DNA of 64,000 bases from Anaeramoeba flamelloides (Eukaryota; Metamonada; Anaeramoebidae). The DNA is taken from the NCBI GenBank assembly GCA_027625915.1, contig JANTQA010000042.1, forward strand, positions 818,001 to 882,000, in the 5' to 3' direction. Both the position numbers and the translations under genes were made by a program. Shown here piece by piece: positions 1 through 64,000 of the stretch (position 1 is the first letter of the stretch; the number at the start of each line of letters is the position of its first letter). The notes beneath the pieces were generated by a model. That model was not told the origin of the DNA and did no database searches. It saw only the letters and a program-made list of their open reading frames with translations.

Positions 1-3000
1 AAAAAGAAGTTTCTGGAACTCCAAAAAATTTCAAAGATAATCAAACAGAAAAGGAAACAGAAAAGGAAAAAGAACCAGAAAAAGAAACAACTCCAAACAA
101 AAAACCAACTTCAAAACTTTATTTGGGTAATATCTCATTCAATTCAACAGAAGAAACCCTAACCAAGCAATTCACAATTTTTGGAGAAGTGTAAGTTGAT
201 TTCAGAAAAAAACAAAAGCTTTTTTTTTTTCATTCATTTGAAAAAGCTTGTTTTTTGTTTTAATAAACAAAAAAAAAAATGCAATAACCAACAAATATCA
301 AACACTCAATTATTTTACCCAGTTTTTTAACAACAACAACCGGGATCTGAAAGTATATTAACCATTTCAATACCTTTCTAATTTTTTTATTTTTGTTTTT
401 ACTGTTTAGCAAAGAGTGTACAGTTGTTCGGCGAGGAACAAAAAGTTTAGGATATGGGTTCATTAAAATGGGATCAGTTGAAAGTGCAACAAAAGCAATT
501 GAGGGGTTAAACAAGAAGGAAATTGATGGTCGAGAAATTGTTGTTGAATATTCTTATCGAGAAGATATCCAAGGCAAAAAAGAAAACAAAAAAAATAAAA
601 GATCTTATGAGAATGTCACACCAAAATTTTCAAACAATTATGTAATCACCCTTTTCTCTTTAACTTGTTATTTCTGTTTATTATTTTTGGACACTTTTTT
701 GTTTTAATTAATGTGTTGTTTGAAATATTTCCTTCCTTACAAGTTTGATACTCATTGGAAAAAATAATTGTTCCTACAATTTGAAAAATTTCATAATAAC
801 CCATCAACTATACAACCTCTTTTAATCTTGTTTATGTGAATCAGAACGATGATGAAATTCGACAAATAAAAAATGAAAACAAAAAAGTTTTTTCCAAGTT
901 TATGTCTCTTTTTTCAATTAAATTGGTTTTTCACAAAAATGAATATGAACAAAATAGTCTTTGTGAAAACACAGATCACATTTGTAACACAACTGATACC
1001 AGAATTTCTTCTTATCAGTATTTTAAACAATAATAACTATACCTTCTTGGATTATTATGAGCAAAGATCTTTTTACTACAGTCAGTTCCACTTTTAAGGC
1101 AAAAACTTTCAACGAAAAATAAGGCACAAAAAAAATCACAAATTAAGGCACAAAATTCAAATCTAGTAAAATAATATGTGTAAAAAACAATGCCATAAAA
1201 TTTGCCTTTATTTGAGAATTTTTTTGTTTCTTAAGGGATTAGCGTCCACCAAGGAGAAGCCTAGGAACAAAGTGTGTTGTTATTAGACCTAACTGAATTC
1301 GTGCTAGATAGTTCAAATGTCTCTAAAAAATCGATTAGTCGAGCAGTAATATTTGTTGATCTTATCAATGAAAAATGATCCTTATATTTGAAAAAACTCA
1401 AAAATTTCAGAATAAAATCTGCATTTCGCCATAAATTTAAAGGTTGAATTATCAATATTCAGACAACAAAGTCACAAAATATCTTTCTTAAATTTGTGGC
1501 GAAATGTAGATTAGTTGCTAAAAAATTAGTTTTTTTTTAAAAATTCAATAATTAACGAATATATTTTTTTGACAAATTATTTCTCAAATCATACAAATAT
1601 ATTGAAGATACAAGTATCTTTATCAAAAGCAAACAAAACTAATCAGTCTTTGTGCTTTTATGTTGATGATTATTGAGTTAATCTTTGAAAATAAAAAATT
1701 ATAAAAATAGTTACTTTTGGAAGTTCAAAATCTAAATTATTAAATACCATAATACTGTATTTTTGGTTTCTATTATTAGATTTGGAAAAGGAATTGAAAA
1801 AAAATTTTTCAAAATGAAACTTTTTTAATTGTGATCCTTAGTAAAAAATGAAATAATTTATTGTGCAATAAGATTTATAATAGATTTTTTAGAGCTATTT
1901 GAGCCAAGGCGTACTAATATCATTTATACCCAATTACAACATACTTTGATTATAGAGAAATCTATGGTGAGGCTAATCCCTTAAATTTGGTTGAAAGTTT
2001 GTGCCTTAAATTTGAAACTGACTGTATTAAAGTTGGGGAAAATAGTGAAACGGGTGAAAAAAGCCCAACCTGAGATTTAATTGGAATCATTATTGAAAAT
2101 GAAAAGTAGGATTAAATAAAAGAAAAAAATTAATAATTAAAGAAAAAATGGAGGATTCAACACAAATTTTTTTTTAATAATATCATTTAGAGTATGGGCT
2201 TTTCTTTGATTGATCAATGATTGAAAATTTGTTGAAAAATATTTGCTATTGTTGAGATCTTCAAAACCACAACTCATCTGATTTTGGTAATAAAGGAGAC
2301 GTATTAATTGTTTTTGTTAATTCGATTGAAAATAATATAACGGGTGATTATTATTGAAAGTTAATTTTTTTCTTCCTTTAATTGATTTTACCCTTTGTTT
2401 TCAGGTTCTATTAATGTTACCAATTAAAAATCATGTTGAACTTTTTTTCCCTGTTTAACTTTTTTTCCCAAATGGTTAACACCATTTCTGTTTCAGCGAT
2501 CTTAAATATTTCTTTAAACTCAAACAAAAAAACTCTCCGTGACAATTGTTTTCTCAACCACCAATCCCGAAATTAAATCTTTTTTGTGTTAGGAATGAAC
2601 ATTTTAGAGAAATAATACAATCACACCACCCCCAAGTAAAATATTCAAGTTCAAAAAGATAATCATTTACACTTTGGTTTGCCACCATCAACAAATTCTA
2701 TGTTTTTTTGACTAATTAACAATATTAGTGTGCTAAATTTTGCTTTTTTAAGATTTCTAATCTTGGTTTATCTTTTCCATTTCATTTGTTTCTCATTAAT
2801 AATTTGGTTTTTGATATATTTGTTTAATTTTTGGAATCTGAGAGAAAGAAAAGAATCGAAAAAAATAATTTACATCAAAAATATTCAAAAAATGTAAATT
2901 TTACGTTTTTTATTTTATTTTTCATTTATTTATTGAAGAAGTGTATTTTACACTCAATGTGCCCTTATACTTCAAATTTCTTTCCATAAATTCAATCATA

Positions 3001-6000
3001 AAATCATAGATTTCACGATTATCAATTAATGAAAATAATTTTCAAATGACTTAGTTTTAAATTAATTCATAAAGCTTTATTTCTTTTCTTTTTCCTTTTC
3101 TATTGTATTGATAACTTGAATGAAGAAATAATAAAATTTATGAAATAAAGAAATATTTCATTTATTCATAAAACTGGAGATGAAGAAATTCCTTAATTGA
3201 TCGGCATATACCAATTAATAATACATTCACAAAATTCTCCTAAAAATGATTTATCAAGAAATCGAGGAATCTTGGAGTTTAGTGCCAGATTCTCTAATTC
3301 GGATTTAAAAAAACAAAATTAGATACAAGAATAACTGTTCTAAATTTAATTTTTGAATTAGAAAATCTTAAAACTGATTATAAAAATATAGAATTTTATC
3401 CTAACTTAATTCATCGTACCAACAAAATAAACAAAGAAGCTTGTAATAAATTCATTGATGAAATAAATTTTGAGTTTACTAAAAACAAAAATTTTTGGAA
3501 AAAAATAAATTTAATAAGGTCTAAAAAGATGAAAATGATTTTAGATAATAAAAATATGATTGAATAATATTTTGGTAATATTCAAAAAAATTCAATTGAA
3601 CCAAGTAAAGAAATTTTAAATTATATAAAAAAATTAAGAATAAAAAAATTAAAAGAGTTTAAAATTGATATATTTTTTCCAATTGAAAATATCAAAAACA
3701 CTATTAAAAATTTAAAAAATAAATCTGTAAAAGGTTTTCAAAAAATTGAAAATTTGAAATATATGAATGATGATGAAAATAATATTGATTTAAACCCAAT
3801 TGAAAATAAGAATTATAAAAATTATCTTATTACAATTCAGAAAATATTTAATAACTGGTTGATTAACCCAGATAAGAATAATATTGAATATATTAAAAAA
3901 AGGTCAATTTTATTTATCCACGAAAAAGGAAACGAAGGGGCAGCTTTGAATTATCGACCAATTTCTATTAACCAAAGTTTACCAAGATTATTTCAAAAAA
4001 ATGTTATAGAAACTAATCGAAATCTGATGGGGATTTATTCATAAATCTGAGTATGGGTTTAGAAAAAAATATGATACTCGTATTGCAGTATTAAAATTCT
4101 TAAATACTTTTAATACGATAAAATCAAATAATGAAAATGAAAATAATAAAACTTATATTATAATGATTGATATAGCTAAATGTTTTGATTCAATTAGTTT
4201 TAAAATAATTAGAAAAAACAATAAAAAAATTTATTTTAAATAAAATTATTAAATTTTTTTTTATTAAAAATATTATCAAGGAGAAGGTCTTGGTATATTC
4301 CAAGGAGACCCATTATCGCCTATTTTATTTACTCTAATTTCACACTTTCTTTTTATTAAAAATCATTACATTAACGAACCATTGTCAAATGTTTGCAGAT
4401 GATTTAATTTTAATTATAAAAGGAAATAGAAATCAATTAAATCAGAAATTAAATTCAATATATGAAATAATTATTCAATTTGGATTAAAACCTAATAAAG
4501 ATAAAACATTTATATCAAAAGATTTAAAAAAAATTAAATATTTGGGTATTTATTTAAATAAAATTTCGCATTTAGTTTATAATTTAAAAAAGGCGAAAGA
4601 AACATATAACAACTGTAAAAAGTTATTCAATAACAACTCGCTTAACAATAGTTTAAAAAATAGATTATTTAAATCTTTTATCATAAGCCAATTGACATAT
4701 GGGTTGGAAATATATAATTATGAAATAAAAACTTTAAATTATTTAAATTCTTGGATTAATTCATGTATTACTGAAATATGTAAAATAAACAGAAATACAC
4801 CAATTCTTATTTACAAAACAGAATTTAAAATAGAAAATATGATAATTTCTATCAATAAAAAGAAATTCAAATTCAAAAAGAAATTAGGAAATTTATCTCT
4901 TCCTAATTTAGAAAAATTAATAAAGTTTAATCAAAGAATAAATAATAAAATCAATTGGAATTCAAAAGATATTATTGAACTAAAAAAAGAAATACACATA
5001 TACACATATAACGAGTTGTTGAATTCTACAAGTTGGAAGTGTCGTTAGGTTTTCCAAAATTTAAAAGAATTGAGTAAAATCATTAGATTTTTCTCTATTC
5101 TTTTGAATTCTGGAAAACCGCCGTTAGCTTTTTTTTTAATTTGAGAAATAAAAAGAAAATTTCAAAAATTTTCTTTTAATTTCTTAAATTAAAAAAAAGC
5201 TAGGCACTTGACGACACTCCACAAAAATATTTCACAATAATAAAAAATCAAAATTATTTATTTAAAACTCAAAAATATTTAAGTTATCCCTCAAGCTCAA
5301 CAATTCTAAAATTCAGAACATTCACCAACTGCTTAAATAGATATTACTATGTAATTAATAAAAATTCAAATAAATTTTGTTCTTTATGTTTAAAATATAA
5401 ACAGAAGGAAATAATAGAAAATATTGATAATTTTTTTCTGGGTAGGCCCTTCTTATGAAAAAGATAGATTAATTTTTCACAATAAATTAAAAGAAATAAA
5501 TCTTAATGAAATAATTTTAAACTGTGATAGTTTGAAATTATTTTCATTAATTAAAAATCGTGAAATCTATGATTTCACGCTTAAATTTCTAAAAGGAAAA
5601 ATCAAGTCTCAGAACAACTAGAGTGTAATTTACACTTCTTTAATAATAAAAAAAAAAAAAAAGTTTCTCAATTTTTTTATAATTATAAAATAGGATTTTA
5701 CCTTTTTTGATAAAATTTCATGAGTATTGAAAATCACAGAAAGCAATATTGAGTGATTAGAAATTTCAAACTATGTAATATACTCAATAAAGTCCTGGAT
5801 CTTAATAAACAAATTTAATTTTCAATTTGAATCTAAATCCTTAAAAATTCATTAACTTTAAAAAAAAAAAAGTACATACCATTGGTCTAAAACGGAATGT
5901 AAATGGGAACAAAATATATGTTTCATCTTCATTTTAAAATTGTACATTCTATTTTGAATCTGAAAAGAAATATAATTGAATTTAATTATCACATTTTAAT

Positions 6001-6242
6001 AAAGAAATTCATTTTAAAGGGTATTGCAAACACATTGTCTTTGTTTTTAAAGTGATCCTCCCAAAAGTTAAAATATGTAATTAAAGGAAAAGACGATCAT
6101 TATGAGAAGATATTTTTCCCCAACTTAAAAAATCAAATAAAACCAACTAAATTATTTTATAAAAAAAACCTAAAATTTGGAAATTCATTTTAACAAACAG
6201 AAACAATCTCAAATTTTAAACCTATTTCTCAATTAACCTTCG

Positions 6243-6273
<31 letters not shown>

Positions 6274-7133
6274 GGGCTTTTCTACCGCATTTTTCAAAAT
6301 AATTTTTTTTAGAATACATATTTTAATGTACTTTATCAAGACCCCTATTCATATTCACCGCATATGGGCGGGGTTTATGATTATGGAAATGTTCCAAATT
6401 ATTCCAATGGTAACAATATGATGGCAACTGGGGGTTATATCCCACCACAAACTTCAGGAACAAATACAAGTTATAACCAATATTCGGAGTATCCAGGATA
6501 TTTAGGATATTCATCAAATTATTATAACAAAAAATATCACCGTAGAAATAAAGGGTATTATAAACAGAATTTTGATAAACGCAAGCCTAGTGAAACCTCC
6601 ATTTTGATAACAAACATCCCTTTTAATTTTAGATCACAAGACCTTCTCGAAACTTTTAAGGATTTGAACCCAACTAGGGCAAAGGTTATGATCACAAAAA
6701 ATGGTCGATCAAGGGGATTTGGGTTTGTTGATTTTAAATATAAAGAAGGGAAAGAAGCTGCACTGGAATTAAATGAAATCGAAATCGATGGCAGAACGGT
6801 TTGTATTAAAACTGCTTTTGATGTAATATTATTTTTTTCTCTTAAATCTTTAATTATCTTAAAATTCGCTTTTTTTTATACTTTTAATTTTTTTTGAATT
6901 TACCAATGAAAAAAAATCTGAAAAAATAAGAAACATCAACTTAATTATTATTTAGAGTAAATTCCAATTAACGAAATTTGTTTAAAGATGGTAGTTGTTT
7001 TTTGAGAAAAAAAAATGTTCCTCAAATTGGAAATCGAAAAGACTCAGAAGTTAGTACAATAATTAAAAATAAAAAAAAGGTAAAATTTTCGAATAAAGTC
7101 AAATTTAATAAAACTATGAATAAAAACTGTTAA
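1..7133 (+). CDS. Two-RRM RNA-binding protein, multi-exon, 5' end outside window
   Basis: Seen: exon 1 (to 190) has a Lys/Glu-rich linker followed by the RNP2-like LYLGNISF. A GTAAGT donor starts at 191. Exon 2 (410-641) continues the same RRM with GYGFIKM (RNP1-like) and IDGREIVVEY. Exon 3 (6313-6822) opens in phase 0 after TTTTTTTTAG with a Tyr/Gly/Asn-rich linker. A second RRM follows, with ILITNIPFNF (RNP2) and RGFGFVDF (RNP1). Exon 2 ends in phase 0 and exon 3 starts in phase 0, which supports joining them across a 5.7-kb intron filled with transposons. A probable 3' coding block at 6972-7133 (containing NVPQIGNRKDSE, stop at 7131) fits only if the A9 run at 7007-7015 is shifted by one base. 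A 42-nt in-phase microexon at 845-886 (NDDEIRQIKNENKK) is possible. Family: tandem-RRM proteins such as nucleolin-like or splicing factors; the exact orthologue is unknown. Alternative: two separate RRM genes. Confidence 0.62.
1079..2024. mobile_element. Tc1/mariner-type MITE 'T', copy 1, split by a nested element
   Basis: The ends CAGTCAGTTCCAC and its inverse (TTGAAACTGACTG) are flanked by TA on both sides. The sub-terminal AAGGCACAAA-type motifs match five further copies near 42-46 kb. A TTAA-flanked element (1235-1980) sits inside it, at a TTAA that belongs to the MITE sequence. It lies within the large RRM-gene intron. The TA target and CAGT-type ends are typical of Tc1/mariner non-autonomous elements. 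Confidence 0.75.
1235..1980. mobile_element. TTAA-flanked TIR element 'A', copy 1
   Basis: TTAA stands immediately outside both ends (1231-1234 and 1981-1984). The ends are inverted: GGGATTAGCGTCCACCA at the left, and the reverse complement of the right end reads GGGATTAGCCTCACCA. There is no coding capacity beyond short open frames. Related copies lie at 8241-10230 and 27204-27976. The empty site can be reconstructed from other T-family MITEs (GCC-TTAA-ATTTCG), so the TTAA duplication is well supported. A TTAA target is a piggyBac trait, but the ends here begin GGG rather than the usual CCC. Confidence 0.72.
2036..2472. mobile_element. TIR element 'E', copy 1
   Basis: The left part (TTTAATTGGAATCATTATTG) pairs with an inverted right part (around 2410-2440, AATGTTACCAATTAAAAATC). 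The internal sequence, including TTCTTTGATTGATCAATGAT, matches copies at 18286-18674 and at the right edge of the window. Non-coding. It directly abuts the T-family MITE. Confidence 0.6.
2925..3055 (-). mobile_element. LINE 3'-end fragment in reverse orientation
   Basis: Read on the minus strand, this stretch closely matches the 3' end of the forward LINE (about 5525-5645). It shares ATTATTTTCATTAATT, AATCGTGAAATCTATGATTT and the terminal ACACTTCTT. It is therefore a severely 5'-truncated copy in opposite orientation, or one arm of an inverted repeat that brackets the LINE. Confidence 0.6.
3140..3350 (+). mobile_element. LINE reverse-transcriptase fragment
   Basis: Translation gives FIHKTGDEEIP, then a degraded RPI-like motif, then (about 3300-3340) GFKKTKLDTRI. 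These correspond to the FIHEKGNEG, RPISIN and GFRKKYDTRI segments of the adjacent larger LINE copy, but here the intervening piece is shortened. It is a separate, heavily eroded copy immediately upstream of the main one; boundaries are approximate. Confidence 0.45.
3350..5660 (+). mobile_element. Degraded non-LTR retrotransposon (LINE) with RT domain
   Basis: The RT motifs occur in order: RPISINQSLP (about 3955), GFRKKYDTRIAV (about 4055), motif A IDIAKCFDSI (about 4165), motif B QGDPLSPILF (about 4293) and motif C FADDLILI (4392). These are followed by a thumb/connection region and a C-terminal CSLC-type finger remnant (about 5375). Several stops and frame changes show it is dead: a stop after NMIE near 3565, and breaks near 4040, 4240, 5046 and 5425. 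No endonuclease domain is visible. The 3' end carries an A-rich tail (about 5648). A hairpin array (5044-5216) is inserted in the 3' part. It lies in an intron of the RRM gene, same strand. Confidence 0.85.
5044..5216. repeat. Modular hairpin array 'D', copy 1
   Basis: Two palindromic modules lie in tandem. The first pairs GGTTTTCCAAAATTTAAAAG with TTTTGAATTCTGGAAAACC. The second pairs GCTTTTTTTTTAATTTGAGA with TTTCTTAAATTAAAAAAAAG. They are joined by GCCGTTA, with outer ends AGTGTCGTTAGG and CTTGACGACACT. The array interrupts the LINE reading frame after STSWK, so it inserted after the LINE. Confidence 0.75.
5661..6312. other. Rest of the large RRM-gene intron
   Basis: AT-rich and non-coding. 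Nothing recognisable except a T-run of about 26 (from 6248) shortly before the acceptor of the third RRM exon. The T-run may serve as an extended polypyrimidine tract. Confidence 0.5.
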
Positions 7134-8236
7134 TTCGAAAGTTTTATTACTGAAAAATTTCAAAAAAAATGAACAATAATTTTTTCAACAAAAATCTTCT
7201 ATTTAACGAGTTTTTTATAAAAAGGAAAACCAATTCAAAATCTCTGTTAGTTTTGAAATTATTATAATAATTAAAAAATCAATAAAGTGAAAAAAAGTGG
7301 TAATTTAATTTTTCATAATCATTAAAACAAAATTTATTAAAGGTATTCAAATTATGTTGAATTAAATGTTAATACATTAAATAATTTTAATGAATTTTCT
7401 TTTTGACAATATACCCATTTTTGGTTATTTTCAACAATTTAATTGCATAGATTTTTCATTAATAATGATTTCTTTTTTTATCAGTATTAATCTTTATTAA
7501 ATTACTGTATTTTTTTTGAATTGCCTTTTCATTTTCACAATATCTTTTGTATGTTTACCTCTTTTAACTTTGTTTTTGGATTTTTCTTCAATAATTTCTT
7601 TTATTAAAATCCCTTTTAAAGTAGCAATAAAAAAAAAAAAAAAGAAAATCAAATTAAAAAAACAACCTATTGGTCATATGATGTGTAGATTTTCGAAAAT
7701 TAAAAACAAAAGAATAAAAATTAAAATAATATTTCTAACAAAAATGTATGCATCACATGATGAATGAGTTGTTTGGAAGGTCTTTAAATAGACATGGGCC
7801 TTTATTACTTTTCACGTTATAACGAGTACATACTTTAAATTTTGTCTTGAAACTAAAGCCAATATACTCGAAGAACAAGATTTACATAATAATAACTTAT
7901 TTTTTTCAATATTTTTCTTAAAAACAAAAAAATTTTTTTTTTACACGAAAAAAAATGAAAAAAATAACAGATCAAATCAACCAAAATTCTTTTGATTTTT
8001 TTCCAATTCCTAATTGTAATCTATTATACTTTAAAATTTATTTATTGTTTATTTTTTAATTTTATTTTAAAAATTTAAGCACTGTAACGTTTTAAATTTT
8101 TTTTTTTTAATTTATCTCAAATTTAAATTTATTTTTTTGATTTTATTTGTTATCAAAAAAAACTTTAAAATTAATATTAACGTTGAAATATTCATAAATG
8201 TAAAATGTCAATTACAATTTAAAAAAAAATCATTAC
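7134..8236. other. Intergenic AT-rich DNA
   Basis: No gene or convincing repeat boundary was recognised. An open frame at 7516-7767 has a hydrophobic half and a poly-Lys half typical of homopolymer-driven chance frames, so it is not called. Confidence 0.5.
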
Positions 8237-8884
8237 TTAAGAGATTACCGTCATAATAGATGTGGGTATAATTAAAATATGTTCTAATTGGGTGTAAATG
8301 AGTTTATTTTACAATGGCTCAAATAGCTTTCTGTGACTCTATTTATAAATATTATTGAACAACAAATTATTAGATTTTTAATTCAAGATCACAATTAAAA
8401 ATTGTCATTTCGGAATTTTTTTTTTTTTAATTCCTTTTTATAAATCTAAAAATAGAAATACAAAATAAGATTATTCCAGTATTTAAAAATTAATATTTAG
8501 AACTATCAAAAGTAACTATTTTTTTCAATTTTTTTAATTTTAAAAATTAACTCAATAATTATTAACCTAAAAAAAACCCAAAGACTAAGTAGTTTTATTT
8601 CCTTTTTATAAAGTTAGTTGTAACATCAATTTATTTTCATTATGTCAGAAATAATATGTCAAAAAAATCTATTCGATATTTATTTAATTTTTTAAAAAAA
8701 AACGAATTTTTGAGCGACTAATCTAAATTTCAAGATAAATTTAAGAAAGGTATTTTGCAGGTTTGGAGTCTTAATATTGATGGTTGAATCTTTAAATTGG
8801 TCTCAGAATGTATATTTTTTTTCTCAAATTCTTGTGTTTTTTATAAATACAAGGATAATTTTTAATTGATGAGCTAGACAAATA

Positions 8885-10118
8885 AATTAACATTCAAAAT
8901 TTTTAACACAGTTAAAACGGTTAAAAGAATCATAGTAATACAATTCCATTCAAATTGGAAATAATTTTAATTTTTAATAAATATGAAAATCATTTTTTCA
9001 TCTTTCAGTTTTTTGTTTTCATTTTATTTTTTTAAATTATGTAAACTTGTTTCGTTTGATCAAAATTTTTTTCGAATGGTTGATATTAGGTTAAAGTTTA
9101 GTTGTTCAAAACAGAAGAACTCAAATAAAAATCAGTTTATGATGGTGTAACCATTTATGATAATAATTGTTAATAAAATTTCAACAAATTTATCAATGTA
9201 TTTTTTTGTTTTGCATCTCCAAATTTTTTGAACACACCCATGAATAATTTTTCAGTATTGATAATTCTTTATTTTTTTGTTTTGTGAGTATTGCGTTTTA
9301 TAGACAATTATTAACATTTCTTTTAGTGAATGGTTTTAATTTAGTATTCCTACTACACTAGTGTAAAGATGAATTGTTGTAAAAAATAGAGTTTTTATAA
9401 TTTTTGAGATAAATAAAAGAGTTCAAGGCAATTATCCAAATTTTGGTAATAGTAACTATACTTTCTGATTATCTTAATAGACTAATAATAATTTTAATCA
9501 AAAAATCTTTTTGTGAATACCAATCTTTCAATTTTAAAAAAAAAATGCATTTTTCAAACAAAGTATTTGTATTTACCAAACGGTTTTATATTTAAAATCC
9601 CTTTAAGCTCAAAAATCAAAACGGGGGTTTGATTTAATATAACTAAATTGTGGGTAAAGGCATGAAACTCTTTATTTATCTCGAAAATTGTAAAAACTCT
9701 ATTTTTTACAACAATTCATATTTGTACTTGTGTACCTCTTTAGTTCGATCAAAAATCGTTTTTTTGAACAGCTGATATTATGTTAAAGTTTAGTTGTTTA
9801 AAACAGAAGAACTCAAATAAAATTAGTTTATGATGGTGGCTAAACCATTTGATCGATCAATAATTGTTAATAGAATTTTCAACAAATTTATCAATTCATT
9901 TTTTTGTTAACTTCTCTAAATTTTTTGAACACACCAATAATTTTTTCGTATTCATAATTATTAATTTTTTATTTTTGTGAGTATTGTAATTTATCAACAT
10001 TCCAATTAGTGAATGGTCCTAATTTAGTATTACTTGTGTAGAAGTGATTAAATTAGATTATTTTTTTCAAAAATTGAATTTTGGTATGTTAAAAAATTTT
10101 AATTGGGGTTTAGTACTA
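8885..10118. mobile_element. Element 'B', copy 1, with internal partial duplication
   Basis: It starts near AAAATTTTTAACACAGTTAA and ends near TTGGTATGTTAAAAAATTTT, which form imperfect TIRs. Related copies lie at 25268-25921 and, reversed, at 41650-42335. Here the central and right part occurs twice (9056-9352 and 9745-10040; both carry AAAGTTTAGTTGTT and GAAGAACTCAAATAAAA), separated by element C. Non-coding. Confidence 0.6.
9357..9730. mobile_element. Small TIR element 'C'
   Basis: The left arm GAATTGTTGTAAAAAATAGA (from 9371) is matched by the inverted right arm ending at 9717 (TCTATTTTTTACAACAATTC). Pairing extends further inward through the AGTTTTTATAATTTTTGAGA region. The interior is non-coding. 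It sits between two direct copies of part of element B. Confidence 0.65.
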
Positions 10119-10289
10119 TTTAACTAAAAGATTTTTTAGAGGCATTGAACTCTAGAACACTAATGTGATTTACATTTTTCGATAACAACATACTTTACTT
10201 TTAAACTTCTCTTTGGTAGAAGCTAACCCCTTCAAATTTGATTTTACAATTTTTTTTTTATTTCTTAAAAAAAAAAAAATTTCGCTTGA

Positions 10290-10760
10290 CAACCCAAAAA
10301 GTAAAAATTAAAAAGATTCTTAAATACATACCAACAAATTAGTCTTACACCCTTCAATTCGGATTTTGGAAAAAAAAAAAAAAGAAATTTCATTTTTTAA
10401 CTACTATTAAAACTCATACCAAGCCGAAGATCGATCAATTAAGAACCAAATTAACAAATAGCCACTTTCAACACAAGATAATCTTTTTTTCCCGTTTCAG
10501 GTATTGGAAACCTTAAGTCACCTTAAATTCGACAATTTTAACCAACATAATTTCAAAACAAATAGAAAACGTTATCAATTTTAAACAAATTTGGCAAAAT
10601 TAAATCTTGCTTTAATTCATTTTTTTATTTGATTAAAATTTCTTTTCTTTTCTTTTCCCGTTTTAAATAACTCTTATAAAATTATAATTATTAATATTAA
10701 AAGCCAATTCGAGCGTTTGAGGAAATGTAAGAAAACAGCAAAATCATACAAGCAAAAGAA
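10290..10760. repeat. Diverged repeat 'K', partial copy
   Basis: It shares TTAGTCTTACA, AAGAACC...AATTAACAAAT and a terminal TTTCAG...GGAAACC block with 56950-57478, and the AAGATCGATCA block with about 50640-50760. Only one half of the palindromic element is present here. Non-coding. Confidence 0.45.
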
Positions 10761-13195
10761 ATAAAATACAATTGAACATATATCAATTTGAAATTTGAAA
10801 AAAATACTTTATCAGTATAACATTAAAATATTTTCGATATTTCAAAGAAAAATTACAAGAAAAATATTTCTACTTCTACCTATAAACCGCTAAGAAATAG
10901 AATTACAATTACAAAATAAATATTACAATAATCTATGAATTAAACAAAAAAAAAAATTTCAATATTTTTTTTTCTGACAGAGATATTTTTAAATTTTTTT
11001 TGTAATCAATTTTTTTGAACTTTAATCTATTTCTAAATATTATTCTTGAATTGCAACTTTAATTAATATTTTCTATTTCGAATTTTTTTACTATTGTTAT
11101 TTAAAATTTTCATTAATAAATAAAAATATAAATTCTTAAAGAAAAACCTTTTTTTATTTTTTTTTATTTTTTTTTATTTTTTTTTATTTTTTTTTATTTT
11201 CTTTAGATTTTGTCATTATGATACTTGAACATTTCCATATAATTTGAATATATTTTGTTCGTCCTAGAAAAGATATTAGTACAAAAATGTTTTTTAAGAT
11301 AAATTTACTCATAAAACTCTCTCAATTTTTACAGTGCTTAAAAAGTCAAAATAAAAAATAGTAAATTGAAAAATCCTTGAAAAAAATGAAAATTTAGAGA
11401 AAAGTTTCGAAAATCCCATAAATACATTATAAAATTTTAAATAAGTTCGATACTCATACTTAGTGTTTAATATGATTCTTATTCCTATATAAATAATTGA
11501 AATTTTGAAAAAAAAAATGTAGATATTTTTTAGATTATATATTTAATAAAGACTATTTTTCCAATTTCTATTCATATTAAATTGATTTAATATTACAGCA
11601 CAAAAAATGTTTGAAATTTTAAAGGAATGTAATATTTATATCCATATATTCCATTGTTAAATTTGTGACTCACCATTAATAATAAATTGAAAAAAAAATA
11701 TATCCTTTAGTATTCAAGAAGAACAAATAACTAAATCTTATTTGTAATTCACTTTTAAATAATTCTAAATAGAAAAAAACCCGATATTTTAAAAATTATA
11801 AAAAAATAAAACCAAAAACTCAAAAAAAAAAAAAAAAAATGAGTATCAATTTTTCAAAAGAGGATTACGCATTATTTATTACTGAATTTTCACTGAAAAA
11901 AAAAGTTAAGAAGAAGAAGTTATACTAATGATTAAATCCATTTTAAAAGACATTACATGGATGAAATTTTCTTAATGTTTATTTGTACTGTCAAAGATCT
12001 TTTTTTATTTTGATCTTTTTCTAAAAAAAGGTAACAAATAAAAAAAATAGAAAAGAAAAAAAAAAGAGAAAATGTAAAAAAAAATATAAAAAAAAAAGAA
12101 AAAGAAAAATCAAAATCAAATATTTCAAAAAAGAAAATCAAAAAAAAAAGGTTTATAAAGAAAATGGAAAGAATACCTCTTAATTTTAACAATTACCAAT
12201 AAGAATTTAAAAAATAAATTATTACAATTATTAATACTTACAAGTGTAGATAATTTATAAAAAAAAATCAAATTTTGAATTTTAAAATTTCAGAAAACAA
12301 AAAAAAAATAATATTAATTCTTTATTCCAAATTAAGGTATCAATATATTTTTTTTAAAATATATGTTATTATTTAATTATGAAGGCTTTTGATTGTTTTA
12401 TACATTTTAAATTTACCAAATTTCACTTTTTAAGTTGTTTGGGTTACTTAGGTTCCTTCAGTTCCTTCGGAACATCCTTTTTTTTTTTTTTTTTTTTTTT
12501 TTTGGTCTTTAGGGAGTTACAATGAATAAAAAAATCATTATTAGAATATGTAAACTTGGTCATTATTAAATCCTAAAAAATTTTATCTGATCAAATCTTA
12601 AAGTAATTGAAGTAACTTAAGAGAATTGATTCCAACTGGTACTATTTAAAACTAACTGAAGTGAACCAAAACCAAAATTTGTTACAATATGTTGGATTTT
12701 TACCTGAACTTGATTTTTGCTGTCGTTTTGGTATCTTGTACTGAGATTTAACAAAAATATGGTTTGTAAAACTAGTAATAATAAAAAAAAAAAAAAAAGG
12801 CAACTAAAAAGAAATTTAAGAAAACTAATTCTAATTATTAAAAAATCATCCTTTTAAAGTTGTTTTTTTATATCTCCAAAGTTCTAAATTATAACTTAAT
12901 AAAGTACCTCTTTCATTTTTTTTATAGTTGTTTAAATATTTAAACTCTTTATGAAAAAAAAAATGATGTTGACAATTTGTACAAATTCGACATAAAAGAA
13001 AACAGTTAAACAACAACCAACCCATTCAACACATGGTATTATGAAAGAAAACTTTGAGTTTTTACTTTTTTTTATTATTATTTTTACTCTCTTTTCTTTT
13101 CATTTTTAAATAAAAAGATATCCTATGGGTTAGAATCTTACATGCATTATAACTAGGAAAAAAACTCTAAATACCAGTTTAGAGTTTCAAGTGTT
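10761..13195. other. Intergenic AT-rich DNA
   Basis: No gene recognised. It holds long A and T runs, for example T of about 26 at 12478 and A-rich tracts near 11821 and 12050. The 79-aa frame on the minus strand at 11953-12192 is Phe/Ser/Ile-rich, built from an A-rich tract, and is not called. Confidence 0.5.
11149..11202. repeat. Short tandem repeat, 10-bp unit (T-rich plus A)
   Basis: About five consecutive units of roughly nine T and one A. A simple minisatellite with no sign of function. Confidence 0.75.
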
Positions 13196-13505
13196 GTCAA
13201 GCTTCAATATTTTCTTGAGATTTTCTGTTTTATTGGTGAAGTGTTTTAGGTTTTTTTGAGGTTTTCTATTTAATTTGTAAAGTGTTCTAGGTTTTTTTTT
13301 ACTTTTTGAAATAAACAGAAAATTTGAATAACTTTTCGGTTTACTTCCAAAAGTAAAAAAAACCTAACGCCAATCTATTGATTTTCGAAATAAACAGAAA
13401 ACTCAAGAAAAACTAACAGTTTTTTTTTTTAATTTGAGAAATATACGGAAAATTAAATAAATTTTCGGTATATTTCTCCAAATTTAAAAAAAACCTAGCG
13501 ATAAA
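13196..13505. repeat. Modular hairpin array 'D', copy 2
   Basis: Palindromic modules lie in series. A TTTTCTTGAGATTTTCTGTT-type arm is answered by AAACAGAAAACTCAAG. There is a central AGGTTTTTTTTTAC ... AAAAAAAACCTAACG hairpin and an AATTTGAGAAATATACGG ... TTTCTCCAAATTTAAAAAAA hairpin. Linkers read CTAACGCC and CTAGCGATA. It shares modules with the copies at 5044, 34985 and 49858. Confidence 0.7.
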
Positions 13506-14356
13506 CAGAGGATAATTATGTTGAATCGTCTTTCTTTAATAATTTAAAAATAAATTATGAAAACCATTCTCGTCAGAAAAAAAGTTGTTTCATAACAACT
13601 ACCTATCCTATATATATATATATTTATCTTATTATTATTATATTTTATTTTCTTCTTCCATATAAGACTAAATAATTAATAACGAATTTGCTGTAATAAA
13701 AAAATTGAAGCCGAAAATTTGAGTTCTAATATTATTTTATTTGATAATACTTCGGACAATAATACCCAAATGTTTTGTTTCTATAATCATTTTCTATAAA
13801 AAGTAAATCCTAAAAAAATCATGATTTATTCTTGAGATCCTTTTCCCCGATTGAAAATTAGTTTCTGGTCCTTTCATAAAACGTTATTGCTTTGAAATAA
13901 AACTCAAAATAGTCTTTAAACAAAAGATTAACCACCCTTAAAGATTTTAAAATTCTTTGGACAAAAAAAAAATTTCAAACCAAAAGGGTTAAACTTGGAG
14001 AATTGAAGAGTGATTTCATAATATCAATCTTTTGAAATAGAGTGTTTGGGAACGAATATTTAAACAAGACACGACGAAATAATTTATTAAAAACCTTTGT
14101 GCAGATCAAATTTTAAGAGATGAAAATAAATTCAAAGTACTTTATTTGTTCATAACCTTTTCACAACAAAAATCAAACTTTTACAAAGCTTTTCAAACTT
14201 ACAATATGTTATCAAGGTTTTGTAAGTGATTTTAAATTGTCTGAATCTTTGAAAAAGTTAAGACATTTCCTGATGTTGGTTTTGAAAAAAACATACATTT
14301 TTTTAAGTAAAAAAAAAAATCATTTTTCTATTTTATAATCATTTCATTTTTTTTCA
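13506..14356. other. Upstream region of the choline transporter-like gene
   Basis: AT-rich with no repeat recognised, apart from a short TA tract near 13610. It should contain the promoter of the downstream gene, but no motif can be assigned. Confidence 0.45.
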
Positions 14357-17300
14357 ATGTATCTGAGTGTAAGTTCAAGTGGCTCTGAATCTGGTAACCT
14401 TCTTTTGAATGACTCACTTAAAATTGAAGAACCAACAACAATTTATGATGATCAAATAAATCTTATCGAACCATATTATATTGATGAGACTAATAATAAA
14501 TTTTCTTCCTCGAAATGGAGAGATGTTTGGGCTGCAGTTTTTTGGATTCTCAATCTAATGCTATTAGCGCTTATCTCAATTTTTGTTAAGAATGAGAATA
14601 ATCCAGATGACACCACCAGCGATAAAGCCAACTTCTTTGAAGTCAGATGGGATTTAAAAAATGTTTCAGCAATTATGATCAGTGCAATCATTTTAAGTTT
14701 CATTCTTTCCTTTGTTTGGCTGGAAGCGATAAAAAGATTTGCAAGGACTTTAATTATTATCACTCTTTTTCTTGTAAATATTATCTTTTTTCTTTTTCTT
14801 TTTCTTTTTATTCTTTTTATTCTTTTTATTCTTCCTTTTTGTTTTCTCATGGAATATGGAACGATCAGTAGAATCAAAGCTCCCTGATCTTTTCCTTCTT
14901 GCTTTCCCAATTTCTTTTATTTGGATAAGGGATAAAGTGTCTGATCCCTGATCTTGTTAATCTTTTGTATTACTAAGAAAACAAATAATATTGACAATTT
15001 CGTTTATCGCTGATTCGTTTGGAACATGACCAAGTTAGAAAAACGAATTCTTATTGCTTTGGCTTTTGAATTGTTTTTTTTTAATTTTTTTATCTCCATC
15101 TATTTTTAAAGTCTGGTTTTTAGATTTCAAAATTGATTAAATCCCAATTACAGAGTATTAAAATGTTATTGAAAATGAAAAAAAAAAATCAAAGCTTTTG
15201 AAAAAAAAAGAATTTTTATACAAACACTCCAAATGTTTTGGAAAAAAATAAAAAACCAACAAAAAACTGATCTATATTTTAATGACGAGAATTTGAATTC
15301 AAATCTGTGAATAGTCAATTTTTTCAAAGTTTTTGGAGAAAAAAAGAAAAAGATGTGAAAGATTCTCTTTATAAAAACAAATTGTAAAAAATGTTTGCAA
15401 AATCTTCGTTTTTTTTTATTTTATTCAATGAATTTCAAGTCATCAACCGGAATTGTTGACTACTTTTCATTGTATATAATGGTGTCTTGTTGATGACCTT
15501 GCAATTATAAATGAAAGGAATATTCAAGAATTGAAAAAAGATACAAAAAGGAAAATTTCATTACATTTAGTATTCAATAAACAGGTCAACTTTTTTTTCT
15601 GAAAAAAATAAAAATCAAGATAATATAAGACTATCTGTGAAGTGTATTATAATCAATTGACTTTTTTTTTGAATAAAAAAAATTGTTTAATTAATAAAAC
15701 ATTTTTGTTACAACTATTAATATTCTGGAACAAATGTGCAAAAATGATTTTTGAATTTTTCATGTTTTTGTGAAGAATAAATTGGAAAAAATTTTCACTT
15801 CATTTACCTTTTTTCTTTTACAACTAGAAATTTCAAGTCATTAATTGTAATTAGTGATCTCTTATTTATTCTATTTGTTTGATCCTTTTTTATGTATCTC
15901 ATTTTTGGGATACTCTGTAAAAGAAGAATCCTAAGTGAAACTGGGATTTCAGAATTTATCTTAAAAAAATAATAATCAGATGAGATTTTATCCCATTTTT
16001 ATTTCGAATACCAATCAAATAAGAATCATCTTAGTGTCATTATTTTAAGCAAAAGATAAATTAAGCTGTCAATTTATGCTTTAATCTTATAAAGAAGGAT
16101 AATTATCATTTTTGCCTATGACTGGCCATTCAAACAAGAATAAATAAATAACATTTCTGAAATCTTTTCGGCTTTCCTCTAAATCATTTTTATTGGTTAA
16201 GGTATTGCAGTTCAATCTCTAAATAGAGCATAAAATATGAATATCCCTTAAAATCGAAGAAAAATAATATCATTTGTCGAATTTTGGGCTTTTTGATAAA
16301 GAAAATTGAATATTAATTGCTTTTTTTTTTTATTGTAAGGTATTTCCAAATAATTGAGGAATTTTTTTAAACCTTACCAAGAAAATTCCATTTTTTAGTC
16401 GTTTTTCCATTTGTAAACTGTTAATTTAAAAGTAAGAGGGGTATTACTGATAATAGAACCAATACCTATTATTTTGAATTAACAAATAGGCTTAAAATAT
16501 TTCCTAAAAATGAAAAAAAAATTCACACTTTTATTGGTAGAAAACAAGGCAAGACCAATTTCAATAAAAAAATTGACAATAAGATAAAGGATCATAAACA
16601 ATTTTTTCAAAAATAAAATACTGTAGGAAGTTTACCCTTCTATTTGGAAAATTTATTGGAGATTAAACACCCTTTGGAATAAAATTTTTTAGGATCAAAA
16701 AGAGAATAATAAACAAGCCAATTTTCAACCCTAAATAATATCATATAAAATTGAGATCAGAAACTTTGATATCTTTTTTTAAGGTAATGTCTTACAAACA
16801 AACAAATTGAATTATTATAAAGATCCAATTTAATGAAGAATAACCATTTTGTATATTCCAATAGTTATATTAATAATTAAGTTGAATAAAGATATTTTAA
16901 AATAAATTTGTCCTGCTTTTTAGGAAATAACCTTTAAGTTCAAGAAGTAATAATTTCTTTGATTTGGTTTTTAAATCATTTAAATGAATTGATTTTTTTT
17001 TGTATTAAATTACATTTAAAAAAAATCAAAAAATTGTAAAAAATATCTTGATTCAAAGCCATAGTCCCAGTATAAAAGAAAAAAATGGGAATTTTATTTT
17101 GTCATTTTTTTTTTAAATTAACTTTTTTGGAATATCTTTAAGTTATAGTTTTGAGTCAAGTATTTGAATAGGTTTGTTTAGTAATCATTTTTACATTTCA
17201 GGCAACCTTTTGTTAATGGTGTTTTTGAAAAAGGAGATTGAAAAAAAATGGACATTTTTTGCTTTTATACTTGGAATAGGGCTTTAAAACTGAAATTTCA

Positions 17301-19636
17301 ATCATAATAGAGTTAATAAATATAAAATATAAACTAATTATATAGTTTGTTTCCTATCATTCCAATGGATATCTATGATTTCTCAAATTATTTTGTACGA
17401 ATAATTGTGAAATATCCAAAAAAAAAAAAAAAAAAAAAAACCTTCTCTTTTTGGATTAAAGAAATGTTCTAAATAAAAAAATTAATTAACCGATCTTTTC
17501 TTTATCGTATATTATTTTATATTTTCAGAATATTTGCTCTTTTTTAGTTTCTGCAATTGTTATGTTTTATTATGGCTCGATTATTTCTGGTATCGGGATG
17601 CTAGTAATGTTCTTTGTTTCATTGTTTGTATCGATTTTTTGGAGAAGCAGAATTCCCTTTTCAACAGCAGTTTTAATTGAAGTTGTAAAAATATTAAAGC
17701 AATTCAAATCAATGATCATTATTTCATTAATTGGAATTGTCATCCAAATTAGTTGGGTTCTAATTTGGTCTGTTATTGTATATAGAACGTCTAACTTACA
17801 AAGTGGTTTATGGTCAATATATTTATTATTTTCATATTATTTTACATCAAGTGTCATTAATAATATTGTGCATACAACTTGTGCTGGTTCTTATGCTTGT
17901 TATTGTAAGTATTTCTTCTTTATTAATTCTGAATAACCTCTTTTTTTTTTTTATTTTTTTTTTATTAACACCTAGAATTTATATTTGTTTTTTTTAATAT
18001 TTTTGTTTAATTACATCATCAATTTCGATTTCTCACAAACAATTAAGTAAAAAAAAGTATTAAAAAAATGAATTAAACTATTTTTTGTAATTTATTCTTT
18101 AACATTTTTAAATTAATTTAATTCATTGCCAATCAATTCAATTAATAATTCAAGGGGGTTGTTATCGCAAAATAAAACATTTTTTTATTACAAAAAAAAT
18201 TTATTAATAAATTGAAAAGTATCCATCTTGTTACCAGTTTAAATAAAACAGATTATAATTAACAGTTTTGGAAAAAAAGTGAAACTGGAAAAAAAGTGAA
18301 ACACGGTTTTTAATTGGGAACATTACTGAAAATGAAAAGTAAAATCAATAAAAAGAAGAAACCAATTAACTTCAAATAATAACCCATTATATTATTTTCA
18401 ATCAACCCAACAAATACAATTTAAATCTACTTGATTTTTAGAAATTGTTGGTGTGGTTTTGGAGATCTCAAAAATAGTCAATTTTTTGAACAAATTTTTA
18501 ATAATTGATCAATCAAAGAAAAACCACATACCAAAAGATAGTATTAAAAAAACTGTTATTGTGGCGAATACTTCATTTTGTCTTTATTTATTTATGTATT
18601 CTTTTTTTCATTGATCTTACTTTGAATTTTCAGTAATGTTCCCAATTAAAAACTGTGTTTCACTTTTTTTCCACAAGAGTGAAAATAAAATAAAAAAAAA
18701 ACAACCAACCAAAAAGAAGAAAAACAAAAATGAGTGTTAAATAAAGAATTGTAAGAACAATAGATCTTTGATGATGTAAAACCATATCAAAAATGATCAT
18801 TAATTTAAATATGAAAAAATCTTCAACCAAAGGATCTCATTTTAAACTTCATAAAAAATCGTAAAAGTCATTAAAATAATATTTTTTATCCTTTTAAATA
18901 ATTTTCTTATATTTTATAGATTTTAATAGTGATCAATTGAATGGTGATCCAACTTGGAATTCCCTAAGAAGAGCATCTACTTATTCTTTCGGTTCGATAT
19001 GCCTAAGTTCTATTATTGTTGCAATAATAAAAACACTTCGTTCTTTAGCAAGAACTGCATTAAAAAATGAAAACCAAGTGGTTAAATGCATTTTTAATTG
19101 TATTTTGTCTTTTGTTGAATGGTTAAGTGAATATTTCAATGCATATGCCCTGATACACGTCGCAATTTATGGAAAATCTCTTCTGAAATCTTCCAAGGCA
19201 ACTTGGACACTTCTTAAAGAAAGGGGAATTTTTGCTTTAATAAATGGTACTTTTTCAGCTTTGTATTATATTTAATTGATTAAAAATAATCTAAATAATA
19301 TATTTTGTGTTCTTTTCCATCGTAATGTATTTATATAATTTAACAATAGACGATTTAATTGGAAACGTGCTTTTATTGGCTTCTGCTGTTACGGGGATCG
19401 TTTCTGGATTGTTCAGTGCAATTTGGGCACATTCCGTTTTTGAAGGTCAAATTTGGTTTGGCTTTTTAAGTGTTGGATTTCTTATTGGATTTTGTTTAAC
19501 TCTTGTAATTTTTGAACCAATTTTTGCAGGTTCAATGACCTATTTTGTTTGTTTTGCTGATGACCCTAATGCTCTCCAACAATCTAATCCTGAATTGTAT
19601 AAAAAATTCCGTGAAACTTACAGTTTTACTTTTTAA
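14357..19636 (+). CDS. Choline transporter-like (CTL/SLC44, Pns1-type) membrane protein
   Basis: Four exons with agreeing phases give about 468 aa: 14357-14773, 17529-17904, 18920-19246 and 19350-19636. The introns are GT-AG (2755, 1015 and 103 bp). The N-terminal tail is acidic/polar. TM segments follow (WAAVFWILNLMLLAL; MISAIILSFILSFVWLEAI; the NICSF... helices). The family core is SYACYYFNSD across the second junction, LRRASTYSFGSICLSSIIVA, FNAYALIHVAIYG, and then ALINDDLIGN across the third junction. The C-terminal MTYFVCFADDP and PELYKKF are Pns1/CTL hallmarks. Family role: choline or ethanolamine transport at plasma or organelle membranes. The length is near that of fungal Pns1. Intron 2 carries element E; intron 1 holds direct repeats. 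Confidence 0.88.
15400..15930. repeat. Diverged direct repeats in intron 1 of the transporter gene
   Basis: AATTTCAAGTCATCAACCGGAATTG (about 15431) resembles AATTTCAAGTCATTAATTGTAATT (about 15830), spaced about 395 bp apart. Flanking sequence is also partly similar. The rest of the 2.7-kb intron is non-coding AT-rich DNA in which nothing else was recognised. Confidence 0.4.
18286..18674. mobile_element. TIR element 'E', copy 2
   Basis: Left arm GTGAAACACGGTTTTTAATT followed by GGGAACATTACTGAAAAT. The right arm, in inverse, carries GTGAAACACAGTTTTTAATT and GGGAACATTACTGAAAAT. The arms extend through a GATCAATnAAAA block. The interior TTGATCAATCAAAGAAAAAC matches copies at 2.2 kb and 63.9 kb. 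It is the cleanest copy of the family and lies in intron 2 of the transporter gene. Confidence 0.78.
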
Positions 19637-20758
19637 AATCATTAATATAAAAATTTTATGTGCATGTTATTTATATTCAAATTGATGTGAAAAATAAATA
19701 GATAAATATTGCTAATTTTTGATGAAAAAATGAATTAATTTAGAATTTTGTTTTATTTTACATTGAAAGATCAAAGTGTATTTTATCATTTTTGAAATTT
19801 TGGTTAAATAGCATTTCTGGAATTGTTTTTTGTTGTTTTTTTTTAGAGTTAATGAGCAACATCAAAAATAATAAGATCTGTAAAACTTATAAATCAAAAA
19901 TGTTTTTGGTGACAAATCCTGTTTTTTGAAAAAAAAAAAATATTTTTTCAGTAATTACTTTGGATTCTGATCTCAAATCTTTAATAATGAGTACTTGACT
20001 TTTAAAAAGTACTTTAATTGAAGAAAATCCCTTCTCTTGTAAAAAATATCTTTTAGGACTGTTTTGTGTAGTTTTTCACTGAAAATCTCAATTATAAAAT
20101 AAATATATAATAGATGGTACCAAATTGTGAACCAAAATAATTAGAACATGTAAGTATAAGTAATATTGTTTTTAATTTTATATAATTTTAAAATTATTTA
20201 TTGTATTTTTTGTAATTTTGTTTTGATAAAACTCAATTTTTTCAAAAAAAAATTTTTTTGGAATTGTTATATTCAATTGAATTCAAATCCATTTTTTGGT
20301 AGTTGGAGTAATTTGATTGTTGTAGTTATATTTAAATTGTTGAGATGTAATTTTTTTGGAATAATTTTATCAATCATTATTCCAATACATACTATCCTTT
20401 TTTCCTTTTTTTGTTCTTTTTCTTTTAAATTGAATTAATCATGAAATAAAATTTCAGATGATTTCTTAAAAAAAAAAAAAATGCAGGAATCGGTCTATAA
20501 AGATAGATTCTTTTTCTATTTACTTTTTTTTTTATTTATTTTTCTGCTCAGTTCTAAGCCAAATTTTAAAATTTGAATCATTTTTTCTAATTTAGTCAAA
20601 TTTTTTTTTTATTCTTTGATTTTGGTTTTTTCTTTTTAATTTTTTTTTTTCTTTTTCTTTTTTAAAAAGGTAAAGAAAATTTGAAAAAAAAAAATGTTAA
20701 AAACTCTAAATTAATATACAGAAAAGTGAGACTTTGAATTTTCTATTAATGTGAATAA
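19637..20758. other. 3' flank and intergenic DNA
   Basis: AT-rich and non-coding. The 90-aa frame at 20166-20438 is Phe/Ile-rich and lacks any family signal; it is not called. Confidence 0.45.
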
Positions 20759-21140
20759 ATTTACAATTCAAAAATCTTATTTTCAATAACTTTTAATTTT
20801 CCAAAGAAATTAAGAATTTTTGAACGAGACGTTCCAATAAAAGGATCAGAAAATTTTTTTAAATTTTTTTTTTTTGAAATTTAAGATTTGTTCAGATATT
20901 TTTTTTATGAATATCGACTCTAATCCGAATTTTATTATTTCTTTTCTCTCTAAACAATCTTTGTTTGGTTGATTCTTAAAAAAAAAAGTGAATTTTTCAT
21001 TTCTGGCTGGGCAACTTGGAGTGAAATTGAGTTTATTTTGTAACCTTTTGAAAATATTAAAAATACCAATTGAAATTAAAACTCTTCCAGAAGAAAAATT
21101 TAAAAGTAAAAGTGGCATTCTACTACCCACGAGTAATTGA
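20759..21140 (+). pseudogene. Unidentified gene or exon, frame broken at T12 run and by a TGA
   Basis: The first block reads FERDVPIKGSENFF. After the T12 run (20862-20873) the reading continues one frame over with KICSDIFFMNIDSNPNF and FLSKQSLFG. It then meets TGA at 20970, and proceeds in the same frame through FLAGQLGVKLSL, IPIEIKTLPEEK and GILLPTSN to a TGA at 21138. Residue use and long stop-free stretches look protein-like on this strand; the opposite-strand 94-aa frame is probably its shadow. No family recognised. It is convergent with the prolyl oligopeptidase gene. It could be a last exon carrying assembly errors or a decaying gene. Confidence 0.42.
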
Positions 21141-21522
21141 AATTAATTTCTCCTATTTATAAAAGATTTTTTTTTTTTTATTAAATTGAATCCATTTGAT
21201 TGTTCTTCTTTAAATGAATCAATTAGCTACTACAGAAACTTTTTTTATAAAATATGCTAAAAAGGCATTTACTTGAATTTATTTCTCTTTATGATTTTAA
21301 TTTAAATTTAATAAAAGATAAAAATATTTATTGAAAAAAAAAAAAAATTAAAATTTTGATTATAAAAAATGTTTATATTTTTTGTTTCTGTTGAATTATC
21401 TGATACCGATTTATTTATACTTTTTAAACAAAATTAATTTTTTTGAGAAAATTAATATGAATATATCTTGTTCTTTCAGTTAGAAATTAGTTTGTTTTGC
21501 AATTCTAAAGAAAATATTTATT

Positions 21523-24500
21523 TTAAAAAAAAGTCTCGAGATTTAAAGTTTGAATGATATATGTGAAAATATCAGCAGATTCTTCTAATCTGAGTGATAG
21601 TGGTGTACGTCCACCATGTCCACCATTCATAGTTATTCTAATGTTTAATGGGTTTGGATTATTTGGTAATAAATCTTGTAAGACGGAAATCATCTTAAAT
21701 GCGTTGGGATAAGGTGTAACACGATCATCATATAAACCAGTAGTGATCAAAACATTTGGATAAACTTTATTTTTATCTACATTATGAACGGGTGAATATT
21801 TGATTAAATAATCAAAATCTTTTTTATTCTTTGAGCATCCATACTATTAATTTTAGAGATTTCATAAAATAAAAAAAAAGAAAGCAAAAAAAAAAAAAAT
21901 TGAGATAAAAGTTATAAAATAATTCATATTGTAATATTTTCTTCAACAATTTATCTTATTACACATGTGCAAAAATTGACGTCTTCATATTTTGAGTTTT
22001 TTTACTAAATTTGTAATTTTTCCAAAAACCATGAAACTTTTCCGATGTGCAAACAAGACAGAGGTTATTTGTTAAAAAACTTATTGTTTCTAATAGCAAA
22101 AAATTTCTATTTAATAATAGAAAGTATAAAAATGTTTGGGTTGAAACAGAAATATAAAAACCGAAAATAATTTTCAGAGATCAAAAAACAAAACAACCCC
22201 AAGCATTTTTATTTGTTTATTAAATTGAATTTTTTGCAATAGAAATCTCAGGTTTTTTTGAGAAGAAATCACTGCCTAGTGTGGGTGAATTGGAAAAGTT
22301 TTATAGTTTTTGGAAAAATGACAAATTTAATGAAAAAAATTCAAAATATTAAGACATCAATTTTTGCATATGTATATGACCAAAAAAACTAATGGAAAAT
22401 AAATAAAAAAACAATAATGTATCAGTTGTTGGAAATAAACATCTCCTTTAAAAAAAATAATACACAAAATGTAATTGGTTTCATTTCATAAACATTTTAT
22501 AAAAAGAATGAGGAAAGAATGAATTTGGGAAAAAACCAATATTTTTGTAAAATCAATCCAAAAATGGATTTTTAAGTTCAGCAGTAAGAAAAATGTTGGA
22601 TTAGAACATTCTTTTAAATGATGCCTAACAACTAATATTGTGTTGAAATTGTAAGAAAGAGTTTTCTAATCCAAAATTTTTGCTCGCAACTTTATTATTA
22701 AATTATTTCAGATAAAGTAAAATAAAGGATATATGTATTCAATTTTTTTTAAATGATACAAAAAAATTATATGTCGTTATTTGTACGAAGCTGAGGAAAT
22801 AATCAATATATTTTTCTAGATAGGGTGATATTTATATCATCCAGAAAGAAAAATATTTTGCTTGTTTTTGAAAAAATGAGCCAGATTGCGTGAGTTATTG
22901 TTTGTTGAAATGTGAAGATCTTCAGGAAAAAAAATGACAAAAAATAACCAAAATAAATATGTTTAGAAAAATGGTTATTTCTTTTAATTTTTTTAGCTTA
23001 GGTTTCAAAAAAATAATAACATTAATTATTTTATTGTGTTACAACAATTTTAAGTTTAGCAAGACATATCTATATTTTTATCTTTTACACTTTTAATTAT
23101 TTAAATTTTTCTCGATAAATGTTTTCGAAAAAATTAAGTTTTATCTAAAATAAAGCCACTATGAGGTACTTAAGATTCAAATCATTGTTGAATTATGCTC
23201 TTTATCTCTTTAGATCGAGAAGAACTATAAAATTTCAAAAATTTAGGAAATAGATGGTTTTTCCAGATCTGATACTTATTTGGAAGATAGTAGTAAATCC
23301 TGCAACCCAACCATTCTTTTAAGAAGACTTGACTTTTTCATAAAGTTTTTTATTGGAAACTCGATAATACTCGCATTCGAAGAAAAATGGTTGGGTTGTG
23401 GAAAATACTACCAATTTACAATATATAATATGATTCAAGAAAAAATTCCAAATTGCCTAAAAATTTTGAAATTTTATAGTTCTTCTGGATCTTAAGAGAT
23501 AAAGAGCATAATTCAGCAATGCTTTGAATCTTAAGTACCTCATAGTGGCTTTATTTTAGATAATCCTTAAATAAACTCAACAAAATCAAATCAAAAAAAT
23601 AGTGTAGAGCAATTTTAAAAAAGTGTGAACAAAAAAGTTTTGAAAAGTTTCTTGAAAACATTCAACTTACTCCTAGATAACTATTTTTTGTACTCTATTA
23701 AAAAATTTTCTGCCTAACACTGTTTTAAATGCTTTACCCTTTAAAAAAAAAGTGCATTCCATCGAAATAGAAGAAAAAAAAAAAAAATGAGTAAATATAC
23801 TTCCGATGTCCAATGTATACCAATTGAATAATTATGATATTCAAGCATATTCAAAACACCAACTTTAGAAATTACACAGCCAAATAAATCTGGTCTTTGA
23901 TTACAGCAGGCCATTGTAAGTAATCCACCATTACTTGCACCACTTATTGTAAGCTTTTTTGTTGAAGTGTAATTTTCTCTTATTAAATATTCAGAAGCCG
24001 CGATAAAATCATCAAATACATTTTGTTTTTTTTCAAATTTAGCAAGTTTGTGCCAGGCTTCACCATATTCTCCGCCACCTCTAATATTGGCAACACAATA
24101 AATACCGCCAATATATTTGACCCATATTAATTTGTCAATACTAAAAGTTGGTTGGATGGAAATGTTAAATCCGCCATATCCGTAAAGCATACAAGGGGCA
24201 TTTTCAATTTCCTTTTCATTGTTTAAGCTAATAATAAACATTGGGATCTTTGTTCCATCTTTAGAATGATAAAAGATTTGCTTTGTTTGAAATAATTCTG
24301 GTTCAAAGTTTTCAACGGTGGATTTTTTAAATTCCTTGAGTTCTGTTGTCTCAAAATCATACCGAAGGATAGTAGATGGGTGTAAGAATGAGGTAAAATA
24401 TAAGAAAAATTCATTATTTTTTTTGGAACTCCTCCAATACACTGAACCTAGATCTGGCAAAGCTAGTTCTTTCGATGTTTGATCTTGGATATTATATAAG

Positions 24501-27010
24501 AAAAGTTGGTTAACTACATTATGAAGATAACAAAGAATTAGGTAATTTTCGTTCACGATGGATACGTTAGTTAAGACGTCCTTCTTTTGTGGTACCACTT
24601 CTACCCAATTTTGTTCTTCGCTTTTTGATATATCTATTTCAATCACTTTACCCATCTCTGCATTGTTGTTCGTTTTAAAAATAAATTTTGTTCCATAATT
24701 TGTGATATATTCGTACTCATAATCTAAATTGTCAATAACCTTTTCCACATGATACATTCCAGTTTTTTCATCAATCACAAGATTTTCTAAATCAGAGATA
24801 TAGATTTTATTTGCTGGATCACATCCAAAACAGACCGAAATGATTAAGTACTTTTGATCATCTATTTGTTTTTATTTTATTTTTTTTTGTTTTTATTTTA
24901 TTTTCATGATATTTGAAAATGAATTTTAATTATTAGATCCAATTGGTATTTTATTTTTATTTTACTTGTGAATTTACAGGATATTGCTTGAAAGTATTTG
25001 ATGGTGAATCGTGGTGTGATTTGACTTTAAAATTATACTATTTGTTAAATTTCAAAGGTAAAAATATTTCATTTAATATGAGTTTATGATCATTGAAATG
25101 TAATTTTGTTTTTTTAAGATAAACATTATAACTTTATTACATTTAATAGATATTAAATATACTATCCAAAAGTAGAATTTGAACTTTTTTTGTAAAAAAA
25201 AGCTGAAAAATAAATCATTTTGTTTTAAATTTGTAACTGAAAAGGTAAAATTAAACTAAATGCATAATTTTTGAACACAGTTGAAAAAGTTGAAAGAATA
25301 ACAATACTGCACCTTTCATTCAATTCGGAAATAATTTTGATTTTAAAAAAATATGAAAATCATTTTTTTGTTCTTTTTGTTTTGTTTTCATTTCCTTTTT
25401 TCCAATTACGCAATCTGTTTCGTTAGATCTGAAAATTATTTTCCAGTGATTAATAGAAGGTTAGTATTGGGTTTATTTAAATCGAAATCTCAAATCCAAT
25501 TAGTCGATGGTATCTTAACCTTTTGATCGACCAATAATTGTTTGCAGAATTTAAACAAATTTATCAAGACATTTTTTGTTCCGCCCTATCTTCAAAATTT
25601 TTTGGTGTCTAGACCTTCTTTGAATTAGAAGGCACAAATTTAGTCACTTCAAAATTCTCTCTTTAACAGATTAATTGTTTTTTAATCATTTAACCCTTAA
25701 CAATAGATCACTCTCTCCAAAATTTTTGAGACACCAATAATATATTAGTTTTGATAATTATTTATGTTTTTGTTTTGTGGTTATTGTAAATTGTAAATAA
25801 GTGATAGTATTTCAATTAATGAATGGTTCTAATTTAGTATTTCTTCTCGAATTGATTAAATAAGTTTTTTTCTTCACAAATTGAATTTTGGTGTGTTAGA
25901 AATTTTGGATTGGGGTTTAGTTTGGATTGTTTGCTTTTGTTTTGGTGAGTATTTTTAAATACCAAGCTTTTACTGGTTGACAATAATTAAAAAGTGAATT
26001 GAATAATTTAATAGTTCATAATTTATTTAAAAAGTAGAATGAATATGAATTAAATTCTGGATTATAGTAGGTATATGTATTTTAAACTTTGGAGGTGTTG
26101 AAAAACTCTGAATAATTCAAGACATATAGACTACAGGTATTCTGTCCACCACCAAAGAAAAAAAGAATAATTTTGAAAAAAAAAATAAACAAAAAAGTTT
26201 TGTTATTTTGAATTTTTTTTTTCTCATTTTTGTGTTTCAAAAAAAATAAAAACAAAAAGAAAAAAGAATAATAAAAAAAAAAAACAAACCAGAAACATCC
26301 GAAAAAAACATATCGTCTTCCTTTGTTTTTGATCCGTAAACATAAACGTCTTTTTCAGATAGTTTACCAATTTTATGATAATACAAGCTATGGAATTTCA
26401 GTTTTTCAACTGTTCCTTGTTTATCTTTTTCATTTTTAGGAGGGTACTTTGAATAGAAAAACCCCTCGTCACCTTTCCAGCTAATGGAAGAGAATTTGAC
26501 GTAATTGATGGTCTCCTCAAGCATTGTTCCATCTTTTTTCAAGATATGCACTTTTTCCCAATCTGATCCACTTTCAGAGACACCAAAGGCAAAATATTCT
26601 CCATTTTCAGACCAACCAGAGCATCCAATTGATGGCGTAGCTTCTCCTTGCTTTTTCCATTTGTTGATATTTAAAAATTCAATTTCTTGGCTGTTTTCTT
26701 CTAAACTGGTCTGGTAGTAATAAACAGATTGATCTTGAAGACCAGTGTTTTTATAGAAATAATACCGATCCTTAATTTTGCGTGGTGAGGAATACCGAAC
26801 GAAATTTTGACCGTTTTTTAATGTTTTTAAAATCTTTTTTTGTAATTCAGGACTTTTTCCCACAATAGATTGTGTTAATTCATTTTGTTTATTGACCCAT
26901 TTGTTTCGATCGGAATTGTCTTGCTTAAGAAAGTTTTCAAATCCGTCTGGAATTTCAGTTCCATGATAGTTACGAACAAAGTCGTCTTTAGGTATTTTTG
27001 GATATTCCAT
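21523..27010 (-). CDS. Prolyl oligopeptidase (S9A serine peptidase)
   Basis: Three exons on the minus strand with agreeing phases give about 700 aa: 27010-26290, 24861-23801 and 21843-21523. The N-terminal part (MEYPKIPKDDFVRNYHG) and beta-propeller repeats (CSGWSENGEYFAFGVSESGS; FYSKYPP) precede the hydrolase domain. That domain has YGYGGFNIS, NIRGGGEYGEAWH and the nucleophile elbow GASNGGLL. The catalytic Asp is in LYDDRVTP and the catalytic His in NGGHGGR. The exon 1-2 junction gives FSDVSDDQKYL. The exon 2-3 junction gives HWTSEYGCSK, exactly where S9A enzymes read WTSEYG. Known role: cytosolic cleavage after proline in short peptides. All catalytic residues are present, so it is probably active. 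Both introns are filled with TIR elements. Confidence 0.93.
21964..22372. mobile_element. Long-TIR element 'H' in a prolyl oligopeptidase intron
   Basis: The left end ATGTGCAAAAATTGACGTCT is answered by an inverted right end (AGACATCAATTTTTGCATAT). Pairing continues through the TTTTTCCAAAAAC...AAACTTTTCC block. The arms are at least about 90 bp. A second inner inverted pair (TAAAAATGTTTGGGTTGAA / CAACCCCAAGCATTTTTA) surrounds the centre. Non-coding. Confidence 0.72.
22559..22700. repeat. Small imperfect foldback 'I'
   Basis: AAAAATGTTGGATTAGAACA is partly inverted as TTTTCTAATCCAAAATTTTT about 90 bp away. It is short and imperfect; no duplication at the ends was identified. It may be a degenerate MITE. 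Confidence 0.4.
23141..23563. mobile_element. Near-full-length foldback element 'J' in a prolyl oligopeptidase intron
   Basis: TTATCTAAAATAAAGCCACT (23141) is exactly inverted at the right end (AGTGGCTTTATTTTAGATAA, ending 23563). Pairing continues with minor changes through GAGGTACTTAAGATTCAAA, GCTCTTTATCTCTT, AGAAGAACTATAAAATTTC and an AACCCAACCATT centre. The two arms thus span almost the whole element. The intron transcript would form a stem of roughly 200 bp. Confidence 0.82.
25268..25921. mobile_element. Element 'B', copy 2, in a prolyl oligopeptidase intron
   Basis: It shares GAACACAGTT, AAATATGAAAATCATTTTTT, ATTGTTTGCAGAATTT..., AATGAATGGTTCTAATTTAG and the end TTGGGGTTTAG with the 8.9-10.1 kb copy. 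A stretch around 25600-25720 absent from the other copy suggests a further small insertion. Non-coding. Confidence 0.6.
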
Positions 27011-27203
27011 AATAATTGATAAAAAAAGAAAAAAAATGATCCATTAAAAGTTTTTGCTTGATAAAGAAAAGAACCAAAAATGTAGAAACTTTTTTTACTT
27101 CACAACCATTTGTTTTTTAAATTATTCCAGATTTTGAATTGAAATTACAAGAAAGAAAAAGAATAACTTTCGATTTAAAAGTTTTTACAATTCAAATTTT
27201 TAA

Positions 27204-27976
27204 AGGATTAGCACCACCCATATATTTCTCTATAATCAACGGATTTAAATAATTGTTTGTAAACTGTGTTCGTGTGCCCTGGTTCACATAGTTTCTGTGA
27301 CTCTAAAAAATTATTTTAAATCTTATTGCACAATAAATTATTACATTTTTTACTAATGATCACTTATAAAAAAAGTAATATTTTGAAAAATTTTTTTTTA
27401 ATCCCTTTTCCTAATCTAAAAATAAAAAACCAAAATAATAGTATTGTGGTATTTAATAATTCATATTTAGATCTTCCAAAAGTAACTATTTTTTTAATTT
27501 TTTAATTTCGAAGATTAACTCAATAATCATCAACATAAAACCCCAAGTATTGATTAGTTTTATTTCCCTTTCATGAATCAGATCGTAAGATCAAACTATT
27601 TCCAATATTTAAGAAAATAATCTGTCAAAAAATCTATTGGTTAATTATTGATTTTTTTTTAAAAAAAGGGAATTTTTTAATTTTCTAATCTATATTTGGC
27701 CACAAATTTAATAAAGATATTTTACATCATTGGAAGTAGCCTTCTGAAAATTGAGAATTCAACCTTTAAATTTGTGGCAAAATGCAAATTTTTTTTTGAA
27801 ATTTTTTGGATTTTTTTACTAATACAAGAATCATTTTTAATTGATGAGATAAACCAATATTAATATTTTACTAAAAGTTTTTTTAAAGACATTTGAATAC
27901 TGAACCACTAAGGTGGTAAACACCTAATAACAACATACTTTGATCGTTGGATTTTCCTTGGTTGACACTAAACCCG
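27204..27976. mobile_element. TTAA-type element 'A', copy 3 (uninterrupted)
   Basis: TTAA precedes AGGATTAGCACCACCCATA. Shared interior blocks (TTATTGCACAATAAATTATT; CAAAAGTAACTATTTTTTTA; TTAACTCAATAATCATCAAC) match copy 1 in reverse and copy 2 in the same orientation. The right end (ATAACAACATACTTTGATCG ... CACTAAACCC) mirrors the left. It is the least interrupted copy and serves as the reference for the family. It lies just upstream of the prolyl oligopeptidase start. Confidence 0.65.
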
Positions 27977-27992
27977 TAAAAACTAATAATTT

Positions 27993-28280
27993 GTACAACT
28001 TTCTACTTTTTGTTTTTTATAAAAAGAGTTTCCAGGTTATTGAAAGTTAGTATACATTTTTCTTTGATACAACTTTTCAGAAAATTTCAATTAAATTCTA
28101 AGGTATCTTTTGTTAATTATTATGTTTTAAACTTTTTTTGCTAATAAAAATTTTTGTATCAAGTATTTAAAATTTGCCAAAATATTAAAGAATATCAAAA
28201 AACTGAAATCTTTCAGACTGGCAGTCTGAAAGTTCGAAAAAATATTTAAAGTATTTTTATATATTATTCTATTCTTGTTT
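27993..28280. repeat. Interspersed repeat 'F', copy 1
   Basis: It shares AACTTT...ACTTTTTG, AAAAGAGTTTCCAGGTTATT, GAAAGTTA, ATTTCAATTAAATT and CAGTCTGAAAGTT with 32680-32985. It contains a perfect hairpin (28210-28232) with arms CTTTCAGACT and AGTCTGAAAG around GGC. The mechanism of spread is unknown. Confidence 0.6.
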
Positions 28281-28433
28281 TGAGAATCATTTAGATGTTG
28301 TCAAATTCATGTTGAAATATCTCATTATTTCAAAGGTTTTTGTTTAAATGTATGTACACAAGTCTTTCAGTAGAGTGAGTACTGATTGTTTAGTTAAATC
28401 TATTCTTTACTTAATGTTTATTTGTTTAAATTG

Positions 28434-28985
28434 GGAGCATTCTTAAAAATTAAAAAATAATTAGTTTCAGGGTGAAGGTCCGAATTGAATTTTCCAGATA
28501 TATATAAAAAAATCACCCATATATTTTGATAAAGTTGAATATGATCTTTTATTCATATCTACAAATAAATTATTTTTACAAAAAATCATTTTTTTTTTGT
28601 TGTTATTTTTTGTTATTTTTAAAAACCTCAATACCAAGACCTTAGAAATACACTTAAAATTTTATTTATTAATTGAGTTAATATTAAGTTAGTTATTAGC
28701 ACATTAATGGCAAGAGCCCAGTTAAAAAAAATAGTTCCCAATAACCAATTCTACTCTTCAGTACAACTTTTTGTATGGGTAAATCCTTTGAACTGAATAA
28801 AAAAATTAAAACTCAAAAAAAAAAACACTTTTTTGTAAAAATAATTTATTTGTAGATATGAATAAAAGATCATATTCAACTTTATCAAAATAAATGGGTT
28901 ATGTTTTCATGTATATCTGGAAAATTAACTTCGGACCTGCACCCTTAAACTTATTATTTTTTAATTTTTGAGAACATAACTCATT
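28434..28985. mobile_element. Long-TIR element 'G'
   Basis: The left arm (AAAAATTAAAAAATAATTAG, then GGTCCGAA, TTTTCCAGATATA, TTTTGATAAAGTTGAATATG) is repeated inverted at the right (CATATTCAACTTTATCAAAA, TATATCTGGAAAA, TTCGGACC). The arms are about 150 bp and the centre is unique and non-coding. Confidence 0.75.
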
Positions 28986-29893
28986 TTAAAAAATTTCTAT
29001 CAAATTCAAATGAATTTTTACTTGGGGAGGTAGTCAATTATCAATTAGTCATATTATAGTAATAAAATGTTCATTTATAACACACTCATAATCTAATAAC
29101 GTTGTATGTTTACAACAAATATATCTCTTTTATAAAAAATATTGTTTTACGGTCAATTTTTTTTAAAAATAAAATTTTTACTAATTTAAAAAAACATATA
29201 AAAAATCATTATGTTTTTATTATTGTTGATTAAAATTCAATCAAAGAGTTTAAGAAACATAAACTAAAGAGATACGTCTTCAACTTCATGAAGACTTCTA
29301 ATTCAATTAAAATTAAACAAATACAATTTATTCCATTCACAAAAGGTATATATACAAAATACTACAGTATCTGTTTCTTTGTTTGTTTTTTTCATCATAT
29401 TCAAACCAATATTTGTGTGGAATTTTTGTAGTACTATACACACAATTTTATATTTTTTCTTTTTGTTTTAAATTTGTCTGAAATCTGAATTTTACTTTTT
29501 AAATGAAAAAAAATGAAATTTTCGACTTTTTAAAATTATTAAAATATACTTATTGTTGTTCCAATTTATTCTTGACTTTTGTCTAAATGCCTTTTTTTCT
29601 TTAAAGCCAATAATTTGTGTTAAAAAGAGAATTAAATGATTATTTTTTCCGAGAATATTTCTCATTTAAAATCAGTATCCTTTCGCGAAAATGGACAACA
29701 TAAAAAAAAAAAAATAAAATAAAAAATTGAAAAAAGAGTTTTTTTTATTTATTTTAATTTATTAAATAAAAAAAAAGAAAAGAAAACGAAAAGAAGATTA
29801 AAAAGATAAAGAATATTAAAAAAAAAAAATTAAATAAAGAAAAAGAAGAATAATATATAAATAATTAGAAAAAAAGAAAAAAAATGAATTAAA
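28986..29893. other. Intergenic DNA downstream of Sec10
   Basis: AT-rich, nothing recognised. Purine/A-rich tracts at 29700-29890 lie beyond the Sec10 stop. Confidence 0.45.
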
Positions 29894-32396
29894 TTAAATT
29901 TTTTCACCAATCATTTTTGATTTATAGTCTGATCTACATTTAATAAATCTTTTAAATTCTAATTCATTTAATCTACTTTGTTGCTTTAAATTATTTAAAT
30001 TTTTAGGAGGAACAAGGAAAATATTTGAAATTTCCCTTAAGGTGACAAATTTCTCATTGACTTGGGGTATTTTGAATTTTCTGGTAATTTTAATAAAGGC
30101 AGAAAGGTCTTGTAAAAGTTGCAATGCGCCCGATGAGTTAAATTTAAATTTTGCATAATGGTTCGACAAAATGTCTGCGATTTGGTTGCCAAATACGGAA
30201 AAAAAAATTTTCAAATTTTGGCCATCAACAGTTTTGATAATATTCTTTGTTACTTTGATCAAGAACTCAACTGCCTTTTTACATGCCGCGGTGATGTTGA
30301 TGATATTTTTATCCCTTTTTTTGGGTTCAAAATCGATTTTCTTTTGGTTTTTTAACAAATATTGGAAATATTTTACTGAATTTTCTAACAAATTTTGTAA
30401 CCCGATACTTAATTTGTTTTCAATACTTGTTAATAATTCTCTTTTTTTGTGTTTTATTGTGGAAAAGGAATTGGTAAATTCTGTTAGAATTGGTAGCACC
30501 ATGACTAAAAAAAATTCTTCAAATTTGAGAATGATGTGGTTTGTTTTTTGGATTATTGTCAAAAATTCAAATGTTGGTTCCTTTTTTTTCACTCTTTTGT
30601 ATATTTTTTTTTGTACTTTAATTTTTTGGAATACAACATCAATAAAGAACATCAAATATGAATATCCCAGAAAGGTATTCAAGCACTCCACAATGTTTCT
30701 AATGTTTTCGCCCAAATTTTCCTTTGTGGATAATAAGATGGCCCTCTCAATGGCTGACTCAGTAATGTAAATGAATTGTAAAGAAGTGTCCAGCGTTGGG
30801 TATTCAATATTTTGGAAATTGGTATCCTTTTGGAATTTTTTAAAATTGGTTTTCTTATAATCGAGATAAAGATCGAAACTTTTTGGTAACATTTCATTAA
30901 AGCGCGTGTTTAACGTGGCCTTTTCAGTTTTTAAATAATCACTTTTATAGGACTTGTATATCTTTTCAATTAACTCGTAGATATTTAATTCTCCTAATTT
31001 CAAATAATCTAATGTCTTTTCAAATTTTAAGACAGGCAAATAGGATTCGTATAAGGTATTTAAATAGATTTCTTCCAGGCTTTGCGTTCTGTTTGTTTGG
31101 CTTTTTCCATTTTTATTTATCAAAATGGACTTTCTTTTTTCATTTAATTTCTGTTGCTTTAATGACTCATCGACATTGACTTGTATAAATTCAAACGACA
31201 TCTCAATCAGCATCGACATCACACGGACGGGGTTTGCAAAAACCTTATTCACTAATTCATAGTCCTCTTTAATCTTTTCGATCAATTGAATTAAAAAGTT
31301 ATCTAATTGAGTAGAGCGGAAGTTTAATTTAAAATCTTCGCCCCACTTTTGTTCACTTAAAAGCATTCGATTGCTCGTTTCGTTTGGATTCAGAATCTTT
31401 TTTATTGCTTTTTTTTTTTTTTTATGATTTTGGCTTTAAGATTTGGTTCGTTTGCTTGATCTGCCTTGATTTCTTTAAAGAGAGTTTTTCTTGATCGAAT
31501 AAATGTTTTGATACATTTCTCGCCATCGTTGAACAACAACAGTATTTCTAAATATTTCTTCATCTCCTCATGGTCCTGCGAAAAGGAGGCGTCCTCAAAG
31601 GCGCTGAGCATGGTCTTTTGAAGCTCGCTAATGCTCTTCTGGATGCTCTTTGTCGCAATAATGTTTTTTTCTCCTTTCAATTCCTTGGAGATGTTGTTTA
31701 ATTTAATTAGGACGTTTGCCCTTTCAACTAGATGCAGATCGCTGACAAACAGCGGTGTCGAGGGCTTTTTTTGCTTCTCGCGAAAGTGTAAAAAGTAATT
31801 GATCAGCTCAATCGCGCTCGTAGACCTTAATTTTAATTTGTGAATGTTTTCTAATTGCCTCCCGATCTTTGTCGTGTGGCACCAATGTTGCTTATACGAT
31901 CCTCGAATTTTGAATACTTTTTAATCACAGTATCAAACCGATCCTTAAATTCAACCACATTCTCTTTGTGTATTTCCTCAGTTTCCTCCACTTCCTTCGT
32001 TAAATTAATGATCTGAAATAAAATGTCAGTACTAAGATCTTTTAATCTACCTTTACCATCTTGTTTTTTTTTGAAATACTCATGGGTTGTGAAAAAAGAT
32101 AATTGATCTTTTTTTTTTTTTGATTTTTTTATATGTATATTGTTTTTTGGATTAATTGTTTATTAATTTGGGTTACTAATTTGAGTTATTACAGAAGGTT
32201 TTTGTCTATTTGTTTTGTTTCAAAAAGGATAATTTTGAATATAACAAAAAAAGAAGAAAAAGAAGAAGAAAAATTAGGTAACTTTACCCTTATCTTCAAC
32301 TTCTTTGTCTTTCTTGAAAATGTTACCAATCAAATCATCAAGTAAGAGCTTTTTATCTAAATCTTTTGACCAGTCAATGTCTTCAAATAAAAACAT
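29894..32396 (-). CDS. Exocyst complex component Sec10 (EXOC5-like)
   Basis: Exon 1 is 32396-32288 (MFLFEDIDWSKDLDKKLLLD). A 180-bp intron follows, and exon 2 is 32107-29894. The N-terminal region has coiled-coil character (NLTKEVEETEEIHKEN; IGRQLENIHKLKLRSTSAI; LLFNDGEKCIKTFIRSR). The C-terminal helical region ends with GALQLLQDLSAFIK and LREISNIFLVPPKNLNNL, matching the conserved Sec10 C-terminus (leucine-rich 'LQL-DL' then 'F-L-NLF-V-PENL'). Role: exocyst subunit bridging Sec15 to the rest of the complex in secretory-vesicle tethering. The frame breaks twice: near 31870-31882 (a missing base between SNIGAT and TKIGRQ) and at an A15 run (plus-strand T run 31411-31425). Sequence on both sides stays conserved, so assembly indels or very recent loss are likely. 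Predicted length is about 770 aa, normal for the family. Confidence 0.82.
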
Positions 32397-32679
32397 TTTG
32401 TTTGTTTTTCCTGATAGCAGCAACTAGTTAACATTTTTTGACTTGAGCATTTTCAATTTTTTTTTGGCAAAGGGAACCAAAAAAAAAAAAGATTTTCAAA
32501 AAATGATTTATTTTATTATTTCACACAAGAAAAGAATGGTTAAAATGGTATTCACTTTTTTTAGCTTCACAATACTACGTTTTTTGATATTGTTCTCAAA
32601 TTTTGAAAGGAATTACAAGATCAAATTTTAATAACTTGCTAGTTAAAAGTTTTTTCAATTAATACATTTAAAAACATGT

Positions 32680-32985
32680 AATTTAAACAACTTTACACTT
32701 TTTGGTTTTTATAAAAAAGAGTTTTTAGGTTATTGAAAGTTAACCAATAATTTTCGTTTGATTGACTTTTCAAAAAATTTCAATTAAATTACAATATGTT
32801 AGCTTTTTTTAATTATAATTTTTTACTCCTTTTTTTGTTAATAATAAGTTTGTATTGAGTATTTGAAATTTGAAAATTTATAAATGAATATCAGAGATAG
32901 AAATCTTGCAGAGTGCCAGTCTGAAAGTTAGAAAAAGTCATGACACTATATGTATTAATTGTTCTATTATTTTCGTGCCAAAGTT
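32680..32985. repeat. Interspersed repeat 'F', copy 2
   Basis: Homologous to 27993-28280 in the same orientation. The internal hairpin has decayed (CAGAGTGCCAGTCTGAAAG). It lies in the promoter-side flank of Sec10, about 285 bp upstream of its start codon. Confidence 0.6.
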
Positions 32986-33279
32986 TCAATTGAGATTTTA
33001 ATGTTTAGATTTTTTTACCATTATGCGCTAGTGCTCAAATATTAAATGTTTAAAAGAATTTCACTTCATTTTCAAAAATAACAAATTTATTAAGAATTGT
33101 TAAAGAAAAAATAGATTTTAATTTGATAACTATTGATTTATTTGGTACTTTTTAATATTGCTCAAGTAAATAAAGTAGGTATATCGAAAAATATGAAAGT
33201 CAGATTTAAGAATTGAAAACAAAAATGAGAATCAATTTTTTCCCTTTAAATTTTAAATAATAGTATCTGTGCTTATTCT

Positions 33280-35480
33280 GTCTGTAGAAGTGTTAGATTA
33301 GATGTTTATCAAGGAGATCCTTTATTATCTTTTTTTAGATTTATAAGATATTTTTGAATTGAAAAAATTAAAAACCATTTAAAATATGTTCAACTGTTTG
33401 CATTTGACTTAATTTTAATAATGGTTGAGTCATTATCAGAAATTGACAAAAAATTAATATCAGGAATTTCTAAAATTATTCAAGAATTTGGAATGAACTA
33501 CAAATAATTGTAAAATATTAACATAAAAAAATAAAATATTTAGGAATTTGGTTAGATATAGAAAAAAATTTTTAGAAAACTTGAAAAAAGTCCAAGAAAA
33601 TTTTAAAAAAATAAAAGTATTTTTTAACCAAAAAAAAAATAGCCAATGAGGTAAAATATAATTGTTCAAATCAATATGTATTAATCAATTATTTTCTAGA
33701 TCTGTTAATTTTTAATTTTACTCCAAAAAGATTTTGACTCAATTGAAGTCACAATCAATAAAAAAGTTACAATTTTTTTAAAAAATCAATTCGCAGTCTC
33801 CAAGAATAATTGATAAAATTCAACTAAAACTTGATCAAGTTCGAAACTCAACTGACAAAAGAAGAAAGAAACTCATAATTAAATAATATGTATATAGAGA
33901 GGGGGGGGCCTCGGTTTTTGACCACATTTTAGACAAATTACAATATTCAAAAAGTGCTGAAAATATTAATTATCTGATATAAAACTTGAAAAATGTAATA
34001 TAAAACTAACTTGATTTTTGACAAGCCTTAATTATAAATGATTAGGAATGAAAAAGTTTAAAAAATTTAAAAAATTCAAAGTATAATTATAATATCAATA
34101 AACAGTCATGCTGTTGAATAATACAAGGTGTATATTTATCTACGTTTCTCAGAATTTAATATAATCAAATAAAATCTGAATTTTGACTCAATTCTTTTGA
34201 ATTATCAAAAAGTTAATAGGTATTTTTTTTTTTTTTTGGTTTGAGAGAAAAAAAATAAAATTTCTTAAATTTTGTTTAAAAAAAAAAAGGATAAAAAATG
34301 GATATCTAAATAATTTGAAAAAAAAATATAAGTTGGAAAATAAAAGAATAGTACAAAATTATCAAAAATGAATAATTTAGCTTTAAAATTAAAAATTATC
34401 TAAAATATAAATCAAGTACTACATTTCTCAAATTTAGAACTTTTACTATGGATTTATAGATACTCATTTTTTAAAAAAAAGAAATCTGAATATAACACTT
34501 ATAAAAAAAAAAAAAAAGTTAACTGTAAAAAGTGTGATTATTGTACTCATTATTATGAAAATATAAACCACTTCATTTGGTATTGTGAAAGGTATAAATT
34601 TATCAGAATCAAATGGAAAAAAAAATTGTCGAAAATTCTAGATAAGAAACTATACGAAAAAGTTATTCTTAGAAAAAATACACAGAAAATCTTCAACATG
34701 ACTAATAAAAATTATGAAATTTATTGCGTTTGTCGGGAATTTTTTATCAAAGCTCTTCTGGTTAGTAAACTTTAGGTAATAAAGAAAATATAGTAAAAAT
34801 TAAGTGAAAACAAAAAATACTTTAAAATAGTAAAAAATATATAAATTCGGACACCCAGAGCCCCACTCTGAGAGTCGTGGAATACCAATTTATTAACCAC
34901 AGTTTGTGGAATTTTTATCCATAATCGATAATCTTTCTATCGGGTTTTTTCTCCTCATGTGTATTCCTGGGGCGTGTCTTCGAGTGCCGTAGAGTGCAGT
35001 CAAGTGCCTAAGTTTTCCGGAATTCAAAAGAATAGAGTAAAATCAAAGATTTAACTCTATTCTTTTCAATTATGGAAAACCTTACGGCGGTTTTCTTGAG
35101 GTTTTCAATTTTATTTATAAAATCTATCAATTTTCCAAATTAATAGAAAACTCAAGAAAACCTAAAGGCGGTTTTTTTTTTTAATTTAAGAAATTAAAAG
35201 AAAATTTTTGAAATTTTCTTTTTATTTCTCAAATCAAAAAAAAGCTAACGGTGATTTTCCAGAATTAGAATTAATTTAGTAAAATCTATGATTTTACACA
35301 ATTCTTTCAAATCCTGGAAAACCTAATGACAGTGGATGGTTTCTATTTGGTCATGAAAATGATGATTTTATTTTATATATATATATATATTAATTATTTT
35401 TCAACTTCTCCTTTTTTTTTTATTTGATGATTTTTCTTTAATTACTTCTTTCTATAAATAAATAAATAAAATAAAATTTC
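33280..35480 (+). mobile_element. Heavily degraded LINE, second family, with 3' UTR
   Basis: Remnants of RT motif B (VYQGDPLLSF, about 33310) and motif C (FAFDLILIMVESL, about 33400; the first Asp is intact, the second is lost) are followed by KIIQEFGMNYK. Near 34530 there is a C-terminal finger, CKKCDYC...HYYENINHFIWYCERYKFIR. Many stops and frame changes are present. The 3' UTR (TTCGGACACCCAGAG ... CACTCTGAGAG, GTGGAATACCAATTTATTAA) ends in an ATAAATAAATAA tract near 35460. The same 3' UTR recurs at 41.3-42.5 kb. A hairpin array lies in this UTR. Confidence 0.75.
34985..35335. repeat. Modular hairpin array 'D', copy 3 (four modules)
   Basis: Four palindromes lie in series. (1) AGTTTTCCGGAATTCAAAAG ... 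TTTTCAATTATGGAAAACC. (2) GGTTTTCTTGAGGTTTTCAA ... AGAAAACTCAAGAAAACC. (3) TTTTTTTTAATTTAAGAAAT ... TTTCTCAAATCAAAAAAAAG. (4) GATTTTCCAGAATTAGAATT ... TCTTTCAAATCCTGGAAAAC. Linkers read TTACGGCGG, TAAAGGCGG and CTAACGGTG. It sits inside a LINE 3' UTR (34860-35480), which resumes after it. Confidence 0.82.
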
Positions 35481-36371
35481 TTAAATTTTCTTTTTTATTT
35501 CTCAGATTTAAAAAAGCATAGATGATATATAAGTATATTTTTTTGATCAAAAAATCATTTATATCCTTGACATATTGTAGTTTTATATTGAAATTGTGCA
35601 TATTTGTTTACTTCCAAAAAAAGTGAATTGATTTTATTACATTTTTTGGAAATATTTTGATTTGATGTGTTTTGAAATAAAGACAATAAACCCTCATTCA
35701 ACGAGTCTTAACATTTACCTCAATTTAGTATTGTCAATTAAGGGATATAACACCACTATTAAAAATTATTTGTTGATGAAATCTTAAAAACAAAATGCCA
35801 AACTCTATGGGAATACCTAACCTCCGAAAATTCCCCAAAGCAAGATCTAAATTTTTCTAATTTTTTTTTTTTTTTTTATTTTTTTGGGAGGGGGGTTATT
35901 TAAATAAATTTCAAAGGAAAAGAAGACCAATTATGCAAAAAATTAAAAAATCATCTATTTGGGCATTCAGTGTTTTCCCAAGTCTTGGTAATCTCCCAGA
36001 GAATAAAAAAAAATACTTTTCTTAAATTGTGATAATATTGTTAAAGTTAAAAAAAAAATATTTCAAATCATTACCACTAGACTAATAACAAATGGGTTAG
36101 ATTAAAAAAGATAAATATTAAAATTTAAAGTAAATTCGTTATAGAATTATGATACTATTCAAAAAGAATATCTTTTTATTTTTATGAGTAAAAAATCACA
36201 AGACAAAGAAAAATTTCTTCAATTTAGTGAGGGTACATAAATAAATCAGCAAAAAGTAGAAAAAAAAGAATTTCTTTTCAATAATCAGAAAAACAAATCC
36301 CCGAAAGATTTTCAACCATTCGAAAGGGGAATAATTACCGAAAAGAAAGAAATTTTGTCTTACTTGATTTG
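35481..36371. other. Intergenic DNA downstream of the ARF gene
   Basis: AT-rich, no gene or repeat boundary recognised. A T/G-run patch near 35870-35895 is low complexity. Confidence 0.45.
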
Positions 36372-36929
36372 TTATAAATTTTCTTTAATTTCTTTGGTTA
36401 ATATTAGTGAAAGCCAATCCAGGCCTTCATCTAATCCTTCGCCTGTTCTGGCAGTACATGGTAGGAAAAACCATTTACGGTATCTTAAAGTATTAAGACC
36501 CATTTTTGCACAAATTTCTGGAGCGTACATTGCTTTTGGATGATCTTGTTTATTTGCAAAGACAAGGAGAACAGCTTCCTTCAATTCGTCTTCCCCAAGC
36601 ATTTTGTGGAGTACGTCATGTGCTTCGTTGATACGCTCGTGATCAGTTGAATCAACAACAAAGATTATCCCCTGTGTGTTTTGGTAGTAAGGTCTCCAAA
36701 GAGGTCTGATTTTTTTTTGTCCACCTACGTCCCAGATAGTGAACGAGTTTTTTTTGTATTCAACAGTTTCGAAATTAAATCCCCTTGTTGGGATTGTTGT
36801 GACATTTTTCCCTAATTTTAATTGGTAAAGAATTGTTGTTTTACCAGCTTGGTCAAGCCCAGCCATTAAAATTCTTACTTCGTTTTTTTCAAAGAAGGAT
36901 GAAAACTTTTTTGCAAAGGAACTTCCCAT
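36372..36929 (-). CDS. ARF-family small GTPase
   Basis: Intronless, 185 aa, the normal size for ARF. Gly2 (MGSSFAKKF) offers an N-myristoylation site. The P-loop is GLDQAGKTT (usually GLDAAGKTT). Switch I is [12 protein letters not shown], where ARF1 has TIPTIGFNVETV. Switch II is [22 protein letters not shown] gives base specificity, and the CTARTGEGL region replaces the CATSG-type motif. Known role: membrane recruitment of coat proteins and vesicle traffic at Golgi or endosomes, with GEF/GAP cycling. The Ile-to-Arg change in switch I falls on an effector-contact position and may alter partner choice. All nucleotide-binding residues are present. It could be a divergent ARF paralogue rather than ARF1 itself. 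Confidence 0.93.
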
Positions 36930-37078
36930 TTGTAATTCGTTCCTTTATTTATTAATTTATAATTAAAAAATTGTAAAAAATGAAAGGAAAATCCCAAATA
37001 ATTTGTTTTTAAATGAAGTTTAGCCACGTTTCAATCGAAAATTATTTTCTTTTAGATTACATGTTTCTTAGATTGTAG

Positions 37079-37192
37079 GTTTTGGTTGGCTGTGGTATTG
37101 AAAATATTCCCTTTTTTGTTGATCAGGAAGGAATCGTGAATATATTGACTTCAAATTTTAAAGTAAAAGGGCTGGATTCTCAAAACCGTTAA
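37079..37192 (+). CDS. Coding-like block, possible exon
   Basis: It follows a GTAG acceptor-like site and runs 37 codons to TAA. Translation includes VLVGCGIENIPFF, VDQEGIVNILTSNFK and VKGLDSQNR. A possible GTAAAA donor follows SNFK. Residue use is protein-like and GC is higher than the surroundings, but there is no family match and no partner exon was proven. The next upstream gene (ARF) is divergent. Confidence 0.3.
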   Translation, partial: VLVGCGIENIPFFVDQEGIVNILTSNFKVKGLDSQNR

Positions 37193-38268
37193 ACACAGTG
37201 ACAAAGAGATTCGACAAACAATAAAAAGAAAAATTTCGAAAAAATTCAGAATTATTTTGAGTTTTCTCATTTTAATAGAAAATAAACAATCACCAAATAC
37301 AACAAAATACACAACAAATCTTTATTTCTGATGAAAAAATATCATATTTTTTGAACCAAACCTCGATTTAGATGAGTTAAATAAAAACAACCTCCTTAAA
37401 TTCATTTTGGAAATTCTTTAGAAATAAATACTGATAAATTCGAATAAATGTTTAGAAAATTTTTACTTGTTTTTCCTTTTTGAAATTTTTATTCTCAAAC
37501 TTTGAATAAAGCATTTAATGAAGTCAAGTGTTAATAAACTTTGTAACATTAGTTGTTCTTCAAAATATTCTTTGTCCTGGAATGTTTGATAAGAAATAGT
37601 TCGAAGATTTATAAAATCGGAAATTATACTAAAAATTTTTTGAAATATTTTAGAATTTAGCAATAGCAATTTTTTTCTCAAAAATTTTACAAAAAAAAAG
37701 TTTTTCCATGAAGAATTAAAAATCAAAACCAAGTTAAGGAGAAGTTATTATATTAAATATTACAAATTAGAACAAGAAATAATTGATTTATATTTATTTT
37801 TTTATTTTTTCTTGATCAATCTTTTCCATTTTTTGGATTTCTATTTTTTTAATTAGTATGTTAATATATTATACTAGGATAGCTGAGACTCTTCTGTGTT
37901 AATTTAAAATAACAATTTTTTTGGTGAAAGATATGATTTGAATAATTCAGTTTTGAATAACTGTTTTCACTCAAAATTTGTAAAATGTACCTATTCCCTT
38001 AATTTCTCATTCTACAAAAATACAAAAAAATAGTGTTTGTTGAAAAAGCGAAAAAAAATTATCCAAATTTCCGATTCTTTTCAAAAAAAGACTATAATTC
38101 TTCAAAAAATCAGGTAAGAATAGTACACTACAATTTCATAGACTGTACTTGAAGAAAAAAGTTTTCAATTGAAAAGTTAATAGACAAAAACTTTTCTATT
38201 TTCTTGGCAGAAAAATCTTTAGTTCTTTTTGGAATTGCTTAAAAATGCCTTGTATATCATAAAACTTC
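37193..38268. other. Intergenic AT-rich DNA
   Basis: No gene recognised. The minus-strand 89-aa frame at 37463-37732 is Phe/Leu/Lys-rich and unsupported. Confidence 0.4.
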
Positions 38269-38424
38269 ATGGAAACCACCGTTACTTACCATATTGATCA
38301 TGATCAAGTCTTGGTTTTGGATTTGGATAACAAAGTTTGTAAAAATTTCCAAAGATCAGCATTAAATGAGAAACATCATCCAACACAAACAAAACAATTG
38401 TTATTGGTTCTGTGTGAGAAAGGG
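38269..38424 (+). CDS. Coding-like first exon of unknown product
   Basis: ATG followed by 52 clean codons (METTVTYHIDHDQVLVLDLD ... LLLVLCEKG) ending exactly at a strong GTAAGT donor. The only acceptor-like TAG before the RBR frame (38657-38659) would not join it in frame, unless a weaker GTGTGA donor after LLLV is used. It may be the first exon of the RBR gene or of a separate small gene. Confidence 0.4.
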
Positions 38425-38660
38425 GTAAGTTAATTGATTAAATCAAATTTAATTGGAAAAATCATCAAAAATTAAGTTCCAACTCTTCTCAAAAAAATAT
38501 CAATTTCCCAGACAACTTAGAGACTAATTTATCTTCAAAAGAGTAATTTTCTGATTATTATTTGCATTATTTTTTTTACAATTTCTCTTTTCGTTATTTG
38601 TTTACACAAACAACATCAAAAAAATTTTTCCATTTATTTTTCTACACACAAAAATCTAGT

Positions 38661-40250
38661 ATGACATTAGTTCAACCTCAAATCCACCATGACAAGAACA
38701 GAGAACTTTTAAGAAGGGAACTTATTGATTTCCAGACTTGTAATAAAAAAGAAGAAATAAAGGGATATGATCTTGATCAACTCAATCGATGGCCACAGAT
38801 TGTTGGTTTGATCTTTAAAAACAATGTACAATCGTATTTTAATGCTTATCTTGAATTTATCAATGAGATTATGACTGAATTGAATGTTAATTTTGGCGTT
38901 GCAGAAATACTGTGTCTATATTTTAAGGGGGACTTGAAAAGAATTCTATGTGAGTATACAAAACACCGTAAACGAACAATGAGAAAGGCCAAGTTCAACC
39001 ATTTCTTCATTCAAGAAAGTTCCAAGGATTACTTGGGTAAAAGCCTAAGCTGTATCATTTGCCTGAAAAAAAATCCAACAAAGAAAAGGCATTCTTTGGC
39101 ATGCCGACATTATTGCTGTGCATCCTGTTGGAATTCATACCTGGAATCAAATCTTAAACAAGGAAAAGTGGCGTGTATCCAGTGTATGAATTATCAATGT
39201 ACAAGAAGGGTAAACGATCATTTTTTAGCAAAGGTGATTTCTCCACAGTTATTTTATCGTTATAAATTGAGATTAGTCAAGTCGTATATTTCCAACCACA
39301 AAGATTATAGCATTTGCCCATCCACAGTATGTGGTAATTTGTGTTCTCGTAAAAAGAATATCCTGTTTGGAACAGATGCCGTTTGCGAATGTGGTCATCG
39401 TTTTTGCTTTGATTGTCATGCAGAAAGCCATTCACCTTCAAGCTGCAAGGAAGTAAAAAACTGGGAAGAACAAAAAAATGTAAATTCAGAAACAATCGAC
39501 TGGCTTTTAAAGCATACAAAGCCTTGCCCCAACTGCAAAAATTTAATTGAAAAAAATGGTGGGTGTAACCATATGACATGCAGAAAGGAAGGAAATGGAT
39601 GCGGGCACCAATTTTGTTGGGTGTGTCTCAAGGACTGGAAAGTACATGGCACCAATTATTACGAATGTAAATTTTTTGATGCAACCTTACACGACAAAAT
39701 GAAAAAAGAAAAATCTGAACAGGATTTTGGGTCACTGTTGGAACCAATGAAAAATTTTGAAAAATTCCAAGATCAAATCTCTTTAATAAAAAAATTATTA
39801 AGTCAATCAAAAATTGATTCTCAGGAATCAAACAAGAAAATAACAAAGACCAAAACAAAAACTAAAATCAAAACTACCACAATTAAAACAGCTTCAAAAA
39901 CAACTACAACCAGAAAGACAAAGATAACCACAACTACGATCTCAAAAACTGATCAATCGCTTGATACCAAGAATAGTTCTGAATGCCAAAAACGTGTTCT
40001 AGAGAATCTTTTGGTAGCTTACACATTACTAAAATGGAATATCGTTTACCACTATTATAATAAGCACAACGATAAAAAAAAGGAATTTATAATCGCCCTT
40101 AAGGAGAAATTGTCAAAATTAGAAGAAAATTCTGAAAATTTATTCAACCTCTTACAATCCAAAAATCTATCAAAAAAATTATCCGAACTTTCAGATCTAA
40201 ATTCAAACCTATATTCTCAAACCATTGATTTGTGTAGCTTATTTCATTAA
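38661..40250 (+). CDS. Ariadne-type RBR E3 ubiquitin ligase
   Basis: 529 aa from the ATG at 38661 (MTLVQPQIHH). RING1 is about residues 131-180 (CIICLKKN ... CRHYCCASCW ... CIQC). The IBR is about 205-255 (CPSTVCGNLC ... CECGHRFCFDCHAESH). RING2 is about 287-330 (CPNCKNLIEKNGGCNHMTC ... CGHQFCWVC), with the catalytic Cys in GGCNHM as in Ariadne/HHARI. A Thr/Lys-rich low-complexity stretch (about 392-430) precedes an Ariadne-like helical C-terminus (RVLENLLVAYTLLKWNIVYHYY). Known role: accepts ubiquitin from an E2 onto the RING2 Cys and passes it to substrate. All zinc ligands expected at a glance are present, and there is no intron in the body. In-frame upstream codons reach 38547, but they look non-coding. 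Confidence 0.92.
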   Translation: MTLVQPQIHHDKNRELLRRELIDFQTCNKKEEIKGYDLDQLNRWPQIVGLIFKNNVQSYFNAYLEFINEIMTELNVNFGVAEILCLYFKGDLKRILCEYTKHRKRTMRKAKFNHFFIQESSKDYLGKSLSCIICLKKNPTKKRHSLACRHYCCASCWNSYLESNLKQGKVACIQCMNYQCTRRVNDHFLAKVISPQLFYRYKLRLVKSYISNHKDYSICPSTVCGNLCSRKKNILFGTDAVCECGHRFCFDCHAESHSPSSCKEVKNWEEQKNVNSETIDWLLKHTKPCPNCKNLIEKNGGCNHMTCRKEGNGCGHQFCWVCLKDWKVHGTNYYECKFFDATLHDKMKKEKSEQDFGSLLEPMKNFEKFQDQISLIKKLLSQSKIDSQESNKKITKTKTKTKIKTTTIKTASKTTTTRKTKITTTTISKTDQSLDTKNSSECQKRVLENLLVAYTLLKWNIVYHYYNKHNDKKKEFIIALKEKLSKLEENSENLFNLLQSKNLSKKLSELSDLNSNLYSQTIDLCSLFH

Positions 40251-40690
40251 CCTAACTAAGATATAAGCTATTCATGTTTTTTTTTTTTTTTTTTAACTGT
40301 AAATATTTTCAAATTCAAAACACTTTATTATTTCAAAGATTATTTGCAAAAACAAAAAAAAATCCAATAACCAAAAAATAAAATTTTATTTGCCATCATA
40401 TTTGAAATAATAACTAATCCAATTTTTTGTTTAATTGTATAAATACAAATAATTATATTTATTCAATCTTCTTTTTCTTCTTTATTTTGAAATCTTTTTT
40501 CAAAAATAAAATTAAAAAAAAAATTTTTTATAATAATATTAAAGATATTTTTTTAATTCCTTTTAATAGGAAAAAAATAAAATAAATATAAAATTAAAAC
40601 TAAAAATTTTTAACAATTTTTTTTTTTTAGTGTTAGTGTGTTTTATTTTAAATAATCCATATTTGTCTGATTTGTGAAAGAATTCTTTAT
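40251..40690. other. 3' flank of the RBR gene
   Basis: AT-rich, nothing recognised. Confidence 0.45.
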
Positions 40691-40691
40691 A

Positions 40692-41273
40692 CAGCTGTTC
40701 CAAGGTAACTGTGAAAATTTATCAATATCAAATTTTGATATTGATATAGATTTTTAAAAAGTTGAATATTGTGAATAATAAAATCATTATATTGAAAAAA
40801 AAATTCCTAAATGGGAAAATATTGATACATATTCTTGTGATCTGATCAAAATAAATATACAGTCAATCCAAAGCTACTTTAAACATCGAAAATTCATTAA
40901 GAAACTACATAAAATTTACTCAAAACAAATGAATTTATTTTTTGATCACATGAAAAGTTTGTTTTTCAAATGAACTCCTTTTGGATATGAAAAATATTTA
41001 CATCAAAATGATCTTATCTTATTCTCATATTCCTTGATTTAAAAATCTCTATCAAACATCAAAATTTGATATTGATAAAATTTCACAGTAGCTTTGGATT
41101 GACTGTATATTTATTTTGATCAGATCACAAGAATATGTATCAACATCAGCCCATTTAGGAATTTTTTTTTAATAAAATCGTTTTATTATTCACAATATTC
41201 AACTTTTTAAAAATCTATATCAAACATCAAAATTTGAGATTGATAAATTTTCACTGTAGCCTTGGAACAGCTG
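40692..41273. mobile_element. Long-TIR element 'M', copy 1 (TA-flanked)
   Basis: The ends CAGCTGTTCCAAGG and CCTTGGAACAGCTG are flanked by TA. The arms (about 165 bp) pair through TGATATTGATATAGATTTTT, AAAAGTTGAATATTGTGAAT and GATCAAAATAAATATA. A second copy of the same kind of element is inserted at the very centre. Ends and target resemble Tc1/mariner MITEs. Confidence 0.82.
40860..41105. mobile_element. Element 'M'-related copy nested in the centre of copy 1
   Basis: CAGTCAATCCAAAGCTAC and its inverse GTAGCTTTGGATTGACTG delimit 246 bp, with TA at each side. The outer element's arms meet exactly at these TAs. The right-hand interior (CATCAAAATTTGATATTGAT) matches the outer family. Confidence 0.78.
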
Positions 41274-41477
41274 TAACCAATCTAAATCAAATATCAAAAT
41301 TTGTAGAAAAAAAACATAATAGATGTCTCATTAGAAATAAACAAAGATTTATGGTTAGAAAACTTTTGGTAATAAAGAAAAAAATATAAAATTAAAGTTA
41401 AAATAATTTTTAACTATAATAAATATATATATATATATATATATTCGGGCACCGAGTAAACCACTCTGAGAGGTAGT

Positions 41478-41566
41478 GTCTAGGTTTTTTTAATTCAAAA
41501 GAATTGAGCAAAAACAAAGATTTTACTATTCTTTTAAATTAAAAAAAAACCTAACGATTGTGGAAT
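41478..41566. repeat. Modular hairpin array 'D', copy 4 (single module)
   Basis: One palindrome, TAGGTTTTTTTAATTCAAAA ... TTTTAAATTAAAAAAAAACC, with CTAACGATTG at the right. The minimal form of the family, inside a LINE 3' UTR. Confidence 0.7.
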
Positions 41567-41649
41567 GCAATTATAAATTACGGATTATGGAATTTTTATC
41601 TAAACCCCAATTCAAAATTTTTAATATACCAAAATTCGATTTGTGAAAA

Positions 41650-42335
41650 AAAAAAACTTATTTAATCAAGTCAAGAAGATTTACCAAATTAGAACCTTTC
41701 ATTAATTGAAATGTTATCATTTTTTTATAAATTGCAACACTCACAAAACAATAAATAAATAATTATCGATACGAATAAATTGTGGGTGTGTTAAAAATTT
41801 TGGAGAGAGTAAAAAAAAAAATACATTGGTAAATTTGTTGAAATTCTATTAGGAAAATTGATCCATCAAAGATTAGATACTATCAACTAATTTTATTTGA
41901 GTTCTGCTGTTTGGAACAACGAAAATTTAACATAATACAGCCAGTTTCACTTTTAAGGCACAAACTTTCAACGAAAATTAAGGCACAAAAAAAATATCAA
42001 ATTAAGGCACAAAATTTTGGATTCTAGTAAAATAATTTGTAAAAATTAAAAATTCCAAATTTTGTGCCTTAATTTGAAATTTTTTTGTGCTTTAAATTTT
42101 GTTGAAAGTTTGTACCTGAATAGTGAAACTGACTGTATCAATTGTTCAAAAAAAATTAATACTAAGAAACAAATTACGTAATTCAAACAATGAAATAAAA
42201 ACAAGAACTAAAAGATGAAAAAATGTTTTTCATATTTTTCAAAAATCAAAATTATTTCCAATTTGATTGAAATTGTATTATTATGATTGTTTTGAACGTT
42301 TTAGCTGTGTGAAAAATTTTGAATTTTAGTTTATA
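41650..42335 (-). mobile_element. Element 'B', copy 3, reversed, with MITE T inserted
   Basis: Its reverse complement reproduces AACACAGTTAAAACG, GAAATAATTTTGAT..., AGAACTCAAATAAAATTAGT, CAATTTATTCGTATCGATAA and TAATGAAAGGTTCTAATTTG from the other B copies. A TA-flanked MITE interrupts it at 41938-42135. Confidence 0.65.
41938..42135. mobile_element. Tc1/mariner-type MITE 'T', copy 2
   Basis: TA, then CAGCCAGTTTCACTTTTAAG, with the inverse end GTGAAACTGACTG and TA. The interior has repeated AAGGCACAAA motifs in both orientations. Third level of nesting (LINE, then element B, then this). Confidence 0.82.
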
Positions 42336-42412
42336 ATCGATAATCTTTATATTCGTGTTTTACTCCTCCCTTTTCAGGAATTGGATAGTTTCTTTTTGGT
42401 CCTGAAAAACGA

Positions 42413-42415
<3 letters not shown>

Positions 42416-42452
<37 letters not shown>
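42416..42452. repeat. (AT)n microsatellite
   Basis: About 18 AT dinucleotides in the LINE 3' UTR. Shorter AT tracts occupy equivalent positions in the related LINE (35374) and also occur at 41425 and 57332. Confidence 0.9.
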
Positions 42453-42457
<5 letters not shown>

Positions 42458-42849
42458 AATTATTTTTCTTCTTCTCTTTTTTTTATTTGATAAATTTTCT
42501 TTAATTGCTCCTTTTTCTAAATAAATAAATAAATAAATAAAGATTTCAATTTTTTGATGGGGAACAAAAATGTTTCTAAATTTATATATTCATGATTTGA
42601 TGTTCTATAATAAAGATAGAATAATTTCGATCGTATAAGAGACAATATTTTAACAAATAAGGTCATTTTTTTATTTTTCTTTTTTATATAATAACCAGAA
42701 TTTTCATTTAAAATAATTCTTTTCAAAAATTGCCAAAATAAAATTAAGTGCAATATTTATATTAATTTAATCCATACCTGTCATTTATATTTCAAAATAA
42801 ATTCAACAAAGTATTCAAAAAAAAACATTAAAATAAAAAAAATACCACT

Positions 42850-43043
42850 ATTTTCAAATTTATGGCACAAACTTTAAACGAAATTTAAGGCATATAAAAA
42901 TCTCAAATTAAAGCACAAAATTTGGAATTTTTTTAACACAGATTATTTTACTAGAATCAGTATTTTGTGCCTAAAATTCAAGATTGATATTGTGTCTTAA
43001 TTTGAGTTGAATTCTGTGTCTTAAAAGTGAAAGGGGCTATAAT
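42850..43043. mobile_element. Tc1/mariner-type MITE 'T', copy 3 (degenerate)
   Basis: It keeps GGCACAAACTTT, AACGAAATTTAAGGCA, AAATTAAAGCACAAAATT and the inverse TGTGTCTTAAAAGTGAAA. The outermost ends have diverged, so it is older than its neighbours. Confidence 0.7.
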
Positions 43044-43205
43044 TTTTTCAAGAAAATGAAATTGACTAAAAAATTAAAGGTGTAAGAAGTACTCAAATAG
43101 GTTTTTAAACAATAAAATTAGTAATATATTATTTAAGTTCAATTCAATATTTTGTCAAGATCTAGTTTTTTTTTTGGAAAAAAGGCTATTTTAGTATTAT
43201 ATATA

Positions 43206-43401
43206 CAGTCAGTTTCACTTTTAAGGCACAAACTTTCAACGAAATTTAAGGCACAAAAAATCTCAAATTAAGGCACAATTTTTTGGAATTTTAATTTTCA
43301 CAAATTATTTTACTAGAATTTGAATTTTGTGCCTTAATTTGAGATTTTTATTGTGCCTTAAATTTCGTAGAAAGTTTGTGTCTTAAAAGTGAAACTGACT
43401 G
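43206..43401. mobile_element. Tc1/mariner-type MITE 'T', copy 4 (well preserved)
   Basis: Perfect-looking ends CAGTCAGTTTCACTTTTAAG and the inverse CTTAAAAGTGAAACTGACTG, flanked by TATA/TATA. The best copy from which to define the family. Confidence 0.88.
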
Positions 43402-43573
43402 TATATAATTAAATATGCAAACTTATTATAAACTAAAATTCAAAATAAATGGCCCACCTTATATTTCAATTTTGAATTGTTTTTGTATTGTTAGAAGTGT
43501 TTCCTCTAATAATTAAAATTTGAAAATAAATCATTTTTTCTCTTTTTATTTTTTCTTTCAGTATTTTGTTAAA

Positions 43574-44854
43574 ATGGAAAATGAAAATCAAAATTATCCA
43601 GAACCTGAAATAAGATTGAACAATGTTCTGTTAAATAAACAGGGTTATTCTCAGCACAATATCACAATGGGACTGAATATTAGTCGAAGAAAGGTTCGAT
43701 ACTGGATTGAAAACTGGAGTAATGAATAAAGATTACATACTAAAAAGAAAAAGAAGGAGAGTTTTTCATTGCAATTATAGTCAGTTTCACTTTTAAGACA
43801 CAAACTTTTTACGAAATTTAAGGCACAAAAAAAATCTCAAATTAAAGCACAAAACTCAAATTCTAGTAAAAATAAATTGTAAAAAAAAAATCCAAATTTT
43901 GTGCCTTAATTTGAGATTTTTTTGTGCCTTAAATTTCGTTGAAAGTTTGTGTCTTAAAAGTGAAACTGACTGAATCGGAATTTGTTAAAAATGCCACACA
44001 AAATAACAGGTCACTGAGTATCAAGCAAATATCAAAAATTGCTCAAGAAAGATTCCCAAATGAACACTGTTCTGAATTAACCATCTACCGAATAAGAAAA
44101 TCTTTGAAATTTGACTATAAACCACCTCGCATCGGTCAATTTTTAACTGAACTGCAAAAAGCAAAAAGAATTTTATTTGCTTTAGACATGGAATCAACGA
44201 AAACAAATTGGAATCCGGTAATATTTTCTGATGAGTCCTGGTTTTATATAAACTCACAAACAAGAAAAATTTGGAGAATGCCAAATGAAAAATCAGGTAA
44301 TTTTTTTTTTTTTTTTTTTTTTAATCCTTTCTAACTTATTTTTAAATAAAAAAGAATCTGTCTTTTAAGAAAAAAAACATTATGATGAAAATGTTTTTAA
44401 TTTGGCGTGCTTTTGGAGTTGATTTTAAATCTCGTTTAATTGTTTTTATTGTGGGTATTAATACTCACATTTATATCAATGAAATTCTCAAAAAGTCGAA
44501 AATCATCAAAAAGCCAAATGAAAAATTTGAGGAATTCTGTTGGATATTTCAACAATATGGCGCAAGACCACATACGTCAAAAATAACAATGAGTTACTTA
44601 AGATACAGATGCAATGTTTTGCATCCATGGCCACCAAATAGTCCCGATTTAAATCCCATTGAAAATCTTTGGGGAATAATGGATAAAAGATTTTCAATTG
44701 ATAGACCAAAAAATAAGAAGAATGTATCAAAAAATTGAAAAAAAATTGGAAAGAAGTAACAGATGAATTAATGGAAAATTTGGTTTCAAATATGAAAAAG
44801 AGATTAGATTTATTTATTCAAAGGGAAGGAGAATCGATAAATGGATTTTATTAA
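43574..44854 (+). pseudogene. Decayed Tc1/mariner-type transposase
   Basis: It begins MENENQNYPEPEIRL with a helix-turn-helix (QGYSQHNITMGLNISRRKVRYWI). A second DNA-binding stretch (NRSLSIKQISKIAQERFPN ... TIYRIRKSL) follows a MITE insertion. The DDE domain shows FSDESWFYIN (first Asp), FQQYGARPHTS (Tyr replaces the expected second Asp) and PPNSPDLNPIENLW (third acidic). The HTH block stops at TAA (43727) before the MITE. A probable 73-bp intron (44297-44369) does not quite restore frame. A further +1 change occurs near 44720, after which KEVTDELMENLVSN runs to a TAA at 44852. The loss of a catalytic residue shows the enzyme is dead. Confidence 0.88.
43778..43972. mobile_element. Tc1/mariner-type MITE 'T', copy 5, inside the transposase gene
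   Basis: TAGTCAGTTTCACTTTTAAG and the inverse GTCTTAAAAGTGAAACTGACTG. The end bases are slightly mutated. It separates the N-terminal HTH from the rest of the transposase. Confidence 0.83.
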
Positions 44855-44859
44855 TTTTT

Positions 44860-45845
44860 TAAAAAAATTTTTTTTCATGAAATGCTTCATTCAAAATAAA
44901 TGGGACAATTTTTTTTAAATTTTTTTTTTAACTTTTTTTATTTTATTTTTTGAAGAAAATCAAATATCCCTGGACTAGTGAACCAAATACTAAAATAAAA
45001 ATTTTGATATTATAATAGATAACTACAAGTATGAAAATTATTTTTCTTTAAATTTTGATTTTTGATGGTCCAATGATTTTGTATGATAGTTTATATTAAT
45101 TAATACCATTGGTGTAAGTATTTTATTAAATTATTTTTTTTTGATATAATTTAAAATTGAAAATTAAAATAATTGGAAAGGATCAGGTCCAATTTGAATA
45201 AAAGTCAAATATAAATCAATATGTTTTCACAAAAAATCATTTCCACGGTTTCAATAACATTAGAATAACAATTTTTTTAACAAGTATCTATCCATCTTGT
45301 AATAAAAAAAAATTACAAATGAATTAGGTGTTAAAAAATCAAAAAAAAAAGTTGAAATTTAAAAAAATGTGAAAAAATATTTTCAATTTTCGAATTTCCA
45401 AAATAAATTCTTTCTTCTAATACAGTTCAAATACTTTAAACCCTTTAAACATGTGTAATTGTGGATTATAACTGAGGCACTTTGACTGGAAAATTGTATA
45501 TTATTTATTCTCGTTACAATCAAATTCGCAGAGTAAAAGTTTAGTCTTAGAGTTAACAAAGGAAGTTTAATTAAATGTCTAATAATATCATTTCTAAATG
45601 ATCAGAAAAATATTTTGGATTTTCTTAAACTTATAAACTAGAAAAATATTTTGGAAGTGGAACTAAAAAAAAAAAATTTTTATCTGAAAAATAAAGTATT
45701 CAAAGAACTCGCTAAAAAGATTTAATTTTTGTCCTTTTTTAATTATTTGAAGTTTGCCCCTTAATGCATAAACTGAGTTTATTTAATGATTTTCTTTTTT
45801 CTTAATGAAATATTAAGAAATCATACTAGATTCTAAGTGATTTTA
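44860..45845. other. Intergenic AT-rich DNA
   Basis: It contains one half of a diverged direct repeat (45490-45660). No gene recognised. Confidence 0.45.
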
Positions 45846-46230
45846 CAGTCAGTCCTGCTTTTAAGGCACAAACTTTGAACGGAATTTGAAGCGCAAAAAA
45901 ATACAATTTAGTGCACGTTTTTAGGTATTTTTTTTTTTAACAATTTATTTTAATATGATATTATTTTTGTGCCTTAAATATCGTTGAAACTTTGAGCCTT
46001 AAAAAGGAACTTACTGTATTTTATTGTTATTTTCCAATTAATAAATGAAAATTTTTCTTTCAAATTACAAAATCATATTATTTATTACTGCTACAATCAA
46101 ATATAGTAGTAAAAATTTTATCTGAGAGTTCACTAAGAAAGTTTAATTTATTGTCTAAAAATATAATTTCTAAACGATTATTTATTAAGATCTTTGGATT
46201 TTTTTCAACTTGTAAACTCGAAAAATATTT
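45490..46230. repeat. Diverged direct duplication bracketing a MITE
   Basis: 45490-45660 and 46075-46230 align loosely in the same orientation: ACAATCAAAT, AGAGTT, AAGTTTAATT, GTCTAA, ATTTCTAAA, GAAAAATATTTT. MITE T copy 6 (45846-46016) lies between them. The unit spacing is about 585 bp. Confidence 0.45.
45846..46016. mobile_element. Tc1/mariner-type MITE 'T', copy 6 (shortened)
   Basis: TA, CAGTCAGTCCTGCTTTTAAG ... GCCTTAAAAAGGAACTTACTG, TA. The middle is shorter than in the other copies. Confidence 0.75.
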
Positions 46231-46990
46231 TATGATTGAGTACTTAAAATTTTCATTTTTTAATTTGAAAATATGAGTACTTTTTGTTGCAAAATTAATG
46301 GAACAAAATTTATATTCAACTTTCGAAAAATAAGGTTTACAAAATCAGTTAAAATTTCAATTTATTAATTCACTAAATAAGTGCAAATTATCCATTTGTC
46401 TTTACAAGATGAGAATTGGGAGCTTGATAAATATTCTTATAATTCTTGGTATGAAATTTTTTTTGGAAAGTTGACTGAAATCTTTGATCTTTTTTTTTTT
46501 ACAATTAATAGTAATTCAGAAATACTCGGAAAAAAAATATGAAAAGTCAGTTGGCTATTTGATTTTTTTTTTTTTCATTTGAAATTGAAGGAGACTGATC
46601 TATTCAAATTTATTTAATTAAATTTTTAGTTCAATTTCCATTTTTGAAATCAATTATCTCAACGAATTAAACAACTCAAGAGAAAGGATCTTTAGAAAGA
46701 CAAGTCAATTTTATTAAGTTTCTTCAGATATAAAGTTATATAATGTATTAATCAAAGATTGTGTAAAAAAAATTTGTATAAAAGGGAAAATGAATTAACA
46801 ATTTTCAGATATTTCTTGGAATTTATCAGTAATTGTAATTCTACGAATGTTGAGAGATTCTTTGGGTTTCTTTTTTTATGTTAACCATGGGATATTTCTT
46901 TAATTAATCCCCCTCAAAAGATCTTGTAATTTATCACTAATGATTCTGAATAAATCACTTAATAAAATGCAATATTTGATCTTTGGTTAA

Positions 46991-48191
46991 GGGGGTAAGT
47001 ACATTTTTCATTTTTTGAGTGCCACCATTTATGTGAAACTGAATTATTCAAATCATTTCTTTCGCCAAATACATTGATATTTTCATAAATACTAGAGTGG
47101 AATATATTCTAGTAATAGATATTTTCATACCAACTCAAAAAGGCAAATCAAAAAAATGAAAAAATTGAGCAAAAAAAAAACAAATAAAAATCATTTATTA
47201 CTTGATCTTATCTATAACATTTTACACAATTACTTATTCTTTATTTGGTTTTATTTTTAATTCTTTATGAAAAAAATTTATTTTGAAAAATTTTTGATAA
47301 ACAAATTACTGTTTATTTCAAAAGAATTTCCAAAATGAATTTAAAAATCCTATTTTCATTTATGTCATCTAATTCTGGTTTGGGTTCAGAAAATCAGATA
47401 TTTTTTTTAATTCTTCTTGAGAATAAGGGTTTATTGGACAAATTCGTTTGATTTTATAATTATTTATTTTTCATTAAAATGAGAACTCAAAAAAATTCTG
47501 AATCTGATTGAAATTTGTTATTGAATTTCTGAATTATTTTGATTTGAATCTTTTGTAACTGTTTTTTGATTCTGAGAATTCAACCCCTTTATTTTAATTT
47601 TTGAAATAGTATTCCTCGTTTTGGATTTGTTTGAGAAAAATATTTTAAAAAAGAATTTTGAAAGCAAATTTGGCACAAAAGGATTTTTAAAATAATAATA
47701 AATAGTAATGGGGAGAGAAATTCAAGGAAAAAAATAGCTTGTATTCAAGCAAACTAAGAAGATAAAGAAAACCAATCTTCAAAAATTGGCTTTTATCGAT
47801 TTTTTTTTTTTTCATTCTTGATTTCAACAAATTTATTTGGAATAGTGATCTTTCGTGTTTGGTTTTCTAAAAGAAAATATTTGTTTCAAATGCACACCCT
47901 TTCAGGTCTATTTTTTTTTTTTATTATTTGATTTATTTTCGATCATTTCTATAAACACATTTCTAGATCCAAAACTGTATTTAATAAAACCAAAAAATGA
48001 ATCAAAAAAAATGTTCAAAAAACTGAAAAAATTAAGATTCAACTCTGAATTACTTTGACTCCATTCACGAATAGGCTAGTGGGTGGTGTTTTATTTTCAA
48101 AGTTTCAATATCTGGTGGCACTCAAAAAATATTTTTCAGTAATGTTAACACAATAAAAAAATTTTCAAAATGGTAAAATGTACTTACTTCC
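46991..48191. mobile_element. TTAA-flanked 1.2-kb TIR element 'P'
   Basis: TTAA stands directly outside each end (46987-46990 and 48192-48195). The TIRs read GGGGGTAAGTACATTTTTCA and, from the right, GGAAGTAAGTACATTTTACC; both share GAGTGCCACCA further in. An open stretch at 47855-48058 ends IKPKNESKKMFKK...; a minus-strand stretch near 47460-47370 reads RICPINPYSQEELKKISDF. Neither was recognised as a transposase. It could be a non-autonomous piggyBac-like element with captured or decayed coding pieces. Confidence 0.65.
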
Positions 48192-48647
48192 TTAAATAGA
48201 GTATAACTTTTATTATTGAAAAATAAACCTCCTCTCTGTCAATTTGAATATTAAAGTTTATTAATTCAGTTCAATTTTGTTTGGCTCTTTGAATTTATGA
48301 AAGTTAAAGATCAGAAAAATGAAAAAGAAAATATTTTTTTTTTTCGTGTCAGAAAATAGTACAATAAATTTTATGGTATTGGACATTTTTGATCAAAATA
48401 GAATTGAAAATCATGAAGGATACATTGAATAAATTGTTTAAAAAATCAAAACTTGTCTTAAATATTTCTCCCCTTTTTATAAAAAAAAAGCAAAAAAGCA
48501 AAAATTTTTTTCATTTTTGGAAATTATTTCAGATCAAAATCAATTAAAAAAAAAATAACTACAAGTTTAAAAGAAAAACCTTGCAGCACATCTTGTAGCT
48601 AAACATCAAAACCATAATTTTTAATTAAAAAAAGTAAAAAAAAAGGA

Positions 48648-48718
48648 CTTCCGATCGGGGAATTGAACCCCGGCCACCTGAGTGACAGTCAGGCATTCTA
48701 CCTCTATACTAATCGGAA
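48648..48718 (-). tRNA. tRNA-Asp (GTC anticodon)
   Basis: 71 nt on the minus strand. The acceptor stem TTCCGAT/ATCGGAA is followed by a G discriminator. The A box region is TAGTATAGAGGTAG. The anticodon arm is CCTGA-CTGTCAC-TCAGG with anticodon GTC. The T arm is CGGGG-TTCAATT-CCCCG (B box). No intron. A T-run immediately downstream (plus-strand A-run 48636-48644) is a Pol III terminator. Confidence 0.95.
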
Positions 48719-48721
48719 GAA

Positions 48722-49857
48722 CTTGTTCATTATGTAAAACGTCTATTGTTTAGTTGCTTATCATCTTATTTTTTTTAAAACCATTTTTTAATAAAATACC
48801 ACCTATAATTTCAATAAAATATCTCTTAAAAAACAAACACTAGAATATAAAAATACGAATTCAAAGAACTTTTATAATACTAAACAATAACCAAAACTTC
48901 TCACATTTTAATACCTACTTTAATAAGAATCCAAAATATATAATTATCAATATATATAATAATTCTTTGATAACTATATTTAATAACAGCAAAATAAAAC
49001 TAAACAAACTTTTTGTCAAATTTAACATATCTACCGACAAATTATTAGCGATCATTACCCAATAAACATATAATTTTTAGATATGTGATTCTTAATACTA
49101 ACCAAAAAATTTTTACCATCTTTTTATATTCCTATACCATTCTTAAATCAAATTAATAAGAAATTAAATTTCATATATATCACCCAATTTTTTTCTTTTT
49201 TTTTTTAATTATTTTTATTTTTAGACAAAAAACAAATATTAATATTGTTTACGACATATTAATAAAATTCAAATTTTTTTATTAAAATAGATAACTTCAA
49301 TTTATAAAAATATTTATATTCAAAATTTGAAATGGATTTTACTACTCCTAACAGTTACCGGCAATAATTCTTTACAAGAAAAAAACCCACGTTTTAAATA
49401 TAAAAACCATGCTTTTTCTTCTTATTGTCCCAATGGAACATATAATCTGATACACCACCCAATAGTATACTTAATTTCGAATCAATGTTGATCTCAACTC
49501 CTTGAACTTTTCAGTACTATTTAAATAATGAATTGAAATTTATTGAAACTATTTCATAATTTTCTCAAAATTTTTGAAATTTTTTTATTTTTTTCAATCC
49601 CAAATTTTACAAAAATACCTTTGAATAAGGATTAATTTATTGATTTTTTTTGAGAATTTTAGATTAATTAAATTTTAAAAAAAAAACACTGAATTAAACA
49701 ATAAAACTTGTTTGATTAATAATTTCACTTTAGACTTGAAAAGACCACATTTGAAAAAATAGTAAACATATTTATTAGATCTAGTCAGCCATATATAAAT
49801 TTTTGTGTCTTGATACAATTTCTAAATAAATATTTTGGAATTCCCCAAATAACCTCA
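48722..49857. other. Intergenic AT-rich DNA upstream of the tRNA
   Basis: No gene or repeat recognised. It is somewhat richer in ATA-type trinucleotides than the rest. Confidence 0.45.
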
Positions 49858-50332
49858 AGTGAAATCCAATGCCGAGGTTTTCTTGAGGAATTCTGTTTTA
49901 TCTAAAAATCTATTGATTTTCCAAATAAGCAGTTAACTCAAGAAACCCTAACTGTGGGTTTCGAGGGTTTAAAACAAATAATAAAAATCTTTGATTTTAC
50001 TCAATTCGCGAAAATTCTGAAAAACCTAACGGTGATTTTTTTTTAAATTTTTGAAATAAAAACCGAAAATTTCAAAAATTTTCTTTATTATTTCTCAAAT
50101 TTTTAAAAATCAAAGATAATGTTTCCTCAGTTTTCTATTTCATTAGTTTATTTTATTAGTTTCCATGTATTGTTTTAAATTCTGGAAAGGTACCTTTAGG
50201 TTTTCATGAGTTTCTGTTTATTTGGAAACTTTATTGATTATATAAAAAAACCAAAAATTCAAGAAAATTTTTCCAAACTTTTCTTGAATTCTAAAGAAAC
50301 CCCCAAGTTGTAACCCCATTCTTTTTATATTC
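49858..50332. repeat. Modular hairpin array 'D', copy 5 (longest)
   Basis: Modules in series: GAGGTTTTCTTGAGGAATTC ... GATTTTCCAAATAAGCAG...ACTCAAGAAACC; then GGTTTAAA... ATTTTACTCAATTCGCGAAA ... GAAAAACCTAACGGTG; then AAATTTTTGAAATAAAAACC ... TTTCTCAAATTTTTAAAAAT. After these comes a second, diverged set: GGTTTTCATGAGTTTCTGTT ... CTTGAATTCTAAAGAAACCC. The linkers again contain CCTAACTGTGGG and CCTAACGGTG. Confidence 0.72.
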
Positions 50333-50549
50333 AGGAAAATTTAATGGTAACCAGGGGGGGGTTAACCTCTCCACATTGAAAAATACCTCAAAAAAAAAAA
50401 AAATATTTTTGGTTCGTCTCTTGAAATTGTTATTTTAGACTTGGTTCTGTTTGGGGTTTTTAGAAAAAAATTTTTTTTGTCAAATATAATTGTGTAAAAT
50501 TGAAATAAAAATTTCAAAGAAAAACTTAGAAAATCACAATTAAGAATTA

Positions 50550-51000
50550 AAAACTGATCGATTCCTAAGACTAAGACCCAGAAATTCTAATATGGTAAAA
50601 TAAATTTCCAAAAATATATTTTTCACCATTAAAATCCATACAAAGCCCAAGATCGATCAGACAATAACCAAAATAACAAGTTGTGCCATATCAAAAGATA
50701 ATAGATAATATTTTTTCAAATTATATTCACCAGACATCTTAATCCCTATTTCAGAATTTTACTTTGTTTCAAGACAATCTTGTTGAAAAAAATTTACTTT
50801 AAAAAGCTTTTTTTTTGGGAAAAGTTTCTTCACAAAATTAAACATTTTTCTTTGTTGTTGAAAAAAAGTCTTTCGAATGAGAATTACAACAAACCTAATA
50901 CCACCTGAATCTTTTCAAAATCTTTAAAACGCAAAATTGTTATTAATTAGATAATAAAAAAAAAGAAAAAAAACCGAACGTTTTTGTGAAATGTGATTTG
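50550..51000. repeat. Diverged repeat 'K', partial copy
   Basis: It shares CACCATTAAAATCCATACA, AAGATCGATCA, AATAACA...AAGATAAT and a late ACCGAACGTTTTTGTGAAAT block with 10290-10760, and weaker parts with 56950-57478. Non-coding. Confidence 0.4.
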
Positions 51001-51901
51001 CTATATTTTTATTTTTTATTAGAATCTTGTAACAAATATTTTAGAAACTTTAGAAAAGAACTCACCAAAAAAAAACTGACAAAAACTCGAAAAAGTTATA
51101 AATTTGTACTATTTAAAAAACACAGAGAATTTGTACTTTAGGAAAACTAATAGATTCTAATTCTGGAAGAGACTTTTTTTCCAAATTGTTTAAAGGCCAA
51201 AATCATTTTTGCTAAAACTCTAAAGCGAATATTATTTCATAAAAATTAAACAAACGACTAACAATCTCAAGAAGGGATTACAGTTTGTTAATAATTTTCA
51301 ATCATGGAAAAATTTCTCATCACAAAAAATTTCTTTTTTCTAGTTTTTGATTTATTTTGTCAATCAAAAGAATTTTGGAAAAATTTTGTTAAACAACCAA
51401 GTAAAAAAAGAAATATTTTTGAAAAACTCCCACAGAGTTGTTTACAATCCCTAAAAGAATAGAAAATCACAAAAAAAAATATTTGCAAAATAAACAGTCA
51501 AGAGAAAAAATTTGTTTTAAAGTCATAATTTTACAGAATTATTAAAATATTTTTCCCCCTTTTTTAGATTTCTTCTTGAGATCATTTTGAAAGACTCTTC
51601 TGTTGGGGTTAATCTCAATCAATTAAGTGATTGATAAGACAAACTACAAAATTTTTTTGAAATTGAATTAAAAAAACAAAAACGTTCTTGATTTGAAGAT
51701 TTGTTGAGTAAAATATACAAACTGTAAACTTTTTTCTTTTATTAGAATTTTGAATAAAAATTTAAAAAACAATTTTTTTACTGATCTTTAATAAAACAAC
51801 TTTCGAAAATTTGGGAAAAAAATTTTCCTTATCATTATTTTTTTCAATTAATAGAAGGAAAACAAGAGAGTTATTAAAATTATAACGGCAGTATTAATAG
51901 A

Positions 51902-53937
51902 ATGGAAAATTTTTATTTAAAAAATGATCTTCTAACCCCAAATCTAAAATTTTGTAAATCAAACTTGATTTACAAATCATAACCTTTTGAACCAAAATTA
52001 TTTTTTATAGAAATTTAGATCCTATTTTATTTCTTTTGATAGAAAAAAACGTTATTTTTTCCACCTTTTTTTTTTTTCGAATGATTAAGAAAAATTAGAT
52101 CCTCATTTGGTTTTAAACTTAATGGAGTTAATAATTTTTTGAGAAAAATTAAAAAAGAAGAAAAAAAATATAATGTTTTGTTTCTTTTTGTCCCAAACAA
52201 AAGTAAAGTTGTTCTTAAAAAGTTTGAAAAATAGAATTAGATCAAAAAATATATTTTCCTTAGTCGATCCCCACTAACCAGGAAAAGATTTTTGATGAAT
52301 TTCTATACTAAAATCAAAGTATGATGTAAAAAATTTGTTAAAAAAAATTTTTTTTCTCATTTGAGTTTATATGATCAAAAATATCAGAATACAGTGTCTC
52401 ATTGATTTTTTCTGGATTCGGATAATCAAAACTTTAATTTTTATAATTTTGATAATGTTTAGATCCACACTCGTAATATAGATTTAGGTTTGAATGAATA
52501 TCAATTTCTTTTGAATCCTATCAAATTATTGGTTAAAATTATATACTGGTATTTGAATTTCAAATGGGAAATTTTTTCACTTGGTTTACAATTTCCTTTT
52601 TGTTACAAAATTCCAATTTACAACCTGCTCCTGTAGGGAACTCTGTTTGTCATAAACAAGGAAAATGATTTGAAAATATTTTCCCATTTAAACTTCAAAT
52701 ACCAGTAAACCAATTCTCTTGAATTCTGATCAGATTTGTTGGAAGGTGTAAACACAGATTTGCCAAATTTGAAATTCTTTTTTGATAGTTTCCAAAATTT
52801 TTATTCTGGAAATAAATCATTAATTGACTCAATTCAAAACTACAAAATAGAACAATTAAGTGTGATTCCTTTCCTTGAAAATTTCTTGGAAATTACAAAA
52901 TGTGTAAGTTAAAAATGTTGAAGTTTGTTTTTAATCAATTAAAAATCTTTTAATTGTAATTCAAAATTCTTGTCACTTAAATTTCAAAAGCTAAAAAAAA
53001 ATCTTTAATGGATTTAAGGTGTTTCATTTCCAAACAAGGAATTTTTTCGAGTTTTATCTAAAAAGAAAGAAATGTGTTGAGAAAATTTCTCTCAAAATTT
53101 AATGTCGAAAAAGCTTGACAAATTAATTTTTAGAATCGATTTCTTTCCTAACAAAATCCATAAAAGTATTGATAGATCCAGTTTGGTTAATTTTTTTGTA
53201 ACTTTGCATTTTATTTTTACAGTTTTTTTCTTCCTGTTTTCACAAACAAGCCACCCCCAAAAGAGACTTGATTATAAATCAACAACTAATTTGAAAAGAT
53301 GAGGTTTTTAAATAATTTTATTTTATAATTAGTTTCCTTTCATTTTACTTTACTTTACTTTACAAATTGTCATTAACTTTTAATTTTTTTTTGATATAAA
53401 TATTTCAAGAACCCCAACCTTATGTCATGTGTTTGTCTTCAACAAAAAACTAACGAAATTGTGTATGTTCCAGATCAACTCAAGTTGCTTGAATTGCAGT
53501 CCTTGGACATTCCACTAAATTTCCAACTTGATCCTTCCACAACAAAAAGCAATGGGCAACAAAATGATGATTTTAGTGGCTTTTGCTCACTAACCACTTC
53601 TGACTTCACCGTGCCCACTAAAGAGAACACCACAAGAAAAGTCAAGAAACATCCAAATTCCAAAAATTTAAAGAAAAAAGAGAAATTTAAGCGATTGTAC
53701 AATGATTTGTTTTCAATCATCAAGAAACACAAAGAAACAGAAAAAAAGATCTTTCGAGATATTGAACAGAGCTTCGAGGAAACTAAGCAAGTGGCAAACC
53801 TAATTAAAAGAAGAAAAGAATATCTTCGAATGGTCTATGGAAAAAACAGAAAACTTGAGAACCTGTATAGCCCCCACCAAATCAAACGAATTCTCCTGAG
53901 AAGAAAGATTTCGCAAAAAAATTTCTACCATTTTTGA
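51902..53937 (+). CDS. Unidentified basic protein, three-exon model
   Basis: The model joins 51902-51953 (MENFYLKNDLLTPNLKF, GTAAAT donor, phase 1), 52734-52903 and 53410-53937. The middle exon follows CAG and reads LLEGVNTDLPNLKFFF ... FLENFLEITKC, with a GTAAGT donor in phase 0. The last exon opens NPNLMSCVCLQQKTNE. All phases agree, giving about 249 aa. The last exon has a Ser/Thr/Asn-rich stretch, then a strongly basic, charged C-terminal half (KKEKFKRLYNDLFSIIKKHK ... LLRRKISQKNFYHF) likely to be helical or coiled coil, ending at TGA. No family recognised; nuclear or nucleic-acid binding is only a guess. An alternative first exon is 51304-51400 (MEKFLITKNFFF ... NFVKQP), which also fits phase 1. 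The last exon is the most certain. Confidence 0.55.
52480..52720. repeat. Imperfect foldback in the intron of the unknown gene
   Basis: TACTGGTATTTGAATTTCAA (about 52546) pairs with TTTAAACTTCAAATACCAGT (about 52686), with GGGAAA/TTTCCC extensions. A small TIR-like structure that may be a MITE remnant. Confidence 0.5.
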
Positions 53938-54600
53938 TAATTCTTCTTTGAATTTGTAACATTATTTTTGCTTACTAATTGAATTGAATTAAATTAAATC
54001 ATAAAATGGGTTTGTGTCAACTTGTAGTGGACAACAATTCATTTTTATTTTCAAAATTTAATTTTTTTCTCAAAATAAAATTTAAACCCTAAAATTTTAA
54101 TCCACTTTTTTTATTCGGTAAGATTTTTATGTTTTTCTAAAAGTTGAAAAATAGAGAGAATTTGTTTACTTCCTTCCAAAATCCTGGTAATAAAATCCTA
54201 CCGTTTGGTCCAACAAGAAGTAAATTTCTTCTTTTGCTTTTGCTTTCAGAAATTAGAAAAAAACTACTCTTTTGAGATTTTGTTAAAGTTTGTTTATTAG
54301 AAATTTTCATCAAACTTTAATCATTCAGTTAGTTGGTAAACTGACTCTTATAAAAGACATAGGTTACAATTTTTTACGATAAATTAAAAATATACCAATT
54401 GAGAAAAGTTCGGGTTTTTTATTACTAACAAACAAACCCACATGAACCTGATCTGTTCCAACTGAGAACTTATTGATTAGGCTAAAGTGGTTTTGTAAAA
54501 TATAATTAGAAGGAATTGGTGATTAAAAACACTTTATTTCTTCAAAGAAATCCAAAACATGAAAAAACACTTGGAATATCTTTTTCAAAACTCTTTACAC
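53938..54600. other. Intergenic DNA
   Basis: No gene recognised. A short block after a TTTCAG (about 54250, KLEKNYSFEILLKFVY) is too short to call. Confidence 0.4.
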
Positions 54601-55277
54601 TCAAAAAATCGAAACCCCATGTTTGAATCGCATAGACAACAGTCCTTTGTGTTTACTTGAATAAAGTGCAAACATATTCATAACTCTTTTTAAAATTTTT
54701 GATCTCACATAATCAAGATTCTCAAATCCATTAACAGATGCAAAAGCCCTTTGAGTTGAGGTTTGTAGAAATTTTTTCTCACCAATGTTGGATCAAAATA
54801 ACAAGAAAAAAATTATTAAGAAAAGTCATTTTTTTTGTTCCTTTTTTCAAAATCTGTTAATATTCTTTTTATTTTAGAGTTGATTTTAATTAGAAGGAAA
54901 CCCAGTTTCTGTTTCACACCTTCCTTTCTTATTCTAACAAAATTTAAATAACTCTGAAATATAAAAAAAAAAAAACACTAATAGCAAATCCAAAATGTAA
55001 GATTCGAACACACACCAATTTTTACCAGACATGCACATTTCAACAAAAACCAAGAATATTTCGTTCTTTGGAGAGTCTTCTTTTTGAGGCCATTGTTTAA
55101 TCCACTATCAGTTTAATATTAAAAATCTAAAGCAAGGTTTTCTTTAAAAAGTCTGTTAAAAAAGGGAGTATTTTTTATTTGACAAACAGTTGAAACATTG
55201 AGTATGAAAGTAAATTGGGATTTTCTCAGATTAGGTTTCCTCAAGATCTTCACTTTTGTTCTTTTTTGGAGAATTTT
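54601..55277 (-). pseudogene. Cluster of coding-like blocks, possible decayed or multi-exon gene
   Basis: Four minus-strand stop-free blocks. 55277-55119 has LRKPNLRKSQFTFIL and NTPFFNRLFKENLALDF. 55109-55026 (LKKKTLQRTKYSWFLLKCACL) ends at GTAAAA in phase 0. 54953-54816 opens after TTTCAG in phase 0 with SYLNFVRIRKEGVKQKLGFL and ILTDFEKRNKKND. 54777-54601 has STQRAFASVNGFENLDYV, LKRVMNMFALYSSKH and SMRFKHGVSIF, ending in TGA. The middle two join in phase. No family recognised and no start exon found. Confidence 0.35.
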
Positions 55278-55589
55278 TCACAATTTTGAAAATATATAAA
55301 AATTTTTCTTATTTTGGAAACACAAACTTTTTATTCAATTAATAACTGATGTTTTTCAATCGTAGACCTAAAGTTTTGTTTTTACCTTCTTTGGATCAAA
55401 ACTAAAAAATGTTGAAAACTATTTATTGTTTATAAAAGAACAATTGCAAATTGGTTGTTATACCTATGATTCCAAATTAAAAGAGTTTCATTTTTTTGAG
55501 ACTACCTCTACACAATACTAATCAAAGAAACCAATTAGACAAAAGGAAAAGATGTCATTAATTTCAAAAATGTAGACTATTCATTAAGA

Positions 55590-55830
55590 AAATATCAAAT
55601 TCAAGGATCAAATGGCAAAATTTATCTCGAAAAGAAATAGTTAATTAGTGAGAAAAATTTATTTGTTTTTCAAAACCAAAAAAAAAATTGAAAAAAATTA
55701 CGAAAACTTTCGATCCAAATACCATTCAGAATCAAAAATTTCCAAGAAAGATCAATGAGTTTACCTTCAAAAACGATTTAGTCCGAGATATACTACCAAT
55801 AATTGAATTAAATGTTCAATTGGAACAAGA
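55590..55830. repeat. Diverged repeat 'L', copy 1
   Basis: Aligns with 57850-58090 in the same orientation: AAGGATCAAAT, AATTA(C/T)(A/G)AAAACTTT, TTTACCTT, GAATT, GTTCAATTGGAA versus GTTCTATTGGAA. One frame reads INEFTFKNDLVRDIL ... NVQLEQE, so the repeat may derive from coding sequence. Confidence 0.45.
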
Positions 55831-56949
55831 ATAAAAAAAACTCGTTTTTTTTTCTTCCACACACTTGTTTTGGATTCAGGACACACGTTTATTAAACTTT
55901 GTTGTTCAATATCTAATTTTTTTAAAATCAATCACCCGCCCCCTTCAAAACAAACAATTTCGAAGAACATCAGGAAATAAACCACTTTGGTTCGAATTTA
56001 AGATATGCTAAAAATACAAAAAAAAATATACGAATAAATTTAATAGCCAATGTAAAAAAAATCTTATTACTTCTTGGAATATAAAAAAGAAAGTTAAATC
56101 CGATGACTATTAGTGTCTGAATTTTAAATGAGAAAAAATTTTCAGTTCCTTTTCCAGATTTTTCTTTTATAAACAGAGTTCTCAAAGAAGTATATTGGAA
56201 TTTACAAAAACCATTTGAAAAAACAAAATGAAAACGAAGAGAATATTTTTGAATTTTAGGATTTTAATACCAGCATTAATTGTAAAATAATTAGATCAAA
56301 CTTTTCAATCAGATTTCTTAAAAAAAAACCCACCCCAAGAATTAAAATATATCTCTAAAACCCCCAATTCTAAAAGGGAAAATTAATAAAAGGAACTACT
56401 TTACTGAATATTAAAAAGTTCTAATTTTACTAATTTTTAAAATCTTTTTTTTGGAAAGTTAAATGAAAATATTGTTTAATCTATTCTGCAGCAAATAGTA
56501 TTATAAGACCGGATTTACTTTACATATAATTTTCCGCAACGAGCTATCGTTTTTTCAAGTTTGATCCATTTTTATCTCATTTTCAAAAAGTTCGAAATTA
56601 AAGATATTTTCAAATTATCTCCAAAAAATATTTTTCTATGAATATAGAAAGAAATCTTATTATCCTTAAAATAAATTCAAAAAAAAATATTGAGAAATAA
56701 TACTATTAAAATACAAAAAGAATCAAGTCTCAAAAATATACACATTTCTGTAAAAAAATTACAATTCCTTTTAAACTGGAAAAGAATATAATTTGTTTAT
56801 CCAGTTCAGATTTGGATTTAATTTTTTTCTATTTTTTAGCCAAAAAAATAAAAATGAGAAAAATACACATAAATCATTAAATTTAAATTATCCCCAAATA
56901 TTTTTTTAAATCCACTAAAATCCAACTTAAGGTTTACAACCCCTGATTT
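55831..56949. other. AT-rich DNA without a supported gene
   Basis: The minus-strand frame 55970-56185 is Phe/Ile-rich and unsupported. No repeat boundary was found. Confidence 0.4.
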
Positions 56950-57478
56950 TTGAAAAAAAATATTATCTTGTATAGGGTTTACCCAATTGTAAATTTGGTT
57001 CTTAGCTGCTTAATTGAGTGTTTTGTATACATTTCAAAATGGGTTCAAAAATCTTAATTTTCAACAATTTATTTTTTTTTTCTTCAGAATTCTAGACTGT
57101 AAAATTTATAGGTCTGAAGGTAATTTATGAAAAAAATGTTATTTGTCTGTTTTTGTAGTGGAATTTTTCATTCGGTTGGTTTTATTTTGGTGTTTTTAAA
57201 TTTTTTGTTTTTTTCATTTGGTTATTGACAAAAAAGTATTTAAAAATTTTACCCTACAAACTAAAAATATAAATTTATTATTAAAAACATGCAGAGCTAT
57301 TAGTCTTACAGCCCACAATTCCAATTTTGAATATATATATATATATATATATAGATATATATTGTTTTAAATTACGATTTGAACCACTATTGAAATGTAT
57401 ACAAAACACACAATTGAGCAGCTAAGAACCGAATTAACAAATGATAACAAACCCTAGACAAAATAATAATTTTTCCAA
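56950..57478. mobile_element. TIR element 'K' (complete-looking copy)
   Basis: The left arm (AAAAAATATTATCTTGTATA, TTTGGTTCTTAGCTGCTTAA, TGTTTTGTATACATTTCAA) is inverted at the right (TTGAAATGTATACAAAACA, GAGCAGCTAAGAACCGAATT, AGACAAAATAATAATTTTTC). The centre is non-coding and has an (AT)n tract at 57332. It is the reference for the half copies at 10.3 and 50.6 kb. Confidence 0.7.
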
Positions 57479-57849
57479 TTTCAGACATTGTAAACGTTAA
57501 AACCCAAATAGATACCTTTTAATTTGATTATTTCAAAATACTAATTATTAATAAACCGATCTGGATTTTTATTGAACATGTTGGAAATAACCAGTAAATT
57601 AGTCTTTGCTATTTACTTTATTATTACTTCATTTTTTTATTAAAAAATTTTCAAATAAATAAAATAAATTTAAGCTTGTTGAAATAAGACACACAATCAC
57701 GATTAATCCACCTTCCAAAATTAAAAGTGTTTTTTTTTTTTTTTTTTAGTTTATTCAAGACATATACATTAACTGATCAAAAAAATAATAATAAACCACG
57801 AAGCTAAAGATCCCATTGGCTTCTTAAAATTCTATTTGACAAATATAAA

Positions 57850-58090
57850 TTATAAAAATGAAGGATCAAATTGGAAATTTTCTCTCAAAAAACCAAGTTA
57901 ATTTTTGAAGAAAATTTTGTTCTTCAAAAAAAGAAAACATTTCAAAAAAACAAAGAAAATTATAAAAACTTTTTAAAAAAATGCATTCCTAATGTAAAAT
58001 TTACTAATTACAATAAGTGATTTACCTTATAAAGGATTTGGACTTAGATATGCATATATCTTACGAATTGGATGTTCTATTGGAAAAAGA
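57850..58090. repeat. Diverged repeat 'L', copy 2
   Basis: Counterpart of 55590-55830. The corresponding frame reads IKDLDLDMHISYELDVLLEKEK, paralleling the coding-like frame in copy 1. Confidence 0.45.
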
Positions 58091-59630
58091 AAAATAAAAC
58101 AGGGATTTTATTTCGGAAAAATCCTTATAATTGCCAGGCACATATTAATTAACCCACCTTAAAAATAATATTTATTATAAAAAAATAAGGAATACTTTCA
58201 AATTTCTTATTATAATGAAAATAATAATAATCTGTTATTTATACCCAGAATATCCTTTAAAAAATATTACACAAAACATTAAAATTTCAAGAAAATTAAT
58301 AAATAACTGTAAATAAAATAAATGTAATATATTTTAAGTGGGGATTAAAGATTCAATTTTTGGTTTATTTTTCTACTATTATTAACACAAGATTAAATTT
58401 GGGATATTACTTATTAAGAGAAACAATCAGAAATTCCCTAAAATGGCTTTTGCAAAAAAATGTAACTAAATCTTTTTTTTTTTTTTTTTTTTTGATCCAA
58501 ATTTCAAAACAAAATGAAGATTATATTTTCGAATGTAAAATGAACATATTAAAACAAAAAAGTTTAAAAATGATATCACATTTCTAAAAAGCCAACAAAG
58601 GTACCCATTTACCAAAGTTAATTGGGGATTTTGGAAAAGATTACCGATTGCCTGGTAAAAAATTAAATTTGACTGACTAAAACCAAATCGAAATAATAAA
58701 AAGCTCGGATATTTGCAAAAAAAAAATAAATTAATTCAAAATTAAATATTTCTATATATCCACCCTCATTTTCCATATAATTACCTAACTAAAAGAATCA
58801 AAAGGGCTTGAAAATGGATTATTGGGTAAAAATTGGGTTGTTTTTTTTTTTTTTTTTTTTCATTTAAAGCTTACAAAAAGAGAAAGTATTAATAATAAAC
58901 ATTTTAACTTGGGAAAAAACAAAAAATGAAATTTAATAATCTAAATCATTTGTAATTATTTTTTTAATCAAGCTGAAAATTAATAATAATTAACCAGTGT
59001 ATTATTTACCATAAAAAAATTTATTATTGAAAATTGATAACTGATAAAATTTAGAGAAAAGAATTAAATTTTAAAGTCAAAATCAAACTTTAAAATTAAA
59101 TAAAAAAAGTTCAATATATTGCAATTGTCTAAGAATAGATTAGATTATTTTCAGTATTGGAAATTGAGTTCTCTGTGTAATTTAGAATATTTGAAATTTA
59201 GATTCTTTGAAACTTTTTTTTTGTTATTTTTGATGTTAAAACATTTTCTGTTTGTTAATTAACTCAATTTTCTCTCGATAAATATCTAAATTTGATCCCA
59301 AATTTTTAGATATCTTTTATAATAATAAACTTTAAGAAATCAATACCATATTCACTTATTACTTATTATCATTTCTTTTGATCAACTCATGTTTAAGTCT
59401 TCATGAATAAGAGTAACATTCTTTTTATTTTGGAACAACAGAATGAAACTATTTTGGAGTGTTATTTTGAAACCAGTATTGTGGATAAATAACACACGTT
59501 AACATCCTTTTGTGTTTTCTAAAAATTTAACTCATATAAAAAATATTTGATACTCTAGAAATAAAAGAAACAAACCAATGATATGAAAACAATATATAAA
59601 CAAGAAATAGGGTTCTTTAAATAAATTTTA
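58091..59630. other. Intergenic AT-rich DNA
   Basis: Long T-runs (58471 and about 58842) and no supported gene. The 75-aa frame at 58360-58587 spans a T-run and is not called. Confidence 0.4.
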
Positions 59631-59888
59631 AAGAAGAATTATGATGATATTGAACTATTAAAAAGCCAATTTTTGACAAAAAAATGAGCAAAAAAAGAAT
59701 TCATTGATTTTTTTATCAAAAAATCAATTGATCTCAATAATTTTGTAAATCTTGATGAAATTTTTGAAACAAAAACAGGAAATATTTTTGAACCATTTTC
59801 ACTAATCCAAGATCTATCATTCAAAGCCAAATTAAATCTGAACCAAGTATCTATAAGTGATTTCCCCTCTTCCAATACCCAAGCCTAA
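59631..59888 (+). pseudogene. Coding-like terminal block with an in-frame TGA
   Basis: After a TTTTAAAG acceptor-like site the frame reads KKNYDDIELLKSQFLTKK, TGA (59685), then AKKEFIDFFIKKSIDLNNFV, LDEIFETKTGNIFEPFSLIQ and NQVSISDFPSSNTQA, to TAA at 59886. Composition is protein-like on this strand; the opposite-strand 78-aa frame is its shadow. It may be the 3' exon of a decayed gene. No family recognised. Confidence 0.35.
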
Positions 59889-60118
59889 AAAAAAAAACTA
59901 GAGTTAGATTTTTGAAATGGGTTAAAGACTGATAACATGGGTTATTTACTCTACTGTGCTTTATTCAAGAATAAAAATAATTTCCAAAAAAAAGAGCTGT
60001 AATTTATAAAATGTGACCTTGGTTTATTGCTTTTCTTGTTGTATCAAAAAAAACTACAATCATTTTTTTCTGAAATCTCTTGTAAAAAAAATATAATCAA
60101 AAACAATCAGCCGAACAA

Positions 60119-61293
60119 ATGAGCCAAGAAGAGTGTAAAGTCTTTTTTGGTGGCTGTAGTAATGTACCTGTACTTTGTGGTGAACAAAAAAAAAACTTTC
60201 GAGGTTTGATGCCTTGTTCTCAAATTCAGGATCATGGCTTAGTAAGAAAAGTCGTTTGTGGTGAAGACTTCTCCAAAAAAGGGTTTTTAATTTGGAAAGG
60301 CAAAAACAAATTAAAAATTATATTCCCACATGGCAAACCAATTGATTATCTCCTAAAAAATGAACAAATCAAAGACGTCCAATCTGGGTATTCCACTTTT
60401 TTAATCTTAACAAAGTCAGGTAAAGTCTTTTCTTTAGCAAGGAAGCAAAATTCTTACCATTCTGAAATCCCTTTAGAAGATCCTGAAAAAAGCAATTATG
60501 ATCAAATAAGGCCAGTGCCTTTTTTTAATGAAGAAAAAAATAATCGAAAAGTTAAATCACTTTCAATGGTTGGTTGGTCAAATTACTTTTTATGTGAAAA
60601 TGGTGATCTGTATGGAAATGGTTATAATTCTGGTAAGAACTTTATGATTTTTTCCCTTTTTTTAATCTTTCGATCGCTCAAACTATAAAAATAAATTCTC
60701 TTGTTTTATTTTCCAAATAAAGACGATTGTGGGAGTGAAAATTACCAAAAAAAAAGAAATTAAGAAAAAATTTCTTCGCTTATTAAATATGTGTCGAGGT
60801 AAATCATTTTTTGGTCGTTTGGGATCAAAAATGAAACAGAAAAAGGAAAAAAAGTTTAACAAGATTTTTAAATTGAAAACCTTAATAGAATCTTAGAAAC
60901 CACAGAAATGAAAAGGAAGGTTAACCCATAAAAGAAAAAATAAATGAATATACACAAAAAGGAAGATTAAACAAAGCACATCCAATTTCTGAAACTTATT
61001 AGATTTAATCCATAACAAACCATAACTTGAAAACAAATGTTTAAGGTATATCGTTTCAAACGTCTTGTTGTAAAAAATACAAGACCAGAAGGCATTTATT
61101 TTCTTATGGAGGATCGTTTTCAAAATTTTCTTCAGGAGATCATTTCTGTAATTGTTTCAATTCGAGGCTTCAAGACATCCTTGAAAAGTGCAATTCATGG
61201 GATTACTTACAACTTTTCTACAAAGAAGAAATGAAAAAAATTATTTCAAGCCTTTGTTTTCAATCAATGAATGAAAGAAATTGCTTCTTTTAA
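60119..61293 (+). CDS. RCC1-like repeat protein, three exons, frame shift at an A9 run
   Basis: Exon 1 is 60119-60632 (MSQEECKVFFGGCSNVPVLC). It carries two RCC1-type blade motifs, GYSTFLILTKSGKVFSL and GWSNYFLCENGDLYGNGYNS, and ends at GTAAGA in phase 1. Exon 2 is 60723-60798 (DDCGSENYQ ... FLRLLNMCRG, then a GTAAAT donor). Exon 3 is 61046-61293 (ISFQTSCCKKYKTRR ... DILEKCNSWDYLQLFYKEEM ... NERNCFF, TAA). Phases agree across all junctions only if the A9 run in exon 2 is one base shorter. RCC1 family members form beta-propellers acting as GEFs or scaffolds. At about 278 aa this is short of a seven-blade propeller, and the C-terminal third is not RCC1-like. It could be a real short paralogue or a decaying copy. 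Confidence 0.6.
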
Positions 61294-61882
61294 TTGTAAA
61301 GCCATTATTTAATAAAAAATAATTTTTGAACATGGATTAGACAAAATAATTGTTGTGTCACAATATCTGCAAAACCCGACTAACTCCTTGGGATATCTTG
61401 ATTTACATATATAATGTTGATTTATAAAATTCACATTATACAAAAGAATCGAGTACCCTAGTAGAAGTGTATTAGAAATTATGTTACTCAAAAAATGACA
61501 AATTTAGGATTCATCTCGCCCTTAAAGTGCAAAAAAAAATTTAATAATTTTAAAAAGTATCGAAAACCAATTAAAAACAAATCAACCTTCAGTGTACGAT
61601 CGATATGGTCAAATCAACAATCAAAAACAAAAAATGGATATTGTCGAAATAAGTGCCAAAAAGAACTGCACTCAATTTCCATTTTGAATGTTTGTGAATT
61701 ACAATTTTGATACAGTTGTGTTGTATTGGAAGTGTAGATCTTGGGCACTTTTGAGATCTCTTTGTTATTTTTTTTTTTCATTTTTCAAATGAGTTATTTT
61801 TTATACTAAAAGAATATTACAAAATCCTAACTGTGTCAAATATATAGGATTACAATATAAAAAAATTACAAAATAAATGTTT
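61294..61882. other. Intergenic DNA
   Basis: A 71-aa frame at 61495-61710 (MTNLGFISPLKCKKKF...) has no recognised family and no flanking splice signals that could be confirmed. Not called. Confidence 0.4.
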
Positions 61883-62293
61883 CAGCTGTTCGAATGCTAC
61901 CGTGAAATTTTTTTCAATATCAAATTTTGATGTTGATATAGATTTTTAAAAAGTTGAATATGGGAATAATAAATCTCATATTGAAAAAAAAATTTCATAA
62001 ATGAGTTGATCTGAAAAATAAACTTCTGATTTGATCCTAAAATAATTCAATTTTTTTAGAGTAAAATTTATGTTGTTTCTGAATGATTTTTCAATGTTTA
62101 GAGTCATTTTGGGGTTTGAAATTTTTTTTTTTTTTTTTTAAAAATCATAAAAAATTCTTGAATATTGACTCATTTAGGAAAATTTTTTTTTCAATATGAG
62201 ATTTATTATTCCCATATTCAACTTTTTTAAAAATCTATATCAACATCAAAATTTGATATTGAAAAAAATTCACGGTAGCTTTGGATAGATTGT
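61883..62293. mobile_element. Long-TIR element 'M', copy 2
   Basis: CAGCTGTTCGAATGCTACCG starts the left arm. TGTTGATATAGATTTTTAAA, AAGTTGAATATGGGAATAAT and TCATATTGAAAAAAAAATTT pair with their inverses on the right, which ends CACGGTAGCTTTGGATAGAT. Homologous to 40692-41273, without the nested copy. Confidence 0.75.
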
Positions 62294-62294
62294 A

Positions 62295-62905
62295 GTAGGG
62301 AAAAAAATACCGGGCATGAAAATAATCCTGATAAGATTTTTAATTGTGAGTATTAGAAAAATTGTTGTCTAATTTCTATTATTCAAAACCAAATACTTTA
62401 TTTTTAAGGCTCAAACTTTTAAAATTATAACCAAACCCACTTATTTGAATTGTGATTAATGAAATTACACTGGTTTAAAACACCATTCAATCAAAAAAAA
62501 AAAAAAAAAAAGAATAAAAATTATCATTATCCATTTTTCCTTGTAAACCTCTATAAAACTCCATTGTTTTTCAAAAAAAGTTGATCTGATATGCTATCAA
62601 ACAATTACTTGTGTATTCTAGAGATATCCCACTTTAATGAACTTTAGGTAGTTTTATTACTAGAGTTTGGAAAATGATAATTTTTATTCTTTTTTTTTTT
62701 TTTTTTTTGATTGAATGGTGTTTTAAACCAGTGTAATTTCATTAATCACGATTCAAATAAGTGGGTTTGGTTATAATTTTAAAATTTTGATTCTTAAATT
62801 AAGAATTTAGTTTTAAATAAAAGAAATTACACAACAATTGTGCTAATATTCACAATTATAAATCTTGTCAAGGATTTTTTTCATGTATGCTATTTTTTTC
62901 CCTAC
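62295..62905. mobile_element. Long-TIR element 'N'
   Basis: GTAGGGAAAAAAATA and TATTTTTTTCCCTAC form the tips. The arms are over 200 bp and pair through AAGTGGGTTTGGTTATAATT (right), GTGTAATTTCATTAATCA and GGTGTTTTAAACC. The left A-run and right T-run also pair. The central 150 bp is unique and non-coding. It abuts element M copy 2 directly. Confidence 0.82.
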
Positions 62906-63552
62906 TTTAAATCTAATTAAATTGATTTTATACTTTATGAAAAAAAACAATTTTTATAAAATTAAAAGAAAAAAAAAGCCTTTGGAAATCTCATATAATA
63001 GGAAAATATTATTATTATTATTTTAATAAATTTGAATTTTTCTAAATTTGGAATTGTTTTTAAACTTTTTTTTTTTCCAATTTGAATTTTTTGTGAGATA
63101 CTATTTACCTTTTTTTTTATTATTTTGAATTTTTTTTTTTGAGAATCGGTTTTTATTCCAAAAGATTCTTTTTAAACATGTTTTTTATTAATTGAATTTT
63201 TTTCAATGAGATCCTTTTGAAACTTTTTTTTTATTTTATTGAATTTTTCTTTTTGTTAATGAAAGAAAAAATTAGATTTTTTTTTTGACTGTTATTTGAA
63301 TTTTTGTCAATCAAAAGATCCTTTCTAGACACTTTTTTTTTTTTTGTTATTTGAATTTTGTCAACCAAAAGAAGTACAGTTTTCACTCTATTATTGTCGG
63401 TAGTAATCCACCCCTCGAAGTATGGGACAATTTCATGGCAAGTGAATTGTTCCTTAACATCTATTTTCTTGCAAGTTTTGATTTTTTATGTAAGACATCT
63501 GAACAAGTTTAATAAATTAATTGTAACATTTTTTTTAGACTTTCTTTTCGTA
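62906..63552. other. Low-complexity T-rich DNA
   Basis: Irregular recurrences of TTTGAATTTTT followed by T-runs (about 63030-63360) suggest a decayed tandem repeat with a unit of about 60 bp. The 69-aa frame at 63358-63567 is not supported. Confidence 0.4.
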
Positions 63553-64000
63553 AGGGTTTTTCTTTGATTGATCTATGACTATTATTTCCCAATTAATAAA
63601 TTAAAATTTTTATAAAAAGTCACCCAAAATATTTTACTATATTATTTGAGGAAACACCAAGATGAAATAATACAAGATTTATACAAAAATAATTCGAAAG
63701 GATACTTTCAGAAATATAATTAAGCTTCCTGATTGAGCTTTAGGATAAAATTTTAATTAGTATAATTTTATTTTAAGATTAAAACGTGACTTTACTAAAA
63801 ATGAAGACTACGATCAATTATTAAAAGAAAAAATCGATGATTAAAGACAAAATGGAGGACTTAAACACAATAAAATTTTTTCTTAATACGTTTTTTAGAG
63901 TAAGTTAGTTTTATTTGATTAATCAATTATTAGCAATTCAGAAAAAGAATTTAACTATTTATAAGATCTCTGAAAACCACACATCGAAATTTTGATTCAA
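63553..64000. mobile_element. Element 'E' fragments at the window edge
   Basis: TTTTTCTTTGATTGATC (63555) and, from about 63790, AAAATGAAGACTACGATCAA, AAAATGGAGGACTTAAACAC, TTTTTAGAGTAAGTTAG and GATCTCTGAAAACCACACATC match 2090-2285. The copy runs off the end of the window. Confidence 0.6.

Follow-up and report, generated by a model that had tools for sequence, protein, structure and literature searches.

Arrays of palindromic modules inserted in LINE-like elements of Anaeramoeba flamelloides, probably mobile hairpins that also enter one another

We examined arrays of short palindromic modules in the nuclear genome of Anaeramoeba flamelloides. The arrays are insertions, since three LINE-like families have copies with an empty site and copies with a filled one, and since the set of modules differs between copies at one LINE site. 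Judged from their sequences, the modules are probably non-autonomous mobile hairpins that insert into LINEs and into each other and that ride with the LINEs.

The window, that is, the whole stretch of 64,000 nucleotides analyzed here (C32:818001-882000), comes from an assembly of 254 Mb in 76 contigs with 24% GC. Among its genes are one for a reverse transcriptase (Pfam RVT_1, E 2e-7), one for a DDE_3 transposase, and ordinary eukaryote genes, Sec10 among them. We call the RVT_1 element at 3568-5600 LINE-1 and the element hosting the array at 35 kb LINE-2, a C-terminal piece of which is 44% identical to LINE-1 (E 1e-4). The label LINE-3 was assigned by eye from translated pieces and not from a family search.

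Modules and arrays

A preliminary description of the window had listed three palindromic modules at five loci (5044-5216, 13196-13505, 34985-35335, 41478-41566, and 49858-50332). We found modules at each of them, and the three modules, here C, A, and B, are real, the simulated controls placing them beyond chance; a fourth, D, was recognized from sampled loci. All four are near-perfect palindromes of ~71-74 bp: C reads GGTTTTCC..GAGTAAAATC / GATTTTACTC..GGAAAACC (71 bp), A reads GGTTTTCTTGAG.. / ..CTCAAGAAAACC (74 bp), B begins CTTTTTTTTAATTTGAGAAAT.. (~72 bp), and D begins GGTTTTTTTTACTTTAGAAATAAACCG.. (~72 bp). The two arms of C matched at a median of 0.85 (lowest, 0.65) in 72 full-length copies, as befits a short palindrome of the kind of the yeast GC clusters, compared with a median of 0.32 in 20,000 71-mers drawn at random from this genome, of which two attained 0.8.

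Twenty 10-kb pieces of the genome, whose round coordinates on known contigs were set by hand, held 35 modules in 200 kb, 11 of the 20 pieces being positive, and 400 kb of simulated sequence with matched dinucleotide content held none. Scaled from these 20 hand-placed pieces, the copy number would be ~44,000 modules genome-wide (bootstrap 95% range, 23,000 to 69,000). Loci have from 1 to about 12 module matches of mixed types, dispersed through the genome and not in the long single-unit tandem arrays of a satellite. The contigs examined measure 1 to 24 Mb and bear LINEs, and the modules are AT-rich; they are thus neither mitochondrial nor GC rich as yeast GC clusters are.

The main array, at 34985-35335, has four modules separated by the linkers TTACGGC, TAAAGGC, and CTAACGGTGA (Table 1). 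It reaches farther to the left than had been described, to about 34974, via the decamers GTGTCTTCGA GTGCCGTAGA GTGCAGTCAA and GTGCC. Folded as single-stranded DNA, positions 34970-35335 gave -78.1 kcal/mol versus -33.1 (sd 4.1) for 100 dinucleotide shuffles, none of which was as good (z -11). Each module folds by itself in this predicted structure, as had been proposed, and the outer ends, GTGTCG and CGACAC, could pair with each other.

Table 1. Modules, arrays, and host element in the window
Position	Strand	Feature	Evidence or remark
5040..5221	+	Two-module array, C 5048-5119 and B 5131-5199, with one decamer on the 3' side	Within LINE-1 ORF; related copies have 2-3 bp there
13196..13505		Nested array: A holding A' holding D (13293-13364), then B (to about 13489)	By eye
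34140..34280 (about)		Decayed C and B, absent from the preliminary description	Module matches
34397..35475	+	Host LINE-2, 3' part (LINE-like)	ORF end (pieces 34397-34595), 3' UTR, CTTTCT(ATAA)n tail; the array splits the element
34974..35008	-	Three decamers and GTGCC, outer side of main array	E-orientation: GGCAC TTGACTGCAC TCTACGGCAC TCGAAGACAC
35011..35081	-	Innermost C, main array	Module match
35089..35162	-	A, main array	CTTGAGGTTTTC / GAAAACTCAAG
35175..35245 (about)	-	B, main array	TTTAATTTAAGAAATT / ATTTCTCAAATC
35253..35323	-	Outermost C, main array, LINE-2-specific subtype	Subtype comparison
35324..35335	-	Outer end TAATGACA, then GTGG; LINE-2 host sequence resumes (site alpha)	Empty copies read AGGACGTGGATAG or near
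41476..41562	-	Single C at site beta of another LINE-2 3' UTR	GTG/GTG flanks = CAC duplication; other copies read GAGTCGTGGAATACC
49858..50332		Decayed array: A, C, B, further A	Module matches

An alignment of C covering 67 of 71 oriented copies (65 distinct) showed 88.7% pairing within copies versus 87.9% (sd 0.2) with shuffled partners. Cells with double changes numbered 44 (16 of them from one pair) versus 24.9 in shuffles, with 0 of 500 as high; since the relatedness of the copies is uncontrolled in this count, we do not claim selection on the fold. Within-copy compensation in C is weak. An Rfam scan of the window gave a single match above threshold, a tRNA gene on the minus strand at 48648-48718, and matched no module. 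As the tRNA is the sole Rfam match and compensation is weak, nothing points to a useful RNA role for the arrays, and the earlier suggestion of an RNA-level signal, weakened further by the many LINE copies that have no array, is unsupported.

Empty and filled sites in LINE-like elements

LINE-1 copies were found with the query 4600-5250, which includes the array, and 20 were chosen from the list to display both states. Fourteen of these were filled, the window's own copy being extra, and 6 were empty, all at one position within the ORF, with inserts of 90-484 bp in filled copies versus 2-3 bp in empty ones; four of the six empty copies read TTGGAAG^GTCCAAAAATATTTC. Genome-wide, exact LINE-1 junctions in one sequence variant each occurred at least 57 times filled and at least 42 times empty. 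A LINE-1 tree did not separate insertion from loss; with array sequence in the query, empty copies of old date would have escaped the search.

The LINE-2 query was free of array sequence, and 20 copies were fetched from the 40 listed. At site alpha, 14 of these 20 were empty, reading AGGACGTGGATAG or near, and 6 had arrays. A single module at this site, in locus L063, gives the junctions GTG/TCTA<C>TAACGACA/GTGGATAG and thus a GTG (CAC) duplication. The same 3-bp duplication flanks the module that fills site beta (GAGTCGTGGAATACC) at window positions 41476-41562. The duplication is clear at these two sites only, both in LINE-2, and the LINE-1 and LINE-3 sites show none cleanly; where it is seen, the target is CAC and not the AG of yeast GC clusters. 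None of the empty LINE junctions had TA, and a Stowaway-type TA duplication was not found at them; the TA beside the modules is part of the unit and not of the target. LINE-2 terminates in CTCCTTTCT(ATAA)n. On the right flank of the array in L061, the LINE-2 3' UTR has a run of ~17 C (or G) where others have CTCCTCCTG, which is unusual at 24% GC.

For LINE-3, the query was the two flanks joined without a hairpin, and 40 of 40 scored matches to it were continuous. Filled sites were seen as six exact junctions elsewhere, and L028 and L072 are filled. By eye, this site is C-terminal in the ORF, beside a CCHC-like pattern. A second context near the LINE-3 3' end is occupied by arrays that differ among L074, L082, L097, and L099 and, also by eye, seems empty in L090. 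Because the inserts break the LINE-1 and LINE-3 ORFs, filled copies of these families would need intact LINEs for their copying. We rejected the LINE 3' UTR as the origin of the arrays, empty copies being abundant. Several LINE-like 3' ends have a small terminal hairpin (e.g., AGAGAAAAGTAATTTTCTCTCTTCAA or GGGAGGAGTTTAGAATTCCTC) before an A-rich stretch (L005:1000-1060, L011:1241-1300, L013:3950-4010, and L090 at about 1480).

Order, nesting, and decamers

The commonest long order of modules is C-B-A-C. Among loci from a search with a CBAC array, which is not a random sample, we also found B-C-A-C (second block of L096, L099, and L102), C-A-C (L100, L103, and L104), C-B-A-B (L110), and C-B-B-C (L115), as well as tandem restarts. 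Neighbors within an array are usually unlike, with CC twice and AA once in 85 transitions. The earlier statement that module order varies is borne out by these five orders and has to be qualified by the preference for one of them. Despite that preference, we rejected descent from one fixed-order element by deletion, because these orders cannot arise by deletion from one array. Together with the empty and filled sites and the differing sets at one site, they support the idea of a mobile class that gains, loses, and reorders its modules.

In the E-orientation, the array reads TGTCGTTA<C>GCCGTTAG<B>CGCCGTTA<A>GCCGTTA<C>TAGGCACTTGACGGCACTTGACGACAC, and units of the form CGTTA<module>TAGrCACTTgac, with unequal ends, nest via GCCGTTA linkers. 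The inner linker GAAAACCGCCGTTAGSTTTTY, taken as an exact pattern of 21 bases, has 541 occurrences in the genome versus 0 for the reversed pattern, and the linker GGAAAACCTAGACAC occurs 216 times, its reversed control again giving 0. Tandem joins of a second kind, TAGACACTTTTCGTTA and longer forms, are found between complete blocks.

The CACTTGACGG decamers are found at one array end only. Single modules often close with TAGACAC, pairs close with TAGGCACTTGACGACAC, and triples have one decamer more. The decamer count was one less than the module count in 39 of 57 blocks (16.0 after shuffling; 0 of 10,000 as high), namely, in 17/25 blocks of one module, 16/18 of two, 4/4 of three, and 2/10 of four. 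Leaving out the loci picked by the TAGACAC pattern gave 26/42 (shuffled, 11.6; 0/10,000), with 4/10 for single modules; internal closers alone gave 10/16 (shuffled, 5.2; 19/10,000), and one row per distinct combination gave 9/22 (shuffled, 4.8; 250/10,000). This count used a terminal-free version restricted to the 57 blocks with both ends readable (r 0.54), which replaced an earlier automatic count that required terminal flanks missing from many arrays (correlation 0.27, 66 blocks). Of 153 blocks, 96 were left out beforehand (58 without a closer, 19 interrupted by an inner linker, 15 with an unclear left end, and 4 D-initial), and the counter misreads some blocks in both directions (e.g., L102, L104, and L113). 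Because many blocks are mutual copies within LINE-1 and LINE-2, one decamer per module beyond the first is a suggestive rule, not a proved one.

We then compared modules at the same array position in different hosts. For the outermost C of LINE-1 and LINE-2 arrays, 36 of 36 nearest neighbors came from the same LINE family (0 of 1,000 label shuffles), and the distances were 0.103 within and 0.18 between families. The B module gave 0.115 within and 0.131 between, with a same-family nearest neighbor in 0.79 of cases (7 of 1,000 shuffles as high), and the innermost C gave 0.061 within and 0.066 between hosts (six copies; 423/1,000 shuffles). One of the 18 LINE-1 "outermost" copies in these sets is the last C of L040, and one of the 6 "innermost" copies is a tandem C of L084. 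A larger set gave distances of 0.160 between outer C copies (54 copies, 49 loci) and 0.098 between innermost C copies (25 copies, 24 loci); most of the latter had been retrieved by similarity to a single array, which makes for likeness. The innermost C of this set showed no host structure under rough host labels (L042 and L096 lack the LINE-1 mark). That the outermost C is host specific and the innermost is not suggests either inward growth or exchange of inner parts. The gradient from outer to inner argues against one whole array having entered both LINEs and then decayed, as all modules would then differ equally. At L004:1300-2100, a LINE-2 3' UTR is joined via a four-module array to antisense LINE-1, a chimera that suggests recombination through the array. 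On this reading of the locus, it shows that exchange through arrays happens.

Modules were also found inside modules. Among 25 matches to D scored by eye, 19 lay inside A with A on both sides, 3 were one-sided, 2 were outside A (L017 and L105), and 1 was unclear (L060:646). The target in A is GATTTT^ATAAATAAA, and the junction in L034, GATTTT/CGTTA<D>TAGAACACTTC/ATAAATAAA, is a clean insertion into the A consensus. Since A is palindromic, this target is present in both arms: D occupies one arm in L033 and L038 and the opposite arm in L096, L099, and L106, and L100 has a case of each. From these positions, either D entered the same target more than once or A has flipped. In L034, and likewise at 13196-13505 of the window, a second A sits at the same spot inside A (by eye).

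Possible mechanism and related systems

We propose that hairpin units would insert into LINE retrotransposons, where empty sites show insertion and two sites carry the 3-bp CAC duplication, and would likewise enter other units, as shown for D in A at a fixed target. The foot of an array's innermost module would receive each new module (TA -> GCCGTTA<module>TAGGCACTTGAC), and with every nested module would come one more linker and one more decamer. Blocks of two and three modules show this pattern, and it suggests that order of events. Copying of LINEs would then amplify the filled ones, and exchange between arrays would spread inner modules across hosts. More tentatively, we consider it possible that these are nuclear self-nesting hairpins in which each unit carries the next target, so that inward growth follows this rule, the decamers tally insertions, and the outermost module is the oldest.

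The same arrays might instead be passive, derived from a few ancient hairpin insertions in LINE masters, with module number changing only by ectopic recombination, gene conversion, or reverse transcriptase template switching between arrays and the modules now immobile on their own. En bloc copying of the inner part of a donor would explain the shared inner modules, the same order across LINEs, and the decamer count, and the L004 chimera is a case of array-mediated joining. We nevertheless think this account unlikely: D in either arm of A, A in A, D outside A, and single modules at several unrelated sites all suggest repeated separate events, as does the drop in between-host distance from the outer C through B to the inner C. 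Growth by slippage, as in a tandem or satellite-like repeat, would fit the TAGACACTTTTCGTTA linkers between modules in L084 and others and the minisatellite-like look of the decamers; it is made very improbable by the dispersal of modules over 11 of the 20 sampled pieces, the existence of empty sites, and the rarity of like neighbors, and we rejected a satellite identity because the modules are dispersed and mixed and have empty sites.

The position of the sites in the 3' part of LINEs (the LINE-2 3' UTR and the C-terminal ORF of LINE-1 and LINE-3) could mean that the arrays function in LINE RNA as 3' structures bound by the LINE reverse transcriptase, like the stem-loops of some LINE 3' ends. 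Copies without arrays are common in all three LINEs, however, two of the sites lie within ORFs, LINE-1 and LINE-2 carry the array in different orientations, and pairing of C hardly depends on the partner (88.7% versus 87.9%), so that we give this explanation very little credence. Least probable of all are introners, transposon-borne introns spliced from LINE or gene transcripts. A GT...AG reading of the LINE-1 insert is possible (GGAA/GTGTCG...CCTAG), but when tried by eye it leaves GCACTTGACGACACTCCAC and does not restore the frame, and arrays occur in 3' UTRs as well; we rejected an introner identity on these two grounds.

Taken as mobile hairpins, the modules share features with several known elements. 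The Foldback (FB) and Galileo elements of Drosophila consist of one long inverted repeat, with ~10-bp subrepeats in the arms and duplications of 7-9 bp. They may resemble the arrays as foldback DNA with short subrepeats; in the arrays, every module forms a separate hairpin, and such duplication as is clear measures 3 bp. Stowaway-type MITEs are likewise short and palindromic with TA beside their ends, but the empty sites here lack a TA duplication, and counted nesting is not known for MITEs. The bacterial REP/REPIN sequences with RAYT are non-autonomous hairpins that occur in arrays and have a conserved foot, GTAG; our modules, in a eukaryote, are also non-autonomous hairpins in arrays with a short conserved foot (GTTAG/CTAG).

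The closest in kind are the mobile palindromes of mitochondrial DNA. In the available extract of PMC4478555, the GC clusters of yeast mitochondria (GC42 and relatives) are short mobile palindromes of 42 nt with AG target repeats, which merge and shuffle and whose palindrome is under constraint, and a title cited there names single elements and tandem arrays. From that extract, they share with our modules the short mobile palindromes, the very short target repeats, and the merger and shuffling; unlike them, our modules are nuclear, AT-rich, ~71-74 bp long, present in tens of thousands of copies, carried by LINEs, and arranged in a nested grammar with decamers. The Repetitive Hairpin-forming Elements and double-hairpin elements of mitochondria form tandem double or multiple hairpins, also inside genes, as do the modules here; as far as the extract of PMC2800124 describes them, they lack decamers and a fixed nesting point. 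Mobile hairpins, tandem hairpins, and shuffling are thus already known in mitochondria from the extracts of both sources (PMC4478555, PMC2800124), and "previously undescribed", which the preliminary description had offered as a possibility, overstates how new the kind is. No nuclear example with this array grammar was found in a literature search, in which sources were available in part; the nuclear setting, the carriage by LINEs, and the partly counted nesting look new. For yeast mitochondria, the way in which mini-hairpins move has yet to be settled: the extract of PMC4478555 weighs cut-and-paste against RNA-mediated copying and calls for experiments. The similar behavior seen here occurs in a nuclear genome, with tens of thousands of copies and with empty sites built in, both through LINE copies and through hairpins lying within other hairpins, and the decamer tally might allow the order of insertions to be read. 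With such empty sites and tally, the mechanism can be tested by comparing strains.

The most likely motor would be a DNA transposase acting in trans combined with ectopic exchange. Growth may proceed by transposition, gene conversion, or template switching at hairpins, and template switching, which the preliminary description had raised, may be how modules are exchanged. By eye, no module was present at the ends of a candidate partner, the Tc1-like transposase at 43933-44738. The repeats adjoining this gene (DDE_3 half at 44346-44738) belong to another palindromic element at 43308-43871, which has 96-nt inverted repeats that are 95% complementary and GTCAGTTTCACTTTTAAGACACAAAC ends; a third copy of its end lies at 43917-43971. 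At L006:2301-2513, a decayed A-B-C array lies between two outward-facing GTCAGTTTCAC ends of an element of this type, as if between adjacent copies.
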